This document shows positions 1-41,955 of a DNA stretch of 41,955 nt, piece after piece. The position numbers and the translations under genes were made by a program. The notes under the pieces were generated by a model. It ran no database searches and was not told the origin of the DNA. It was given only the letters and a program-made list of their open reading frames with translations. The stretch comes from a virus. Numbering within the stretch: the stretch's first letter is position 1; every line of letters begins with the position of its first letter. The stretch spans positions 1-41,955 of IMG/VR virus record IMGVR_UViG_3300010397_000028; one strand, written 5' to 3'.

Positions 1-123
1 CCGGCCCAATGAAAAGTTCGTGATCCATGGCGCTGACTATGGTCAGATGGTTAACATGCTCGCAATGTTCCGTGATGAGCAGCTCGCCGGTACAGATATC
101 ACCGCCCAGCAGATCAACCACGA
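1..123. repeat. Terminal direct repeat, left copy
   Basis: These 123 bases are identical to the last 123 bases of the window (41833-41955). A gene starting at 41285 runs in frame through the right copy and continues here to its stop at 224-226. The simplest reading is a circular map linearised inside a gene with an assembly overlap. A true short terminal repeat on the packaged DNA is possible but would lie in the middle of a coding gene. Confidence 0.97.
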
Positions 124-226
124 GTGCCAGAAACATAACGATGAGCTAGTGAAGCAGCTTGCCGAGGCGAAGGCAAGAATCAAGGAACTGGAGGATCTTT
201 TTGAAGATCAGCACAACTGGGAATAA
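2..226 (+). CDS. C-terminal part of a hypothetical protein continuing from 41285
   Basis: This is the last 74 codons of the 257-residue protein that starts at 41285 and crosses the map join; position 2 is a codon start in the same frame. The visible part contains a charged helical stretch rich in Glu, Lys and Leu at the extreme C-terminus, which suggests a short coiled coil. No family is recognised. It is the upstream neighbour of a run of four short genes linked by stop-start overlaps, and so probably belongs to the end of the rightward operon. Confidence 0.85.
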   Translation, partial: RPNEKFVIHGADYGQMVNMLAMFRDEQLAGTDITAQQINHECQKHNDELVKQLAEAKARIKELEDLFEDQHNWE

Positions 227-235
227 AATAACGCT

Positions 236-556
236 ATGAAAACATTTATAATGATCTTAGTGACGGTTATAGTATCTACCGTCTTTGCTTACTATACTGC
301 GCAATACTTTAACTCCAGAGATCAAAACATCCTCGACGAATCACGGGGCACGATCGTAATGGACAAGCTCCCGCACGCCTACATGATCATCGTGGTGAAT
401 AAAGACACGCTGTTCGACTACGATAGAACTCTGTTCAAAGACGCGAAAGCGAAATGGTGTCGCGAAGGGCATGAAGGCAATCAGGTGATCGTGGTGAACA
501 AAAAAGGCAATGTACACTTCTTAACTTTTGAAGAACTAAAATTGATCGGAAAATGA
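236..556 (+). CDS. Small single-pass membrane protein
   Basis: The 106-residue product begins with a hydrophobic stretch at residues 3-20 that follows a lone Lys, fitting a signal anchor, with the remaining ~80 residues polar and probably outside the cytoplasm. No family is recognised. The start lies 9 bases after the preceding stop in an A/T-rich context with no Shine-Dalgarno sequence, and the 3' end overlaps the next gene by the ATGA pattern. Its place just before a probable spanin makes a role in lysis or envelope modification possible, but only by position. Confidence 0.75.
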   Translation: MKTFIMILVTVIVSTVFAYYTAQYFNSRDQNILDESRGTIVMDKLPHAYMIIVVNKDTLFDYDRTLFKDAKAKWCREGHEGNQVIVVNKKGNVHFLTFEELKLIGK

Positions 557-759
557 AAGTGTGGGTAGATATTGAGGCGCTTGAAGCGGCCTACGACATA
601 GTTTACAAGGTGAATGATCATCTTGTAAATGTGATAGAAACAAGCGACGAATATCCAGCATCCGACATACAGGATCGTGCACGGTGTAATAAATTCATTG
701 AAGAGTACCAGCGGGTAATTGGAGATCTCCAGGGAATAGCTAACGGAAAGAAAGCATGA
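553..759 (+). CDS. Hypothetical 68-residue protein
   Basis: This is a short, soluble, mostly helical-looking acidic protein with no recognised domain. It is translationally coupled at both ends: its ATG overlaps the stop of the upstream gene and its stop overlaps the ATG of the spanin-like gene. The case for it being real rests on this packing and on the absence of any better frame. Confidence 0.7.
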   Translation: MKVWVDIEALEAAYDIVYKVNDHLVNVIETSDEYPASDIQDRARCNKFIEEYQRVIGDLQGIANGKKA

Positions 760-1181
760 CCCGCGCTGCCCTCATAGTGATCGCGCTGATGCTCGCATCT
801 TGTGGCCCAGCCTCCAAGCTCCGCCGGGCTGAACGCCTGATAAAGAAAGCCGAAGCCATGGGCGCAGTGTGGCACGTGGACACCGTTTTCACAGAGCGGG
901 AAGTTCCGGTTCCCAGGGTACAGCGCGACACGGTGCTATTAAACGCCCCAGGCGACACGATCTACATCACGAAGGAAAGACTACGAGTTAAAGTATTGGT
1001 GCGCCACGATAGCGTCTACGTCAGCGGAGAGTGCCTGCCCGACACGATCAAGATAACCGTGCCCGTGACGGTGACTAAAACGATCACTGCAAAGACTGGG
1101 CCGCCATGGTGGTTCTGGGTCATGTTCGCTGGCGTGTTCGTCCTGGGAATCTGGCTGGGGATTAAAGCAGCAAAGAGATGA
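756..1181 (+). CDS. Probable unimolecular spanin (u-spanin)
   Basis: The 141-residue protein carries a lipoprotein signal at its N-terminus (hydrophobic residues 5-13 ending in LASC, with Cys16 as the likely lipidated residue) and one transmembrane helix at its C-terminus (about residues 117-136), followed by a basic KAAKR tail. A Pro/Val/Thr-rich, beta-prone periplasmic stretch lies between. Outer-membrane lipid anchor plus inner-membrane anchor on one chain is the defining topology of u-spanins such as T1 gp11, which fuse the two membranes in the last step of lysis. The length matches that class. It sits at the end of the rightward operon, away from the other envelope-directed genes on the - strand. 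A structural or cell-envelope lipoprotein is the alternative. Confidence 0.72.
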   Translation: MTRAALIVIALMLASCGPASKLRRAERLIKKAEAMGAVWHVDTVFTEREVPVPRVQRDTVLLNAPGDTIYITKERLRVKVLVRHDSVYVSGECLPDTIKITVPVTVTKTITAKTGPPWWFWVMFAGVFVLGIWLGIKAAKR

Positions 1182-1399
1182 CTCAGCTACCAATTTTCGG
1201 ATACCATCGACCGCCAGTGAAAGAACTTGAGCCGCTGTACCTATCCGAGTTCAACGATAGGATCTATCAATCGAAGGACTACCAATACATTGCTGATTTC
1301 GCCGCATTCTGGGCAATACCAGGCCCTACAGAGTTTGCTCCAGTCTATTTCCACACGGAAGGGGTAGAGCTCAGGAGGATAAGACAGCGGACGATTTAG
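1178..1399 (+). CDS. Hypothetical 73-residue protein
   Basis: The ATG overlaps the stop of the spanin-like gene (ATGA), so it is probably the last gene of the rightward operon. The product is rich in aromatic residues and proline and ends in a basic segment. No domain is recognised. Confidence 0.65.
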   Translation: MTQLPIFGYHRPPVKELEPLYLSEFNDRIYQSKDYQYIADFAAFWAIPGPTEFAPVYFHTEGVELRRIRQRTI

Positions 1400-1406
1400 G
1401 AAGCGT

Positions 1407-1424
1407 GTTCCCTCGGAAGGGAAC
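1407..1424 (+). other. Short hairpin after the rightward operon
   Basis: A perfect 7-bp inverted repeat (GTTCCCT / AGGGAAC) with a CGGA loop begins 8 bases after the stop at 1399. The T-run is 14 bases further on (1439-1444), so this is not a textbook intrinsic terminator. It may still mark the end of the rightward transcript or stabilise its 3' end. Confidence 0.45.
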
Positions 1425-1425
1425 A

Positions 1426-1455
1426 TTGGCAGGCACAATTTTTTAGCTAAATTTG
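1426..1455 (+). promoter_or_regulatory. Bacteroidota-type promoter for the KilA-N transcript
   Basis: TTG at 1426-1428 is followed after exactly 19 bases by TAAATTTG at 1448-1455, matching the Bacteroidota primary sigma pattern (TTTG/TTG near -33, TAnnTTTG near -7). A second -7-like box, TATATTTG, lies at 1555-1562 but lacks a suitable upstream element. A transcript from here would have a leader of about 215 nt before the KilA-N start codon. Confidence 0.65.
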
Positions 1456-1521
1456 CGACGCGCGGGCGGTTCCAGGCCTACGACGGAACAGGGCAGCATC
1501 AAGGCGCCCAACGACATTTTG

Positions 1522-1548
1522 AACGGCGGACTGTACAGGTTCGCCGTT
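1522..1548 (+). other. Leader hairpin upstream of the KilA-N gene
   Basis: AACGGCG and CGCCGTT pair perfectly over 7 bp around a 13-base loop that itself contains the palindrome CTGTACAG. It lies in the untranslated leader between the promoter at 1426-1455 and the terminator-like stem at 1604-1655. No open frame covers this stretch, so the structure is likely to act as RNA or as a protein-binding site. Confidence 0.45.
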
Positions 1549-1603
1549 TTCGATTATATTTGAATCACGATCTGTCCATTACAACAGGATCTAAAAAGAA
1601 CTT

Positions 1604-1663
1604 GAAGCCCGTATTGGGTGCACGAAGTAATGGTCGTGCATTTGATGCGGGCTTCTTTATTTT
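1604..1663 (+). terminator. Terminator-like double hairpin in the KilA-N leader
   Basis: An outer 11-bp stem (1604-1614 with 1645-1655, one G-U pair) encloses a second perfect 7-bp stem (TGCACGA 1619-1625 with TCGTGCA 1634-1640). The right arm runs straight into TTTATTTT. This has the form of an intrinsic terminator placed 11 bases before the KilA-N start codon. It could end a roughly 200-nt small RNA or act as an attenuator of the downstream gene. Confidence 0.65.
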
Positions 1664-1674
1664 AATGACAACTT

Positions 1675-2343
1675 ATGTCAATACAAGTTTTTAATTATGA
1701 AGGCTATCAGATCCAGTTTGATGAGATCAACGGCGTACTGATGGCGAACGCAACTCTTATGGCAGACGCTTTTAATAAAAGGCCTGGGGACATTTTCAAG
1801 ACAATCACATGGCAGGAGTTTGAAACTGCCTTGTGTGTAGACTCAAATCTACGCTTGGAAGATATTCGAAGCGTTAAAAACGGCGAAAAAGGGGGTTCTT
1901 GGATTCATCAGGAGCTTGTGGTAGAGTTCGCCCGCAGGCTAAACCCAAAGTTTGCTCTATGGTGCAACCGGAAAATTGCGGAGCTTATGCGCACTGGCAA
2001 GACAGAGATTGCAAAGCCTTTGTCCGCCGCCGAGGCCCTGCTCCAAAACGTGCAGCTGCTTGTTGCCCAGGAGCAGCGTTTAAATGCTGTTGAGGAGAAG
2101 GTAAAGCAGATTGAAGCCAAGGCCATTACAAGCCCCACGGATTATTTCACGATCGCCGGGTACTCGTCACTTAGGGGCATCAAGATAGATGCGCCTGGAG
2201 CCGCCAGGCTTGGTAAGAAGGCGAGTTCTATTTGCAATGCAAATGGATACCTCATGGGTAAGGTAAGCGATCCTCGGTTCGGCACGGTAAAGACATATCC
2301 GGTAGAGGCGCTGGATTTGGCATTTTCTGATACTGTAAAATAA
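1675..2343 (+). CDS. KilA-N domain protein, phage antirepressor type
   Basis: The 222-residue protein begins with a KilA-N DNA-binding domain (about residues 1-110), recognised by the opening VFNYEGYQIQF-type beta strands, the ANATLMADAF segment and the GGSWIHQELVVEFARRLNPK segment. A helical, probably coiled-coil linker follows (about 118-150). The C-terminal ~70 residues form a separate small domain with a helix-turn-helix-like run, as in several phage antirepressors. Such proteins usually relieve repression or switch phage development. It stands alone between its own promoter with leader hairpins and a terminator, so it is regulated apart from both main operons. The ATG at 1675 is the first in frame after the leader hairpin. 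Its molecular target cannot be read from sequence. Confidence 0.85.
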   Translation: MSIQVFNYEGYQIQFDEINGVLMANATLMADAFNKRPGDIFKTITWQEFETALCVDSNLRLEDIRSVKNGEKGGSWIHQELVVEFARRLNPKFALWCNRKIAELMRTGKTEIAKPLSAAEALLQNVQLLVAQEQRLNAVEEKVKQIEAKAITSPTDYFTIAGYSSLRGIKIDAPGAARLGKKASSICNANGYLMGKVSDPRFGTVKTYPVEALDLAFSDTVK

Positions 2344-2385
2344 AAAAGGCCCCGAGTCAGATGGATTCGGGGCTCTTGTTTTTAT
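2344..2385. terminator. Bidirectional intrinsic terminator
   Basis: A 10-bp stem (2349-2358 with 2364-2373, one G-U pair) with a 5-base loop is flanked by A6 on the left and TCTTGTTTTT on the right. It can therefore end both the rightward KilA-N transcript and the whole leftward late transcript, whose last gene stops at 2382. Confidence 0.9.
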
Positions 2386-2861
2386 GTATAGGGAATGCCG
2401 CTCTTGGACAAGATCCGTAGCTTCCATTTGCGTGGCATGTTGGCAACCATCCATGCGAGCTTGATACGGCTATCGGCAACCGTTGGCTTATCAGTGTCGA
2501 AGTTCGCGAACCTACTCCCCGGCAATAAACAACCTTCCGTGTGGGCTATATCGTTCCCTGAGTGGATCAGGATACCAGCCCGGCCCGGTGTGTCATGGAC
2601 AATAAAATGCTCGTATGGACGAAATATACGACCTCCGCTTTCATCGTCTGGCGTGTTCGGATCGTCGCGTAATACCGCCGGCGACCATGTTACCGTATAG
2701 ATTCCCTCCTTGATACATGATATACCCCGCGCATTATTCCGCCAGGCAGGCTCCAGAATCTTGGCGATGATACCCCCATTTGATGCGTATAGGCTTGACA
2801 GCGTTCGGTCGGGAAGGTAGATCCGTTCTGATGTATATATAGGATCGGTAGTTTTGCTCAT
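2382..2861 (-). CDS. DUF5675-like protein, possible lysis or cell-wall enzyme
   Basis: The 159-residue protein matches what I know of the DUF5675 family of phage and prophage proteins: an ERIYLPDRTLS-like opening, a GIYTVTW strand, and a conserved HFIVHD...ILIHSGN...HTEGCLLPG block (about residues 86-117). The IHxGN...GC arrangement recalls the His/Cys active-site layout of L,D-transpeptidase-like folds, but no catalytic activity is established to my knowledge, so this is inference. It is the last gene of the leftward operon, directly after a run of small membrane proteins, which is where a lysis gene would be expected. Its ATG overlaps the upstream stop. Confidence 0.7.
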   Translation of the reverse strand: MSKTTDPIYTSERIYLPDRTLSSLYASNGGIIAKILEPAWRNNARGISCIKEGIYTVTWSPAVLRDDPNTPDDESGGRIFRPYEHFIVHDTPGRAGILIHSGNDIAHTEGCLLPGSRFANFDTDKPTVADSRIKLAWMVANMPRKWKLRILSKSGIPYT

Positions 2862-3094
2862 TTCTTATAATTTACCTTAAAAACGTGATTCTTAAGATCC
2901 TCGATGTTATCATCATGGGTATCAAGTCGCTGCTCGTGTAGGCTTGTCATTGTCTTCAGCTCATTTACAGCCTCCTGAATCTTGCCCAGGGTAACATCAA
3001 TCTTCCCGGTGTACTTCAGGATAATGAAGATCAGCGCCCCGCCGAAGGCCAGTGTAACCGCGTAATAAAACCATCCGTCAGGTGCGTGCTCCAT
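2858..3094 (-). CDS. Small membrane protein with coiled-coil tail
   Basis: The chosen start gives 78 residues with a single transmembrane helix (about 7-28) followed by a charged heptad-like region (about 32-65) ending in a basic NYKK tail. An earlier in-frame start at 3202 would extend the protein 36 residues but would overlap the upstream membrane-protein gene by over 120 bases; the 3094 start overlaps it by only 17. The topology recalls small holin or haemolysin-like partners. The stop overlaps the DUF5675-like gene. Confidence 0.7.
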   Translation of the reverse strand: MEHAPDGWFYYAVTLAFGGALIFIILKYTGKIDVTLGKIQEAVNELKTMTSLHEQRLDTHDDNIEDLKNHVFKVNYKK

Positions 3095-3470
3095 ATTCCA
3101 AGTGAGTAAAATAAAGTACAGCCACAAATTTAAAATAATTGAATTCAATGCTATGCCCAAAAATTTTGAACAGCTCGCTGTTGTAATGTAGTCCATAATC
3201 AATTACGTCTACAACTTCAAGCCACATCAACCAGTCCCAGAATTTCCGACCGGTGTGGACGTGAACCGCGTGGAAAATCATAATCAAAAACACGTGTTGG
3301 CAATATCCGTACACATAATTTTGAGTGGTCATTTTCCCATCCCAGTCCCCATACCCATGGAATAACGGGAAGAAGCTGTGTTGCTGCCCGTCCCTTGGCA
3401 TGAGGTCAAATATGACATCCACAAAGTACGCCCCGAGGATCAGCAGAAATATCTTAACCGGCCGGCTCAT
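3078..3470 (-). CDS. Polytopic membrane protein, possible holin
   Basis: The 130-residue protein has about four hydrophobic segments (roughly 5-24, 52-71, 76-95 and 108-127) interrupted by His- and aromatic-rich loops. No family is recognised. It lies in a chain of overlapping small envelope-directed genes just before the DUF5675-like gene, so a role as holin or accessory lysis protein is a reasonable guess and nothing more. Confidence 0.7.
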   Translation of the reverse strand: MSRPVKIFLLILGAYFVDVIFDLMPRDGQQHSFFPLFHGYGDWDGKMTTQNYVYGYCQHVFLIMIFHAVHVHTGRKFWDWLMWLEVVDVIDYGLHYNSELFKIFGHSIEFNYFKFVAVLYFTHLEYGART

Positions 3471-3649
3471 GAACCTCCAGGCGGTGGAGGCGGCTGGTGT
3501 GGCTTTCCGTATTGCTTGATAATCAATGAGTTGAATGTTCCGTAGATGTTAATGGTCATGTTGTACACACGCTCATCATAGATCTCGGTTTCTTCTGTAT
3601 CCTGATCAGTTACTTGGTCTTCGATTTCTTCTGGTGGCATATTCTTCAT
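3467..3649 (-). CDS. Small acidic protein with polyproline tail
   Basis: The product is 60 residues: a strongly acidic N-terminal half (Glu/Asp/Thr-rich), a hydrophobic middle and a run of five prolines near the C-terminus. The 3' end shares an ATGA overlap with the next membrane-protein gene and the 5' end overlaps the 54-residue gene at 3606-3770. No domain is recognised. Confidence 0.6.
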   Translation of the reverse strand: MKNMPPEEIEDQVTDQDTEETEIYDERVYNMTINIYGTFNSLIIKQYGKPHQPPPPPGGS

Positions 3650-3770
3650 TAAGTTTTTCTGCTTCTTCTTGGAGCCGGCGGGCTCTCTTCAGCCTTTTGC
3701 CCAGCGACGACGCTGCCCGGAAGACTCCGTATGCGGCAAGCGTGCATAAGGCAAATAGGGCTGCTGTCAT
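3606..3770 (-). CDS. 54-residue membrane-anchored coiled-coil protein
   Basis: The ATG at 3770 overlaps the stop of the beta-helix gene (ATGA), and the frame runs to TGA at 3606-3608. The product has an N-terminal hydrophobic segment (about residues 2-20) followed by a highly charged helix (about 24-50) ending in a very basic tail. It overlaps the start of the next gene by 44 bases in another frame. The tight coupling and clean topology argue that it is real. An inner-membrane lysis or spanin-like subunit is possible but not shown. Confidence 0.6.
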   Translation of the reverse strand: MTAALFALCTLAAYGVFRAASSLGKRLKRARRLQEEAEKLNEEYATRRNRRPSN

Positions 3771-5182
3771 TCAATTTTCTTTCGTTTCCCGGATGGACTG
3801 GTTATCCACCACTCGTCTATTCCGTTTGTCGTAATAAGTTCCACAGATCCGGCCTCTTTTACAACCGTGGGCAGTGGCTTATAGCCTACTCCCGCAGGAA
3901 CCGCCCCGGCCACTGGCGCATAGATGGCGTCCAACTTGCCGGAAATCCCGGATAGTTGCGTATTGCCCGACTCGGTGAGCACGCCCGCACTTCCGCCTTT
4001 CTTGTACGCTACAGCGCCGGTGGCCAGCTGAAATATGTTGTTCTTGAAGGTTACCGGGGCGTAGTACTCGAGTGCGGAGCCTTTCGCGTTCACAATCGTG
4101 TTATTGTAGATCTGGGTAGCCGGCAGGTTTATCATGCCTTCAACTGGATAAATGGCCGATAAAATACCACCTTGTCCAGGATTCAAAATCAAGTTATCAT
4201 GGATCTTTGCGCCGCCTGGCCCTTGATCTTGAATTCCGAATCCAGTCCCTGTATCAACCCGGTTGTTGTATACATCAGCCACGGTGCCCGGATTGGTGAT
4301 AATGCCCGCATTCTGGGCCCATCCATTTTTTTTACCATAATCCGAAACATCATTATCATGGATTTCGCAATCTGCTGTAGTAGCGCCTACCTGTATACCG
4401 TCAGCCCCAGTCCCTTTGATGATATTATTCGCTACGAGAACCCCTATTACTTGATGTTCCTTCGCAGTCGATGTGCCATCAGGGCAGGGCTTTGGCTGGA
4501 TAGCGCCTACGCTGTTATAATGGCTTTCGCCGATATATACACCCTCTCCATCAAGGCAATTCCGAATTGTGTTGTTTCTGAATATGATATTGCGCATGAT
4601 GAATCCACCACGCCATGTCCTATTATCGCAGGTCGGGTCAGTCTTCGCCTCAAAAGCTACATAACCTATATCATGGAAGTTTATGAACTCTATATCCGCA
4701 TCCGTGCTTAACTTGGCTACCGATAAACCGGCATTTCCTCCGGTGATCTCGATGGGTCCGTAGCCATCCCCGTTATCCCCAAATACTTTGAAGAAAGCGC
4801 TTCCGGAAAAGAAGAGCATGTGCTTATCAAATCCTGCCTTAAAGATCGTCCCTCCGCAACTCCTGAACCAAATAGGTGCTATTGCCGTGCCAACGATATT
4901 ATGAACCTCCAAATCTGCCCGCTGACCGTCGGCAAAACAAACTGTCTGCCCGGGCTTAGGGGAGATCACGTAAGCATTAGCATTCGTATTCTTATCAATA
5001 TCAACATAATAAGCCGAACTTGGAATCGTGAAATCACAAGCACACGCAGTCGTCATCGCTTGCATGTTCGTTTGCGAAGTCGCTTGTACAGATGCTGTCC
5101 TTGCAATCGAAGCGAAATCTATATCGCGCCAGTCCTGTCCGAAGGTGGTGATAGATAGAAATAGGAAAATTAAGATTCTCAT
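3767..5182 (-). CDS. Secreted-type right-handed beta-helix protein
   Basis: The 471-residue protein opens with a classic signal peptide (MRILIFLFLSITTFGQ, cleavage likely after residue 15 or 16). About residues 150-390 show repeated rungs of the parallel beta-helix type, with recurring Asn-Asn/Asn-Asp turns such as IFRNNTIRN, VANNIIKGT, IHDNDVSDY and IYNNTIVN. That fold is typical of phage tailspikes and polysaccharide lyases that bind or cut surface glycans. The C-terminal ~60 residues look like a separate small domain. A Sec signal on a gene placed among fibre genes is odd: the product may be exported by the infected cell rather than assembled into the virion, or the hydrophobic N-terminus may have another use. 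Both ends overlap neighbours by ATGA. Confidence 0.8.
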   Translation of the reverse strand: MRILIFLFLSITTFGQDWRDIDFASIARTASVQATSQTNMQAMTTACACDFTIPSSAYYVDIDKNTNANAYVISPKPGQTVCFADGQRADLEVHNIVGTAIAPIWFRSCGGTIFKAGFDKHMLFFSGSAFFKVFGDNGDGYGPIEITGGNAGLSVAKLSTDADIEFINFHDIGYVAFEAKTDPTCDNRTWRGGFIMRNIIFRNNTIRNCLDGEGVYIGESHYNSVGAIQPKPCPDGTSTAKEHQVIGVLVANNIIKGTGADGIQVGATTADCEIHDNDVSDYGKKNGWAQNAGIITNPGTVADVYNNRVDTGTGFGIQDQGPGGAKIHDNLILNPGQGGILSAIYPVEGMINLPATQIYNNTIVNAKGSALEYYAPVTFKNNIFQLATGAVAYKKGGSAGVLTESGNTQLSGISGKLDAIYAPVAGAVPAGVGYKPLPTVVKEAGSVELITTNGIDEWWITSPSGKRKKIE

Positions 5183-5475
5183 TCTTCTTTTTTTGTTTCT
5201 TGTTTAATGCTCACCTTATCTGCTACATTTTCTGGATATGAGATAGACACGACTTCCTGATCTCCTTCAGCCACGTGCGCAAAGAAGTTCTTAAGCTCAT
5301 CCATCACGGCGCCGGCCAATAAAATTCCGAACGGAACCCACCTGCTAGATTCCATGATGATCGTGGTCCCAGCAATTACAGCAATGATCCTACGGGCGGA
5401 TGCTGCGATATATTCCAAGTTCCTCGGCGTGGCCTTTGTGTAGTTCCTCCAGGAAAATGTGACTTTTTCGGCCAT
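5179..5475 (-). CDS. Two-helix membrane protein, holin candidate
   Basis: The 98-residue protein has a basic N-terminus, then two closely spaced hydrophobic segments (about 27-43 and 47-60), then an acidic/charged C-terminal tail ending KQETKKEE. Short length, a transmembrane hairpin and charged tails are holin-like, and the gene lies at the boundary between adhesin genes and the small envelope genes. No sequence family is recognised, so the holin call is by topology and context. Confidence 0.6.
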   Translation of the reverse strand: MAEKVTFSWRNYTKATPRNLEYIAASARRIIAVIAGTTIIMESSRWVPFGILLAGAVMDELKNFFAHVAEGDQEVVSISYPENVADKVSIKQETKKEE

Positions 5476-5481
5476 GCATTT

Positions 5482-5847
5482 TTAAGCGTTAAGCTTGAAA
5501 ACGTTATGCATGAATGAATCGAACACATTATTTATTGCCCATGATTCAGCCAGCAAAGAAACATTTATAGTATTCCCCTCTCCGAAGGTATTTGTTTCTA
5601 TCTCCCCGGTATGATACTGGAGAAACTGCTTTGCGAACTCCCTGGAATCGCCAACTCCATTTTTCAAAATGGAAATTGAGTATGCTTGGATATTCTCCCA
5701 AGAATACCCAGTATAATCACCAGGAGGCGTTACTTGCTCTGACAGATAACGAGCCAGAGCACGCGCGGCCATTTCACATGTGGTAAAAAAAGAATTTTGT
5801 TGGGCTATGTATGCCTTTTCAAAGTGATTAAGTGTCTTGAGTGCCAT
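5482..5847 (-). CDS. Hypothetical 121-residue protein
   Basis: This is a soluble protein, helix-rich in the first half, with no domain I recognise. It sits two bases after the end of the lectin-like gene and seven before the two-helix membrane protein, within the adhesin part of the leftward operon. A role in tail or fibre assembly is suggested only by position. Confidence 0.65.
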   Translation of the reverse strand: MALKTLNHFEKAYIAQQNSFFTTCEMAARALARYLSEQVTPPGDYTGYSWENIQAYSISILKNGVGDSREFAKQFLQYHTGEIETNTFGEGNTINVSLLAESWAINNVFDSFMHNVFKLNA

Positions 5848-5849
5848 AG

Positions 5850-6596
5850 TTATATGTTATAGTAAGCTTTAAGTCCATTAACAACTCTTACGATATCCCC
5901 ATTACTCAACTTGGAGTTGAAATAAGATACACGTTTTACCGTTATCAATCCAAATGCCGCAGCACTACCCGCTGCTCTGCCTATTGTCATTCTATTCGGT
6001 GTAGGCGATTGATTGAACCACCTGCTCAGCGGATTAGACCCATATAGAACAATGGTATCCTGTACGCTATTTACATAAATATTGTCCTGCTGTAATACAA
6101 ATATTCTAAAAGTTGTAGTGTCCGAGAAAGTCATTCCACTTCCTATGCCTGGAAGCGTGCCCATTCGCAAAGTGCTCCTCACATTGTTACTTCCGCTGCC
6201 TAATTTTGAAAAATCGAAATCATCACCATCTACTACAGCAGAGTCGCCTAAGGAGAAAAGATAATCAACAGTATTTGTTCGATCGAATCGAAGAATTATT
6301 AAAAAAGTTCCTATAGAATCTGATATTAAATTCGAAGCACACTCCAAAAAATCTGAGCTAAAAGTAGCCCCTAATCCAGCGGTCCATAATGGCTGCAATG
6401 CCGCCGTTGCCTGACTGAAATTCCTCGACTGTCCACTCGCATCATTGATCTGAGAAATATTAGACCCGTTAAAAGTTATCGAAGCTGAATTAAGAAAATC
6501 CAAATCAAGTTTGAGCGACGCGAAATCAGCAGGCATGGCGCTATATTTGCCATTTATTGCCATCCCACTCATTTTCATGCCGCTAAGATTGCTCAT
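5850..6596 (-). CDS. Lectin-like (concanavalin/LamG-type) virion protein
   Basis: The 248-residue product shows the alternating strand pattern of a concanavalin/LamG-like beta sandwich from about residue 25: a DFLNSASITF opening strand, FLIILRFDR and YLFSLGDS central strands, FRIFVLQQDN, and a closing TIGR...KRVSYF strand. Such domains in phages commonly sit in tail appendages and bind surface glycans. Its ATG overlaps the stop of the fibre gene, which supports a shared receptor-binding role. The N-terminal Met-rich stretch is low in complexity. Confidence 0.65.
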   Translation of the reverse strand: MSNLSGMKMSGMAINGKYSAMPADFASLKLDLDFLNSASITFNGSNISQINDASGQSRNFSQATAALQPLWTAGLGATFSSDFLECASNLISDSIGTFLIILRFDRTNTVDYLFSLGDSAVVDGDDFDFSKLGSGSNNVRSTLRMGTLPGIGSGMTFSDTTTFRIFVLQQDNIYVNSVQDTIVLYGSNPLSRWFNQSPTPNRMTIGRAAGSAAAFGLITVKRVSYFNSKLSNGDIVRVVNGLKAYYNI

Positions 6597-8239
6597 GAAG
6601 GCTCGGTTACGATTACGGATTCTATCACTGCGGTAATCTTGAATACCTTCGCGCCAGCGGTGTTATTCGTGAAATTCAAGTTTACTCGCTTATTGGTGTT
6701 GTCTGCCGCTAGAGCCATAACGAAGTCACCGGCCGTTCTTTGAATGCCATCCCCATCGTCGACGGACCCAACGGCAGAAACAGTACCACCTGAAGCACGC
6801 TGCACACCTAATTGCAGCATACCATTGCCTACCGTTCCATCGCCTGCCAGAGCTTGCCATCTTACCCAAACAAGTGCCGCCGTCTCATCGGTAGGCATAG
6901 ATATAGATCCCACGAGCTCAGTTGCACTATTGGTAGATCCGGAAGTAAATCGAAACACATTCCTATCTATGTTTGCATCGGCCGTGGTCGCTATTAAAGG
7001 TCTGAATCTCTGCGGAACAGAAATATTCAATCGCTCATCGCTATTCGTGCTCTTGAATGAAAGATATTCAATGCCATCCGATCCTTCAAAAATCAAGCAC
7101 ATCGCTTGGTTGTCATTCATTTTAAACCTGGCATTCCCTGAAGCGACGCCGCTTGCGACTTCAATTACAAAGCTTGATCCACCAACCTCTATCTGCTGTC
7201 CATTCAATATTTTAAGTATGGAGTTGCCAGACGAATTCTTATATTCATGGATGATCGTTGTAAGCAAATCATCGACGCCAATCTCTGTTATTGTCCTGTT
7301 CGTTGTGTCATGCTCAACCCAAGATACCTTGAAAATCTTACCTGTGTCATCGATATAGATGCCATTTTTCTTGCCAGATGCGGCTGCTTGTCCAGTGACA
7401 AGAACATTTGGCGTTGTGGCCGTTCCGGTGAATGTGGGGCTGGCAATAGGAGCCTTTAAAGCGAGCGCATCGAATACCGCGTTCCCTGATGGGGCGTGAG
7501 ATGTATCAGAATTAGATATAGTTTCTGTTAATATAGAAGTAAAATCTATGTTCGCTTCATGAGCGGCGGTAATCTGACCCTTTGCATTAACAGTTATAAC
7601 AGGCGCAGTAGTAAAGCTGCCGAATGTTCCTGTATTTGAATTTACTGTGGCTATTGTCGTAGCATTTCCTACGCTTGTAACATCTCCCGTTAGATTTGCA
7701 TTCGTAGTTACATTCCCAGCCGTAAGACCAGATGCTATTCCTGTTATATTTGTGCCCGTGAGCGACGAAGGAGTCCCGCCGGCGCCATTAAATAAGACAG
7801 GCGCCCCAGCGGATCCAATGTTGTTTCCTAATGCAGATTGTACACCGGTACCAAAAGATATATTTGCTTGCTTCTCCGAGTCGAGCTCGTTAATAGCTCC
7901 CTGTGTCGTGGTCGCAGATATATTTCCAGATGGGGTATTTGTTATTGCAGATCCCGCGTGCGCGTCTGTTGTATCGGCAATATGCGCCGATAAGTTTGAT
8001 GCCACGGCAGCAGCGGCGCCAGCAACATCTGCCCCGATATCTCCAGGAGTAGGATATGAAATTAACGGGTTTTGTGGATCGGTATTATCTACACCATCTC
8101 CAGAAACAGACTGAACAGCAGATCCGGCGCCGGAATAAAGCTCAGTAAAATTAGACTCTGTTTTTTGAAACGCCTCTCTCAACGGATCTCCATTGCCATC
8201 ATTAGGTGCTGCGCCTACATTTATGTGTTGCTGGGCCAT
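6593..8239 (-). CDS. Tail fibre protein
   Basis: The 548-residue protein begins with the short INVGAAPNDGNGDPLREAF-type module that opens many phage fibres (residues 5-35). It continues with low-complexity Gly/Ala/Ser/Thr/Asn-rich repeats such as NLTGDVTSVGNATTIATV (about 60-290) typical of extended trimeric fibres. The last ~250 residues have a denser beta-rich composition and are the likely receptor-facing part. It is followed directly by the lectin-like gene and preceded by the tail-tube-like pair. Confidence 0.8.
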   Translation of the reverse strand: MAQQHINVGAAPNDGNGDPLREAFQKTESNFTELYSGAGSAVQSVSGDGVDNTDPQNPLISYPTPGDIGADVAGAAAAVASNLSAHIADTTDAHAGSAITNTPSGNISATTTQGAINELDSEKQANISFGTGVQSALGNNIGSAGAPVLFNGAGGTPSSLTGTNITGIASGLTAGNVTTNANLTGDVTSVGNATTIATVNSNTGTFGSFTTAPVITVNAKGQITAAHEANIDFTSILTETISNSDTSHAPSGNAVFDALALKAPIASPTFTGTATTPNVLVTGQAAASGKKNGIYIDDTGKIFKVSWVEHDTTNRTITEIGVDDLLTTIIHEYKNSSGNSILKILNGQQIEVGGSSFVIEVASGVASGNARFKMNDNQAMCLIFEGSDGIEYLSFKSTNSDERLNISVPQRFRPLIATTADANIDRNVFRFTSGSTNSATELVGSISMPTDETAALVWVRWQALAGDGTVGNGMLQLGVQRASGGTVSAVGSVDDGDGIQRTAGDFVMALAADNTNKRVNLNFTNNTAGAKVFKITAVIESVIVTEPS

Positions 8240-8878
8240 TTAATAATAAGTTTGGTCTACCGTTATAATCGTGCTGTCGATTGTTACTATTGTGTTATCC
8301 ACTGTAAGAGGAGAAAGCGGCGTCAATATATCGTCAATGATACTAAGACCATCTTGATAATCAACACCAACAGTTTGCGGCAGCTTTGTTTCAAATTCGA
8401 TCCCGTTATTCGGTGTGGACAGATTTATTGTGAAAAGCCCTGCGTTTTCATAAGCATTACGAATCTGTCCTTCAACTATAGCAAGCCCACATTCCCGGCC
8501 CAGAATTTCTATTGAATCATTTGTTTTACCATTGGATTCGACTATTGCAATAACCCTGCCCTTTACGATTCCCCTTATATTATTCTTCTGATCCTGCCCT
8601 TCTTCATAGATAATAAAAGAAACGGAATGCTTTAACCGTTGCTTCGATTTCTCTCGTTTTACAACCTCATCAATTTTTTTTACATCAGATCTAAACCCAA
8701 AGAATTCATACGCGAATTTCTCCGGTTTCATTGCAATGGAAACCACTCTACCGTAATCGTCAGAATATATCCGGTTCACGTCAGAATAGTTCATTAAGAT
8801 CAATCTACTACGTGTCCCAGATGGCTGCATGTTATTGCAATCTGGCTCTGATCCGATAGTAATCAATCCTATTTCCAT
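8240..8878 (-). CDS. Tail-tube-like protein, divergent second copy
   Basis: The 212-residue product aligns along nearly its whole length with the product of 8932-9519: DCNN...PSGTRSRLI against DCDN...ASGTRARLL near the N-terminus, FxGFRxDVKKxxEVxK in the middle, and RNAxENxGxFxIxLSTP plus KLPQT near the C-terminus. The last ~30 residues are unrelated, a TV/DN-rich repeat (TVDNTIVTIDSTIITVDQTYY-like). A tandem duplication with divergence is the simplest origin. Its ATG directly abuts the U-tract of a terminator, so there is no room for a normal ribosome-binding site and expression should depend on read-through. Confidence 0.72.
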   Translation of the reverse strand: MEIGLITIGSEPDCNNMQPSGTRSRLILMNYSDVNRIYSDDYGRVVSIAMKPEKFAYEFFGFRSDVKKIDEVVKREKSKQRLKHSVSFIIYEEGQDQKNNIRGIVKGRVIAIVESNGKTNDSIEILGRECGLAIVEGQIRNAYENAGLFTINLSTPNNGIEFETKLPQTVGVDYQDGLSIIDDILTPLSPLTVDNTIVTIDSTIITVDQTYY

Positions 8879-8902
8879 AAAAAAAGCGGGCTATTGGCCC
8901 GC
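8879..8902 (-). terminator. Intrinsic terminator between the two tail-tube-like paralogs
   Basis: On the - strand GCGGGC (8902-8897) pairs with GCCCGC (8891-8886) around a 5-base loop and is followed at once by seven Ts (8885-8879). The next base (8878) is the A of the downstream ATG. It would let the upstream copy be made in excess and the downstream copy at a lower level. Confidence 0.85.
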
Positions 8903-8931
8903 CCATTGTGCTTTGAAAAATTTATGTCCTA

Positions 8932-9519
8932 TTACGAGCCAGGGAGCAATGCAGCCAGTCCCGCCAGATTGTTCTGATATACTGATCCGCTGCCTGGCAG
9001 CATAAGTGTTTGCGGGAGCTTGCTTTCCAGTTCTCCCTGATCATCAGGGGTAGACAAGCTGATAACGAAGAATCCGCCGTTTTCGTGCGCATTACGGATA
9101 GCGCCAGCGACGATTTCAACGCCTACTTCCTTACCAACTACCTCGAACACGTTTGCGTTCTTGCCTTTGTTCTCAGCGAAGGCTATGAAACGACCACGTA
9201 CGATATTCTCGACGTTATTTTTCTGAATCTGAGTATTCTCATACACAACCCATCCAATGTTGTGCTTGAATTTAGACACGCCTACGTCAGGCTTTATTAC
9301 CTCCTCGGATTTCTTCACGTCGTTACGGAAGCCAAGGAACTCGTACAAGTAAGCGCCAGGCGCCATGACAATATCAATTATGTTACCGTCATCGTCCTCA
9401 ACTAGCTCTTCGATTTCGTCATAGTTGCCTACGAGTAAACGGGCCCGGGTGCCGGATGCGGGGATATTGTCGCAATCCGCGCCAGATCCCATCACTATAC
9501 TGCCACAAGCTTCTGCCAT
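8932..9519 (-). CDS. Tail-tube-like protein, main copy
   Basis: The 195-residue product belongs to a family I associate with Bacteroidota prophage tails; a major tail/tube role fits its size, single-domain beta-rich composition and placement before a terminator that would favour high expression. The ATG at 9519 aligns with the first Met of the paralog and leaves 11 bases after the upstream HTH gene. A start at 9561 would add 14 residues and overlap that gene by 31 bases. The position after the tape measure, not before it, departs from the usual siphovirus order. Confidence 0.68.
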   Translation of the reverse strand: MAEACGSIVMGSGADCDNIPASGTRARLLVGNYDEIEELVEDDDGNIIDIVMAPGAYLYEFLGFRNDVKKSEEVIKPDVGVSKFKHNIGWVVYENTQIQKNNVENIVRGRFIAFAENKGKNANVFEVVGKEVGVEIVAGAIRNAHENGGFFVISLSTPDDQGELESKLPQTLMLPGSGSVYQNNLAGLAALLPGS

Positions 9520-9530
9520 AAATTCGGGTG

Positions 9531-9827
9531 TTATTTTGAAACGAATGTAGCCATTTGACAATTCGCCTCCTGTGCAGCGGCCTGAAAAGCCTCGTCATCA
9601 CGCTCGAACCAATATATGTATCTCGCCACTGTAGACCGGTCACAACCGCATTTTTCCGCCGCTCGAACAATGGCGTGTGGCTTACAGATCCCTAAAGTCA
9701 TAAACTCTCTGAAGGCCTTATATACATCGTATTTTACGAGCATGTCGATAGGCACAATGCCCATCCTGGCACCAGTCAGCGCTGCCCCTGATTCAAAGAA
9801 CTCAAAGCGTGTCATTTTTTCTATCAT
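9531..9827 (-). CDS. Helix-turn-helix protein in the tail module
   Basis: The 98-residue protein carries a helix-turn-helix-like segment at about residues 47-76 (CKPHAIVRAAEKCGCDRSTV then ARYIYWFERDDEAF), of the kind seen in Hin/terminase-small-like domains. A DNA-binding protein here, between tape measure and tube genes, is unexpected; it may regulate late genes or may use the fold for another purpose, such as a tail chaperone. The ATG overlaps the tape-measure stop (ATGA). Confidence 0.68.
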   Translation of the reverse strand: MIEKMTRFEFFESGAALTGARMGIVPIDMLVKYDVYKAFREFMTLGICKPHAIVRAAEKCGCDRSTVARYIYWFERDDEAFQAAAQEANCQMATFVSK

Positions 9828-12154
9828 GCTATTATTGCTTTTTGTGCGTTTGTGGAGACCTCTTCAGCACGGGCGTTAATGTCCTCTACGCTCACGATAA
9901 TTGGCGGAAGATTTTGGTAAGCTGTTATTACGGCATCTCGTACCGATGTTTGATTCTGCGCCTGCGTGGACGCCTGCCGAGTCTGGCTGGCACCGATTAT
10001 GCCGCCCGTGGCGAATGCCACGCCTCCGCCAGCCTGGTTAATGGCGCTGAGCTCATTACGGAACATCTTGGAGGATCGCTTGTTTATAATGGCCTCTCCG
10101 CCCTCAGCCTCGAATCCTTGTTGTCCGGCTACAGAGAATGGAATTCCCCCGCGTGAATGGTCACGACCGCGCAGCATACCGCCTCGCTTTGATATATCAC
10201 GACGGAGCATGCCGCCGCGTGCGAATGTTATGCCGGCAATCTTTGCCGTTTGCGCCGTCCCAAGGGCGCCAACCAGCGCCCCCATGATTACACTATATGG
10301 GAATGGATAATCAGCGATTGCACGAACGATACCTCGAACAGTATTAATAACCGTTTCAGCGATAGCAATGGCCTTATTCTCTCCAAATGCGGCTTTCGCC
10401 AAGGCTACGCCGGCATCCAATGAGGCATTTATTCCAGAAACTTCCTGGTCCCTGAGTTTCTTTTTCTCAAGAGCCATTTTCTTGTCAGCCTCAAGAATAG
10501 CTTTGTTCTTATCGTCATTGCCTTTTTTGATGATCTCGTTTATAGAGATTTGGCCTTGCTCCAGTATCTGCTGACGTTCCTCATCGAGCAGTTTTTCATT
10601 CTCCAGAAGAGTAAGTGTCTTGAAAGTCTCAAGCTCTATCTCCGCATTTATTCGCTCTTCAAGATTGGCAGCGTTGTCCACGGCCTGTTGGAGCCTCATC
10701 TCCTGTGTTTCGTTCAGCGCGTCCCTGATACGCTGCTGACGATCCAATTCTTCCGCAGCGGCTTCGTCCTGCTGCTTCTTATATTCAGCATTATAAAACG
10801 CTGTCTTCTTCGCCTCCTCATCGTCCAGGGCTTCGAGTTGTTTTCGGAAACGTAAAGTATTATCAAAAGCAGCGGCCTGTGCTGATATAACCGCGGCCTG
10901 AGCCTCCGCAACCTTATTTAAAGCATCCTTATCATCTCCATTGGCTTGTAATTCAGCCTTTGCCAGGGCAAGTCTCTCCCGGCGTAAAGCGACTTCCCGG
11001 GCAGCAAGATCTTCCTCCAGCTTTATTGCTTCCTGAATCGTCTTTCTTCTAACTTCACCCTCCTGCTCAACGGCTTCGGCCCTTTTCTTAGAAACATCAA
11101 GCGCTATTTGTGCACGGTCTACGATAAGCTTGCGCTCATCCTTATCTATCTTCGCATTAAGATCTGCGATCAATTGGCCGTACTTAATACCCTCAGTGAC
11201 CAATGCTCCAATTCCTTGGATCATGCCATTTATTTTGTCGCTGGCATTCTCTACGCCCAACGTAACCTTGGCCACTGCATCAAAAGCTACCTTGCCGGCG
11301 GCGGCAAACTCTCCTTTGAATAGAAGACCAATAGCCCTGCCAACCGCAGGGATAAGCTCAAGGAATCCAGTAAACCGATTGACTATCTGATCCTTAAGCA
11401 GATTCCCAAAATCTATAAGAGCTTGTTTAGGGTTAGATATCGCGTTAAATATCGCCTCGCCAACGCCCTCAACGACATTCATGAACTGCTCCAGGATCGC
11501 AGAGCCAACTGCCATGATCTTATTAAACTGATTTTGAGCGGTCTCCGAGCTTTTGAAGTATGACGTAAGCGCGAAGATCGCAGCACCGATAGCGGCAATG
11601 ACGAGACCAAGGGGCGTGGCAATGAATACTAACGCCGCCTTAGTTGCGTTCTGTATGCCAGTGACCGTAGCGCCGAGACCTGGGACGAGCTTATCCAGGG
11701 CATCAACGTAACCACCTACGCCGAGGCGCTGTTTCTCCTGTGCTGAAACGTTCTCCTTTATTACCTTGTTGTTCGCATCGATCTCCCGGTTGATCTCGGC
11801 AATCTTCGCACGACCGGCCTCAGTGGCCGTGCTAATCAAATTTCTTTGTTTAATCAACTCACCATTGCGAACATTTAGGGCCTTGATAGAATTGTCCTCG
11901 GCGATGATCGTAGAGATCAGGTTCTTCCTGCTGGCGGAAGCTTCTGTAATCTTCTGCTTGTTGATCTCTATCTGCTTACTGTTCTCAATATATTGTTGTG
12001 AATTCTGCTGACCCGTCTTCTCAAGGTCCTTGTTCTGTGCGGCCAGGTTCTTATTCGCGGTAGTAAGCTCGACAATCTTTTTTGTAAGGCTATCAACTTG
12101 CTTTTCAGCATCGCCACGATCTATTTCGATTGAAAGTAGTACCTCTTCTTTCAT
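9824..12154 (-). CDS. Tape measure protein
   Basis: At 776 residues this is one of the two largest proteins of the genome and has tape-measure architecture. There is a long N-terminal coiled coil (about 1-150) and a hydrophobic Gly/Ala-rich block (about 165-200, LVFIATPLGLVIAAIGAAIF). A long Glu/Lys/Ala-rich helical region follows (about 320-600), then a second hydrophobic block (about 605-650) and a Gly-rich tail with repeated RGGMLR motifs. It sets tail length and helps DNA entry. By the rough rule of 0.15 nm per residue it would predict a tail of about 115 nm. It overlaps both neighbours by ATGA. Confidence 0.88.
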   Translation of the reverse strand: MKEEVLLSIEIDRGDAEKQVDSLTKKIVELTTANKNLAAQNKDLEKTGQQNSQQYIENSKQIEINKQKITEASASRKNLISTIIAEDNSIKALNVRNGELIKQRNLISTATEAGRAKIAEINREIDANNKVIKENVSAQEKQRLGVGGYVDALDKLVPGLGATVTGIQNATKAALVFIATPLGLVIAAIGAAIFALTSYFKSSETAQNQFNKIMAVGSAILEQFMNVVEGVGEAIFNAISNPKQALIDFGNLLKDQIVNRFTGFLELIPAVGRAIGLLFKGEFAAAGKVAFDAVAKVTLGVENASDKINGMIQGIGALVTEGIKYGQLIADLNAKIDKDERKLIVDRAQIALDVSKKRAEAVEQEGEVRRKTIQEAIKLEEDLAAREVALRRERLALAKAELQANGDDKDALNKVAEAQAAVISAQAAAFDNTLRFRKQLEALDDEEAKKTAFYNAEYKKQQDEAAAEELDRQQRIRDALNETQEMRLQQAVDNAANLEERINAEIELETFKTLTLLENEKLLDEERQQILEQGQISINEIIKKGNDDKNKAILEADKKMALEKKKLRDQEVSGINASLDAGVALAKAAFGENKAIAIAETVINTVRGIVRAIADYPFPYSVIMGALVGALGTAQTAKIAGITFARGGMLRRDISKRGGMLRGRDHSRGGIPFSVAGQQGFEAEGGEAIINKRSSKMFRNELSAINQAGGGVAFATGGIIGASQTRQASTQAQNQTSVRDAVITAYQNLPPIIVSVEDINARAEEVSTNAQKAIIA

Positions 12155-14472
12155 AATACTTTGAATATTTCAACCTTTGTCGGACTGCTGGCAATGTATT
12201 TCTGAACTGAGTTAATAAGATAAAGCTGTCCCTCATCTCTAACTAGCCTGAACATATCCAAACTGGAGATATCCAGTGGCTTTAGATTATAAGACCTCTG
12301 CACAGTTTTTGCGCGTTGAAGCGCAGCTGAAATCAACAGATAGTAATTATCGAGAAAATATTTCCACGTAGTATTAAACTCGAATAATGGATCATTATAC
12401 ACAGCCACCAAGAATGATGCTTTAGGGAATCCGCCATATAGAACGACGGAATCCCCGTCTTTGTTTTCTCTTAAATACACAAGTGCGGGACTTGATATGT
12501 AAGTAGGTGAGTTATCAGTAAGATCGAACAATTCTATCCTGCAAAGCCTCATGCCGCTATTATTGTTCTGTTGTACTGCGGCCATGATAGATGTATAGAA
12601 TGTTTTTGATACTGACAACGTCTCATCATCAATATCTATCGCAGAACTAGACCCAAGGAACAATACCTCATCACTCGTTATATCATCGAAAATATTTTCC
12701 TGAGCATAATTCTTAGGATCGAACTTTATAGATTCTTGGAATGACTTGTCTCTTTTACTTGTCCAATCAACGCATTCATATGATTTAGAAATTATACGTT
12801 GCATCTCTACCATTCTCAGAATACCGTTTTTTTCGCTGGTGAGTATTCCGAATCTCATCAAGAAATCTTTAATGAAATCCTTTTGAGATTTTGTCGGTAA
12901 GATTAATGCGGATAGGTTGATTACGTCGAAAGCTTTTGCGTCAACATCAGACCAGAACTCAGCCTCTATAACTGATATATTAATCGTACCAACTCCACCG
13001 CCTCGTCCCACTGTGACACTAAAATTCTTTGTCGTTGGATCAGTGATCATCACAAGGCTGGAGAATGTTACGACATATAAATCATCTACTGATGGTATTG
13101 ATTCTGTCAGTGTTTGAGAAAGCCCATCCACAGTAAAATAAAAATCTGCCGAGGTGGCCCCTCCTGAAAAAGTTATTTCGACTATTATTCTGGCATTAAC
13201 GACGTATTCAATACTATAAGGCCAAGATGGAACTTGATATTCCTGTAACTCATCATACCATTTATACTCACCATTCTCAATGACATTCGGGAATTCAATA
13301 ATGTACTGAGCCGTATCACTTATTGAAATAAACTGAGATCCAGACCCTATAGCCCGGAACTTCATTTTATCAATCAATCGATCAGGATACTCGTACTTCG
13401 ACTTTGAATATGTAATATAAAGCCTTTCATAGTATGCCTGGTTTGACATATCTAAGTTTAACGAATACCCGGCGTCAGTAACGATCTTTTCGATAACCTG
13501 GCTATAGGAAATCAACGGCACGTAATACTGCGGAAGAATATCTATAATGCCAGCTATATCTGTCACTTTAATGTTAAGAAGGCGTATCCTGGCACTCTCC
13601 CCGGGATCTGCAACGGTTGCTTCGGCATATATCTCTATCGTGTCATAGTCGTCACCAGCAATAAATATTTCGTCTATAATGAAAGATCCAGTTGATGTAA
13701 ACGGTATCTGCTGCCCGATCAACTGCCTTGAAGCTCCAGTCCCTATATAAAGATCTACCTTGCTAATAATTGCTGATGGATCATTAACAGGAACATCGAA
13801 TGAAAATGAAATTCTATATCTAAAATTCTTGAAGAACTTATAGTCTTGAGTAAGATATGCCGTTTGAGGAGCCGAAGAATCTTGGAATAAAGCGACTAGG
13901 TGTATCTCTCCAACAATAACCAGATCCCACTGAACACCGGGCCCATCGTTACTCCATCCATCAAGGCCTATAAAATTGGTGTTCTTTAATTCTTGTGGGT
14001 GAGGAAATAACGTGCCGAAGTCAATAACGGGAGCGCTGAATAGGTCCGTAGACAGCATTATCGACTCTAAGTATGGAAGGTCTATTGTTTCATAAACACC
14101 AAAATCAATATCATCTACGTTTTTACCGTTAATCGCGCTGAAGAAATCAACGATCCCGTTATAAACACTGAGTTTGTAGAATTCGTCCGACTCAGTGAGA
14201 ACGCCTGTGCCGCCGGTGATTATGTTTAGCCCAGATTGCCAGTAATCAACGCGGCCTTTGCGATAAGGAGTAGCAGATCTAGAATTAACAAGATCGATGT
14301 TGCCGAATAGCTTACGGTTATTCTTGGTCTTTGGAATATTTATTGTCTGCGTGAAGTCGGCTGCGCGGGTTCTCAGGTCCCCAATATCTCCAGCCTGAAA
14401 CGTCAACGCGATAACAGTATTCGGCATTAAGTCTACATACGAACCATTAAAGCGAAGCTCTTTAGTTATCAT
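12151..14472 (-). CDS. Tail-tip/baseplate hub-like protein
   Basis: The 773-residue beta-rich protein opens with a DFTQTINIPKTKNNRKLFG segment (about 39-57) that I associate with large tail proteins of Bacteroidota phages. A later region (about 535-575, KDFIKDFLMRFGILTSEKNG then LRMVEMQRI) resembles the hub domain of tail-tip proteins. A role as hub or distal tail adaptor is inferred from this, its length and its place next to the tape measure. Base composition is visibly more AT-rich than in the head genes. ATGA overlaps link it to both neighbours. Confidence 0.65.
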   Translation of the reverse strand: MITKELRFNGSYVDLMPNTVIALTFQAGDIGDLRTRAADFTQTINIPKTKNNRKLFGNIDLVNSRSATPYRKGRVDYWQSGLNIITGGTGVLTESDEFYKLSVYNGIVDFFSAINGKNVDDIDFGVYETIDLPYLESIMLSTDLFSAPVIDFGTLFPHPQELKNTNFIGLDGWSNDGPGVQWDLVIVGEIHLVALFQDSSAPQTAYLTQDYKFFKNFRYRISFSFDVPVNDPSAIISKVDLYIGTGASRQLIGQQIPFTSTGSFIIDEIFIAGDDYDTIEIYAEATVADPGESARIRLLNIKVTDIAGIIDILPQYYVPLISYSQVIEKIVTDAGYSLNLDMSNQAYYERLYITYSKSKYEYPDRLIDKMKFRAIGSGSQFISISDTAQYIIEFPNVIENGEYKWYDELQEYQVPSWPYSIEYVVNARIIVEITFSGGATSADFYFTVDGLSQTLTESIPSVDDLYVVTFSSLVMITDPTTKNFSVTVGRGGGVGTINISVIEAEFWSDVDAKAFDVINLSALILPTKSQKDFIKDFLMRFGILTSEKNGILRMVEMQRIISKSYECVDWTSKRDKSFQESIKFDPKNYAQENIFDDITSDEVLFLGSSSAIDIDDETLSVSKTFYTSIMAAVQQNNNSGMRLCRIELFDLTDNSPTYISSPALVYLRENKDGDSVVLYGGFPKASFLVAVYNDPLFEFNTTWKYFLDNYYLLISAALQRAKTVQRSYNLKPLDISSLDMFRLVRDEGQLYLINSVQKYIASSPTKVEIFKVL

Positions 14473-15845
14473 ACCGTGAAAAGTTCAGGAAGTTCTATGG
14501 TTATCTCTGCGGCATGCTTTTTATACATGGTCTTGGTTGTATTATCTGTTTCGATAACTATAACCCCGACCTTTTCTCCGTCCTGATTTATAATAAACAC
14601 CTGGTTGTCATTACGGAAATGAGTCTTGTCGATTGAATCATCCATTCCGTAATCTGTTATATTGGCAGCAATAACGTCAGTTGGAGAATTTAATTCATTG
14701 ATGGCATCCCATTCTCCGAGAATAAGATTGTCAGTATATAGCTTCATCCTGGTCACTTTGCGACCTGAAGGATATGCATACACATACTCCTGAGACTCGT
14801 CGAACATCCATAGAGCATCGCCACCGAGAGAATTTTTCCAAAACAATAATACGGGCGCGAGACAAGGATCTTTTACCTTTACTGTCAAAGGTCGTGTTAT
14901 TTGAATAAGGCCATCCGAGCTTTCAAGCGTTACTATTAATTCTTTTGCATTGGCCTGAAGGGTGCCTATATCCATTCTGTTTACACCTTCGGTTACAGAA
15001 AACGACTGTACTGTATTGTCTATTTCCGTTCCGGTTGAATCATATTGCTTTACCCTTCTTTTTAATGAGACATATGGACTAATAAATGATATAGTGAATG
15101 GCCATCCTCGCCACATGCTCACAGTCGGGAATCGTGTTATCCATTGTTTTAATTCTGTGCCCGGCAAAAACGATAACATATTGCCGCCATGTGGATATCT
15201 TTTAAAGTCTGGAGGAGTGCCCAGCAAAATATTAATCATAGCGAATACGCAAAATATTGGGTGAGCATCATCGCTTTCATGGAAATTATATTCGCCGTCG
15301 AAATAATCCTCAGTTTTTATATATACCTTTTTGAAAGTTTCTTCCTCCGCTTCAATTCCAGAAGCAGGTGACCAATTTGCATATATATAAGAAGATACAA
15401 TTCCGGAAATATTTATTTTAACTATGCCGGCATTGTCTGGATTTGATGTTACCCGAGGCCCTAATGATTCATTGGTATTGTAATCGAATACCTCAACTTC
15501 AATCCTATAATCAGTTCTCTTATCAAGATTATTCGCATGTCCTCCAGAAGATCCAGCCGAAGGAACATACGGTGTGTCAGTTGTTACATATGTGTTACCT
15601 CCTGTAAAAGTTGATGCCGTGACATGGGCCGTCAGATTATATCCTGTCTTAGAAATATATATCGTATTGCCTATCGTCCAGAATGATGCGTTGTCAAATG
15701 CGCTGATTTCCAGTTGAGCAAACCCGCCTACATCGTTCATGAAGTTGAATCCGGAATCCGATCGCTCAATCGTATATACGATAGGGTTGCCGACAGCATT
15801 GAAGGCACAAAAATCTTTTATCGGTCTGCTTATTATCGTGCTCAT
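14469..15845 (-). CDS. Tail structural protein, distal-tail-like
   Basis: The 458-residue beta-rich protein includes a VLLFWKNSLGGDALWMFDE segment (about residues 333-351) similar to a W-N-x-x-GG-x-x-x-W-x-F motif common in Bacteroidota phage tail proteins. The N-terminal ~150 residues read as a string of beta strands, perhaps an Ig-like or distal-tail domain. It precedes the hub-like gene with an ATGA overlap, so the two are probably partners in the tail tip. Confidence 0.62.
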   Translation of the reverse strand: MSTIISRPIKDFCAFNAVGNPIVYTIERSDSGFNFMNDVGGFAQLEISAFDNASFWTIGNTIYISKTGYNLTAHVTASTFTGGNTYVTTDTPYVPSAGSSGGHANNLDKRTDYRIEVEVFDYNTNESLGPRVTSNPDNAGIVKINISGIVSSYIYANWSPASGIEAEEETFKKVYIKTEDYFDGEYNFHESDDAHPIFCVFAMINILLGTPPDFKRYPHGGNMLSFLPGTELKQWITRFPTVSMWRGWPFTISFISPYVSLKRRVKQYDSTGTEIDNTVQSFSVTEGVNRMDIGTLQANAKELIVTLESSDGLIQITRPLTVKVKDPCLAPVLLFWKNSLGGDALWMFDESQEYVYAYPSGRKVTRMKLYTDNLILGEWDAINELNSPTDVIAANITDYGMDDSIDKTHFRNDNQVFIINQDGEKVGVIVIETDNTTKTMYKKHAAEITIELPELFTV

Positions 15846-16318
15846 CTTACTGCGGATTTTAATGCCGTGCCTATCTTAATTGCTTCATTCCTAGCAATGC
15901 TTTTGAATAGATCTGGAGTGTTCTTTTCGAGAATGCCAAGGAAATCTATGCCTTGTTTCTTGCCCATATAGATATCGGTGCCATGCTGGCTGATCTTTCG
16001 CCCGATCAGAAATGCGAGTTGATTTGTTGTGATGTACTTGAACACCTGCTTCGCCCGGGCGAGCGCGTCAGGGTTGGCCTCTACCCATGCCCTCATATTG
16101 TCTACCGGTGGGAACTTGCCCGGGCCACGGCCGGAAATTAGGTACTTGAAGTAATCCGCAGCGTATAGTAATGCCTTGGCGCCCGTCTCCCCGTCCATAG
16201 CAACCTCGCTTCTGAGCGATGCAATAGGCGCCTTTTGCTTTTTCGCAGCTGCATCCTTACCGATTTCATCGATTACCCTGACAAAAAAGTCGTTTATGAG
16301 GTCTGTTGTGGTTTCCAT
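15842..16318 (-). CDS. Tail-completion/neck protein (gp10/gpG-like)
   Basis: The 158-residue protein contains the RGPGKFPPVDNMRAWVEAN segment (about residues 66-84) followed by an AFLIGRKISQHGT motif, typical of the HK97 gp10 / Mu gpG-like class of neck or tail-completion proteins. An upstream TTG at 16327 would add three residues; the ATG at 16318 is preferred. It overlaps the zinc-ribbon gene by 25 bases. Confidence 0.65.
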   Translation of the reverse strand: METTTDLINDFFVRVIDEIGKDAAAKKQKAPIASLRSEVAMDGETGAKALLYAADYFKYLISGRGPGKFPPVDNMRAWVEANPDALARAKQVFKYITTNQLAFLIGRKISQHGTDIYMGKKQGIDFLGILEKNTPDLFKSIARNEAIKIGTALKSAVR

Positions 16319-16497
16319 AATGGGCAAGGCTTTTTAGTCGTTCTGGTCTTTCCAGAGATTGGGCACCCGCACCGGCGGCAGATCCCAACGAAAGGCATTT
16401 TGCGCGGGCATACTCGGCATATCTTCAGGCGTGCAGCCGCCACCTCGGCGCCAGTGCCAGTAATTAGGTCGAGATATGACCGGGCTATATCTAGCAT
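16294..16497 (-). CDS. Small zinc-ribbon protein
   Basis: The 67-residue product has Cys pairs CRVC, CRRCGC and a final CPLW, arranged like a small zinc-binding domain often encoded among head-tail genes of Bacteroidota phages. The CRRCGCPI...KTRTTKKPCPLWKP order is characteristic. Function is unknown. It overlaps the upstream gene by 7 bases and the downstream gene by 25. Confidence 0.7.
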   Translation of the reverse strand: MLDIARSYLDLITGTGAEVAAARLKICRVCPRKMPFVGICRRCGCPISGKTRTTKKPCPLWKPQQTS

Positions 16498-16937
16498 ATC
16501 GTTCCTGAGACAGGCCAGTTAATCGTATAAGATACCCCAAAAAGGTGAGCCGCGAGAAACATGTACTCCGGGGTGATGCTGTACGACACGTCCTCCACCT
16601 CGGCATAGGTCAGGTCTGAATTGATCACGGACACGAGGAATTTCTCCGCCAGCTCGCGCATTGGCTGGATATAGTCCACCTCCAGGCTGATGCTGCGCCA
16701 GTCGTTTGTATCCTCCTGGATGCGGGTAAGCGCCCACCCCTGAAGCCGGATTACCTTTTTCTTTCGATTGTTCTTTAGCACGCCGTTCATGGTGAATGGC
16801 ACTATCACATTTCGGGGGTATTCCTCGAATGTAAAAGAGTCCATGAAGGCATTGAATTCCTGTAGATTGGCAAACGATAGGCCCTGAAAGCCGGCATCGT
16901 CGGTAGCCTCTTGAAGTGTCTCGATGATGGTAGCCAT
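16491..16937 (-). CDS. Hypothetical head-tail connection protein
   Basis: The chosen ATG at 16937 gives 148 residues and leaves a 17-base gap to the preceding stop; a start at 16991 would overlap that gene by 37 bases. The protein is mixed alpha/beta with no recognised motif. Its place between the frameshift pair and the gp10-like gene suggests a neck or tail-terminator component. Confidence 0.62.
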   Translation of the reverse strand: MATIIETLQEATDDAGFQGLSFANLQEFNAFMDSFTFEEYPRNVIVPFTMNGVLKNNRKKKVIRLQGWALTRIQEDTNDWRSISLEVDYIQPMRELAEKFLVSVINSDLTYAEVEDVSYSITPEYMFLAAHLFGVSYTINWPVSGTIC

Positions 16938-16954
16938 AGCCAAATGTAACGATT

Positions 16955-17221
16955 TTAGGTGGAAGTCGGCACAGTATGGATTTCGTGCCAAATGAAATTA
17001 AACCGTTCTTGGAATTCGTCTTGTTCCTTCCACTTAACGGCGAAATTGATAATCGTTCCAAAACTGGTATCGTAGTATACATGGTCCGGATCCAGGCCGA
17101 ACCTGGCCGCGTACTTGTCGATCAGATCTAAATCGTCGAACGGCGTGAGCCTATGGACTTTTGCAAGTCGCGCAACATTCTGGCGAACATCCTGCTTGGG
17201 CTGCTCAGGATTCGGCTCCAT
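16955..17221 (-). CDS. Second frame of a probable -1 frameshift gene (88-residue ORF)
   Basis: From its own ATG this frame encodes 88 residues ending in a well-formed aromatic/acidic segment (FAVKWKEQDEFQERFNFIW). The frame stays open upstream of the ATG as far as the T9 run at 17272-17264 of the overlapping gene, adding 15 coherent residues. It is therefore probably expressed mainly as the C-terminal part of a 275-residue frameshift product (172 + 103 residues). Independent initiation at 17221 is also possible. A head-tail connector or tail-assembly chaperone role is suggested by position and by the frameshift arrangement. Confidence 0.72.
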   Translation of the reverse strand: MEPNPEQPKQDVRQNVARLAKVHRLTPFDDLDLIDKYAARFGLDPDHVYYDTSFGTIINFAVKWKEQDEFQERFNFIWHEIHTVPTST

Positions 17222-17781
17222 AGACTTTCTGAAGGAAGTCCAAAGGTCATAGCACGATTTAGCAAAAAAAAACCTATCGGGTAGATTAGGCTGATAGACA
17301 TTTCGTCGATCTCCTTTGCCAGATCCCGGGCGCGGGACATGCTGAATTTGCCTCCGTCGATGATGGGCTGAAGGTAGATAGCCGTGGCGATGGACATATT
17401 CTCCTCAAGACAGGTAGATTTATCGAGGTAGTCACGGCGCAAGTGGATGTTCTGGCCTATGCTCAATGACGCAGGATCACGCGGGATCATGATTGTTTTC
17501 CCGCCTATCTCCAGTACCTTGGGCAGCTCCTTATTGAATTCAAACGGTTGCGTGATTATCCAGCCGACGCAGTCCATGATCGTGATATCATTAACAACGT
17601 CATTATCGTTTCGGACATAGGCTGTGTCCATCAGGATGTTTTGCAGCTTGAAGTAGTCCCGGTCGGCTATGTCCTTGTCCTGATCCCATTCTTTAACGAT
17701 CCTGACGTATTGCCTGGTCTTCGTTTCCTCGTATGAGGAGGCGCAGCCGTGTGTCCTGCCGTTTATCTTTACCGGTGTCAT
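17128..17781 (-). CDS. Zero frame of the frameshift pair, tail chaperone or connector candidate
   Basis: The 217-residue product is mixed alpha/beta through about residue 172, where GGT TTT TTT places a U-UUU-UUU heptamer in the exact X-XXY-YYZ phase for -1 slippage. The 45 residues after the slip point are Arg/Ser-rich and look less structured than the alternative -1 continuation. This two-product arrangement recalls the gpG/gpGT tail-assembly chaperones, although its position, well before the tape measure, is not the classical one. The ATG overlaps the stop of the small membrane-protein gene. Confidence 0.75.
   Translation of the reverse strand: MTPVKINGRTHGCASSYEETKTRQYVRIVKEWDQDKDIADRDYFKLQNILMDTAYVRNDNDVVNDITIMDCVGWIITQPFEFNKELPKVLEIGGKTIMIPRDPASLSIGQNIHLRRDYLDKSTCLEENMSIATAIYLQPIIDGGKFSMSRARDLAKEIDEMSISLIYPIGFFLLNRAMTFGLPSESLWSRILSSPSRMFARMLRDLQKSIGSRRSTI
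17264..17272 (-). promoter_or_regulatory. Candidate -1 ribosomal frameshift site (T9 run)
   Basis: Nine Ts on the - strand occupy the last base of a Gly codon, two Phe codons and two bases of a Leu codon, so the slippery heptamer is in the canonical phase. The -1 frame is open from here into the 88-residue ORF. A one-base homopolymer undercall (T10 would fuse the frames outright) or transcriptional slippage are the alternatives. Confidence 0.65.
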
Positions 17782-17903
17782 ATCGCGGTGAATCCGAAGA
17801 GGAATAACAACCAGATAAGTTTTGAGATCAGACCTATAAAGGCGATAGCAATGGCCAGGATAATAACAGCAAGAATGCCTTGCCAGATTCTTTTAAAAAC
17901 CAT
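17778..17903 (-). CDS. 41-residue hydrophobic protein
   Basis: The ATG at 17903 lies 11 bases inside the end of the upstream connector gene and the TGA overlaps the ATG of the downstream gene, so the frame fills what would be the only gap in this part of the operon. The product is almost entirely hydrophobic, with one or two membrane helices (about residues 8-24 and 27-40) after a short basic start. A membrane peptide in the head-tail cluster is unexpected. Its function is unknown. Confidence 0.62.
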   Translation of the reverse strand: MVFKRIWQGILAVIILAIAIAFIGLISKLIWLLFLFGFTAI

Positions 17904-18447
17904 ACCTGTTTTTTAGTTCTGGGGCCTTGAAATCCCACTCTGGGTAGTCCGCCTTGTTGGCCTCCATGAACCCATAGAATGAATTTCGCCTACAATTATA
18001 CCCAAAACATACCCTTGACACAAATTCATTCCAGTATTTCACAACGAACTGATATTGATCATCCATGAGGGAGCTTTTATCGGGGGCGGAGTTCTCCACG
18101 AACCCGATATTGGTTAGCTTGTACGTAGTCGTAGGAATCCACAGCGCGTACAGTGCCGGCCGTATCATGTCAACCCAACCGAGGTATGTGCTTGTCTTGC
18201 CTCCGTAAGTGTACGTGGCGCCATCGCGCAGCCTAATCCACTTATCAGCGATAACGCCCGATGTATTCAGCGCATCGGAAAATTCGTCCCATAGATCAAC
18301 ACCGAGCAACCTCACCGCATCATCCGGCAATGTGCCCATAGCGATACCCTCTTCCCAGCCGTCAAGCAAAGAAGAAAAGTCCCGAGCCTCTTCCTGATTC
18401 GGGACTTTATAAGGACGATCGACAAAATCTGCTGGTAAAATTATCAT
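17893..18447 (-). CDS. Head-tail connector-like protein
   Basis: The 184-residue protein has a recognisable pattern of Bacteroidota-phage head-tail connector proteins (I would compare it with DUF6712): a helical first half, a Trp/Tyr-rich middle (WVDMIRPALYALW) and a CFGYNCRRNSFYGF segment. It follows the capsid genes after one small gene, the usual place of a neck adaptor. The ATG overlaps the upstream stop. Confidence 0.6.
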   Translation of the reverse strand: MIILPADFVDRPYKVPNQEEARDFSSLLDGWEEGIAMGTLPDDAVRLLGVDLWDEFSDALNTSGVIADKWIRLRDGATYTYGGKTSTYLGWVDMIRPALYALWIPTTTYKLTNIGFVENSAPDKSSLMDDQYQFVVKYWNEFVSRVCFGYNCRRNSFYGFMEANKADYPEWDFKAPELKNRYGF

Positions 18448-18740
18448 CTGCGCTCTACACTGATATGTGCCTTATCGCTCTTCAGAAACTTCTCCTTTTG
18501 CTCCTTGACGTAAGCCTTACGATCGAAATGCTCGACCTCCATCTTTGCGCCGTTCTTCTTGAGCTTATCGACTACCTTATAGTGTATCGCGTGTTTGTCT
18601 TTCGGACCGGTGGACTTCTTGTAGTAGATGGTCATGAGCGGCTTCCCATCCACAACTACAACGTTCCCGTCCTTGTCCGTCTTTGCCACGCCGTAATCTT
18701 CCTTGAACGTTACGATGCGGGTATCTTCATATTTACTCAT
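18444..18740 (-). CDS. Hypothetical 98-residue lysine-rich protein
   Basis: The product is short, basic and rich in Lys, Asp and Val, with a probable beta-hairpin region (about 20-45) and a helical tail. It lies directly after the major capsid gene, where decoration or capsid-associated proteins are often encoded, but no family is recognised. Confidence 0.65.
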   Translation of the reverse strand: MSKYEDTRIVTFKEDYGVAKTDKDGNVVVVDGKPLMTIYYKKSTGPKDKHAIHYKVVDKLKKNGAKMEVEHFDRKAYVKEQKEKFLKSDKAHISVERR

Positions 18741-18777
18741 AATCTGGAATTATTTTCTCAAATGAACCCTTTAAAAA

Positions 18778-20142
18778 TTAAGACGCTATGGCTGTCTTGA
18801 TGTTGGTGAACGTGTCATAGATCACCGAGTTGTACCGGTGCGACGGGATGTATGAAAGTACCTCCTGATATGCACGGAATGACGTCCGGTCATAACGGAA
18901 GTCCTCACCGTTCAGTCCCGCCTCGAACACGAAGCCGCCATAGTTACGGATCTGGAATCCATCGACGCCAACCGCGAGCAAATGCGTGGTAGGCACATCC
19001 TCAATGTCCGCCATGATGATGGGCACGCCTGCGATATACAGTGTCCCTACCGATGATATGTATACCAGGTTTGCATTCTGGTAACGTTGCTGTGTATCCT
19101 TCAGGGCGAACAGCTGATAGTACTTATCGCTCGATACGGCCACATAAGCGGCCTCCTCGTGATCACGCACTAGCTGGGCGATAGCAGCGATGATCGCGTC
19201 GATATCGTTCGGATTGGCGATCACAAAGCCTGCGACGTCATGGTATTGCACGGCGTGCTCCTTCAGGCCAAGGGGCGCATCTTCGTTGATCGCGGGATCG
19301 TTATTGAGAAGGCCATCGTTGTATGTCTCGCGGACTTCTTGGGAGAAATCAGTTTGGATCCAGTTCCGAAGGCTGGGCACGTCACGCAGCAACTTGTCTT
19401 CGACAGTGCCGAAGATTGCCACTTTCTTCGCTTCCACCTGTGTAGAGGTGACGCGGAAAGAGCGCATAGGCTTCTGCCCACCGGATGTAATCCAGTCAGC
19501 GCCGCCGGTATCTTCCTGTGATTCATTCGCACCCGCCACCTCGATCTTCTCCAGGTAGATCAACGTAGGCGCGTCAATCGACGGAATGCTGAAGTTATCC
19601 AGGATGAAATTCTTTTTGCGCTTGCGCTCGTACAGGCGAGGGTCAACGACCCGGCCGGTAAATGCGCTCCAGTCGGTGGCGACACCGTTCACGCCTTCGA
19701 AGAATTGAGGATATCCAAATATCTCCGCCGCCTTGGTGCGCAGGACGATATCACGATTCAGCTCGATCTTGATCCCGTCCTTCGTCTTTGTGCGGGCGTC
19801 AGGGAACATTTTTACAACCTGGGCCTTAAGCTCGGTCTCGTCCATCAGGGTGACGGCCTTGGCCGCATTGCCGCCTTTTTCTTTTGCCCGGGCCAAGTCT
19901 TCTGTCATCTCCTCGACCTGCTTCTGCAGCTTCGCGTTGGCGTCGTTGATGGTCTTGATAGCCGCATCGATCTCCTTCTCAGAATATTTGCCGATAGACG
20001 CTTTAAGGTCGTCGAGGGCCTTCTTTGCCTCGTTGAAATCCTTCATTATGACGCGGTCGCCGAGCTGTGCTTTGAAGCCGTCAACTTGTGCCGCGACCTT
20101 TTCAATGGCCAAAATCTCGGGTGATTTTTCAATATTTTCCAT
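18778..20142 (-). CDS. Major capsid protein, HK97 fold
   Basis: The 454-residue protein has an N-terminal coiled-coil delta-domain (about 1-105, Lys/Glu/Ala heptads) that the protease would remove, followed by a capsid domain. Typical elements are the long-arm segment with RKKNFILDNFSIPSID (about 176-191), the GPA-like block with PMRSFRVTSTQVEAKKVA, and the C-terminal stretch IPIIMADIEDVPTTHLLAVG. The ATG at 20142 is chosen because an earlier in-frame start (20238) would run back over the end of the protease gene. Gene order protease then capsid matches HK97-type heads. Confidence 0.87.
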   Translation of the reverse strand: MENIEKSPEILAIEKVAAQVDGFKAQLGDRVIMKDFNEAKKALDDLKASIGKYSEKEIDAAIKTINDANAKLQKQVEEMTEDLARAKEKGGNAAKAVTLMDETELKAQVVKMFPDARTKTKDGIKIELNRDIVLRTKAAEIFGYPQFFEGVNGVATDWSAFTGRVVDPRLYERKRKKNFILDNFSIPSIDAPTLIYLEKIEVAGANESQEDTGGADWITSGGQKPMRSFRVTSTQVEAKKVAIFGTVEDKLLRDVPSLRNWIQTDFSQEVRETYNDGLLNNDPAINEDAPLGLKEHAVQYHDVAGFVIANPNDIDAIIAAIAQLVRDHEEAAYVAVSSDKYYQLFALKDTQQRYQNANLVYISSVGTLYIAGVPIIMADIEDVPTTHLLAVGVDGFQIRNYGGFVFEAGLNGEDFRYDRTSFRAYQEVLSYIPSHRYNSVIYDTFTNIKTAIAS

Positions 20143-20158
20143 ATCGGAAATATGTGGT

Positions 20159-21058
20159 TTAAAGTTTTTGTGATAATTTATTGATGGCCTCCATAAGTCC
20201 TTTATTGGCTTCACCCGAAGCGCTTTTACCCGTGTCACCCGACGGCGGGGGTGTGCCCATGGTTGGCGTTAATTCGTTTGATCCGGCGATTACCGCGGAG
20301 TATTCCCCAAGCTTAGCCTCGGACACGGCGAAGAAATACCCTTTTCGCTCTGCCTCCTGCCGGTTGCCCAGCTTGGCGATATACTTTTGAAAGACGGCAT
20401 ATTCCTTGGGATAATCCTCAGCATCGTTTACCGCTAGCTGGATATCCACGTAGTTCATGCCAACGCTATGTTGGTCGATTTCGTCGTTGAGATAGTCCTT
20501 ATATCGACGCTCGTTCATGTCCTTGTGGATCTCTGCGTCAGCGAACAGCCCCTCGGTCATACCAGTTTTGCCTACGCCCAGCGCTCGCCATGAAATAGGC
20601 GCCTCGTAAAGCTTCAGGGTCTTGCCCATGCGGCCATCCAAGCTGTAATTGTGCTGGTCGATCGGCGGGATCTTCCTCTCCCGGCCCTTGATGCTATTGG
20701 TGAATACCGCGGTGCCTTCTTCTCCAGCATCGCCCCGGCCGAGATGCACATCGGAATGTGAATCCATCCACCAATAAGTATTAGCCAGAATGGTACGTTT
20801 CAGGACGCCAGCCTCCTTGTCATTCTCGTAAAGGGGCTTTGCCTTATAGGATGTGTTTTTAGGCATCTCCCACAATGTCGCAAACGTAGCGGAAAGGCCT
20901 CCTTCGGCGCGCTTGGTAATCGATTTCTTCTGCGAAAAAACGAGTTCTTTCTCCTCTACCAGGTATTTAAATAGCTCCGGCTGGCTTTTGAAAACCTTTT
21001 CGGCCCACATGTATCGGCCGTAGCCGTCGACAGTTTGGTATTTATAGACGAAGCTCAT
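20159..21058 (-). CDS. Prohead maturation protease, S78/herpesvirus-protease type
   Basis: The 299-residue protein shows the catalytic pattern of caudoviral prohead serine proteases: a candidate His in MDSHSD or DQHNYS (about 98-137), and the diagnostic HSVGM motif with the likely nucleophile Ser at about residue 197. A C-terminal strand with EYSAVIAGSNELTP resembles the conserved end of the peptidase domain. It cleaves the capsid delta-domain during head maturation. A Gly/Ser/Lys-rich tail follows. It lies between portal (4-base overlap) and capsid genes as expected. Confidence 0.82.
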   Translation of the reverse strand: MSFVYKYQTVDGYGRYMWAEKVFKSQPELFKYLVEEKELVFSQKKSITKRAEGGLSATFATLWEMPKNTSYKAKPLYENDKEAGVLKRTILANTYWWMDSHSDVHLGRGDAGEEGTAVFTNSIKGRERKIPPIDQHNYSLDGRMGKTLKLYEAPISWRALGVGKTGMTEGLFADAEIHKDMNERRYKDYLNDEIDQHSVGMNYVDIQLAVNDAEDYPKEYAVFQKYIAKLGNRQEAERKGYFFAVSEAKLGEYSAVIAGSNELTPTMGTPPPSGDTGKSASGEANKGLMEAINKLSQKL

Positions 21059-22416
21059 TGCGTTACTTCTTCACCATTTCCTTGTCCTTGAGGATCTTCT
21101 GTTTGTCCTTGGCCGCCTTGGCTATCTCCGCCTTGTCCGGTTTGGTTTTGTCCTTGTTCTCCATCTGCTGGTGCCGCTGCCGGCGGCTTGGGAATATCGA
21201 ATTCTGTACCAAGATATGCATTTATCTGATCCATTGGAACTCCGATCGTTATGAGCGACTGAAGAACCTCTACATCTACCTTCCGAGTCTCTGCCTTCTC
21301 TTTTGCGAATACCTGCACAAATGGCAGGTGATCCCATGATATATTGATGTTCTTCCCCTGCTGGCGGTAACCGAAAAACACTTCGAAAGCATCCATGAAC
21401 TGATTGCCTTTGGGCTCAAGTGTGTAGTTTACGTGGGCCGCCCGGGCCTTCTCCTGGTTCTCGTAAGTGGCAGAGTTATAGGCCTCAAGAACATCGCGGG
21501 GTATGTTGTACATATTGCCGATCAGGAAGTACTGATGGAGGTATTCTTCCTTGAGCTGGAGCTTTGCGAAGTCCTCGACGAAGCGCTGAATGTTTATCTT
21601 TGCCTTTACTGGATAAACGTTCTTTTCACTGCGATCTATCTTTTCGATTATGTCTTTCTTCTCGTCCTCGTTCAGTCCGATTTTTGTGTTCGCGCCGACC
21701 TGGTTTTCGGAGCCGACCATGAACTTTGATGTGTACCTGATATTGATATTCTCAGAATCGAGGACGTGTTCAGAGTTTGATATAATCTTTACCAACGCAT
21801 CCATGCGTGACGGGCCCTTGAAGAAATTCCCAATAGAGTTTGTCAGGTCATGAGCGATGACAAGACGGTCGAATGGGAACTTGAACGCAGTACCGTCAGC
21901 ATATCGATATGTAATAATAGCCTTTCTTATCGCAGTCATTTCAGCGTCGGAGAAAACCAGTTTGTCACGCTTCGCATCAAGTTCGGCTGGCCATTCCATC
22001 TTTGAAGGGTCCAAGAAATACATCTTGTTGCCCTTCTTATCAACGATCGAGCTATCGACGTAGGCATAAGATGTGCCCAGCATATTCCAGAACATGAAGT
22101 CCCATAGGAATTGCGCCTCGGTAAGTGTGAACGGATTCGGCTGTTTAAGTAGGTTGATAAAAGGATCGTTATCGATTTCTTTGCCCTCGGAATCCTTCAC
22201 GCACACCCTACCCATGGCAAATAGGTCGCATTGGAGCGCGAATACCTTGAGCACGGCCGGGTTTGAAAGGATGATCGATAGTTTCTCCCGGTCTCTGGAT
22301 ATCGTATTGAACAGCGTGGAGGCGTTGATGATCTCGTATCCAAAATGATACATGCCCTTTGCGCGTGAGCGAAGGGCCGAGAATATATTCCCGAACGGGA
22401 TAAAGAAATCATTCAC
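21055..22416 (-). CDS. Portal protein, HK97/SPP1-like
   Basis: The 453-residue protein has the portal signature regions: NPFTLTEAQFLWDFMFWNMLGTSYAYV (in the stem-approach region, about 95-120), a FPFDRLVIAHD segment, and an IPRDVLEAYNSATYEN segment (about 305-320) near the crown. The C-terminal ~45 residues are a Gln/Gly-rich low-complexity tail. It forms the dodecameric vertex ring through which DNA is packaged. It lies between TerL and protease in the usual order. Confidence 0.87.
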   Translation of the reverse strand: MNDFFIPFGNIFSALRSRAKGMYHFGYEIINASTLFNTISRDREKLSIILSNPAVLKVFALQCDLFAMGRVCVKDSEGKEIDNDPFINLLKQPNPFTLTEAQFLWDFMFWNMLGTSYAYVDSSIVDKKGNKMYFLDPSKMEWPAELDAKRDKLVFSDAEMTAIRKAIITYRYADGTAFKFPFDRLVIAHDLTNSIGNFFKGPSRMDALVKIISNSEHVLDSENINIRYTSKFMVGSENQVGANTKIGLNEDEKKDIIEKIDRSEKNVYPVKAKINIQRFVEDFAKLQLKEEYLHQYFLIGNMYNIPRDVLEAYNSATYENQEKARAAHVNYTLEPKGNQFMDAFEVFFGYRQQGKNINISWDHLPFVQVFAKEKAETRKVDVEVLQSLITIGVPMDQINAYLGTEFDIPKPPAAAPADGEQGQNQTGQGGDSQGGQGQTEDPQGQGNGEEVTQ

Positions 22417-22478
22417 ACCCGAAATTAAATGATTTTGAACGTCATTCCTATTTTGGCGATTGTGCAGAAGGCGGCAAA

Positions 22479-23855
22479 CTATTTTAGTATGCCAATCAAC
22501 TTTAGGTATAGCGCGATGTAACGCGCTGGGTCCATCAGGTGATTGTCCTTATCGACAGGTTCATCCATGACGATCCCATAACGATCAACCTGGCGTTCGT
22601 AATTCTCCTGCTCATACTCCAGATTCAAAGAGCTTTCGGTATAGTAGCACTTCATGTCCCGCAGGATGTCGATACCGTCGATGATAGATCCGGGCGGCTT
22701 CGGCGCCGGAAGCGAGAACTCATAACCAATATCGTGCAACGCCAATATCTTCATGGGCCTGTTGTTGTCGCAGATAAGGTAGCAATCCTTCGGGATGTTC
22801 AATTCGCGAAGGAGCCACTTCACTAGGCCTTCCTCCGCTTTGTTGATCTCCTCGATCTGCATTACGCTCATTCCTTCCTTTATCTCGTTCTCCGACTTGT
22901 AGTTCTTTTGATGAAAGTATAAAGCCCCATCGTAATACTTAGCCTCCAGGATTCCGAAAGGATCGACGACGCCCCAGTCAATGCCGTACCATCGTTGATG
23001 ATCCAGCTTGTGATATTCGTCGTCTTTGATCTTATCCCAGAAAAATATTCTATTAGGCTTCTCCGACTTCTCGCCAAGGCCATACACGGACCAGTTGAAT
23101 GCATTGGCCGAGGACTTGCGCTCGTTCTCTTTGCATCGGGATAGTTCTTTGATCTGCTTGTCAGAAAGATTCAGAGTATTTGCAATAAGGTCGTAAGCCT
23201 TCGCCTCAGACTCTATCATTATTTTAGACAATACAACGTCGCACATCTTCACCGGCTGATAGCTCAGAATCTTCCGCTTTTGCTCAGGCGGGCAATATGG
23301 GTTATTCCGGAAAGTTGACTTTATAATTATCGTGCGAGGATCTTTTTTTAGGTCGTCTATCCAATGCGATTGCTTAGGGTTCCAGTCTATAACAACGAAA
23401 TCTTCAGCCCGCATATCTAGTTGATCGAACGTGGCGCGGGATATAGAGTACGGCTCATTTAACCATATAACGTGACCGTTGTATCCATGTACCTTCTCGG
23501 CGTTATCCGTTCCATTTATCTCAAACTCAGATCCATTATGGAAGGTATAGTAGTCCTCCGTCGCGTTATACCGAACGGTGTTTGCCAGTGGTAACGCTGG
23601 AAAGATCTTATGAACATCATCACCGACCGTAGCCGAGCAATCTGTCTTTGTCGCTCTCCATACCGAGCACCTTTTTCCAGCGTGCTGCTGGCAGTACTTG
23701 TGAATGGCCTGTATTAAGGATCTGGTCTTGCTTGATCGAGAGGATCCCTCATTGATTATGTACCGGTATTTCCTTGTGCCGTCTTCATTTCGTGCGTGTA
23801 TTGCGTCGTCATTCCACTTGAAGACTATGGTACATTTTACTTCAACCTCATTCAT
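22479..23855 (-). CDS. terL: Terminase large subunit
   Basis: The 458-residue protein has a Walker A motif with GSSRSSKT (about residues 37-44) and a Walker B segment VIWLNEP (about 129-135) in the ATPase half. The nuclease half carries the acidic residues in IDWGVVDP, ICDNNRP and NHLMDP that coordinate metal in RNase H-like terminase nucleases. It matches the PBSX/Terminase_3 type. It drives DNA into the prohead and cuts the concatemer. It follows TerS with an 8-base overlap. The 62-base gap before the portal gene shows no feature. Confidence 0.93.
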   Translation of the reverse strand: MNEVEVKCTIVFKWNDDAIHARNEDGTRKYRYIINEGSSRSSKTRSLIQAIHKYCQQHAGKRCSVWRATKTDCSATVGDDVHKIFPALPLANTVRYNATEDYYTFHNGSEFEINGTDNAEKVHGYNGHVIWLNEPYSISRATFDQLDMRAEDFVVIDWNPKQSHWIDDLKKDPRTIIIKSTFRNNPYCPPEQKRKILSYQPVKMCDVVLSKIMIESEAKAYDLIANTLNLSDKQIKELSRCKENERKSSANAFNWSVYGLGEKSEKPNRIFFWDKIKDDEYHKLDHQRWYGIDWGVVDPFGILEAKYYDGALYFHQKNYKSENEIKEGMSVMQIEEINKAEEGLVKWLLRELNIPKDCYLICDNNRPMKILALHDIGYEFSLPAPKPPGSIIDGIDILRDMKCYYTESSLNLEYEQENYERQVDRYGIVMDEPVDKDNHLMDPARYIALYLKLIGILK

Positions 23856-24285
23856 CAGGCGTCACCTCGGGCGTGACTTTGTACGTGACGTTGGTTTCGG
23901 GTATCCCTTTGTGATCGAGTTCTTTCTTGTCGGTGAGGCCCTCAAGTCGGGCAGCGATGTTCTGTTGATAGATGCCGGCAAGCGCCCCATCGATTATATC
24001 AGCACTGCATTGTGTCTTAATCGCGCGTATGATGGGTAAATAATCGGTGTAGGCATCACCGGTATTCTGTTCATAATGCGTCAACTGGGATAAGATGCCC
24101 TGTCTGTATAGCCATGCTTCGAATCCTATCCAGCTTAACGGCCGCTGCCTGTTTTTGTGTACTTCAAGGGCGTCTTTCCCTACGAAATCATGGACCTTCA
24201 AAGGATTATCTGTTACCCAGGTCCGATATTTTTCGAACAATTCGGATAGAGCATCTGGCGACTCTATAGCCTTATTCCTCCCCAT
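23848..24285 (-). CDS. terS: Terminase small subunit
   Basis: The 145-residue protein resembles the DNA-packaging gp3-like small terminase family: an N-terminal helical region with LFEKYRTWV, a Trp/Arg-rich middle (RPLSWIGFEAWLYRQG), and the characteristic GIYQQNIAARLEGLTDK segment (about 104-120). It recognises the packaging site and presents DNA to TerL, whose gene follows. The 69 bases upstream, before the glycosyltransferase gene cluster ends, show no gene or clear motif. Confidence 0.83.
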   Translation of the reverse strand: MGRNKAIESPDALSELFEKYRTWVTDNPLKVHDFVGKDALEVHKNRQRPLSWIGFEAWLYRQGILSQLTHYEQNTGDAYTDYLPIIRAIKTQCSADIIDGALAGIYQQNIAARLEGLTDKKELDHKGIPETNVTYKVTPEVTPDE

Positions 24286-24354
24286 TATCGTCTCGCAATT
24301 TACTGGGCCTGGGCACGCCGGGCTCTTCTCAATGCGGATATTGCGAAGGTACTG

Positions 24355-25050
24355 CTAAATGTCGGTCCTTTCAAATCTGGACATTTCCGGGAAAGTTTCG
24401 GATAAAAACCGTGTTACTGAGGCTTTTATGTGGGGGAATGTGGAGAATATCTTTACGTCGGGCACGGGTGGCGCGTTGATCTTCTGGTCTCGGAATGGCT
24501 CTCCGTCGAGTTGTAGGCTGTTGGCGTATAGGCTTTTGATGATGTATCCTTCTCCGGACCAGCCTGGCGCCGCGGCGACCTGATCTAGGAAAAGCGCCTT
24601 ATTATAGAGTATTGGCGTGTGTACGTCGAAGTACTTTATGGGCAAATCCTTTGATTTCAGGTAATCCAGCGTGCTTTTAGCCCGTTTCCCGTATCCATCG
24701 AGTCCGCGGAGCCGGCAGTATGTTGCGAGATCCCCCTGATAGAATGCGGGGAAATGTTCCACGTGGAACGGTGATATCAGGAAATGGTCGTCGTTGAAGA
24801 ATAGGAAATCCTCGGAAATCTCAGATTGACGGCACGCCCCGGCCACTTTCAGCATTATATTATGGTCTGGAGAGAGTCGCGGATCGTCGGATAATGGGAC
24901 CCAGGATATGTTTTGCAGCCAATCCGGGCGCTCGCCTACGATTACAACCTTTCCGAATCCGGTCAAATACTTTTCGATCGACCGCAGGCTGAACCGAAGC
25001 TCGATATCCTTCATTCTGGAACCCTTCCCAAGGGCATATACTATGTCCAT
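24355..25050 (-). CDS. Stealth-like sugar-phosphate transferase
   Basis: The 231-residue protein has short matches to the conserved regions of the Stealth (capsular polysaccharide phosphotransferase) family: IVYALGKGSR near the N-terminus in place of the usual VYTWVDGSD, ELRFSLRSIEKY (about 17-28), then FFNDDHFLI (about 83-91) as the CR2 NDD motif, and HTPILYNKALF as the CR3-like segment. The usual first Asp motif is altered, so activity is uncertain. Stealth enzymes transfer hexose-1-phosphate to glycans. It closes a run of glycan-related genes located directly before the terminase genes. Confidence 0.72.
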   Translation of the reverse strand: MDIVYALGKGSRMKDIELRFSLRSIEKYLTGFGKVVIVGERPDWLQNISWVPLSDDPRLSPDHNIMLKVAGACRQSEISEDFLFFNDDHFLISPFHVEHFPAFYQGDLATYCRLRGLDGYGKRAKSTLDYLKSKDLPIKYFDVHTPILYNKALFLDQVAAAPGWSGEGYIIKSLYANSLQLDGEPFRDQKINAPPVPDVKIFSTFPHIKASVTRFLSETFPEMSRFERTDI

Positions 25051-25051
25051 A

Positions 25052-25294
25052 TCAGTTGTCCCCGTCGATTCGTCCGACTACCCAGGCACTCAGGAGCCCG
25101 ATTCCGATCAGCGGCAGGTAATTGTTCTTCGGCTTCTCCTTTTTATGGTCGGCTTTATCCTTCATTCGGGCCTGTTTCGCTTGAATGTTTGGTGAGCATG
25201 AGCTGGATAGGATTGCGATTATTATCCATCCGATGATTACTGCCGAGGTGATCGGGTCGATTACACGGCCTCCCCTGTTCCATCCCTTCTTCAT
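25052..25294 (-). CDS. Small two-helix membrane protein
   Basis: The 80-residue protein has a basic N-terminus, a hydrophobic helix (about 15-30) ending in SSSC, a very basic central loop (Lys-rich, about 38-57) and a second hydrophobic helix (about 59-74). The Cys after the first helix is lipobox-like but the spacing from Leu is off. It could anchor glycan-modifying enzymes to the membrane or be an accessory lysis protein; neither is shown. Confidence 0.62.
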   Translation of the reverse strand: MKKGWNRGGRVIDPITSAVIIGWIIIAILSSSCSPNIQAKQARMKDKADHKKEKPKNNYLPLIGIGLLSAWVVGRIDGDN

Positions 25295-25620
25295 ATCGTT
25301 GAATTCCAGGGCCCATTCACCGCGTCAAGTATTTCCTTTATCTCAAGGGCTTTCTGCTCAGCGCTGATTCGGTCGGTCATGTGCTCATGTTCTGGTTTTA
25401 AAAACCTTCTTTTGGCATCCCTGCAAACCCGGTCAAAGTCCTCTTCTGTGATGGATTGCACGGGAAACTGGGCGTACACCCTGGCGCCGGGCAGTGGCTG
25501 CATATTGGTAAGGTGTGAGGCTACGGCCTTTCGGCTCTGGTCATCCTCAAAAATGAAGAATATCGGCTCTGTGTCCGAATCGTACCATTTACCCTCTACG
25601 AATACTTTAATTCCGCTCAT
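25291..25620 (-). CDS. Hypothetical 109-residue protein
   Basis: An N-terminal beta region (IKVFVEGKWYDSDTEPIFFIF) precedes a charged helical second half. No family is recognised. ATGA overlaps join it to the GT-B-like gene upstream and the small membrane protein downstream. Confidence 0.65.
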   Translation of the reverse strand: MSGIKVFVEGKWYDSDTEPIFFIFEDDQSRKAVASHLTNMQPLPGARVYAQFPVQSITEEDFDRVCRDAKRRFLKPEHEHMTDRISAEQKALEIKEILDAVNGPWNSTI

Positions 25621-26399
25621 AATATTCCTGCTATTTTAAGGCCATTTCTTATTTCTAGAGCATTATCCATTGCGGGATATACGAGATTTCGGAAGTCGGG
25701 ACGCCATCGAATGCAAATCTCGTCGGCGGTATATTCCGGGAGCTTGTTCATCATGGCGCAATGATCCATGAACATTACCGGGCCCATGTAATACTCTTCG
25801 AATGCTGGCTCGGACACAACACAGCAACGATGGCTTATGGCCTCGCATATCCGGTATCCCTCCAGGGGATTTCCTGGCTTATGCTGGATGTTTATTACCA
25901 CCTTGGTACGCGCCAGAATATCCCACATTTCCTGCTCCAGCTTGTCGGTAACAATCATCAGATTGATTTTTTTGGATAGGTCATTCAGCATTTTTTCACG
26001 GTGCGGAGAGCCATCGATCCATCCGTAAAACAGGTAATCAATGTCTTTCTTTCGCTCTGGCTGAATACTCACGCCTGGGTGAACGATGGCGGTTTTCTCC
26101 ATGACCGAACATCCGTAAGAGCGAAAGTTTTTAGGAGAATAATCCCATATCGCGCGCGCGCGATCAATTACGTCGTAGTAACTGGTGGTGAACCAATGCG
26201 ATCCTTTAGGCTCGGTCTGGCAAAGGATGTAGTCTTTTGGCATCTTCTCCAGCCTCACAGCTTGGTAGATGATGTGTAAATCCTGACTCGATGGATCTAC
26301 CTTATACACCCATTCTGCGTCGTGTCCAAGCTTACCAAGCTGCTCCACCATGAGCAGCGCGGCAAACTTCACGTGTGGGCCTGAGTATACCTTAATCAT
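25617..26399 (-). CDS. GT-B-type glycosyltransferase
   Basis: The 260-residue protein looks like a short GT-B glycosyltransferase: an N-terminal KVYSGPHVKFAALLMVEQLG segment, a middle linker with DYLFYGWIDGSPHREKML, and a C-terminal nucleotide-sugar site with PLEGYRICEAISHRCCVVSE (about 178-197), in which the Glu before the Ala-Ile is the expected donor-binding residue. It should transfer a sugar from a nucleotide donor to an unknown acceptor. It is linked by ATGA overlaps within the glycan cassette. Confidence 0.75.
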   Translation of the reverse strand: MIKVYSGPHVKFAALLMVEQLGKLGHDAEWVYKVDPSSQDLHIIYQAVRLEKMPKDYILCQTEPKGSHWFTTSYYDVIDRARAIWDYSPKNFRSYGCSVMEKTAIVHPGVSIQPERKKDIDYLFYGWIDGSPHREKMLNDLSKKINLMIVTDKLEQEMWDILARTKVVINIQHKPGNPLEGYRICEAISHRCCVVSEPAFEEYYMGPVMFMDHCAMMNKLPEYTADEICIRWRPDFRNLVYPAMDNALEIRNGLKIAGIL

Positions 26400-26716
26400 A
26401 CAGCGTGGTATATCTCATTGGCCCGCATAAATACCTTCAGCCCTGTTGCGTTGTCGTATAGTTGATGTGTCACGTCACTAATATTGGGAGGTTCATGGCA
26501 TTCAATCAGGTAGTTAACCTGACAACCGGTTATTACCGATGTGCCTACATGGATAAACCAGTTCGCATGCGTGCGACCGGGCAAAAATCCGAGCACGTCC
26601 TTTGCCTCACATATATTTTTTAGCGTGCCCCATATTGCTCTATATAGCTTCCCGTCAGGAGCATAAAACCAATTTGAGCATGTGATCAAAACATTCTTTC
26701 CTAGTAATTCTTTCAT
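26396..26716 (-). CDS. Conserved phage protein of unknown function
   Basis: The 106-residue protein has an LLGKNVLITCSNWFYAPDGK opening and a TNWFIHVGTSVITGCQVNYLI-like core (here ANWFIHVG), a pattern I recognise from uncharacterised phage proteins. It is a compact beta-rich domain. Its place inside the glycan cassette does not by itself tie it to sugar metabolism. Confidence 0.65.
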   Translation of the reverse strand: MKELLGKNVLITCSNWFYAPDGKLYRAIWGTLKNICEAKDVLGFLPGRTHANWFIHVGTSVITGCQVNYLIECHEPPNISDVTHQLYDNATGLKVFMRANEIYHAV

Positions 26717-27366
26717 GGTCTAAAATTTATCGATCTCCTATTATAACCTATGTGCCTGATAGATGAATCAACCAATGACACAGCCTTATAGTTGAATAGC
26801 GCGCTATGCTTCGCCTGATCGATCTCGTCACGGTGCTCGATAAGTCCATTGGGGAACATGCGCCGAATATCACTCATGCGCCTGAGAGCTGGATTCAATG
26901 AGTATCCATTCCATGCTTTACGATATCCGTGTGTGACAGGCTTTACGCGGATGCCGCTAATAGTGATCTCTTCGCCTAGAGGATGGCCGTGGTCTGATTC
27001 GTCGCGAATCCATACCTGATGGATGTCAGAGTTATCTTCCAGGATCATCATGGACCGCTCTATAAAACCCGGATTACTGTGAAATAGCCAATCGCTCTCC
27101 AGATTCATAACATATTCCGTTCTCACCTTCGAAAGCAGAAAGTCCAGCGATGCGGCATATCCTATTGTTCGTCCTGAGAAATACCATTTCGCTTCAAGGA
27201 AACGGTAATCTCGCATAATGCTTTTAAATAGCGTGTCCCTTCCATCGTTGTGGATATGCATGCCGCCGGCGATAGGATATGTATTCATGGCCATGAAAGA
27301 CGTGAGCGTCTTACGCAGGAGGTCCACGCGATTGTTATCGGTCACTATAACGGTTACTTCTTTCAT
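26713..27366 (-). CDS. Family 2-like (GT-A) glycosyltransferase
   Basis: The 217-residue protein begins with the Rossmann-type strand VTVIVTDNNRVDLLRKTL of family 2 enzymes. It has a TIGYAASLDFLLSKV helix (about 68-82) and the NLESDWLF segment (about 89-96) that takes the place of the metal-binding DxD motif. It would transfer a sugar from a nucleotide donor. ATGA overlaps connect it to both neighbours. Confidence 0.77.
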   Translation of the reverse strand: MKEVTVIVTDNNRVDLLRKTLTSFMAMNTYPIAGGMHIHNDGRDTLFKSIMRDYRFLEAKWYFSGRTIGYAASLDFLLSKVRTEYVMNLESDWLFHSNPGFIERSMMILEDNSDIHQVWIRDESDHGHPLGEEITISGIRVKPVTHGYRKAWNGYSLNPALRRMSDIRRMFPNGLIEHRDEIDQAKHSALFNYKAVSLVDSSIRHIGYNRRSINFRP

Positions 27367-27965
27367 ATGCGCTCAAAAACAAGTAACGTCCTGCGAAACC
27401 AGTCAGTATTATCATCAATGTTTTTCCTGGCTTCTGATGTTGCTCCTGGCAATATTTTAAATCCCCTGAACTCAATCTCGCTTATAATATATCCTTGAGA
27501 CTGACAATTTATGTGCCCGATACCTGGTTGTCCGACTTCTGCCCAGCTCATCACAAGTATGCCGGTGCAGTGCAGCGCCAGCGTATTGAGGAATGTTTGT
27601 TCTGCTGCCTTCGGGAGATGCTCTCCGACCTCCAGAGATATCACGTGCCCGCGCGTGGGTATATCCACCAGCTTGGTAAGATCTCGTATTGCAATCTGAT
27701 CGTGGAGGAAATTATTCAAAGGAAATCCCTCTACGCCAAGGCATTCAAATCCTTTTTGTGACAACGCCTTGCAATAGAATGCATTCCCACATCCGAAGTC
27801 AATAACCGGCTTTTCTGTAGTGAGGAAATTAGCAAGCCATTTGGCGAGCTTTGGACTTGATTGATGATACTTATCCGCCGTATACTGGTCCCAAATTCCT
27901 TCCGTCATGACTTTTTTTGTATTACCACAGTCTGGTGTAGGCCCTTCGTCTGGATTGCATCTCAT
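27363..27965 (-). CDS. Class I SAM-dependent methyltransferase
   Basis: The 200-residue protein has a glycine-rich motif I (VIDFGCGNAFYCKAL, about 54-68), an acidic motif II in CLGVEGFP, and a motif IV-like SLEVGEHLP. The GHINCQSQGYIISEIEFRG stretch is typical of small-molecule or sugar methyltransferases and unlike DNA methylases. Together with the neighbouring glycosyltransferases it suggests O-methylation of a sugar. A start at 27908 (MTEGIWDQY) is an alternative; the 27965 start is favoured by the ATGA overlap. Confidence 0.8.
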   Translation of the reverse strand: MRCNPDEGPTPDCGNTKKVMTEGIWDQYTADKYHQSSPKLAKWLANFLTTEKPVIDFGCGNAFYCKALSQKGFECLGVEGFPLNNFLHDQIAIRDLTKLVDIPTRGHVISLEVGEHLPKAAEQTFLNTLALHCTGILVMSWAEVGQPGIGHINCQSQGYIISEIEFRGFKILPGATSEARKNIDDNTDWFRRTLLVFERI

Positions 27966-28678
27966 ATTACTTTTATCGCGTTACGTTGTGCTTCCTGAAA
28001 TTCTCTTTTGATCTTGGATGCCGGGTAAAGGTAGTGACCACCATATCCTTTCTTTCGGTTGTCTTCGCTCAGCCTAGAAGCAAATAAGGCGTGGCGCTTG
28101 ACCATGTAATCAGCGTTAAGATACTTATAATGGAGGCATTTATACGCGTTCTCGCTGTACTTTATCTGGTATGCACTCATGACGGTAACCGGGTTCGACT
28201 TGTGGCATCCGGGATTATACATTATTTCCGCTATCTCGATCCTGTTGAAACAATATGACTTGTCGTAAGAAGGGGCACGGACGCCGTATTCGATTGTTTT
28301 AACGTCCAACGTAGGTCTCATGGCCACCATATTCCAACCTTCGAACCGCAGGATATTCGTGCCGGCGGCAGACTCTCTCAAAAGATCAGACTCGGTAATA
28401 AGGCAATGTTCGTCCATATCGACGACCAAAACCCAGTCCGTTTCGGCGTGCTTCCAAACATTGTTTTTTATATCCAAGTATTTAGAATCTGAAAGCTTCC
28501 CCCCTGTATCGTAGTCGATCACCTCGCAGCCAAGCATCAATGCGACAGCCTTCGTGTTATCATCGCTCATGTTATTGTATACGACGATTCTGCATCCTGG
28601 GAAAGCCTTTCGATAATGATCTACGAAAGACTGTATCATCACCATTTCGTTGAAAGCAATAGTGTATATCGTTATCAT
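27962..28678 (-). CDS. Glycosyltransferase of the family 2 / DUF-type GT-A fold
   Basis: The 238-residue protein opens with ITIYTIAFNEMVMIQSFVDHY, a common start for glycan-processing GT-A enzymes. It has VVYNNMSDDNT (about 32-42) for nucleotide binding and VLVVDMDEHCLI (about 83-94) with the DxD metal motif. The His/Lys/Tyr-rich C-terminal part probably binds the acceptor. It is coupled by ATGA to both neighbours. Confidence 0.78.
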   Translation of the reverse strand: MITIYTIAFNEMVMIQSFVDHYRKAFPGCRIVVYNNMSDDNTKAVALMLGCEVIDYDTGGKLSDSKYLDIKNNVWKHAETDWVLVVDMDEHCLITESDLLRESAAGTNILRFEGWNMVAMRPTLDVKTIEYGVRAPSYDKSYCFNRIEIAEIMYNPGCHKSNPVTVMSAYQIKYSENAYKCLHYKYLNADYMVKRHALFASRLSEDNRKKGYGGHYLYPASKIKREFQEAQRNAIKVI

Positions 28679-29340
28679 ATATCGACGACGTTAAGATTGT
28701 GATGTGAAACGTACTGCATCATCATGCGCTCCAATATGAACGGAATATAGTTATAAAGGCCCTGGGCTTTGACCTCTGGTACGGCGCGAGTGTATCCAGC
28801 ATCTTTACTTACCTCCTCCCACATCGGCCCCTCCAGCAGCTCAAGACATGGCTTTATCACATCGTTGATGTACGATACGTATATGTGTCTCTTGGCAACG
28901 AACTGATTCGCGGCGATGATGTGCTCAGGATCATTATTGTATTTCATACCGCAGTGATCGCAGCAGCGAATTATAAAATCACGAATACCTTTATGCCCGG
29001 CGTCAGACCAATCCATGAAATGAAGCCTACGCTTATTGAAACGATAGAAGTTATAAACATCTGGCTTTGACAGGCGATTACGATGAATGTAATTCATGAC
29101 CAAGGCCTTCGTAAGTCCAGTCTTTTGTGGGAACTTCCAGGAGAAAATGCCTACTAAATCATCAGGATCTCCATTGCTTAAAATGGTATCGCTGATATGA
29201 ATCATAGGGTTGTTTTCGAACCTCCATAGTTTTTCAGTTGCTTCATTCCGGAATTGGATGTACTCGGTGGTCTTATCATCATAGACAATCCCATATATGA
29301 ATATTGAACGACCTGGCGCGGTAACTGGAACTCTAGCCAT
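28675..29340 (-). CDS. Putative glycosyltransferase, DUF4422-like
   Basis: With the ATG at 29340 the product has 221 residues. A NQFVAKRHIYVSYINDVIKP segment (about 144-163) and a late YIPFILERMMMQYV segment resemble the conserved second half of DUF4422-type glycosyltransferases (an NMFIM...-like helix and an ERL-type helix), while the N-terminal RSIFIYGIVYDDKT strand is compatible with a GT-A fold. The match is weak. The start at 29340 overlaps the upstream stop by 8 bases; a start at 29388 would overlap by 56. Confidence 0.55.
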   Translation of the reverse strand: MARVPVTAPGRSIFIYGIVYDDKTTEYIQFRNEATEKLWRFENNPMIHISDTILSNGDPDDLVGIFSWKFPQKTGLTKALVMNYIHRNRLSKPDVYNFYRFNKRRLHFMDWSDAGHKGIRDFIIRCCDHCGMKYNNDPEHIIAANQFVAKRHIYVSYINDVIKPCLELLEGPMWEEVSKDAGYTRAVPEVKAQGLYNYIPFILERMMMQYVSHHNLNVVDI

Positions 29341-29533
29341 CCTGAAGACCTTTTGAAATTTCCTGTATTGCTTTGCCATCCGATTCATCAGTCGGCATCG
29401 CCGCGATCTCAGCTTCCACGACCTTGAGGCGTTTTTTAATCCAGTACGCGGCGGTAGTAGCGGCCTCGGCTTCTTTCTGTTTTGCGAGGATCTTTGCTTC
29501 GAGTTCTTGTTTTTCTTTGAGTAGTTCTTCCAT
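29333..29533 (-). CDS. 66-residue coiled-coil protein
   Basis: The product is nearly all charged helix (KEKQELEAKILAKQKEAEAA then KKRLKVVEAEIAAM), a clear coiled-coil pattern broken by an Ala/Tyr/Trp patch. No family is recognised. The start codon shares one base with the upstream stop (TAATG). Confidence 0.65.
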   Translation of the reverse strand: MEELLKEKQELEAKILAKQKEAEAATTAAYWIKKRLKVVEAEIAAMPTDESDGKAIQEISKGLQDG

Positions 29534-29823
29534 TATTTCTTAAGATTTTCGAGTTCTTGAATAAACGTGTCAGACTTTACATCTTTCCCGATTGACGATG
29601 AGCACCATTCATTGAATAGCTTCAGCGCTGTCTCCACGGTCCGGTTCGTGGCGACCTTGTCTTGGTTTTCTCTACCGGATTGATGTGAAAAACGGTCATA
29701 ATCTTCCTCCGATTGAAGCATGAAATCGCACCACTCTATTGTGTCAAATTCTATCTGCTCTTTTATCGGATCTTTATGATTCAGCGGGCTATCGGGCCGA
29801 AGTGTTGTGTTCTGGTCGCTCAT
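29533..29823 (-). CDS. Hypothetical 96-residue acidic protein
   Basis: The product is a soluble acidic protein with an IEFDTIEWCDFMLQSEEDY segment and a helical C-terminal half. No family is recognised. TAATG and ATGA junctions connect it to its neighbours. Confidence 0.65.
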   Translation of the reverse strand: MSDQNTTLRPDSPLNHKDPIKEQIEFDTIEWCDFMLQSEEDYDRFSHQSGRENQDKVATNRTVETALKLFNEWCSSSIGKDVKSDTFIQELENLKK

Positions 29824-30020
29824 TTTACCGCGTCGATTACTTCGTTGATTTCTCTTTTATTTAGAATGTGCCCGGTGGTCTTCGTGTCAATCGCTGCCTT
29901 CAGTCTATCCTTGTACGCATCGACCTCCTGGGCGGCGAACTCTTTGTAAGATAATGCGCATGATTTTACGTATGGCTCATAAGCCATCTCTTTCGCCCAA
30001 TCTTCTGCCGTCTTTGCCAT
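29820..30020 (-). CDS. Hypothetical 66-residue helical protein
   Basis: This is a small helical protein with Glu/Lys/Ala-rich segments and the motif EDWAKEMAYEPYV. It has no recognised domain. Its stop region overlaps the following ATG (ATGA). Confidence 0.62.
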   Translation of the reverse strand: MAKTAEDWAKEMAYEPYVKSCALSYKEFAAQEVDAYKDRLKAAIDTKTTGHILNKREINEVIDAVK

Positions 30021-30022
30021 GG

Positions 30023-30238
30023 CTATTTCATTTTACCCTCTTTTCGGAGTTTGGCCCAATACTTCAGATTACGGCATAGCTCATCGACAGATTCGTAATT
30101 GATTTTTATCTGTTGGTCGTGCTGTTGTATGTTGATAACATCTTCGTAGGACTCTATCAATAGAGTAGGTTCTGAAACGCTATCATCAGGGGCATTCTGC
30201 CACATTGTTTGCGAGTGTCTGAAATTACTTGTTGTCAT
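30023..30238 (-). CDS. Hypothetical 71-residue protein
   Basis: The ATG at 30238 is chosen over an alternative start at 30286 because the latter lies inside the terminator hairpin at 30257-30297. The product has an IESYEDVINIQQHDQQIKI region, possibly beta, then a helical C-terminus with a basic end. It is the first gene after that terminator, so its expression and that of everything downstream should depend on read-through or on a promoter I cannot see. Confidence 0.6.
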   Translation of the reverse strand: MTTSNFRHSQTMWQNAPDDSVSEPTLLIESYEDVINIQQHDQQIKINYESVDELCRNLKYWAKLRKEGKMK

Positions 30239-30256
30239 AGTCTTGATTTTTTCTTT

Positions 30257-30297
30257 AAAAAACCGGGGCGCCCCACCGCGCAGCAAGGCGCTCCCGG
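30257..30297 (-). terminator. Intrinsic terminator on the leftward strand
   Basis: On the - strand CCGGGAGCGCC (30297-30287) pairs with GGCGCCCCGG (30272-30263) over 10 bp with one bulged base, and is followed by TTTTTT (30262-30257). It separates the first leftward genes from the long structural and glycan operon and is a natural point for antitermination control. Confidence 0.75.
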
Positions 30298-30325
30298 ATC
30301 ACTCAAAACCCCCTACTATCGTATT

Positions 30326-30817
30326 TTACCACGTAATCAGCGTGTACTGCATTTCTCCGCCATTAATGAACCTGATAACGTCGCATCCGCCGGCTTCACA
30401 CACCTCGATTATATCCCCAGGTAGCAAGTTCTTCAGCACGAGGAAGTCGGTGTAAGGACTTGTTTCCTCGATAAGCTGTACTACCTGTCCAGCGTTCAGC
30501 AAGCCTGCGTCGTAGGCGTCAGGAAGCTCCAATCGCGATCTACGCGCCTGCTCTGCGATCGAAAATTTTGGCACTTGTGCGGGATGAACATTCGCCGTAT
30601 ACATGTCCGCGTAAATCGTCGGACATGGCGCGACAGATTGTAATTCGGATTCTGGGTAGGTCTTTTCGAACCACGCAATCAGCGCGTCTATCGCGGCTCT
30701 TTTCTCCTGCTCTTCAGTCTTCTTTCCTTCAAATCGCAGGGATATGATCTGCGAGTGTGAGAACCTTTCCGTTCCGGTTGTGAACTCGTAGTTCACGAGC
30801 ATCATCTTTTTCTTCAT
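30326..30817 (-). CDS. Hypothetical 163-residue protein
   Basis: The ATG at 30817 is preferred to an in-frame GTG at 30826. The protein has an N-terminal beta region, a helical centre (KRAAIDALIAWFEKTYP) and a C-terminal beta region ending GGEMQYTLITW. No family is recognised. It is the only gene between the tRNA-like element and the terminator at 30257. Confidence 0.65.
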   Translation of the reverse strand: MKKKMMLVNYEFTTGTERFSHSQIISLRFEGKKTEEQEKRAAIDALIAWFEKTYPESELQSVAPCPTIYADMYTANVHPAQVPKFSIAEQARRSRLELPDAYDAGLLNAGQVVQLIEETSPYTDFLVLKNLLPGDIIEVCEAGGCDVIRFINGGEMQYTLITW

Positions 30818-30857
30818 AAACTTCACTGTTCAGGTCTAAGCTGTCCCCCTTTTAAAG

Positions 30858-31003
30858 TTCCCCTAGCTGGATTCGAACCAGCATGCACGCTCTTCGTTTC
30901 GTGCGTCTTCTCCAACGTTGACGGTCTTTACCCTAAGTGTGGTTTATTGTTATTCCACTCAGGCGATTACACCAAGGGCGTCTACCAGTTCCGCCACAGG
31001 GGA
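30858..31003 (-). tRNA. tRNA-Leu-like element with ~60 extra bases
   Basis: Both ends read as a class II tRNA. The acceptor arms are TCCCCTG (31003-30997) with TAGGGGA (30865-30859) and A73 at 30858. The D-arm GCGGAACTGGTAGACGC is strongly leucine-like. A long variable-type stem GCACG/CGTGC and a perfect T-arm (GCTGG, TTCGAAT, CCAGC) complete the match. The middle does not form a normal 17-base anticodon arm: about 60 surplus bases hold a CTTGGTG/CGCC-GAG hairpin with a TAAT loop and a GTGG/CCAC hairpin. It could be a decayed or inserted tRNA, an intron-bearing gene, or a tRNA mimic. CCA is not encoded. Confidence 0.55.
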
Positions 31004-31009
31004 ATATAA

Positions 31010-31043
31010 CCGGGGCGCTCCACTTCTACATAAAGCGACCCCG
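31010..31043 (-). other. GC-rich hairpin upstream of the tRNA-like element
   Basis: CCGGGGCGCT and AGCGACCCCGG pair over about 10 bp with one bulge. On the - strand the right arm ends CCCCGGTTATATT, so the T-tract is poor. It is one of three hairpins in this region that share the CCCCGGTT end. Confidence 0.5.
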
Positions 31044-31058
31044 GCACCCTACTACTAC

Positions 31059-31625
<567 letters not shown>

Positions 31626-31963
31626 ATAATTAGTAATAAGGTTTCAAGTAACCGGGGTGTGATCCCCGGGGCCCATTTAACGATGGCCCAGAACGGCCGG
31701 GGCTCCTACCCAGCTTGCTTGCCTACCCCTTTCGGTGGCGCTACCTTCAATGCTTCGTGACGTCTGGCGGTGCGCCGTGCCGCCTCGGATCGAGTCCGTA
31801 GTATGCACCGCCTTCCGTCACTCGAATGGGCGAATTTAAAAGCTGTATTTTGGTCCTACGTTTCCAGCCGTCCAGTATCTCTCCGGACTGTGATCGAGCC
31901 ACTACACCCATCCAATATTTCAAACCCCAACCCAGAGCAGACCCCTCTAGCCCCTGGCCGGGG
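31626..31963. other. Structured gap between the Ala-rich and RHH genes
   Basis: This 338-base stretch has no convincing gene but several inverted repeats: CCGGGG/CCCCGG at 31652-31669, GGGCC/GGCCC arms around 31669-31690, a perfect 8-bp stem GGCGGTGC (31766-31773) with GCACCGCC (31805-31812), and TAGCCCC/GGGGCTA (31948-31966) over the RHH stop codon. It could encode a structured leftward RNA or hold regulatory or packaging sites. Confidence 0.5.
31747..31911 (-). CDS. Possible 54-residue ORF
   Basis: An ATG at 31911 opens a 54-codon basic frame ending at 31747-31749. The frame overlaps the strongest stem of the region, other frames are similarly open, and no coupling to neighbours exists. 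The coding case is weak; an RNA is at least as likely. Confidence 0.25.
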   Translation of the reverse strand: MGVVARSQSGEILDGWKRRTKIQLLNSPIRVTEGGAYYGLDPRRHGAPPDVTKH

Positions 31964-32110
31964 CTATGCTTTAATGTTCTTTCGCTTAGCGAAGTCTTCC
32001 GCCATCACCTCCAGATACCACGAAAGCGTGCGGTTTTTCTTGTCAGCCTCACGCTTAAAGGCCTCCCGCAACTCTTTGCGGATCTTGAATGATGCAGTTT
32101 CTTTCGCCAT
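31964..32110 (-). CDS. Arc/RHH-type transcriptional regulator (48 residues)
   Basis: The product has the ribbon-helix-helix layout: a basic beta strand ETASFKIRKEL (residues 4-14), helix A (REAFKREADKKN), the turn residue Arg27 with TLS, and helix B (WYLEVMAEDFAKRK). Length and spacing fit Arc/CopG-like repressors that bind DNA as dimers of dimers. The gene lies leftward of divergent promoters, each overlapped by a paired GTATAC site, and its own promoter ends only a few bases before the ATG, predicting an almost leaderless mRNA and autoregulation. It is probably the repressor of the rightward operon. The exact role (lysis-lysogeny or early-late timing) is not shown. Confidence 0.8.
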   Translation of the reverse strand: MAKETASFKIRKELREAFKREADKKNRTLSWYLEVMAEDFAKRKNIKA

Positions 32111-32118
32111 AACAGGAG

Positions 32119-32151
32119 CAAATGTATACACGGTATACGATACTTTCCAAA
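32119..32151 (-). promoter_or_regulatory. Promoter of the RHH gene
   Basis: On the - strand TTTG (32151-32148) is followed after 21 bases by TACATTTG (32126-32119), an exact Bacteroidota-type match. Only eight bases separate the -7 box from the ATG at 32110, so the transcript should start within about 5 bases of the start codon. Confidence 0.75.
32124..32138. promoter_or_regulatory. Operator O1, paired GTATAC sites
   Basis: Two copies of the palindrome GTATAC (32124-32129 and 32133-32138) are spaced 9 bp apart. The site covers the spacer and part of the -7 box of the RHH promoter, so a protein bound here would block it. The same arrangement recurs at 32215-32229. Confidence 0.7.
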
Positions 32152-32202
32152 TAATGTTTCATAAATATTTTTTCAATACCCGAAAATAAATATGAACAAA
32201 AG

Positions 32203-32234
32203 TTTGCGCGGAACGTATACGTCGTATATCTTTG
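32203..32234 (+). promoter_or_regulatory. Main rightward (early) promoter
   Basis: TTTG at 32203-32206, a 20-base spacer and TATCTTTG at 32227-32234 match the Bacteroidota promoter pattern exactly. The first gene starts at 32257, giving a leader of about 15-20 bases. Operator O2 overlaps the spacer and -7 box. Confidence 0.78.
32215..32229. promoter_or_regulatory. Operator O2, paired GTATAC/GTATAT sites
   Basis: GTATAC (32215-32220) and GTATAT (32224-32229) repeat with the same 9-bp spacing as O1 and lie at the same place relative to the -7 box of the rightward promoter. The repressor candidate is the adjacent RHH protein. Confidence 0.7.
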
Positions 32235-32256
32235 TACTCAACAAAACGAAAGCAAT

Positions 32257-32352
32257 ATGAAATACTACATCAAATACTACCTCCGCCAGGATCTCAGCGC
32301 TTTAGTTGCGGGCTTCTTCTTCGTCGTCCTGATCTTATCGTTCACATTATGA
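32257..32352 (+). CDS. 31-residue membrane peptide
   Basis: This is the first open frame after the rightward promoter. It has a Lys/Tyr/Arg-rich N-terminus (KYYIKYYLRQDL) and then one hydrophobic helix (about residues 14-31). The TGA overlaps the ATG of the next peptide gene. Too short for any family call; coupling and position support translation. Confidence 0.55.
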   Translation: MKYYIKYYLRQDLSALVAGFFFVVLILSFTL

Positions 32353-32450
32353 AAAAGATAACGGTGATGGAGACGGTAGTTTTAGCGCTGATCGTTTTCT
32401 CGCTGTCTTTTCTTGCATCATCACTTTACCACTTTAAAGACTTGTTATGA
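32349..32450 (+). CDS. 33-residue membrane peptide
   Basis: The product has a short basic start (KKIT), one hydrophobic helix (about 8-24) and a His/Lys/Asp tail. It shares ATGA junctions with the peptide before and the 77-residue gene after. A longer in-frame start at 32232 lies inside the promoter and is rejected. Confidence 0.55.
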   Translation: MKKITVMETVVLALIVFSLSFLASSLYHFKDLL

Positions 32451-32680
32451 ACTACTACGACCTCCCAATTCACCAGCGGATTACGGCTAAAGCGAACTCA
32501 GTTAAATTCTACTGGGGTTATATGATTCTGGCCGCCCGGTTCCACGGATCGAAGCCTTTGAACTTAATGTCCAGGATAGTGCGCCGCGATCCGGCATTGG
32601 CTTGCCCTTCATTTCCATTCTACAACATGCATGAGAAAACTAACCATTACGATCCGACACCATGGGAACCACGGTATTAA
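32447..32680 (+). CDS. Hypothetical 77-residue protein
   Basis: The product is a small aromatic-rich, basic protein with no recognised domain. The ATGA overlap with the preceding peptide gene fixes the start. Its end overlaps the next gene by 19 bases. Confidence 0.6.
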   Translation: MNYYDLPIHQRITAKANSVKFYWGYMILAARFHGSKPLNLMSRIVRRDPALACPSFPFYNMHEKTNHYDPTPWEPRY

Positions 32681-32853
32681 CGCTCCTCACGCCGGCCTGG
32701 GAGCTTTCAGAGAAGCTTTCGAGCCTTGAGACGACGAAATCATTCGTCGCCCCGATCCTGGATCTTGCGCGTAACAGCGGCAACGAGACGCAGATTGAAG
32801 AGTTCAGCGCGAAGCTGGAATCGATAGACAAAGAGATAAACGAACTAATTTAA
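32662..32853 (+). CDS. Hypothetical 63-residue protein
   Basis: This is an acidic, helix-forming protein (EEFSAKLESIDKEINELI at the C-terminus looks like a short coiled coil). No family is recognised. It lies 8 bases before the next start. Confidence 0.6.
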   Translation: MGTTVLTLLTPAWELSEKLSSLETTKSFVAPILDLARNSGNETQIEEFSAKLESIDKEINELI

Positions 32854-32861
32854 AAAGCATT

Positions 32862-33209
32862 ATGACAATAAGAGAAGTTCTTGAAAGCGCAAAGGATCAG
32901 ATCCTGCATCTCGATAAGCACGCGCAAGCGCTGGACGAAGAAGGTGAATTCCATTATCCACTTTTTTCTACGAACAAAACTGTTGATATGCTCGATGAGG
33001 TGATCGCTGAGGATATTAACCAGGAGCTCATCACGCGGCTGTACGACCTGAAGAACGCCGTGGAGTCAGCAGACGCTGAGATGGTTATCTTAAGACTATC
33101 CCAGACGAACGAAACTCTTAAAAAGGTGATATATAATTGCCAGGTTCGCCTGAGTGGGCAAAAGCACTCGAATACATATCATCCATCAGACTTATCAAAA
33201 GCAGAATAA
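32862..33209 (+). CDS. Hypothetical 115-residue helical protein
   Basis: The product is predicted to be mostly helical and acidic, with heptad-like stretches at about 3-25 and 55-90. It lies directly ahead of the recombination genes in the rightward operon. No family is recognised. Confidence 0.65.
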   Translation: MTIREVLESAKDQILHLDKHAQALDEEGEFHYPLFSTNKTVDMLDEVIAEDINQELITRLYDLKNAVESADAEMVILRLSQTNETLKKVIYNCQVRLSGQKHSNTYHPSDLSKAE

Positions 33210-33212
33210 CAC

Positions 33213-33410
33213 ATGAAGCACTTCAACGGACACGACCTTAATACCGGCGACCTTGTTCGGGTCACTACGCGGCACGGGCAATCAAAGGAGCATCCCATCT
33301 CCCACGTGTGCGCACGCTTCATCCACGTCGGCGGTAAACTGTTCTGGAAGACTTCCGGAACCGGCGCGAACATGGAGGCAATCGGATACAAACTTGAACG
33401 AGTAAAATAA
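33213..33410 (+). CDS. Small beta-barrel-like protein
   Basis: The 65-residue protein begins KHFNGHDLNTGDLVRVTTRHG, a pattern of short KOW/SH3-like barrels, and has a second strand pair around GGKLFWKTSG. It shares one base with the start of the annealing-protein gene, so the two are co-translated. Confidence 0.6.
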   Translation: MKHFNGHDLNTGDLVRVTTRHGQSKEHPISHVCARFIHVGGKLFWKTSGTGANMEAIGYKLERVK

Positions 33411-34048
33411 TGAGCGACAAGGTAACCATTCAAAACGGATCTGAAGTACAGACTTATAAGGTCCCGACTATTGCTGAGATCTACGCGGCCGGCGAGGAAA
33501 TGCCGGTTCTGCAAAAGGATAGTCTGATCCAGGTATTGCTCAACCAATCACCGCCCGTGGTTTGGCTGAAGGATCACCCAATCGCGAAGAAGGACGTTAT
33601 CATTAACGGAGCAAAGACAAAGGTTCCGTTGCAATACATTCCCATAGAGCGTATCGAATGGCTGCTAACAAATATCTTCGTTCGGTGGACTGTGAAAATC
33701 AAGTGGACAAAGTTGATAGCCAACAGCGTGGAGGTATGCGTAAAACTGAAAGTGTACGACCACGTGATGAACCGTTGGATATCCCACGATGGTGTGGGCG
33801 CTGCCCCCCTTCAGACAGACTCCGGAGCCGGGGCTGTGGAGTTTGATAAGATAAAGTCAAACGCTGTACAGATCGCCCTACCGGCTGCTGAGAGCTACGC
33901 AGTGAAGGACGCAGCTGAGAAACTTGGCAAGATCTTCGGAAAGGACCTGAACCGCGCCACGGAGATCAGCTACGATTCCCTGGGCAAGAAATACGAGAAC
34001 GTTTTTTCAACGGAAGAAAAGGAAGCAAAAAATGAAGGAAATAGCTAA
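33410..34048 (+). CDS. Rad52-like single-strand annealing protein
   Basis: The 212-residue protein has the layout of Rad52/Sak-type phage annealing proteins: a beta-rich core with FVRWTVKIKWTKLIANSVEV (about 89-108), a WISHDGVGAAPLQ loop (about 122-134), and the conserved helix with NAVQIALPAAESYAVKDAAEKLGKIFG ending in KDLNR. These proteins anneal complementary strands during recombination-dependent replication. The next gene, overlapping by 17 bases, is a RecE-like nuclease, the usual partner. The identification is by pattern memory only. Confidence 0.65.
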   Translation: MSDKVTIQNGSEVQTYKVPTIAEIYAAGEEMPVLQKDSLIQVLLNQSPPVVWLKDHPIAKKDVIINGAKTKVPLQYIPIERIEWLLTNIFVRWTVKIKWTKLIANSVEVCVKLKVYDHVMNRWISHDGVGAAPLQTDSGAGAVEFDKIKSNAVQIALPAAESYAVKDAAEKLGKIFGKDLNRATEISYDSLGKKYENVFSTEEKEAKNEGNS

Positions 34049-34928
34049 CGGCATTCACACCGATATATCTATCGAAGATTACCATGCGAACCGGTCACAC
34101 ATAAGCGCCACCCAGATCAAGAAGGCACGGGAGTCACTGAATCATTTTAATTGGTACATGACCGGAAAGATGGGGCATGAAGAAAAATCTTGCTTTGGCT
34201 TTGGCAACGCCTTCGAGCTTGCCCTGGTGAATCAGAAAGAGTACCTTAGTAAGGTAGCGGTAATGCCTGACGGAGAATGGGTAGAGGATATAAAGAAGGC
34301 TCGGCCTGAGCTTACAAAGGTAAGATCATCGAAGGAGTACGGGATAGAGGAGACAAAGTGGAAGGAGGCCAACCGTGGCAAATATGAGATCATGGACCAA
34401 GGCCCGGAGAGCTTCGAAACTATCGAGTGTATGCTGGACACATGTAACAAAGACCCGTACATTCGTCGGTTGATCGATAACACGGAATACCAGGTATCTT
34501 TGTTTTGGACCGATGAGGCTACAGGGCTTAACTTGAAGACAAGGCCAGACGTGTGCAAGCGAAAGAAAAATGTTCTGGTCAACATCAAGACCATCGACGA
34601 CGGTTCGCCTGACGCCTTCAGCCGCGATCTTGTAAAGTGGGATTACCCCATGCAGGCGTGCATTGAGATGCTCGGGTCTTTAAAGACCGGGCTTATGGAG
34701 ACGGTGGATAACTACCTATGGCTGGTATGCGAAAAGAAGCCGCCATACAATGCTACTATTTATGAGTTCGACAAAGTGGATATAGCCGAGTGCATGGACA
34801 TGCTGCACTTTACTTTGCATAAGATCGCTAAGGCGAAAGAAGAAGATATTTGGCCAGGCTATGGAGGCCTTTCTGACAATCCATATGGTATTCTGACCGC
34901 CCGTATACCGGCATGGTATAAACTTTAA
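34032..34928 (+). CDS. RecE-like PD-(D/E)XK exonuclease
   Basis: The 298-residue protein has an ISATQIKKARESL opening (about 25-37) and a CFGFGNAFELALVN segment with a conserved His-equivalent position. The nuclease core is TRPDVCKRKKNVLVNIKT (about 171-188), where RPD supplies the Asp and NIKT the Lys of the PD-(D/E)XK site (Asn stands where Asp is usual). The QACIEML helix follows. It should degrade one strand of DNA ends for the annealing protein encoded just before. Family: exodeoxyribonuclease VIII/DUF3799-like. Confidence 0.75.
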   Translation: MKEIANGIHTDISIEDYHANRSHISATQIKKARESLNHFNWYMTGKMGHEEKSCFGFGNAFELALVNQKEYLSKVAVMPDGEWVEDIKKARPELTKVRSSKEYGIEETKWKEANRGKYEIMDQGPESFETIECMLDTCNKDPYIRRLIDNTEYQVSLFWTDEATGLNLKTRPDVCKRKKNVLVNIKTIDDGSPDAFSRDLVKWDYPMQACIEMLGSLKTGLMETVDNYLWLVCEKKPPYNATIYEFDKVDIAECMDMLHFTLHKIAKAKEEDIWPGYGGLSDNPYGILTARIPAWYKL

Positions 34929-34939
34929 AAAACACTATC

Positions 34940-35353
34940 ATGAAAAGAGAACTGAAGTTTCGCGCTCAAAGAAAACTTAATGGCGAATGGGTATACGGTA
35001 GCTTCATCAAAGGTTCTTCCGAAGATTGGGACTATATCGTTGATATTATTGATGAATTCGAGAACGCAGATCGCATCCGAGTTATCTCAAACACAGTCGG
35101 TCAGTTCACCGGATTGAAGGACAAGAACGGCGTGGACGTGTACGAAGGCGATGTAGTTCTTTGTCTATTGTCCGACGGATCGAATAGCGGCGCCAACGAT
35201 GTAATAGAATTCAAAAACGGATGCTTCTATCTCCGTCATCGGGATCGTAATGTGGAGTCATGGATTAGGTATGAGTCAGAGATTGACGGAGATACTTTTT
35301 ACAGAGACTTCGAAATAATCGGGAATATCCATGAACACAAACACTTACTATAA
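34940..35353 (+). CDS. YopX-family protein
   Basis: The 137-residue protein matches YopX family features well: KRELKFRAQRKLNGEWVYG at the start, the VGQFTGLKDKNGVDVYEGDVV block (about 53-73) and the FEIIGNIHEH ending. YopX proteins are common in phages of Firmicutes and Bacteroidota; their function is unknown. The start is preceded by an A-rich, SD-less leader. Confidence 0.9.
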   Translation: MKRELKFRAQRKLNGEWVYGSFIKGSSEDWDYIVDIIDEFENADRIRVISNTVGQFTGLKDKNGVDVYEGDVVLCLLSDGSNSGANDVIEFKNGCFYLRHRDRNVESWIRYESEIDGDTFYRDFEIIGNIHEHKHLL

Positions 35354-35577
35354 TGAGCATACTGCCTACATTACTTTTTGCCGTCGCGCTCCAGAAGCGC
35401 TTCAACTTCACCGGCAGGATCTACCGCCGCGCTCACAGGGCCTACGCATTCGTAGCACTAGTTTGTAACCCGACTATAACATGGCTACAGTTCGTGCGGG
35501 TTATGTTCTTCCTGTTCTTCTTCGCCGGCCCCGTGGTCTGGACAATCATCGCACTACTAACCCTGATGATACCATGA
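35353..35577 (+). CDS. Small membrane protein
   Basis: The 74-residue protein has a basic N-terminal third (KRFNFTGRIYRRAHRAY) and a strongly hydrophobic C-terminal part with one or two membrane helices (about 31-39 and 47-73). It is coupled at both ends (one-base overlap and ATGA). Confidence 0.62.
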   Translation: MSILPTLLFAVALQKRFNFTGRIYRRAHRAYAFVALVCNPTITWLQFVRVMFFLFFFAGPVVWTIIALLTLMIP

Positions 35578-35885
35578 TAAAGCACATAGACGAATGTAAG
35601 ACCTACCATGTTACCGTAGAAGGTCATTCATACGGAATATTTTGCCTCAATTCTGTGGGCGACCTGTTCCTTTCTGGAGATTGGGGTATGTATGGTTTCT
35701 CGTGGAGGTCATTCGGCAACAGACCGTTTAAAGAGTTTGTCGCTCAAATAAATGGAGAATACCTGTTTGGCAAGTTTGAGATTAACCATCGTTACCTCAA
35801 CGGAAAGGGTCTTCCTAAGCACGTGCGACCGCATGTAATCGCTCTTTTTGATGAGCTTAAAGTACAACTAAAGTCAGAGATATGA
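35574..35885 (+). CDS. Hypothetical 103-residue protein
   Basis: The ATG at 35574 overlaps the preceding stop; a start at 35481 would lie deep in the upstream gene. The product is aromatic-rich with a DLFLSGDWGMYGFSWRSFG segment, seemingly a small beta domain. I recall similar uncharacterised phage proteins but cannot name a family. Confidence 0.65.
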   Translation: MIKHIDECKTYHVTVEGHSYGIFCLNSVGDLFLSGDWGMYGFSWRSFGNRPFKEFVAQINGEYLFGKFEINHRYLNGKGLPKHVRPHVIALFDELKVQLKSEI

Positions 35886-36232
35886 AGCGATACCAGTGCA
35901 TTAAGAATATCCGCCACGAGCTATTCGAGTTCAAGCCGGGTTTTATCTACAATTTCAAGGAAAATCCAGGCGGTAACTTCTATGGTTATACGACGATTGT
36001 GGGCCGTATAATCTGGCTGAAGTCGGAACAGATCCGCGAGCACTTCCAGGAGCTTCTCGACCTTCACGTCGATGAGCAGATCGACTACACCGACCACCAT
36101 GTCGATCACGACACGGTAGAATACCGCCGTTTCATCGAGAGCGCAGGATTCTCCCGCGGGTGCGCCTGGGCAGTCGCAGGGTTCGGAACGGCGATAGTAA
36201 TTATATACCTCGTAAACACATGGAGATCATGA
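35882..36232 (+). CDS. Hypothetical protein with C-terminal membrane helix
   Basis: The 116-residue protein has a beta-rich N-terminal half, a His/Asp-rich acidic stretch (DYTDHHVDHDTVEY, about 67-80) that might bind metal, and a C-terminal hydrophobic helix (about 95-112) for tail-anchoring. ATGA overlaps join it to both neighbours. Confidence 0.62.
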   Translation: MKRYQCIKNIRHELFEFKPGFIYNFKENPGGNFYGYTTIVGRIIWLKSEQIREHFQELLDLHVDEQIDYTDHHVDHDTVEYRRFIESAGFSRGCAWAVAGFGTAIVIIYLVNTWRS

Positions 36233-36486
36233 AGATATTTTTAAAGAAATCAGCTTATAAGCGATTAAAAATTATTCGCAAGAAGCAGGAGGCACGAAGG
36301 ATAAGAATTGCTGAAGCATTTAAAACCCTCAGGGAGTGGGATGATATCCCCCTGAGCTGGCAATGGACATCTATCGCCAGAACTTTAGAAATTGTCCCAG
36401 ATAAAGCTGCAAAGAATCTTATCTATAGAATGTGCCTTGATCTACACGAACAAGATTTGGAAAAACTTATTCCCCTCGAATCATGA
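36229..36486 (+). CDS. Hypothetical basic 85-residue protein
   Basis: The ATG at 36229 (ATGA overlap) is preferred to in-frame starts at 36220 and 36160. The product is a Lys/Arg-rich helical protein with an Arg/Ile-rich first half that could bind nucleic acid. No domain is recognised. Confidence 0.6.
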   Translation: MKIFLKKSAYKRLKIIRKKQEARRIRIAEAFKTLREWDDIPLSWQWTSIARTLEIVPDKAAKNLIYRMCLDLHEQDLEKLIPLES

Positions 36487-36641
36487 GAAAGCGCGAAAAG
36501 TGGAACCCGTTCGGAGATACTTTCGAAGAGCTAAAGAAGCTGTCCGACGACCGCGTTAAGAAGCGAGAACGGTACGTAAAGAAGGGATCCGGTAATACTG
36601 AGGCGAATAAATCATTTCACAGAAAAAAGAGTGATATATGA
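36483..36641 (+). CDS. 52-residue basic protein
   Basis: The frame from ATG at 36483 to TGA at 36639-36641 shares ATGA junctions with both neighbours and fills a gap that would otherwise be empty. The product is highly charged (Arg/Lys/Asp/Glu) and probably disordered or helical; function unknown. Confidence 0.6.
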   Translation: MRKREKWNPFGDTFEELKKLSDDRVKKRERYVKKGSGNTEANKSFHRKKSDI

Positions 36642-36937
36642 TTCTGAAGAATGGAAAGTTTTACGACTCCACCGGCCAGGTCGTGCCGCTGGAGTTCGGG
36701 AACTGGGAGCAAATCCAGCTCCTTGAGCGACGGAAAGGCCTACAGGAAGACGGCGAGTTCTGCGTTTCTGAGTTCACCTGCCTTTGCGGAACACCTATCG
36801 AACGTGACATGGATAAGAAGAAAGAGCGAAAGCACTGCGTTGTTTGTGGTGAGGAATTCGAATTCTACTGGCACATCGAGAAGTCGACTTTCTTCCAAAC
36901 GCCGGTTCCTGCCGTCAGAATGCTTGTCGCAAAATGA
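36638..36937 (+). CDS. Small zinc-ribbon protein
   Basis: The 99-residue protein contains two knuckles, CLCG (about 48-51) and CVVCGEEFEF (about 67-76), spaced like a zinc ribbon. It may bind nucleic acid. It ends the first rightward gene run, 50 bases before a new promoter. Confidence 0.68.
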   Translation: MILKNGKFYDSTGQVVPLEFGNWEQIQLLERRKGLQEDGEFCVSEFTCLCGTPIERDMDKKKERKHCVVCGEEFEFYWHIEKSTFFQTPVPAVRMLVAK

Positions 36938-36969
36938 AAATCTATGAGTCAATTTGCGAAAGTATTTGA
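36934..36969 (+). CDS. Possible 11-residue leader peptide
   Basis: An ATG overlapping the preceding stop (ATGA) opens an 11-codon frame that ends at 36967-36969, within the -33 box of the next promoter. It may simply be a chance frame. Confidence 0.2.
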   Translation: MKIYESICESI

Positions 36970-36995
36970 CCGAAACGCAAGAATCGGTATATTTG
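36965..36995 (+). promoter_or_regulatory. Promoter of the replication module
   Basis: TTTG (36965-36968), a 19-base spacer and TATATTTG (36988-36995) match the Bacteroidota pattern exactly. It drives the initiator-like gene at 37093 through a leader of about 90 bases. Confidence 0.75.
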
Positions 36996-37037
36996 AAACT
37001 CAAACGCGGTGCATCGCGTATTAAAAACATTAACGAT

Positions 37038-37091
37038 CCTTCGGGAGAGAGTAGCCATGCACGGCGAAATCTACCGAAGGATTTTTCTTTT
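37038..37091 (+). terminator. Possible attenuator in the replication-gene leader
   Basis: CCTTCGG (37038-37044) pairs with CCGAAGG (37074-37080) around a 29-base loop, followed by ATTTTTCTTTT up to two bases before the ATG. The long loop makes it a weak terminator, but a stem plus T-tract in a leader is a plausible attenuation or translation-control site. Confidence 0.45.
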
Positions 37092-37092
37092 C

Positions 37093-37863
37093 ATGGCTAA
37101 TAGGCTTCTTAGGGATTGGACTGCTTCTGATACTATCGATAAGCTTTCTGAAAGGGCCGAGGTATTCTTCACGCGCCTTATTATGAAGGCCGACGACCAC
37201 GGTTGCTATTATGGAAATACCAAGCTTTTAAAGGCTGCTCTGTTCCCACTTCGTGATCACCAGCTCGCGCACATAAGAGCCTGGAGGGACGAATGCGTGG
37301 CGGCTGGAGTACTCCAGTTCTATGCGATCGATGGTAAGGAGTATGTCCGGATTATCAATTTCGGACAGCGTATGCGGTCAATGGTCAGCAAGTTTCCGCA
37401 GCCCGCTGACATTCCGCTGACAAATGACGGCGGAGCGCGGACACTTGTCGGCGACCCGCCGCCTGAAGGGAAGGGAAGGGAAGAAGAAGGGAAGGAGAAG
37501 GGGAAAGCCTCCCACGATTTTTTTTCCACAAATGCTGAAGCCTATACCTGGATTGTGAATAACTATCAGGATATCGAACAGGCAAAAAAAATACTTTCTA
37601 ACCTTGGCTGGCGCGCCGTGACCGATACAGACGTGGGGGCGCTTCTATATCATTTCCTTGAAGGGTTGAAGAATTTGCAGGATAAAACTGTAATTGACGT
37701 ACGGCAGCACTTCTCCAACTGGTTGAACAAAAAGCCTATAGATGAACTTACCAAACTTTCACTTTCAATCCAATTTAACCATGCAAGACGAGGACAAAGA
37801 CCGATACAAGGACAAAATGCTGAAATACCTGGAACTACCAACGGTTTTCAGGACACGGGCTAA
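37093..37863 (+). CDS. Replication initiation-like protein
   Basis: The 256-residue protein starts MANRLLRDWTASDTIDKLS, a beginning I associate with phage replication-initiator/winged-helix proteins, followed by AEVFFTRLIMKADDHGCYYG and KLLKAALFPLRD. A Gly/Glu/Lys-rich linker (about 120-145) leads to a C-terminal helical domain. The upstream in-frame start at 37009 would translate across the leader hairpin and is less likely. It precedes the DnaB-like ATPase and probably loads it at the origin. Confidence 0.65.
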   Translation: MANRLLRDWTASDTIDKLSERAEVFFTRLIMKADDHGCYYGNTKLLKAALFPLRDHQLAHIRAWRDECVAAGVLQFYAIDGKEYVRIINFGQRMRSMVSKFPQPADIPLTNDGGARTLVGDPPPEGKGREEEGKEKGKASHDFFSTNAEAYTWIVNNYQDIEQAKKILSNLGWRAVTDTDVGALLYHFLEGLKNLQDKTVIDVRQHFSNWLNKKPIDELTKLSLSIQFNHARRGQRPIQGQNAEIPGTTNGFQDTG

Positions 37864-38227
37864 TGATATCGACATCGACTCAAAGGTCGCGCTTAGAAAA
37901 TGCCACGAGCTGGCTAAAAACCTATCCAGAGCCCGCCCAAAGACACCGGAAGAGTTTGAGCGGGTGGAAGTCCTTAAGGCGCTGATCGTTGAAATGGCGG
38001 ACCTTTCTGAGGCAATGGTGGCCTTTCTTAGATACATGGACGGATTCCTTCAGGACGTCATGCTCGATGCCAAGGCCTTATGCGACGGAGCGGACCTCCG
38101 AAACAAGCTTTTGGACCAGAGCGATACGATTTTGATCCTGATGGAAGAAACGAAAACGATAAGAAGCATTCAAGATGAGCGAAATAAGCGCAACCAGAAT
38201 ACGGGAGATACTGAACTCGCCGGCTGA
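37781..38227 (+). CDS. Hypothetical helical protein of the replication module
   Basis: The 148-residue product from ATG 37781 is almost all helix with coiled-coil character (about 60-130). It overlaps the initiator-like gene by 83 bases and the ATPase gene by 53, so exact start choice is open (37817 is an alternative). It may be a helicase loader or accessory protein. Confidence 0.58.
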   Translation: MQDEDKDRYKDKMLKYLELPTVFRTRANDIDIDSKVALRKCHELAKNLSRARPKTPEEFERVEVLKALIVEMADLSEAMVAFLRYMDGFLQDVMLDAKALCDGADLRNKLLDQSDTILILMEETKTIRSIQDERNKRNQNTGDTELAG

Positions 38228-39125
38228 TCCCGGGCTTGAGTACATCGCCGACCCACGGGAATACGAACGGAAGATTCTGCAGGGTGAGACGATGGATGTG
38301 GTCAGATACGGCTTTGCCCTGGATAGCTTCGCACCGGCCAAGCTGGGGCAGCTTACGGTGATCGTAGGGCACACGAACGTCGGCAAGACTACGACTATCC
38401 TTTGGCTGCTGGCGAAGCTCACAAGGCAGGGAAAGAAGCTCCTGATCTACTCCGCCGAGAACCGAATATCCACGCTCCACAAGCAATATGCCAGGTTCTA
38501 CACGGAGAACGAGCGGGCGACACCTGAAGGCCTTGCGGCATGCAGGGACAGCGTTCGGTACATAAAGCATGAGAAGCACTTCAGTTACAAAGAAATGCTC
38601 GTACAAGCCACGTATTTGCTTGACGCTGGCTTTGATTTCGACTTCTTCCTAATCGACCCTTATAACTCACTCAGGCTTGACAACACGGCCCGGCTCAACA
38701 CCCACGATTATCACTACCAGGCGGCGGAGGAAATGCGGATATTCACCACCGCAACGAATAAAAGCATATTCCTGAATTGCCACACCGTGACAGAAGCGCA
38801 GCGCGTAAAGCCTGACGCCAATGGGCACCGTCCCGCGCCATTGGATTCTGATGTTGAGGGTGGCGGTAAGTTCCCGAACAAAGCAGACGACTCGATTGTG
38901 ATTCACCGGCAGATCAGCTCGAACATTGAAGGCGAGAAATTCATATCCGAGATTCATGTGCGCAAGGTTCGTAACCAGGAGTTTGGGGGTGAGCCTACAC
39001 CGTTCGATAAACCCGTGCGTATTAGATTCAGGATGGACCGGACCGGATTCGACTTTATATCCGATGCCCCATCTTCATCCGGGTTCGCGCCGACCAACTT
39101 TTACGAAACAGAGAAACCATTTTGA
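38175..39125 (+). CDS. DnaB-like RecA-fold ATPase/helicase
   Basis: The 316-residue protein has a Walker A motif GHTNVGKTT (about 65-73), a Walker B segment FDFFLIDPYNSLR (about 155-167) and a late NKADDSIVIHR motif as in DnaB-family helicases. Only the C-terminal ATPase-type domain plus a short N-terminal extension is present, so it is shorter than full DnaB (about 450 residues). It probably unwinds DNA at the replication fork. A primase is not obvious in the window. Confidence 0.82.
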   Translation: MSEISATRIREILNSPADPGLEYIADPREYERKILQGETMDVVRYGFALDSFAPAKLGQLTVIVGHTNVGKTTTILWLLAKLTRQGKKLLIYSAENRISTLHKQYARFYTENERATPEGLAACRDSVRYIKHEKHFSYKEMLVQATYLLDAGFDFDFFLIDPYNSLRLDNTARLNTHDYHYQAAEEMRIFTTATNKSIFLNCHTVTEAQRVKPDANGHRPAPLDSDVEGGGKFPNKADDSIVIHRQISSNIEGEKFISEIHVRKVRNQEFGGEPTPFDKPVRIRFRMDRTGFDFISDAPSSSGFAPTNFYETEKPF

Positions 39126-39126
39126 T

Positions 39127-39318
39127 ATGAAGCCATCGAAAAAGGATATCCAACTAATGCTCTATAGGAGGAGGCACGGTAATAGCACAAGCCAAACTAT
39201 CCGCCAGGTATGCAACGGGATCAAACTACGCATTCGCAAGGAGAAAGACCCGGAGAAGAAAGCCATGTGGGCTATCATTGGACTCGAACTGAACAACCTT
39301 TTGCTTGAACTGGAATGA
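39127..39318 (+). CDS. Hypothetical 63-residue basic protein
   Basis: The ATG at 39127 follows the ATPase gene by one base; a long upstream extension in the same frame is just the shadow of that gene. The product is helical and very basic (RRRHGNS, KLRIRKEKD), so nucleic-acid binding is possible. Confidence 0.6.
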   Translation: MKPSKKDIQLMLYRRRHGNSTSQTIRQVCNGIKLRIRKEKDPEKKAMWAIIGLELNNLLLELE

Positions 39319-39536
39319 GAGTATATAAAATTGAAGTAATGATCATTGACTTTGATAATATCGGAGGAGATGAAATTAAGGATGTTATTGAGAACTCAAA
39401 ATATCCAAATAGATGCATATCTCCTGACGTAATGGATATAAAGTCCGTTGAAATTGGAGAGTGGAGTGACGACCATCCTTTGAATAATATGGTTACACAT
39501 GAATCTGAGTATAAACGTTTGTTTGATATCCAATGA
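39315..39536 (+). CDS. Hypothetical 73-residue acidic protein
   Basis: The product is a small acidic alpha/beta protein with no recognised motif. ATGA overlaps connect it to both neighbours. Confidence 0.62.
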   Translation: MRVYKIEVMIIDFDNIGGDEIKDVIENSKYPNRCISPDVMDIKSVEIGEWSDDHPLNNMVTHESEYKRLFDIQ

Positions 39537-39796
39537 AAAACGAAACAGAATTCGACGCGCTCGTGGCCCGCATGATGGGCGAGACGAAGAGGATGCAGTT
39601 TAAGTGTGAGGGCTTAAAGGCTATGCACAAGGAAGTGGAGATAACAATTACAGACCTACTAACGCTTCATCCATACGTCCTTGAATATTCACAGAGATGG
39701 CGTGTAACACACGCGATCCGCTGGTCACGATACCCACTTGGCGAAGAGTTCTCCGGGAAAGCCGTGATCGAGATCTGGGGAATTTATTCGAACTAA
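39533..39796 (+). CDS. Hypothetical 87-residue protein
   Basis: The product has a helical first half and a WRVTHAIRWSRYPLGEEFSG beta segment in the second. No family is recognised. Its stop immediately precedes the promoter at 39797. Confidence 0.62.
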   Translation: MKNETEFDALVARMMGETKRMQFKCEGLKAMHKEVEITITDLLTLHPYVLEYSQRWRVTHAIRWSRYPLGEEFSGKAVIEIWGIYSN

Positions 39797-39827
39797 TTTG
39801 CATCGTAATCTATTTGTCTTATATTTA
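39797..39827 (+). promoter_or_regulatory. Promoter for a leaderless transcript
   Basis: TTTG (39797-39800), a 19-base spacer and TATATTTA (39820-39827, seven of eight matches) fill the whole 35-base gap between two genes. The next ATG is at 39832, four bases after the -7 box, so the mRNA should start at or next to the start codon. Confidence 0.62.
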
Positions 39828-39831
39828 CGAC

Positions 39832-40314
39832 ATGAAAGAACTGAAAGGCTATATCCACCTGTACATCGGATGCAATGTATTCGATGAAAACAATGATATA
39901 TGGGTACTTGCAGGATTCACTGAATCAGAAGTTGAGCCAGGAAAGTATATAGCTATTTGTAAGCTAAAACCACCATATCATAAACAGGTATTTGGTGAGC
40001 TATATACCGATCAGGTAAAGCTCATCCTCCGTCCGCTGGAGTCGATTACTAAAGAAGAAATTCGGGAGGTAATACAGTATGATAAATTGAAAGATGAATA
40101 CAAAACGATAGAGTACTCATTTGATGGGATACTGAAAACAATTTTTGTCGACTACTCAGTGGAGTCAGAAGATGGCGGAGTATTTCATAATAGTTGGGAG
40201 TTGTGCCTTTTAAACTGCCACGCTGATGATTTCAGATGGGTATTATCGAAAGGATTCGACATATTCGGTCTGAAAGAAGCAGGACTCGCGGTGTACGAAA
40301 ATGATAAGGCATGA
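39832..40314 (+). CDS. Hypothetical 160-residue protein
   Basis: The product begins MKELKGYIHLYIGCNVF and is mostly beta in its first half, helical later. It resembles uncharacterised Bacteroidota phage and plasmid proteins with a HLYxGC opening. Having its own, apparently leaderless, promoter inside an otherwise polycistronic block sets it apart. Confidence 0.68.
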   Translation: MKELKGYIHLYIGCNVFDENNDIWVLAGFTESEVEPGKYIAICKLKPPYHKQVFGELYTDQVKLILRPLESITKEEIREVIQYDKLKDEYKTIEYSFDGILKTIFVDYSVESEDGGVFHNSWELCLLNCHADDFRWVLSKGFDIFGLKEAGLAVYENDKA

Positions 40315-40490
40315 AGAAAGTAAAGCAATACACGTTCGCAGAGTTCGCGAATAAAATCGGAGTTTCTCGGGATACGATTTACCGGTGGTATAACACAAAG
40401 TACTTGCGCGGTAGATTCAAGATGTACGACGCGGAGGTCGTGGAGGTCGCGGGAAAGAAGTTCGTTCGGGTAGAAACGAAAACGAGGTGA
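40311..40490 (+). CDS. Small HTH protein, MerR/excisionase-like
   Basis: The 59-residue product from ATG 40311 has the winged HTH pattern FAEFANKIGVSRDTIYRWYN (about 9-28) and a basic wing. MerR-like folds of this size are common in excisionases and small regulators. No integrase is present in the window. It overlaps the preceding stop by ATGA. Confidence 0.65.
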   Translation: MKKVKQYTFAEFANKIGVSRDTIYRWYNTKYLRGRFKMYDAEVVEVAGKKFVRVETKTR

Positions 40491-40494
40491 AGGG

Positions 40495-40617
40495 ATGAGC
40501 GTGGATAAATTTCCAAAACCTATTACCGTAAGAATCGCCACCAAGGATGGGCGTATAGAAACAACGTCTATCCTGTTCAATTTCAAGCTCTATAAACTCT
40601 GGAAAGAAAGAAAATGA
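40495..40617 (+). CDS. 40-residue hypothetical protein
   Basis: The frame starts 4 bases after the HTH gene and ends in an ATGA overlap with the methyltransferase gene. A purine-rich AGGTGAAGGG precedes the ATG, one of the few Shine-Dalgarno-like sequences here. Function unknown. Confidence 0.52.
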   Translation: MSVDKFPKPITVRIATKDGRIETTSILFNFKLYKLWKERK

Positions 40618-41288
40618 CACAGGCCTTTAACCGCGATTGCATGGAAGCAATGAGAGAATTTCCGGACAAGTTCTTCGATTTGTCGATCGTGGACCCGCCG
40701 TATTTCTCCGGGCCTGAGCGAAGGTCTTTCTACGGTCAGAAAGTATCTAGCATTGGAGTAAATAGAGTTTACGCAAAGACAGACACATGGGAAGTCCCAA
40801 AACTTGAATACTTTCAAGAGTTGAGCCGTGTGTCAAAAAAATACATCATTTGGGGCTGTAATTACTACGATGCCATTTTCCATACCGGGCGAATCGTCTG
40901 GGACAAAGTGAACGACTCGAGCGATTACTCAGATTGCGAGTTGGCAGCTACTAATTTATTCGACCATGTTCGCATATTTCGGTTTATGTGGAATGGAATG
41001 TTGCAGGGCAGTCGTGGAAATGGATCGATTATGGAGGGAAATAAAAAGCTAAACGAGAAACGAATACACCCCACACAGAAACCGGTTCAACTATATCGCT
41101 GGCAGCTGAAACATTATAGCAAACCCGGAATGAAAATTCTCGATACTCACTTGGGTAGTGGATCATCACGTATTGCAGCTCACGAATTTGATTTAGATTT
41201 CTGGGGCTATGAGAAAGATCCTGTCCACTTTGAAAATCAGGAAAAGAGATTCGCGCAATATAAATCACAGACAATTTTAAGCCTATGA
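40614..41288 (+). CDS. DNA adenine-N6/cytosine-N4 methyltransferase
   Basis: The 224-residue protein has motif IV DPPY (residues 27-30) ahead of motif I DTHLGSGSSRIAA (about 177-189), the order of beta-class amino-methyltransferases, and a KPVQLYRW segment (motif X region) just before motif I. It probably methylates phage DNA, perhaps to evade host restriction. No cognate endonuclease is seen next to it. The recognition sequence cannot be read. Confidence 0.88.
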   Translation: MTQAFNRDCMEAMREFPDKFFDLSIVDPPYFSGPERRSFYGQKVSSIGVNRVYAKTDTWEVPKLEYFQELSRVSKKYIIWGCNYYDAIFHTGRIVWDKVNDSSDYSDCELAATNLFDHVRIFRFMWNGMLQGSRGNGSIMEGNKKLNEKRIHPTQKPVQLYRWQLKHYSKPGMKILDTHLGSGSSRIAAHEFDLDFWGYEKDPVHFENQEKRFAQYKSQTILSL

Positions 41289-41955
41289 AGAAAACAACGA
41301 TATGGATCTCGCCGGAAGGCGTGCCGATGCACAGCCCGAATGGATGGCCTGAAGTACCCGATACGCTTCCTAATCCAATAAAGGACAAAGAGTCTATCGA
41401 AAGATATCGTGACGCGCTCGCCAAGGCAAAGAAGGAGGCGATTCGTTTCGATGATGAATACGCGATAAAGCGAACGCTTCTACATTTAGTAGAATATACG
41501 CCTAATGCACATGTTGATGAGATATGGATGAATGCAAAGTGGCCACGACATGGAGATCCGAAGCCCGACAGTTTCGTCGATATCGAAGGAGAGGTAACCA
41601 CCATATGGCAATTCAAACTAAATGGTAAATGGCACGATTTTTCATCGGATGCGGTTGAGGTCGTTAACAGGTACGCCAATGAAGGGGCCGAGACACGCCA
41701 GGTCGCCCGCGTGAAGCCTGCGGAAGCGGTGAGCGACCCAGGCGTCGGGCAATACTACAAAGATACCCACGAGAATAATGGCAATCGTTGTGAATGCGAG
41801 TTATTCGTCGAAAAGTATTTCGGGATAAATACCCGGCCCAATGAAAAGTTCGTGATCCATGGCGCTGACTATGGTCAGATGGTTAACATGCTCGCAATGT
41901 TCCGTGATGAGCAGCTCGCCGGTACAGATATCACCGCCCAGCAGATCAACCACGA
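41285..41955 (+). CDS. Hypothetical protein, N-terminal part, runs across the map join
   Basis: The ATG overlaps the methyltransferase stop (ATGA). The frame is open to the end of the window and continues at position 2 to the stop at 224-226; counted once over the repeat it encodes 257 residues. A DEEYAIKRTLLHLV-type helical region and a WQFKLNGKWHDFS segment (about 108-120) are visible. No family is recognised. Its intact reading across the join is the best evidence that the genome is circular or circularly permuted. Confidence 0.82.
   Translation, partial: MKKTTIWISPEGVPMHSPNGWPEVPDTLPNPIKDKESIERYRDALAKAKKEAIRFDDEYAIKRTLLHLVEYTPNAHVDEIWMNAKWPRHGDPKPDSFVDIEGEVTTIWQFKLNGKWHDFSSDAVEVVNRYANEGAETRQVARVKPAEAVSDPGVGQYYKDTHENNGNRCECELFVEKYFGINTRPNEKFVIHGADYGQMVNMLAMFRDEQLAGTDITAQQINH
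41833..41955. repeat. Terminal direct repeat, right copy
   Basis: These bases are identical to 1-123. Position 41833 corresponds to position 1, giving a unique length of 41,832 bp. Confidence 0.97.

Follow-up and report, generated by a model that had tools for sequence, protein, structure and literature searches.

Viral repressors of the RHH family

RHH repressors of early viral genes are known from phage P22 (PMC2629481) and from archaeal viruses (PMC5569661). Arc (53 aa) and Mnt of the P22 immunity I region are small phage RHH repressors that act on themselves and on a neighbouring phage gene (PMC2629481, PMC4803016). However, that region lies in the P22 late operon, where it controls an antirepressor gene. 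F55 of the archaeal virus SSV1 is an RHH repressor acting on repeats at early promoters and at its own, and AvtR of AFV6 is an RHH regulator that binds repeats between two adjacent promoters (PMC5569661); both work at archaeal TATA/BRE promoters, and F55 maintains lysogeny. RelB and other RHH antitoxins bind as dimers to adjacent 6-bp repeats, and the spacing of the half-sites is critical for repression (PMC2812701). CopG of pMV158 is an RHH repressor of about 45 aa with no extra domain, devoted to plasmid copy control. In the lambda-type CI/Cro region, divergent promoters carry repeated operators, and repressor and operators are exchanged together between relatives in an immunity-like way.

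The locus described here shares traits with each of these systems and matches none of them. It lies in the window, by which we mean the whole stretch of DNA analysed: 41,955 nucleotides (IMGVR_UViG_3300010397_000028), a complete circular virus record of 42 kb with a 123-bp terminal repeat. Unlike the P22 region, it faces an early replication and recombination operon, uses Bacteroidota promoters and encodes a protein without a detectable sequence match to a solved structure. In contrast to SSV1 and lambda, no integrase was found in the window, and the HTH proteins and several operators per promoter of the CI/Cro arrangement have no equivalent in this switch. Unlike the antitoxins, the protein has no recognizable toxin co-repressor gene beside it and is predicted to control two divergent promoters. 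We propose, with a probability of about 0.78, that a 48-residue RHH repressor shuts both promoters through paired operators and would thereby serve as an autoregulated brake on early genes. The kind is already known (P22 Arc/Mnt, SSV1 F55); what is new is this member and its immunity-like diversification. The sequence-only reading had called such a switch little described. That is true of Bacteroidota phages, as our literature search found no described RHH repressor in this phage group, and untrue in general, given P22 (PMC2629481) and the archaeal viruses (PMC5569661).

Two divergent promoters carry the same paired site

The features of the locus are as follows.
31964 to 32110, minus strand: repressor candidate gene, 48 residues, stop codon included in the coordinates (MAKETASFKIRKELREAFKREADKKNRTLSWYLEVMAEDFAKRKNIKA)
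32119 to 32150, minus strand: repressor-gene promoter, with -33 TTG at 32148-32150, a 21-bp spacer and -7 box TACATTTG at 32119-32126
32124 to 32138, no strand: repressor-promoter operator, GTATAC ACG GTATAC on the plus strand, with a counterpart in the sister phage
32204 to 32234, plus strand: early rightward promoter, with -33 TTG at 32204-32206, a 20-bp spacer and -7 box TATCTTTG at 32227-32234
32215 to 32229, no strand: early-promoter operator, GTATAC GTC GTATAT
32257 to 32352, plus strand: first short early-operon gene, with a membrane-like product of 31 aa and 74% identity to its sister-phage counterpart
33410 to 34928, plus strand: early-operon genes for a 212-aa protein (PHROG 15333) and a PD-(D/E)XK exonuclease (DUF3799 / exonuclease VIII PHROG)

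The promoters are of the Bacteroidota type. In Flavobacterium psychrophilum the sigma-A -7 box, TAnnTTTG, has been mapped to -12 to -5 (PMC9723704), and from that box position we predict transcript starts at 32114 for the repressor gene (about 4 nt before its ATG) and at 32239 for the early operon (a leader of about 18 nt). A sigma-70 promoter scan found nothing, as expected for such promoters. The host is likely to be a member of the Bacteroidota, because the large terminase matches those of Flavobacterium and Bacteroides phages. The early operon extends from the 31-aa gene to the replication and recombination genes. It also encodes a 59-aa excisionase/MerR-like HTH protein (40311-40490, plus strand) in a region conserved at 91% in G012, 52% in L106 and 50% in G016.

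The paired site is confined to this switch. The genome has exactly two copies of GTATAC-N3-GTATA(C/T), at 32124-32138 and 32215-32229, as had been noted from the sequence; 0.01 such sites are expected (mean of 100 dinucleotide shuffles). The lone copies of GTATAC noted at the same time number 13, against 5.7 expected. A motif-blind test of the 146-bp intergenic region admitted every palindromic hexamer and gaps from 0 to 12; 6 of 3,000 shuffles reached two paired sites, the number found in the real sequence. TTG-N19..22-TAnnTTTG matches six times in the window genome, and only these two promoters carry the pair.

The two operators also sit in the same place. The repressor-promoter operator is made of two palindromic half-sites at a 9-bp step and overlaps the -7 box and spacer. 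Each operator ends one base before the TTTG of its TAnnTTTG box, with TTG 21 or 20 bp upstream, and the shared register to the -7 box is plain when the sites are read along each promoter (GTATACCGTGTATACATTTG and GTATACGTCGTATATCTTTG); their starts lie 91 bp apart. Could the repeats instead be a promoter element, such as an extended -7, or simply chance? They overlap the -7 box and are AT-rich, as Bacteroidota promoters are. However, they are missing from other promoters of these phages, including two further promoters common to the window and its sister phage (window 1426-1455 and 36966-36995), and the shuffles predict next to none. We regard this explanation as very improbable.

The repressor candidate

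The 48-codon ORF on the minus strand faces away from the rightward early operon, as described. Profile searches match its product to Pfam RHH_5 (E=0.0029) and to PHROG 582, 'Arc-like repressor' (E=0.014), both below the curated cut-offs. The evidence for a putative RHH protein is thus weak but consistent (profile matches at E 0.003-0.02), and the earlier label Arc-like is upheld as far as these sub-threshold matches carry it. Profile search with the protein matched no RHH protein among solved structures (PDB), and direct searches of viral contigs, genomes, phages and plasmids found no close relative.

Structure prediction gave helices. An AlphaFold2 monomer from the single sequence is one long helix (pLDDT 87); from six sequences it is a helix-loop-helix of low confidence (pLDDT 66). 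Folding the protein had been suggested as a check on the RHH assignment; the monomers never form a strand and are uninformative on this point. CopG, Arc and similar RHH proteins are obligate dimers, whose strand forms between the chains (PMC4803016). An all-helical monomer is no fair refutation of an RHH fold, because the strand arises only in the dimer; a monomer-only prediction is a weak test. At the expected start of helix 2, S30 (T28-x-S30) is invariant in all four aligned proteins. A Ser/Thr at this position contacts the DNA backbone in RHH proteins (PMC2812701). The DNA has an operator trait of RHH repressors as well, with adjacent short half-sites on the protein's own promoter at a step of 9 bp in the window and 10 bp in the sister phage.

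Similar paired hexamers are used by autoregulating RHH antitoxins, and relatives of the protein match CcdA and TacA1 models, so that it might be the antitoxin (ParD/CcdA/RelB type) of a toxin-antitoxin pair. However, no recognizable toxin gene lies downstream: conserved non-coding DNA takes up the next 340 nt, and the gene beyond it (31059-31625) belongs to PHROG 18326 of unknown function. Moreover, 48 aa leave no room for a toxin-neutralizing tail. We give the antitoxin interpretation hardly any weight.

The surrounding DNA has features of its own. The non-coding DNA of about 340 nt that separates the repressor gene from the late genes (window 31626-31966, minus strand; sister contig L131 2924-3290) alternates between long blocks sharing 95-100% identity with the sister and stems that vary; its fold z-score is -2.5. 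It matched neither an Rfam family nor any phage record. It is a candidate structured RNA that may serve the late operon as a leader or antitermination element. The PHROG 18326 protein (188 aa, minus strand) carries a long Ala/Asp/Tyr-rich repeat (AADAAAADAADAAD...). Between terminase and switch (24355-29388, minus strand) lies a cluster of putative glycosyltransferases and a putative methyltransferase, so judged by eye, whose identity to the sister varies strongly (54-97%).

A sister phage with a different protein and different sites

The strongest evidence for a dedicated phage regulator comes from a sister phage, G012 (contig L131, IMGVR_UViG_3300005466_000060), reached through its terminase. 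The two phages are close relatives (terminase 96% identical, terminase and portal 96-97%, tail-end/lysis region 99% at the DNA level), and the early region of G012 is a mosaic relative to that of the window. It also encodes a divergent 48-aa protein.
L131 2777 to 2923: divergent 48-aa gene in the same place as in the window (MERERITCVCGPRLKKAYEKAAKKAEKTLSQYVAQVLQEHAELKGIKE), product 29-34% identical

The sister protein matches RHH families (TacA1, E=0.011; NikA-like, E=0.026), again below the curated cut-offs. BLASTP aligns no part of the two 48-aa proteins, and their probable homology is suggested by length, place and a TLS motif.

Both operators have changed together. The G012 promoters, TTG-N20-TATCTTTG (early) and TTG-N21-TATCTTTG (repressor), have the same spacers as those of the window. 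Directly before CTTTG, each carries ATATAYGTTCRTATAT, which has no further exact copy in the 27 kb. Both G012 promoters have their half-sites at a 10-bp step, and both window promoters at a 9-bp step. The operators are nevertheless 91 bp apart, start to start, in the two phages alike, with diverged sequence in between.

The matching change of sequence and spacing at both promoters implies one shared trans-acting phage factor. Such a concerted change would not be expected from independent drift, from a host factor or from a sigma-factor element under the same host polymerase. It is conceivable that the paired site is bound by something else, either a host regulator or a different early phage protein, and that the RHH gene is a mere neighbour. 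Binding by the RHH protein is a prediction from sequence, and the early operon does encode the small HTH protein at 40311-40490. However, the sites changed jointly between the sisters, and the factor must therefore be phage-encoded and differ between the phages; the region of the HTH protein is 91% identical between them, against 29-34% for the RHH protein. We consider a separate factor improbable. The divergent RHH protein is the best candidate for the shared factor, given where its gene lies, the family that it matches and the way it has diverged along with the sites. The proposal in the sequence-only reading that one protein could shut both transcripts is well supported in that both operators co-vary with the putative repressor gene. 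This natural case, in which a protein varies together with both the sequence and the spacing of its putative operators, is unusually clean.

The pattern in other phages and genomes

A similar arrangement is found in unrelated phages. GTATAC-N3-GTATA-NN-TTTG matched 103 times in viral contigs, and most matches look like chance or coding sequence. One unrelated group (L008, L014, L024, L042, L056 and L088) has GTATAC-N3-GTATAC in the same register at early promoters with a -33 TTTG; in L115/L042 it occurs twice, on two tandem promoters. The operon of this group encodes a 71-aa CcdA-like protein about 740-860 bp downstream (PF07362, sub-threshold E=0.0044 and 0.019). Independent support comes from the -33 box and the small RHH-like protein alone, because the -7 register sat in the search pattern. 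Across 85k cellular genomes, the full promoter-plus-operator pattern matched 6 times, no more often than chance would give, and these matches too look like chance or coding sequence.

We presumed that GTATAC was a CcdA-type recognition sequence, shared with the F-plasmid ccd promoter; this idea was dropped, as GTATAC is absent from three ccd promoter regions. Around their matches, L041, L051 and L055 have a cluster of many GTGTATAC repeats that spans about 400 bp and may be a partition or iteron-type array. A relative of the window phage, L106 (early proteins 65-86% identical), has at 320-440 a divergent gene of another kind, with a 58-aa product that belongs to no family, and an inverted repeat of different sequence, TACAATAAAATTGTA, adjoining the -7 box. 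These may possibly form another exchangeable switch module.

Early shut-off or lysogeny

We propose the following mechanism. Host RNA polymerase would fire both promoters after infection. The repressor would be translated from a nearly leaderless mRNA (predicted leader, from the box position, about 4 nt in the window and 1 nt in G012) and would then accumulate. It would bind as paired dimers to each of the two operator copies, one per divergent promoter. With the operators overlapping the -7 box and spacer, polymerase would be blocked at the early operon and at the repressor's own gene. The outcome would be a brake on early transcription with negative autoregulation, as for P22 Arc.

Might the protein instead be a lysogeny (immunity) repressor, a substitute for CI in a temperate phage that persists without a recognized integrase, for example as a plasmid? 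The divergent switch architecture would suit such a role. So would the sister comparison, in which the repressor/operator pair differs while structural and lysis genes are 96-100% identical, a pattern that resembles heteroimmunity. The phage also encodes a KilA-N protein (1675-2343, plus strand), and this domain is often found in phage regulators or antirepressors. Finally, F55 of SSV1 is an RHH protein with such a role (PMC5569661). However, searches of the complete circular window and of L106 for tyrosine (PF00589) and serine (PF00239) recombinases found none, and there was no significant DNA match in phage records. HTH_3 matches in the window are sub-threshold, and none lies at the switch. 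The description of the locus as standing in place of a CI/Cro pair, which implies a lysogeny switch, is not borne out by these searches. Autoregulated early shut-off is likelier than lysogeny, because the searches turned up neither an integrase of the tyrosine or serine type nor an HTH_3 repressor above the cut-off; we consider a lysogeny repressor unlikely.

The KilA-N gene, 99.5% identical in the sister, lies downstream of the operator-free conserved promoter at 1426-1455. Its product is a possible antirepressor or late regulator.

We also offer a more speculative idea, which we think somewhat likelier to be wrong than right. The 48-aa RHH protein and its two 15-16-bp operators may be the whole module for early control and superinfection specificity in a Bacteroidota phage family without a detectable integrase. 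The module would diversify as a cognate unit, shifting its half-site step by one bp at both promoters, and sisters with near-identical virions would be mutually blind to each other's repressor.

The regulation of Bacteroidota phages is poorly mapped, and here the minimal regulator would be 48 residues and two operators. The switch raises the question of immunity-like specificity in a phage without a detectable integrase. The sisters, moreover, are two naturally occurring variants with protein and sites altered together, and they would offer a ready way to test how the sequence and spacing of half-sites are read by RHH proteins.
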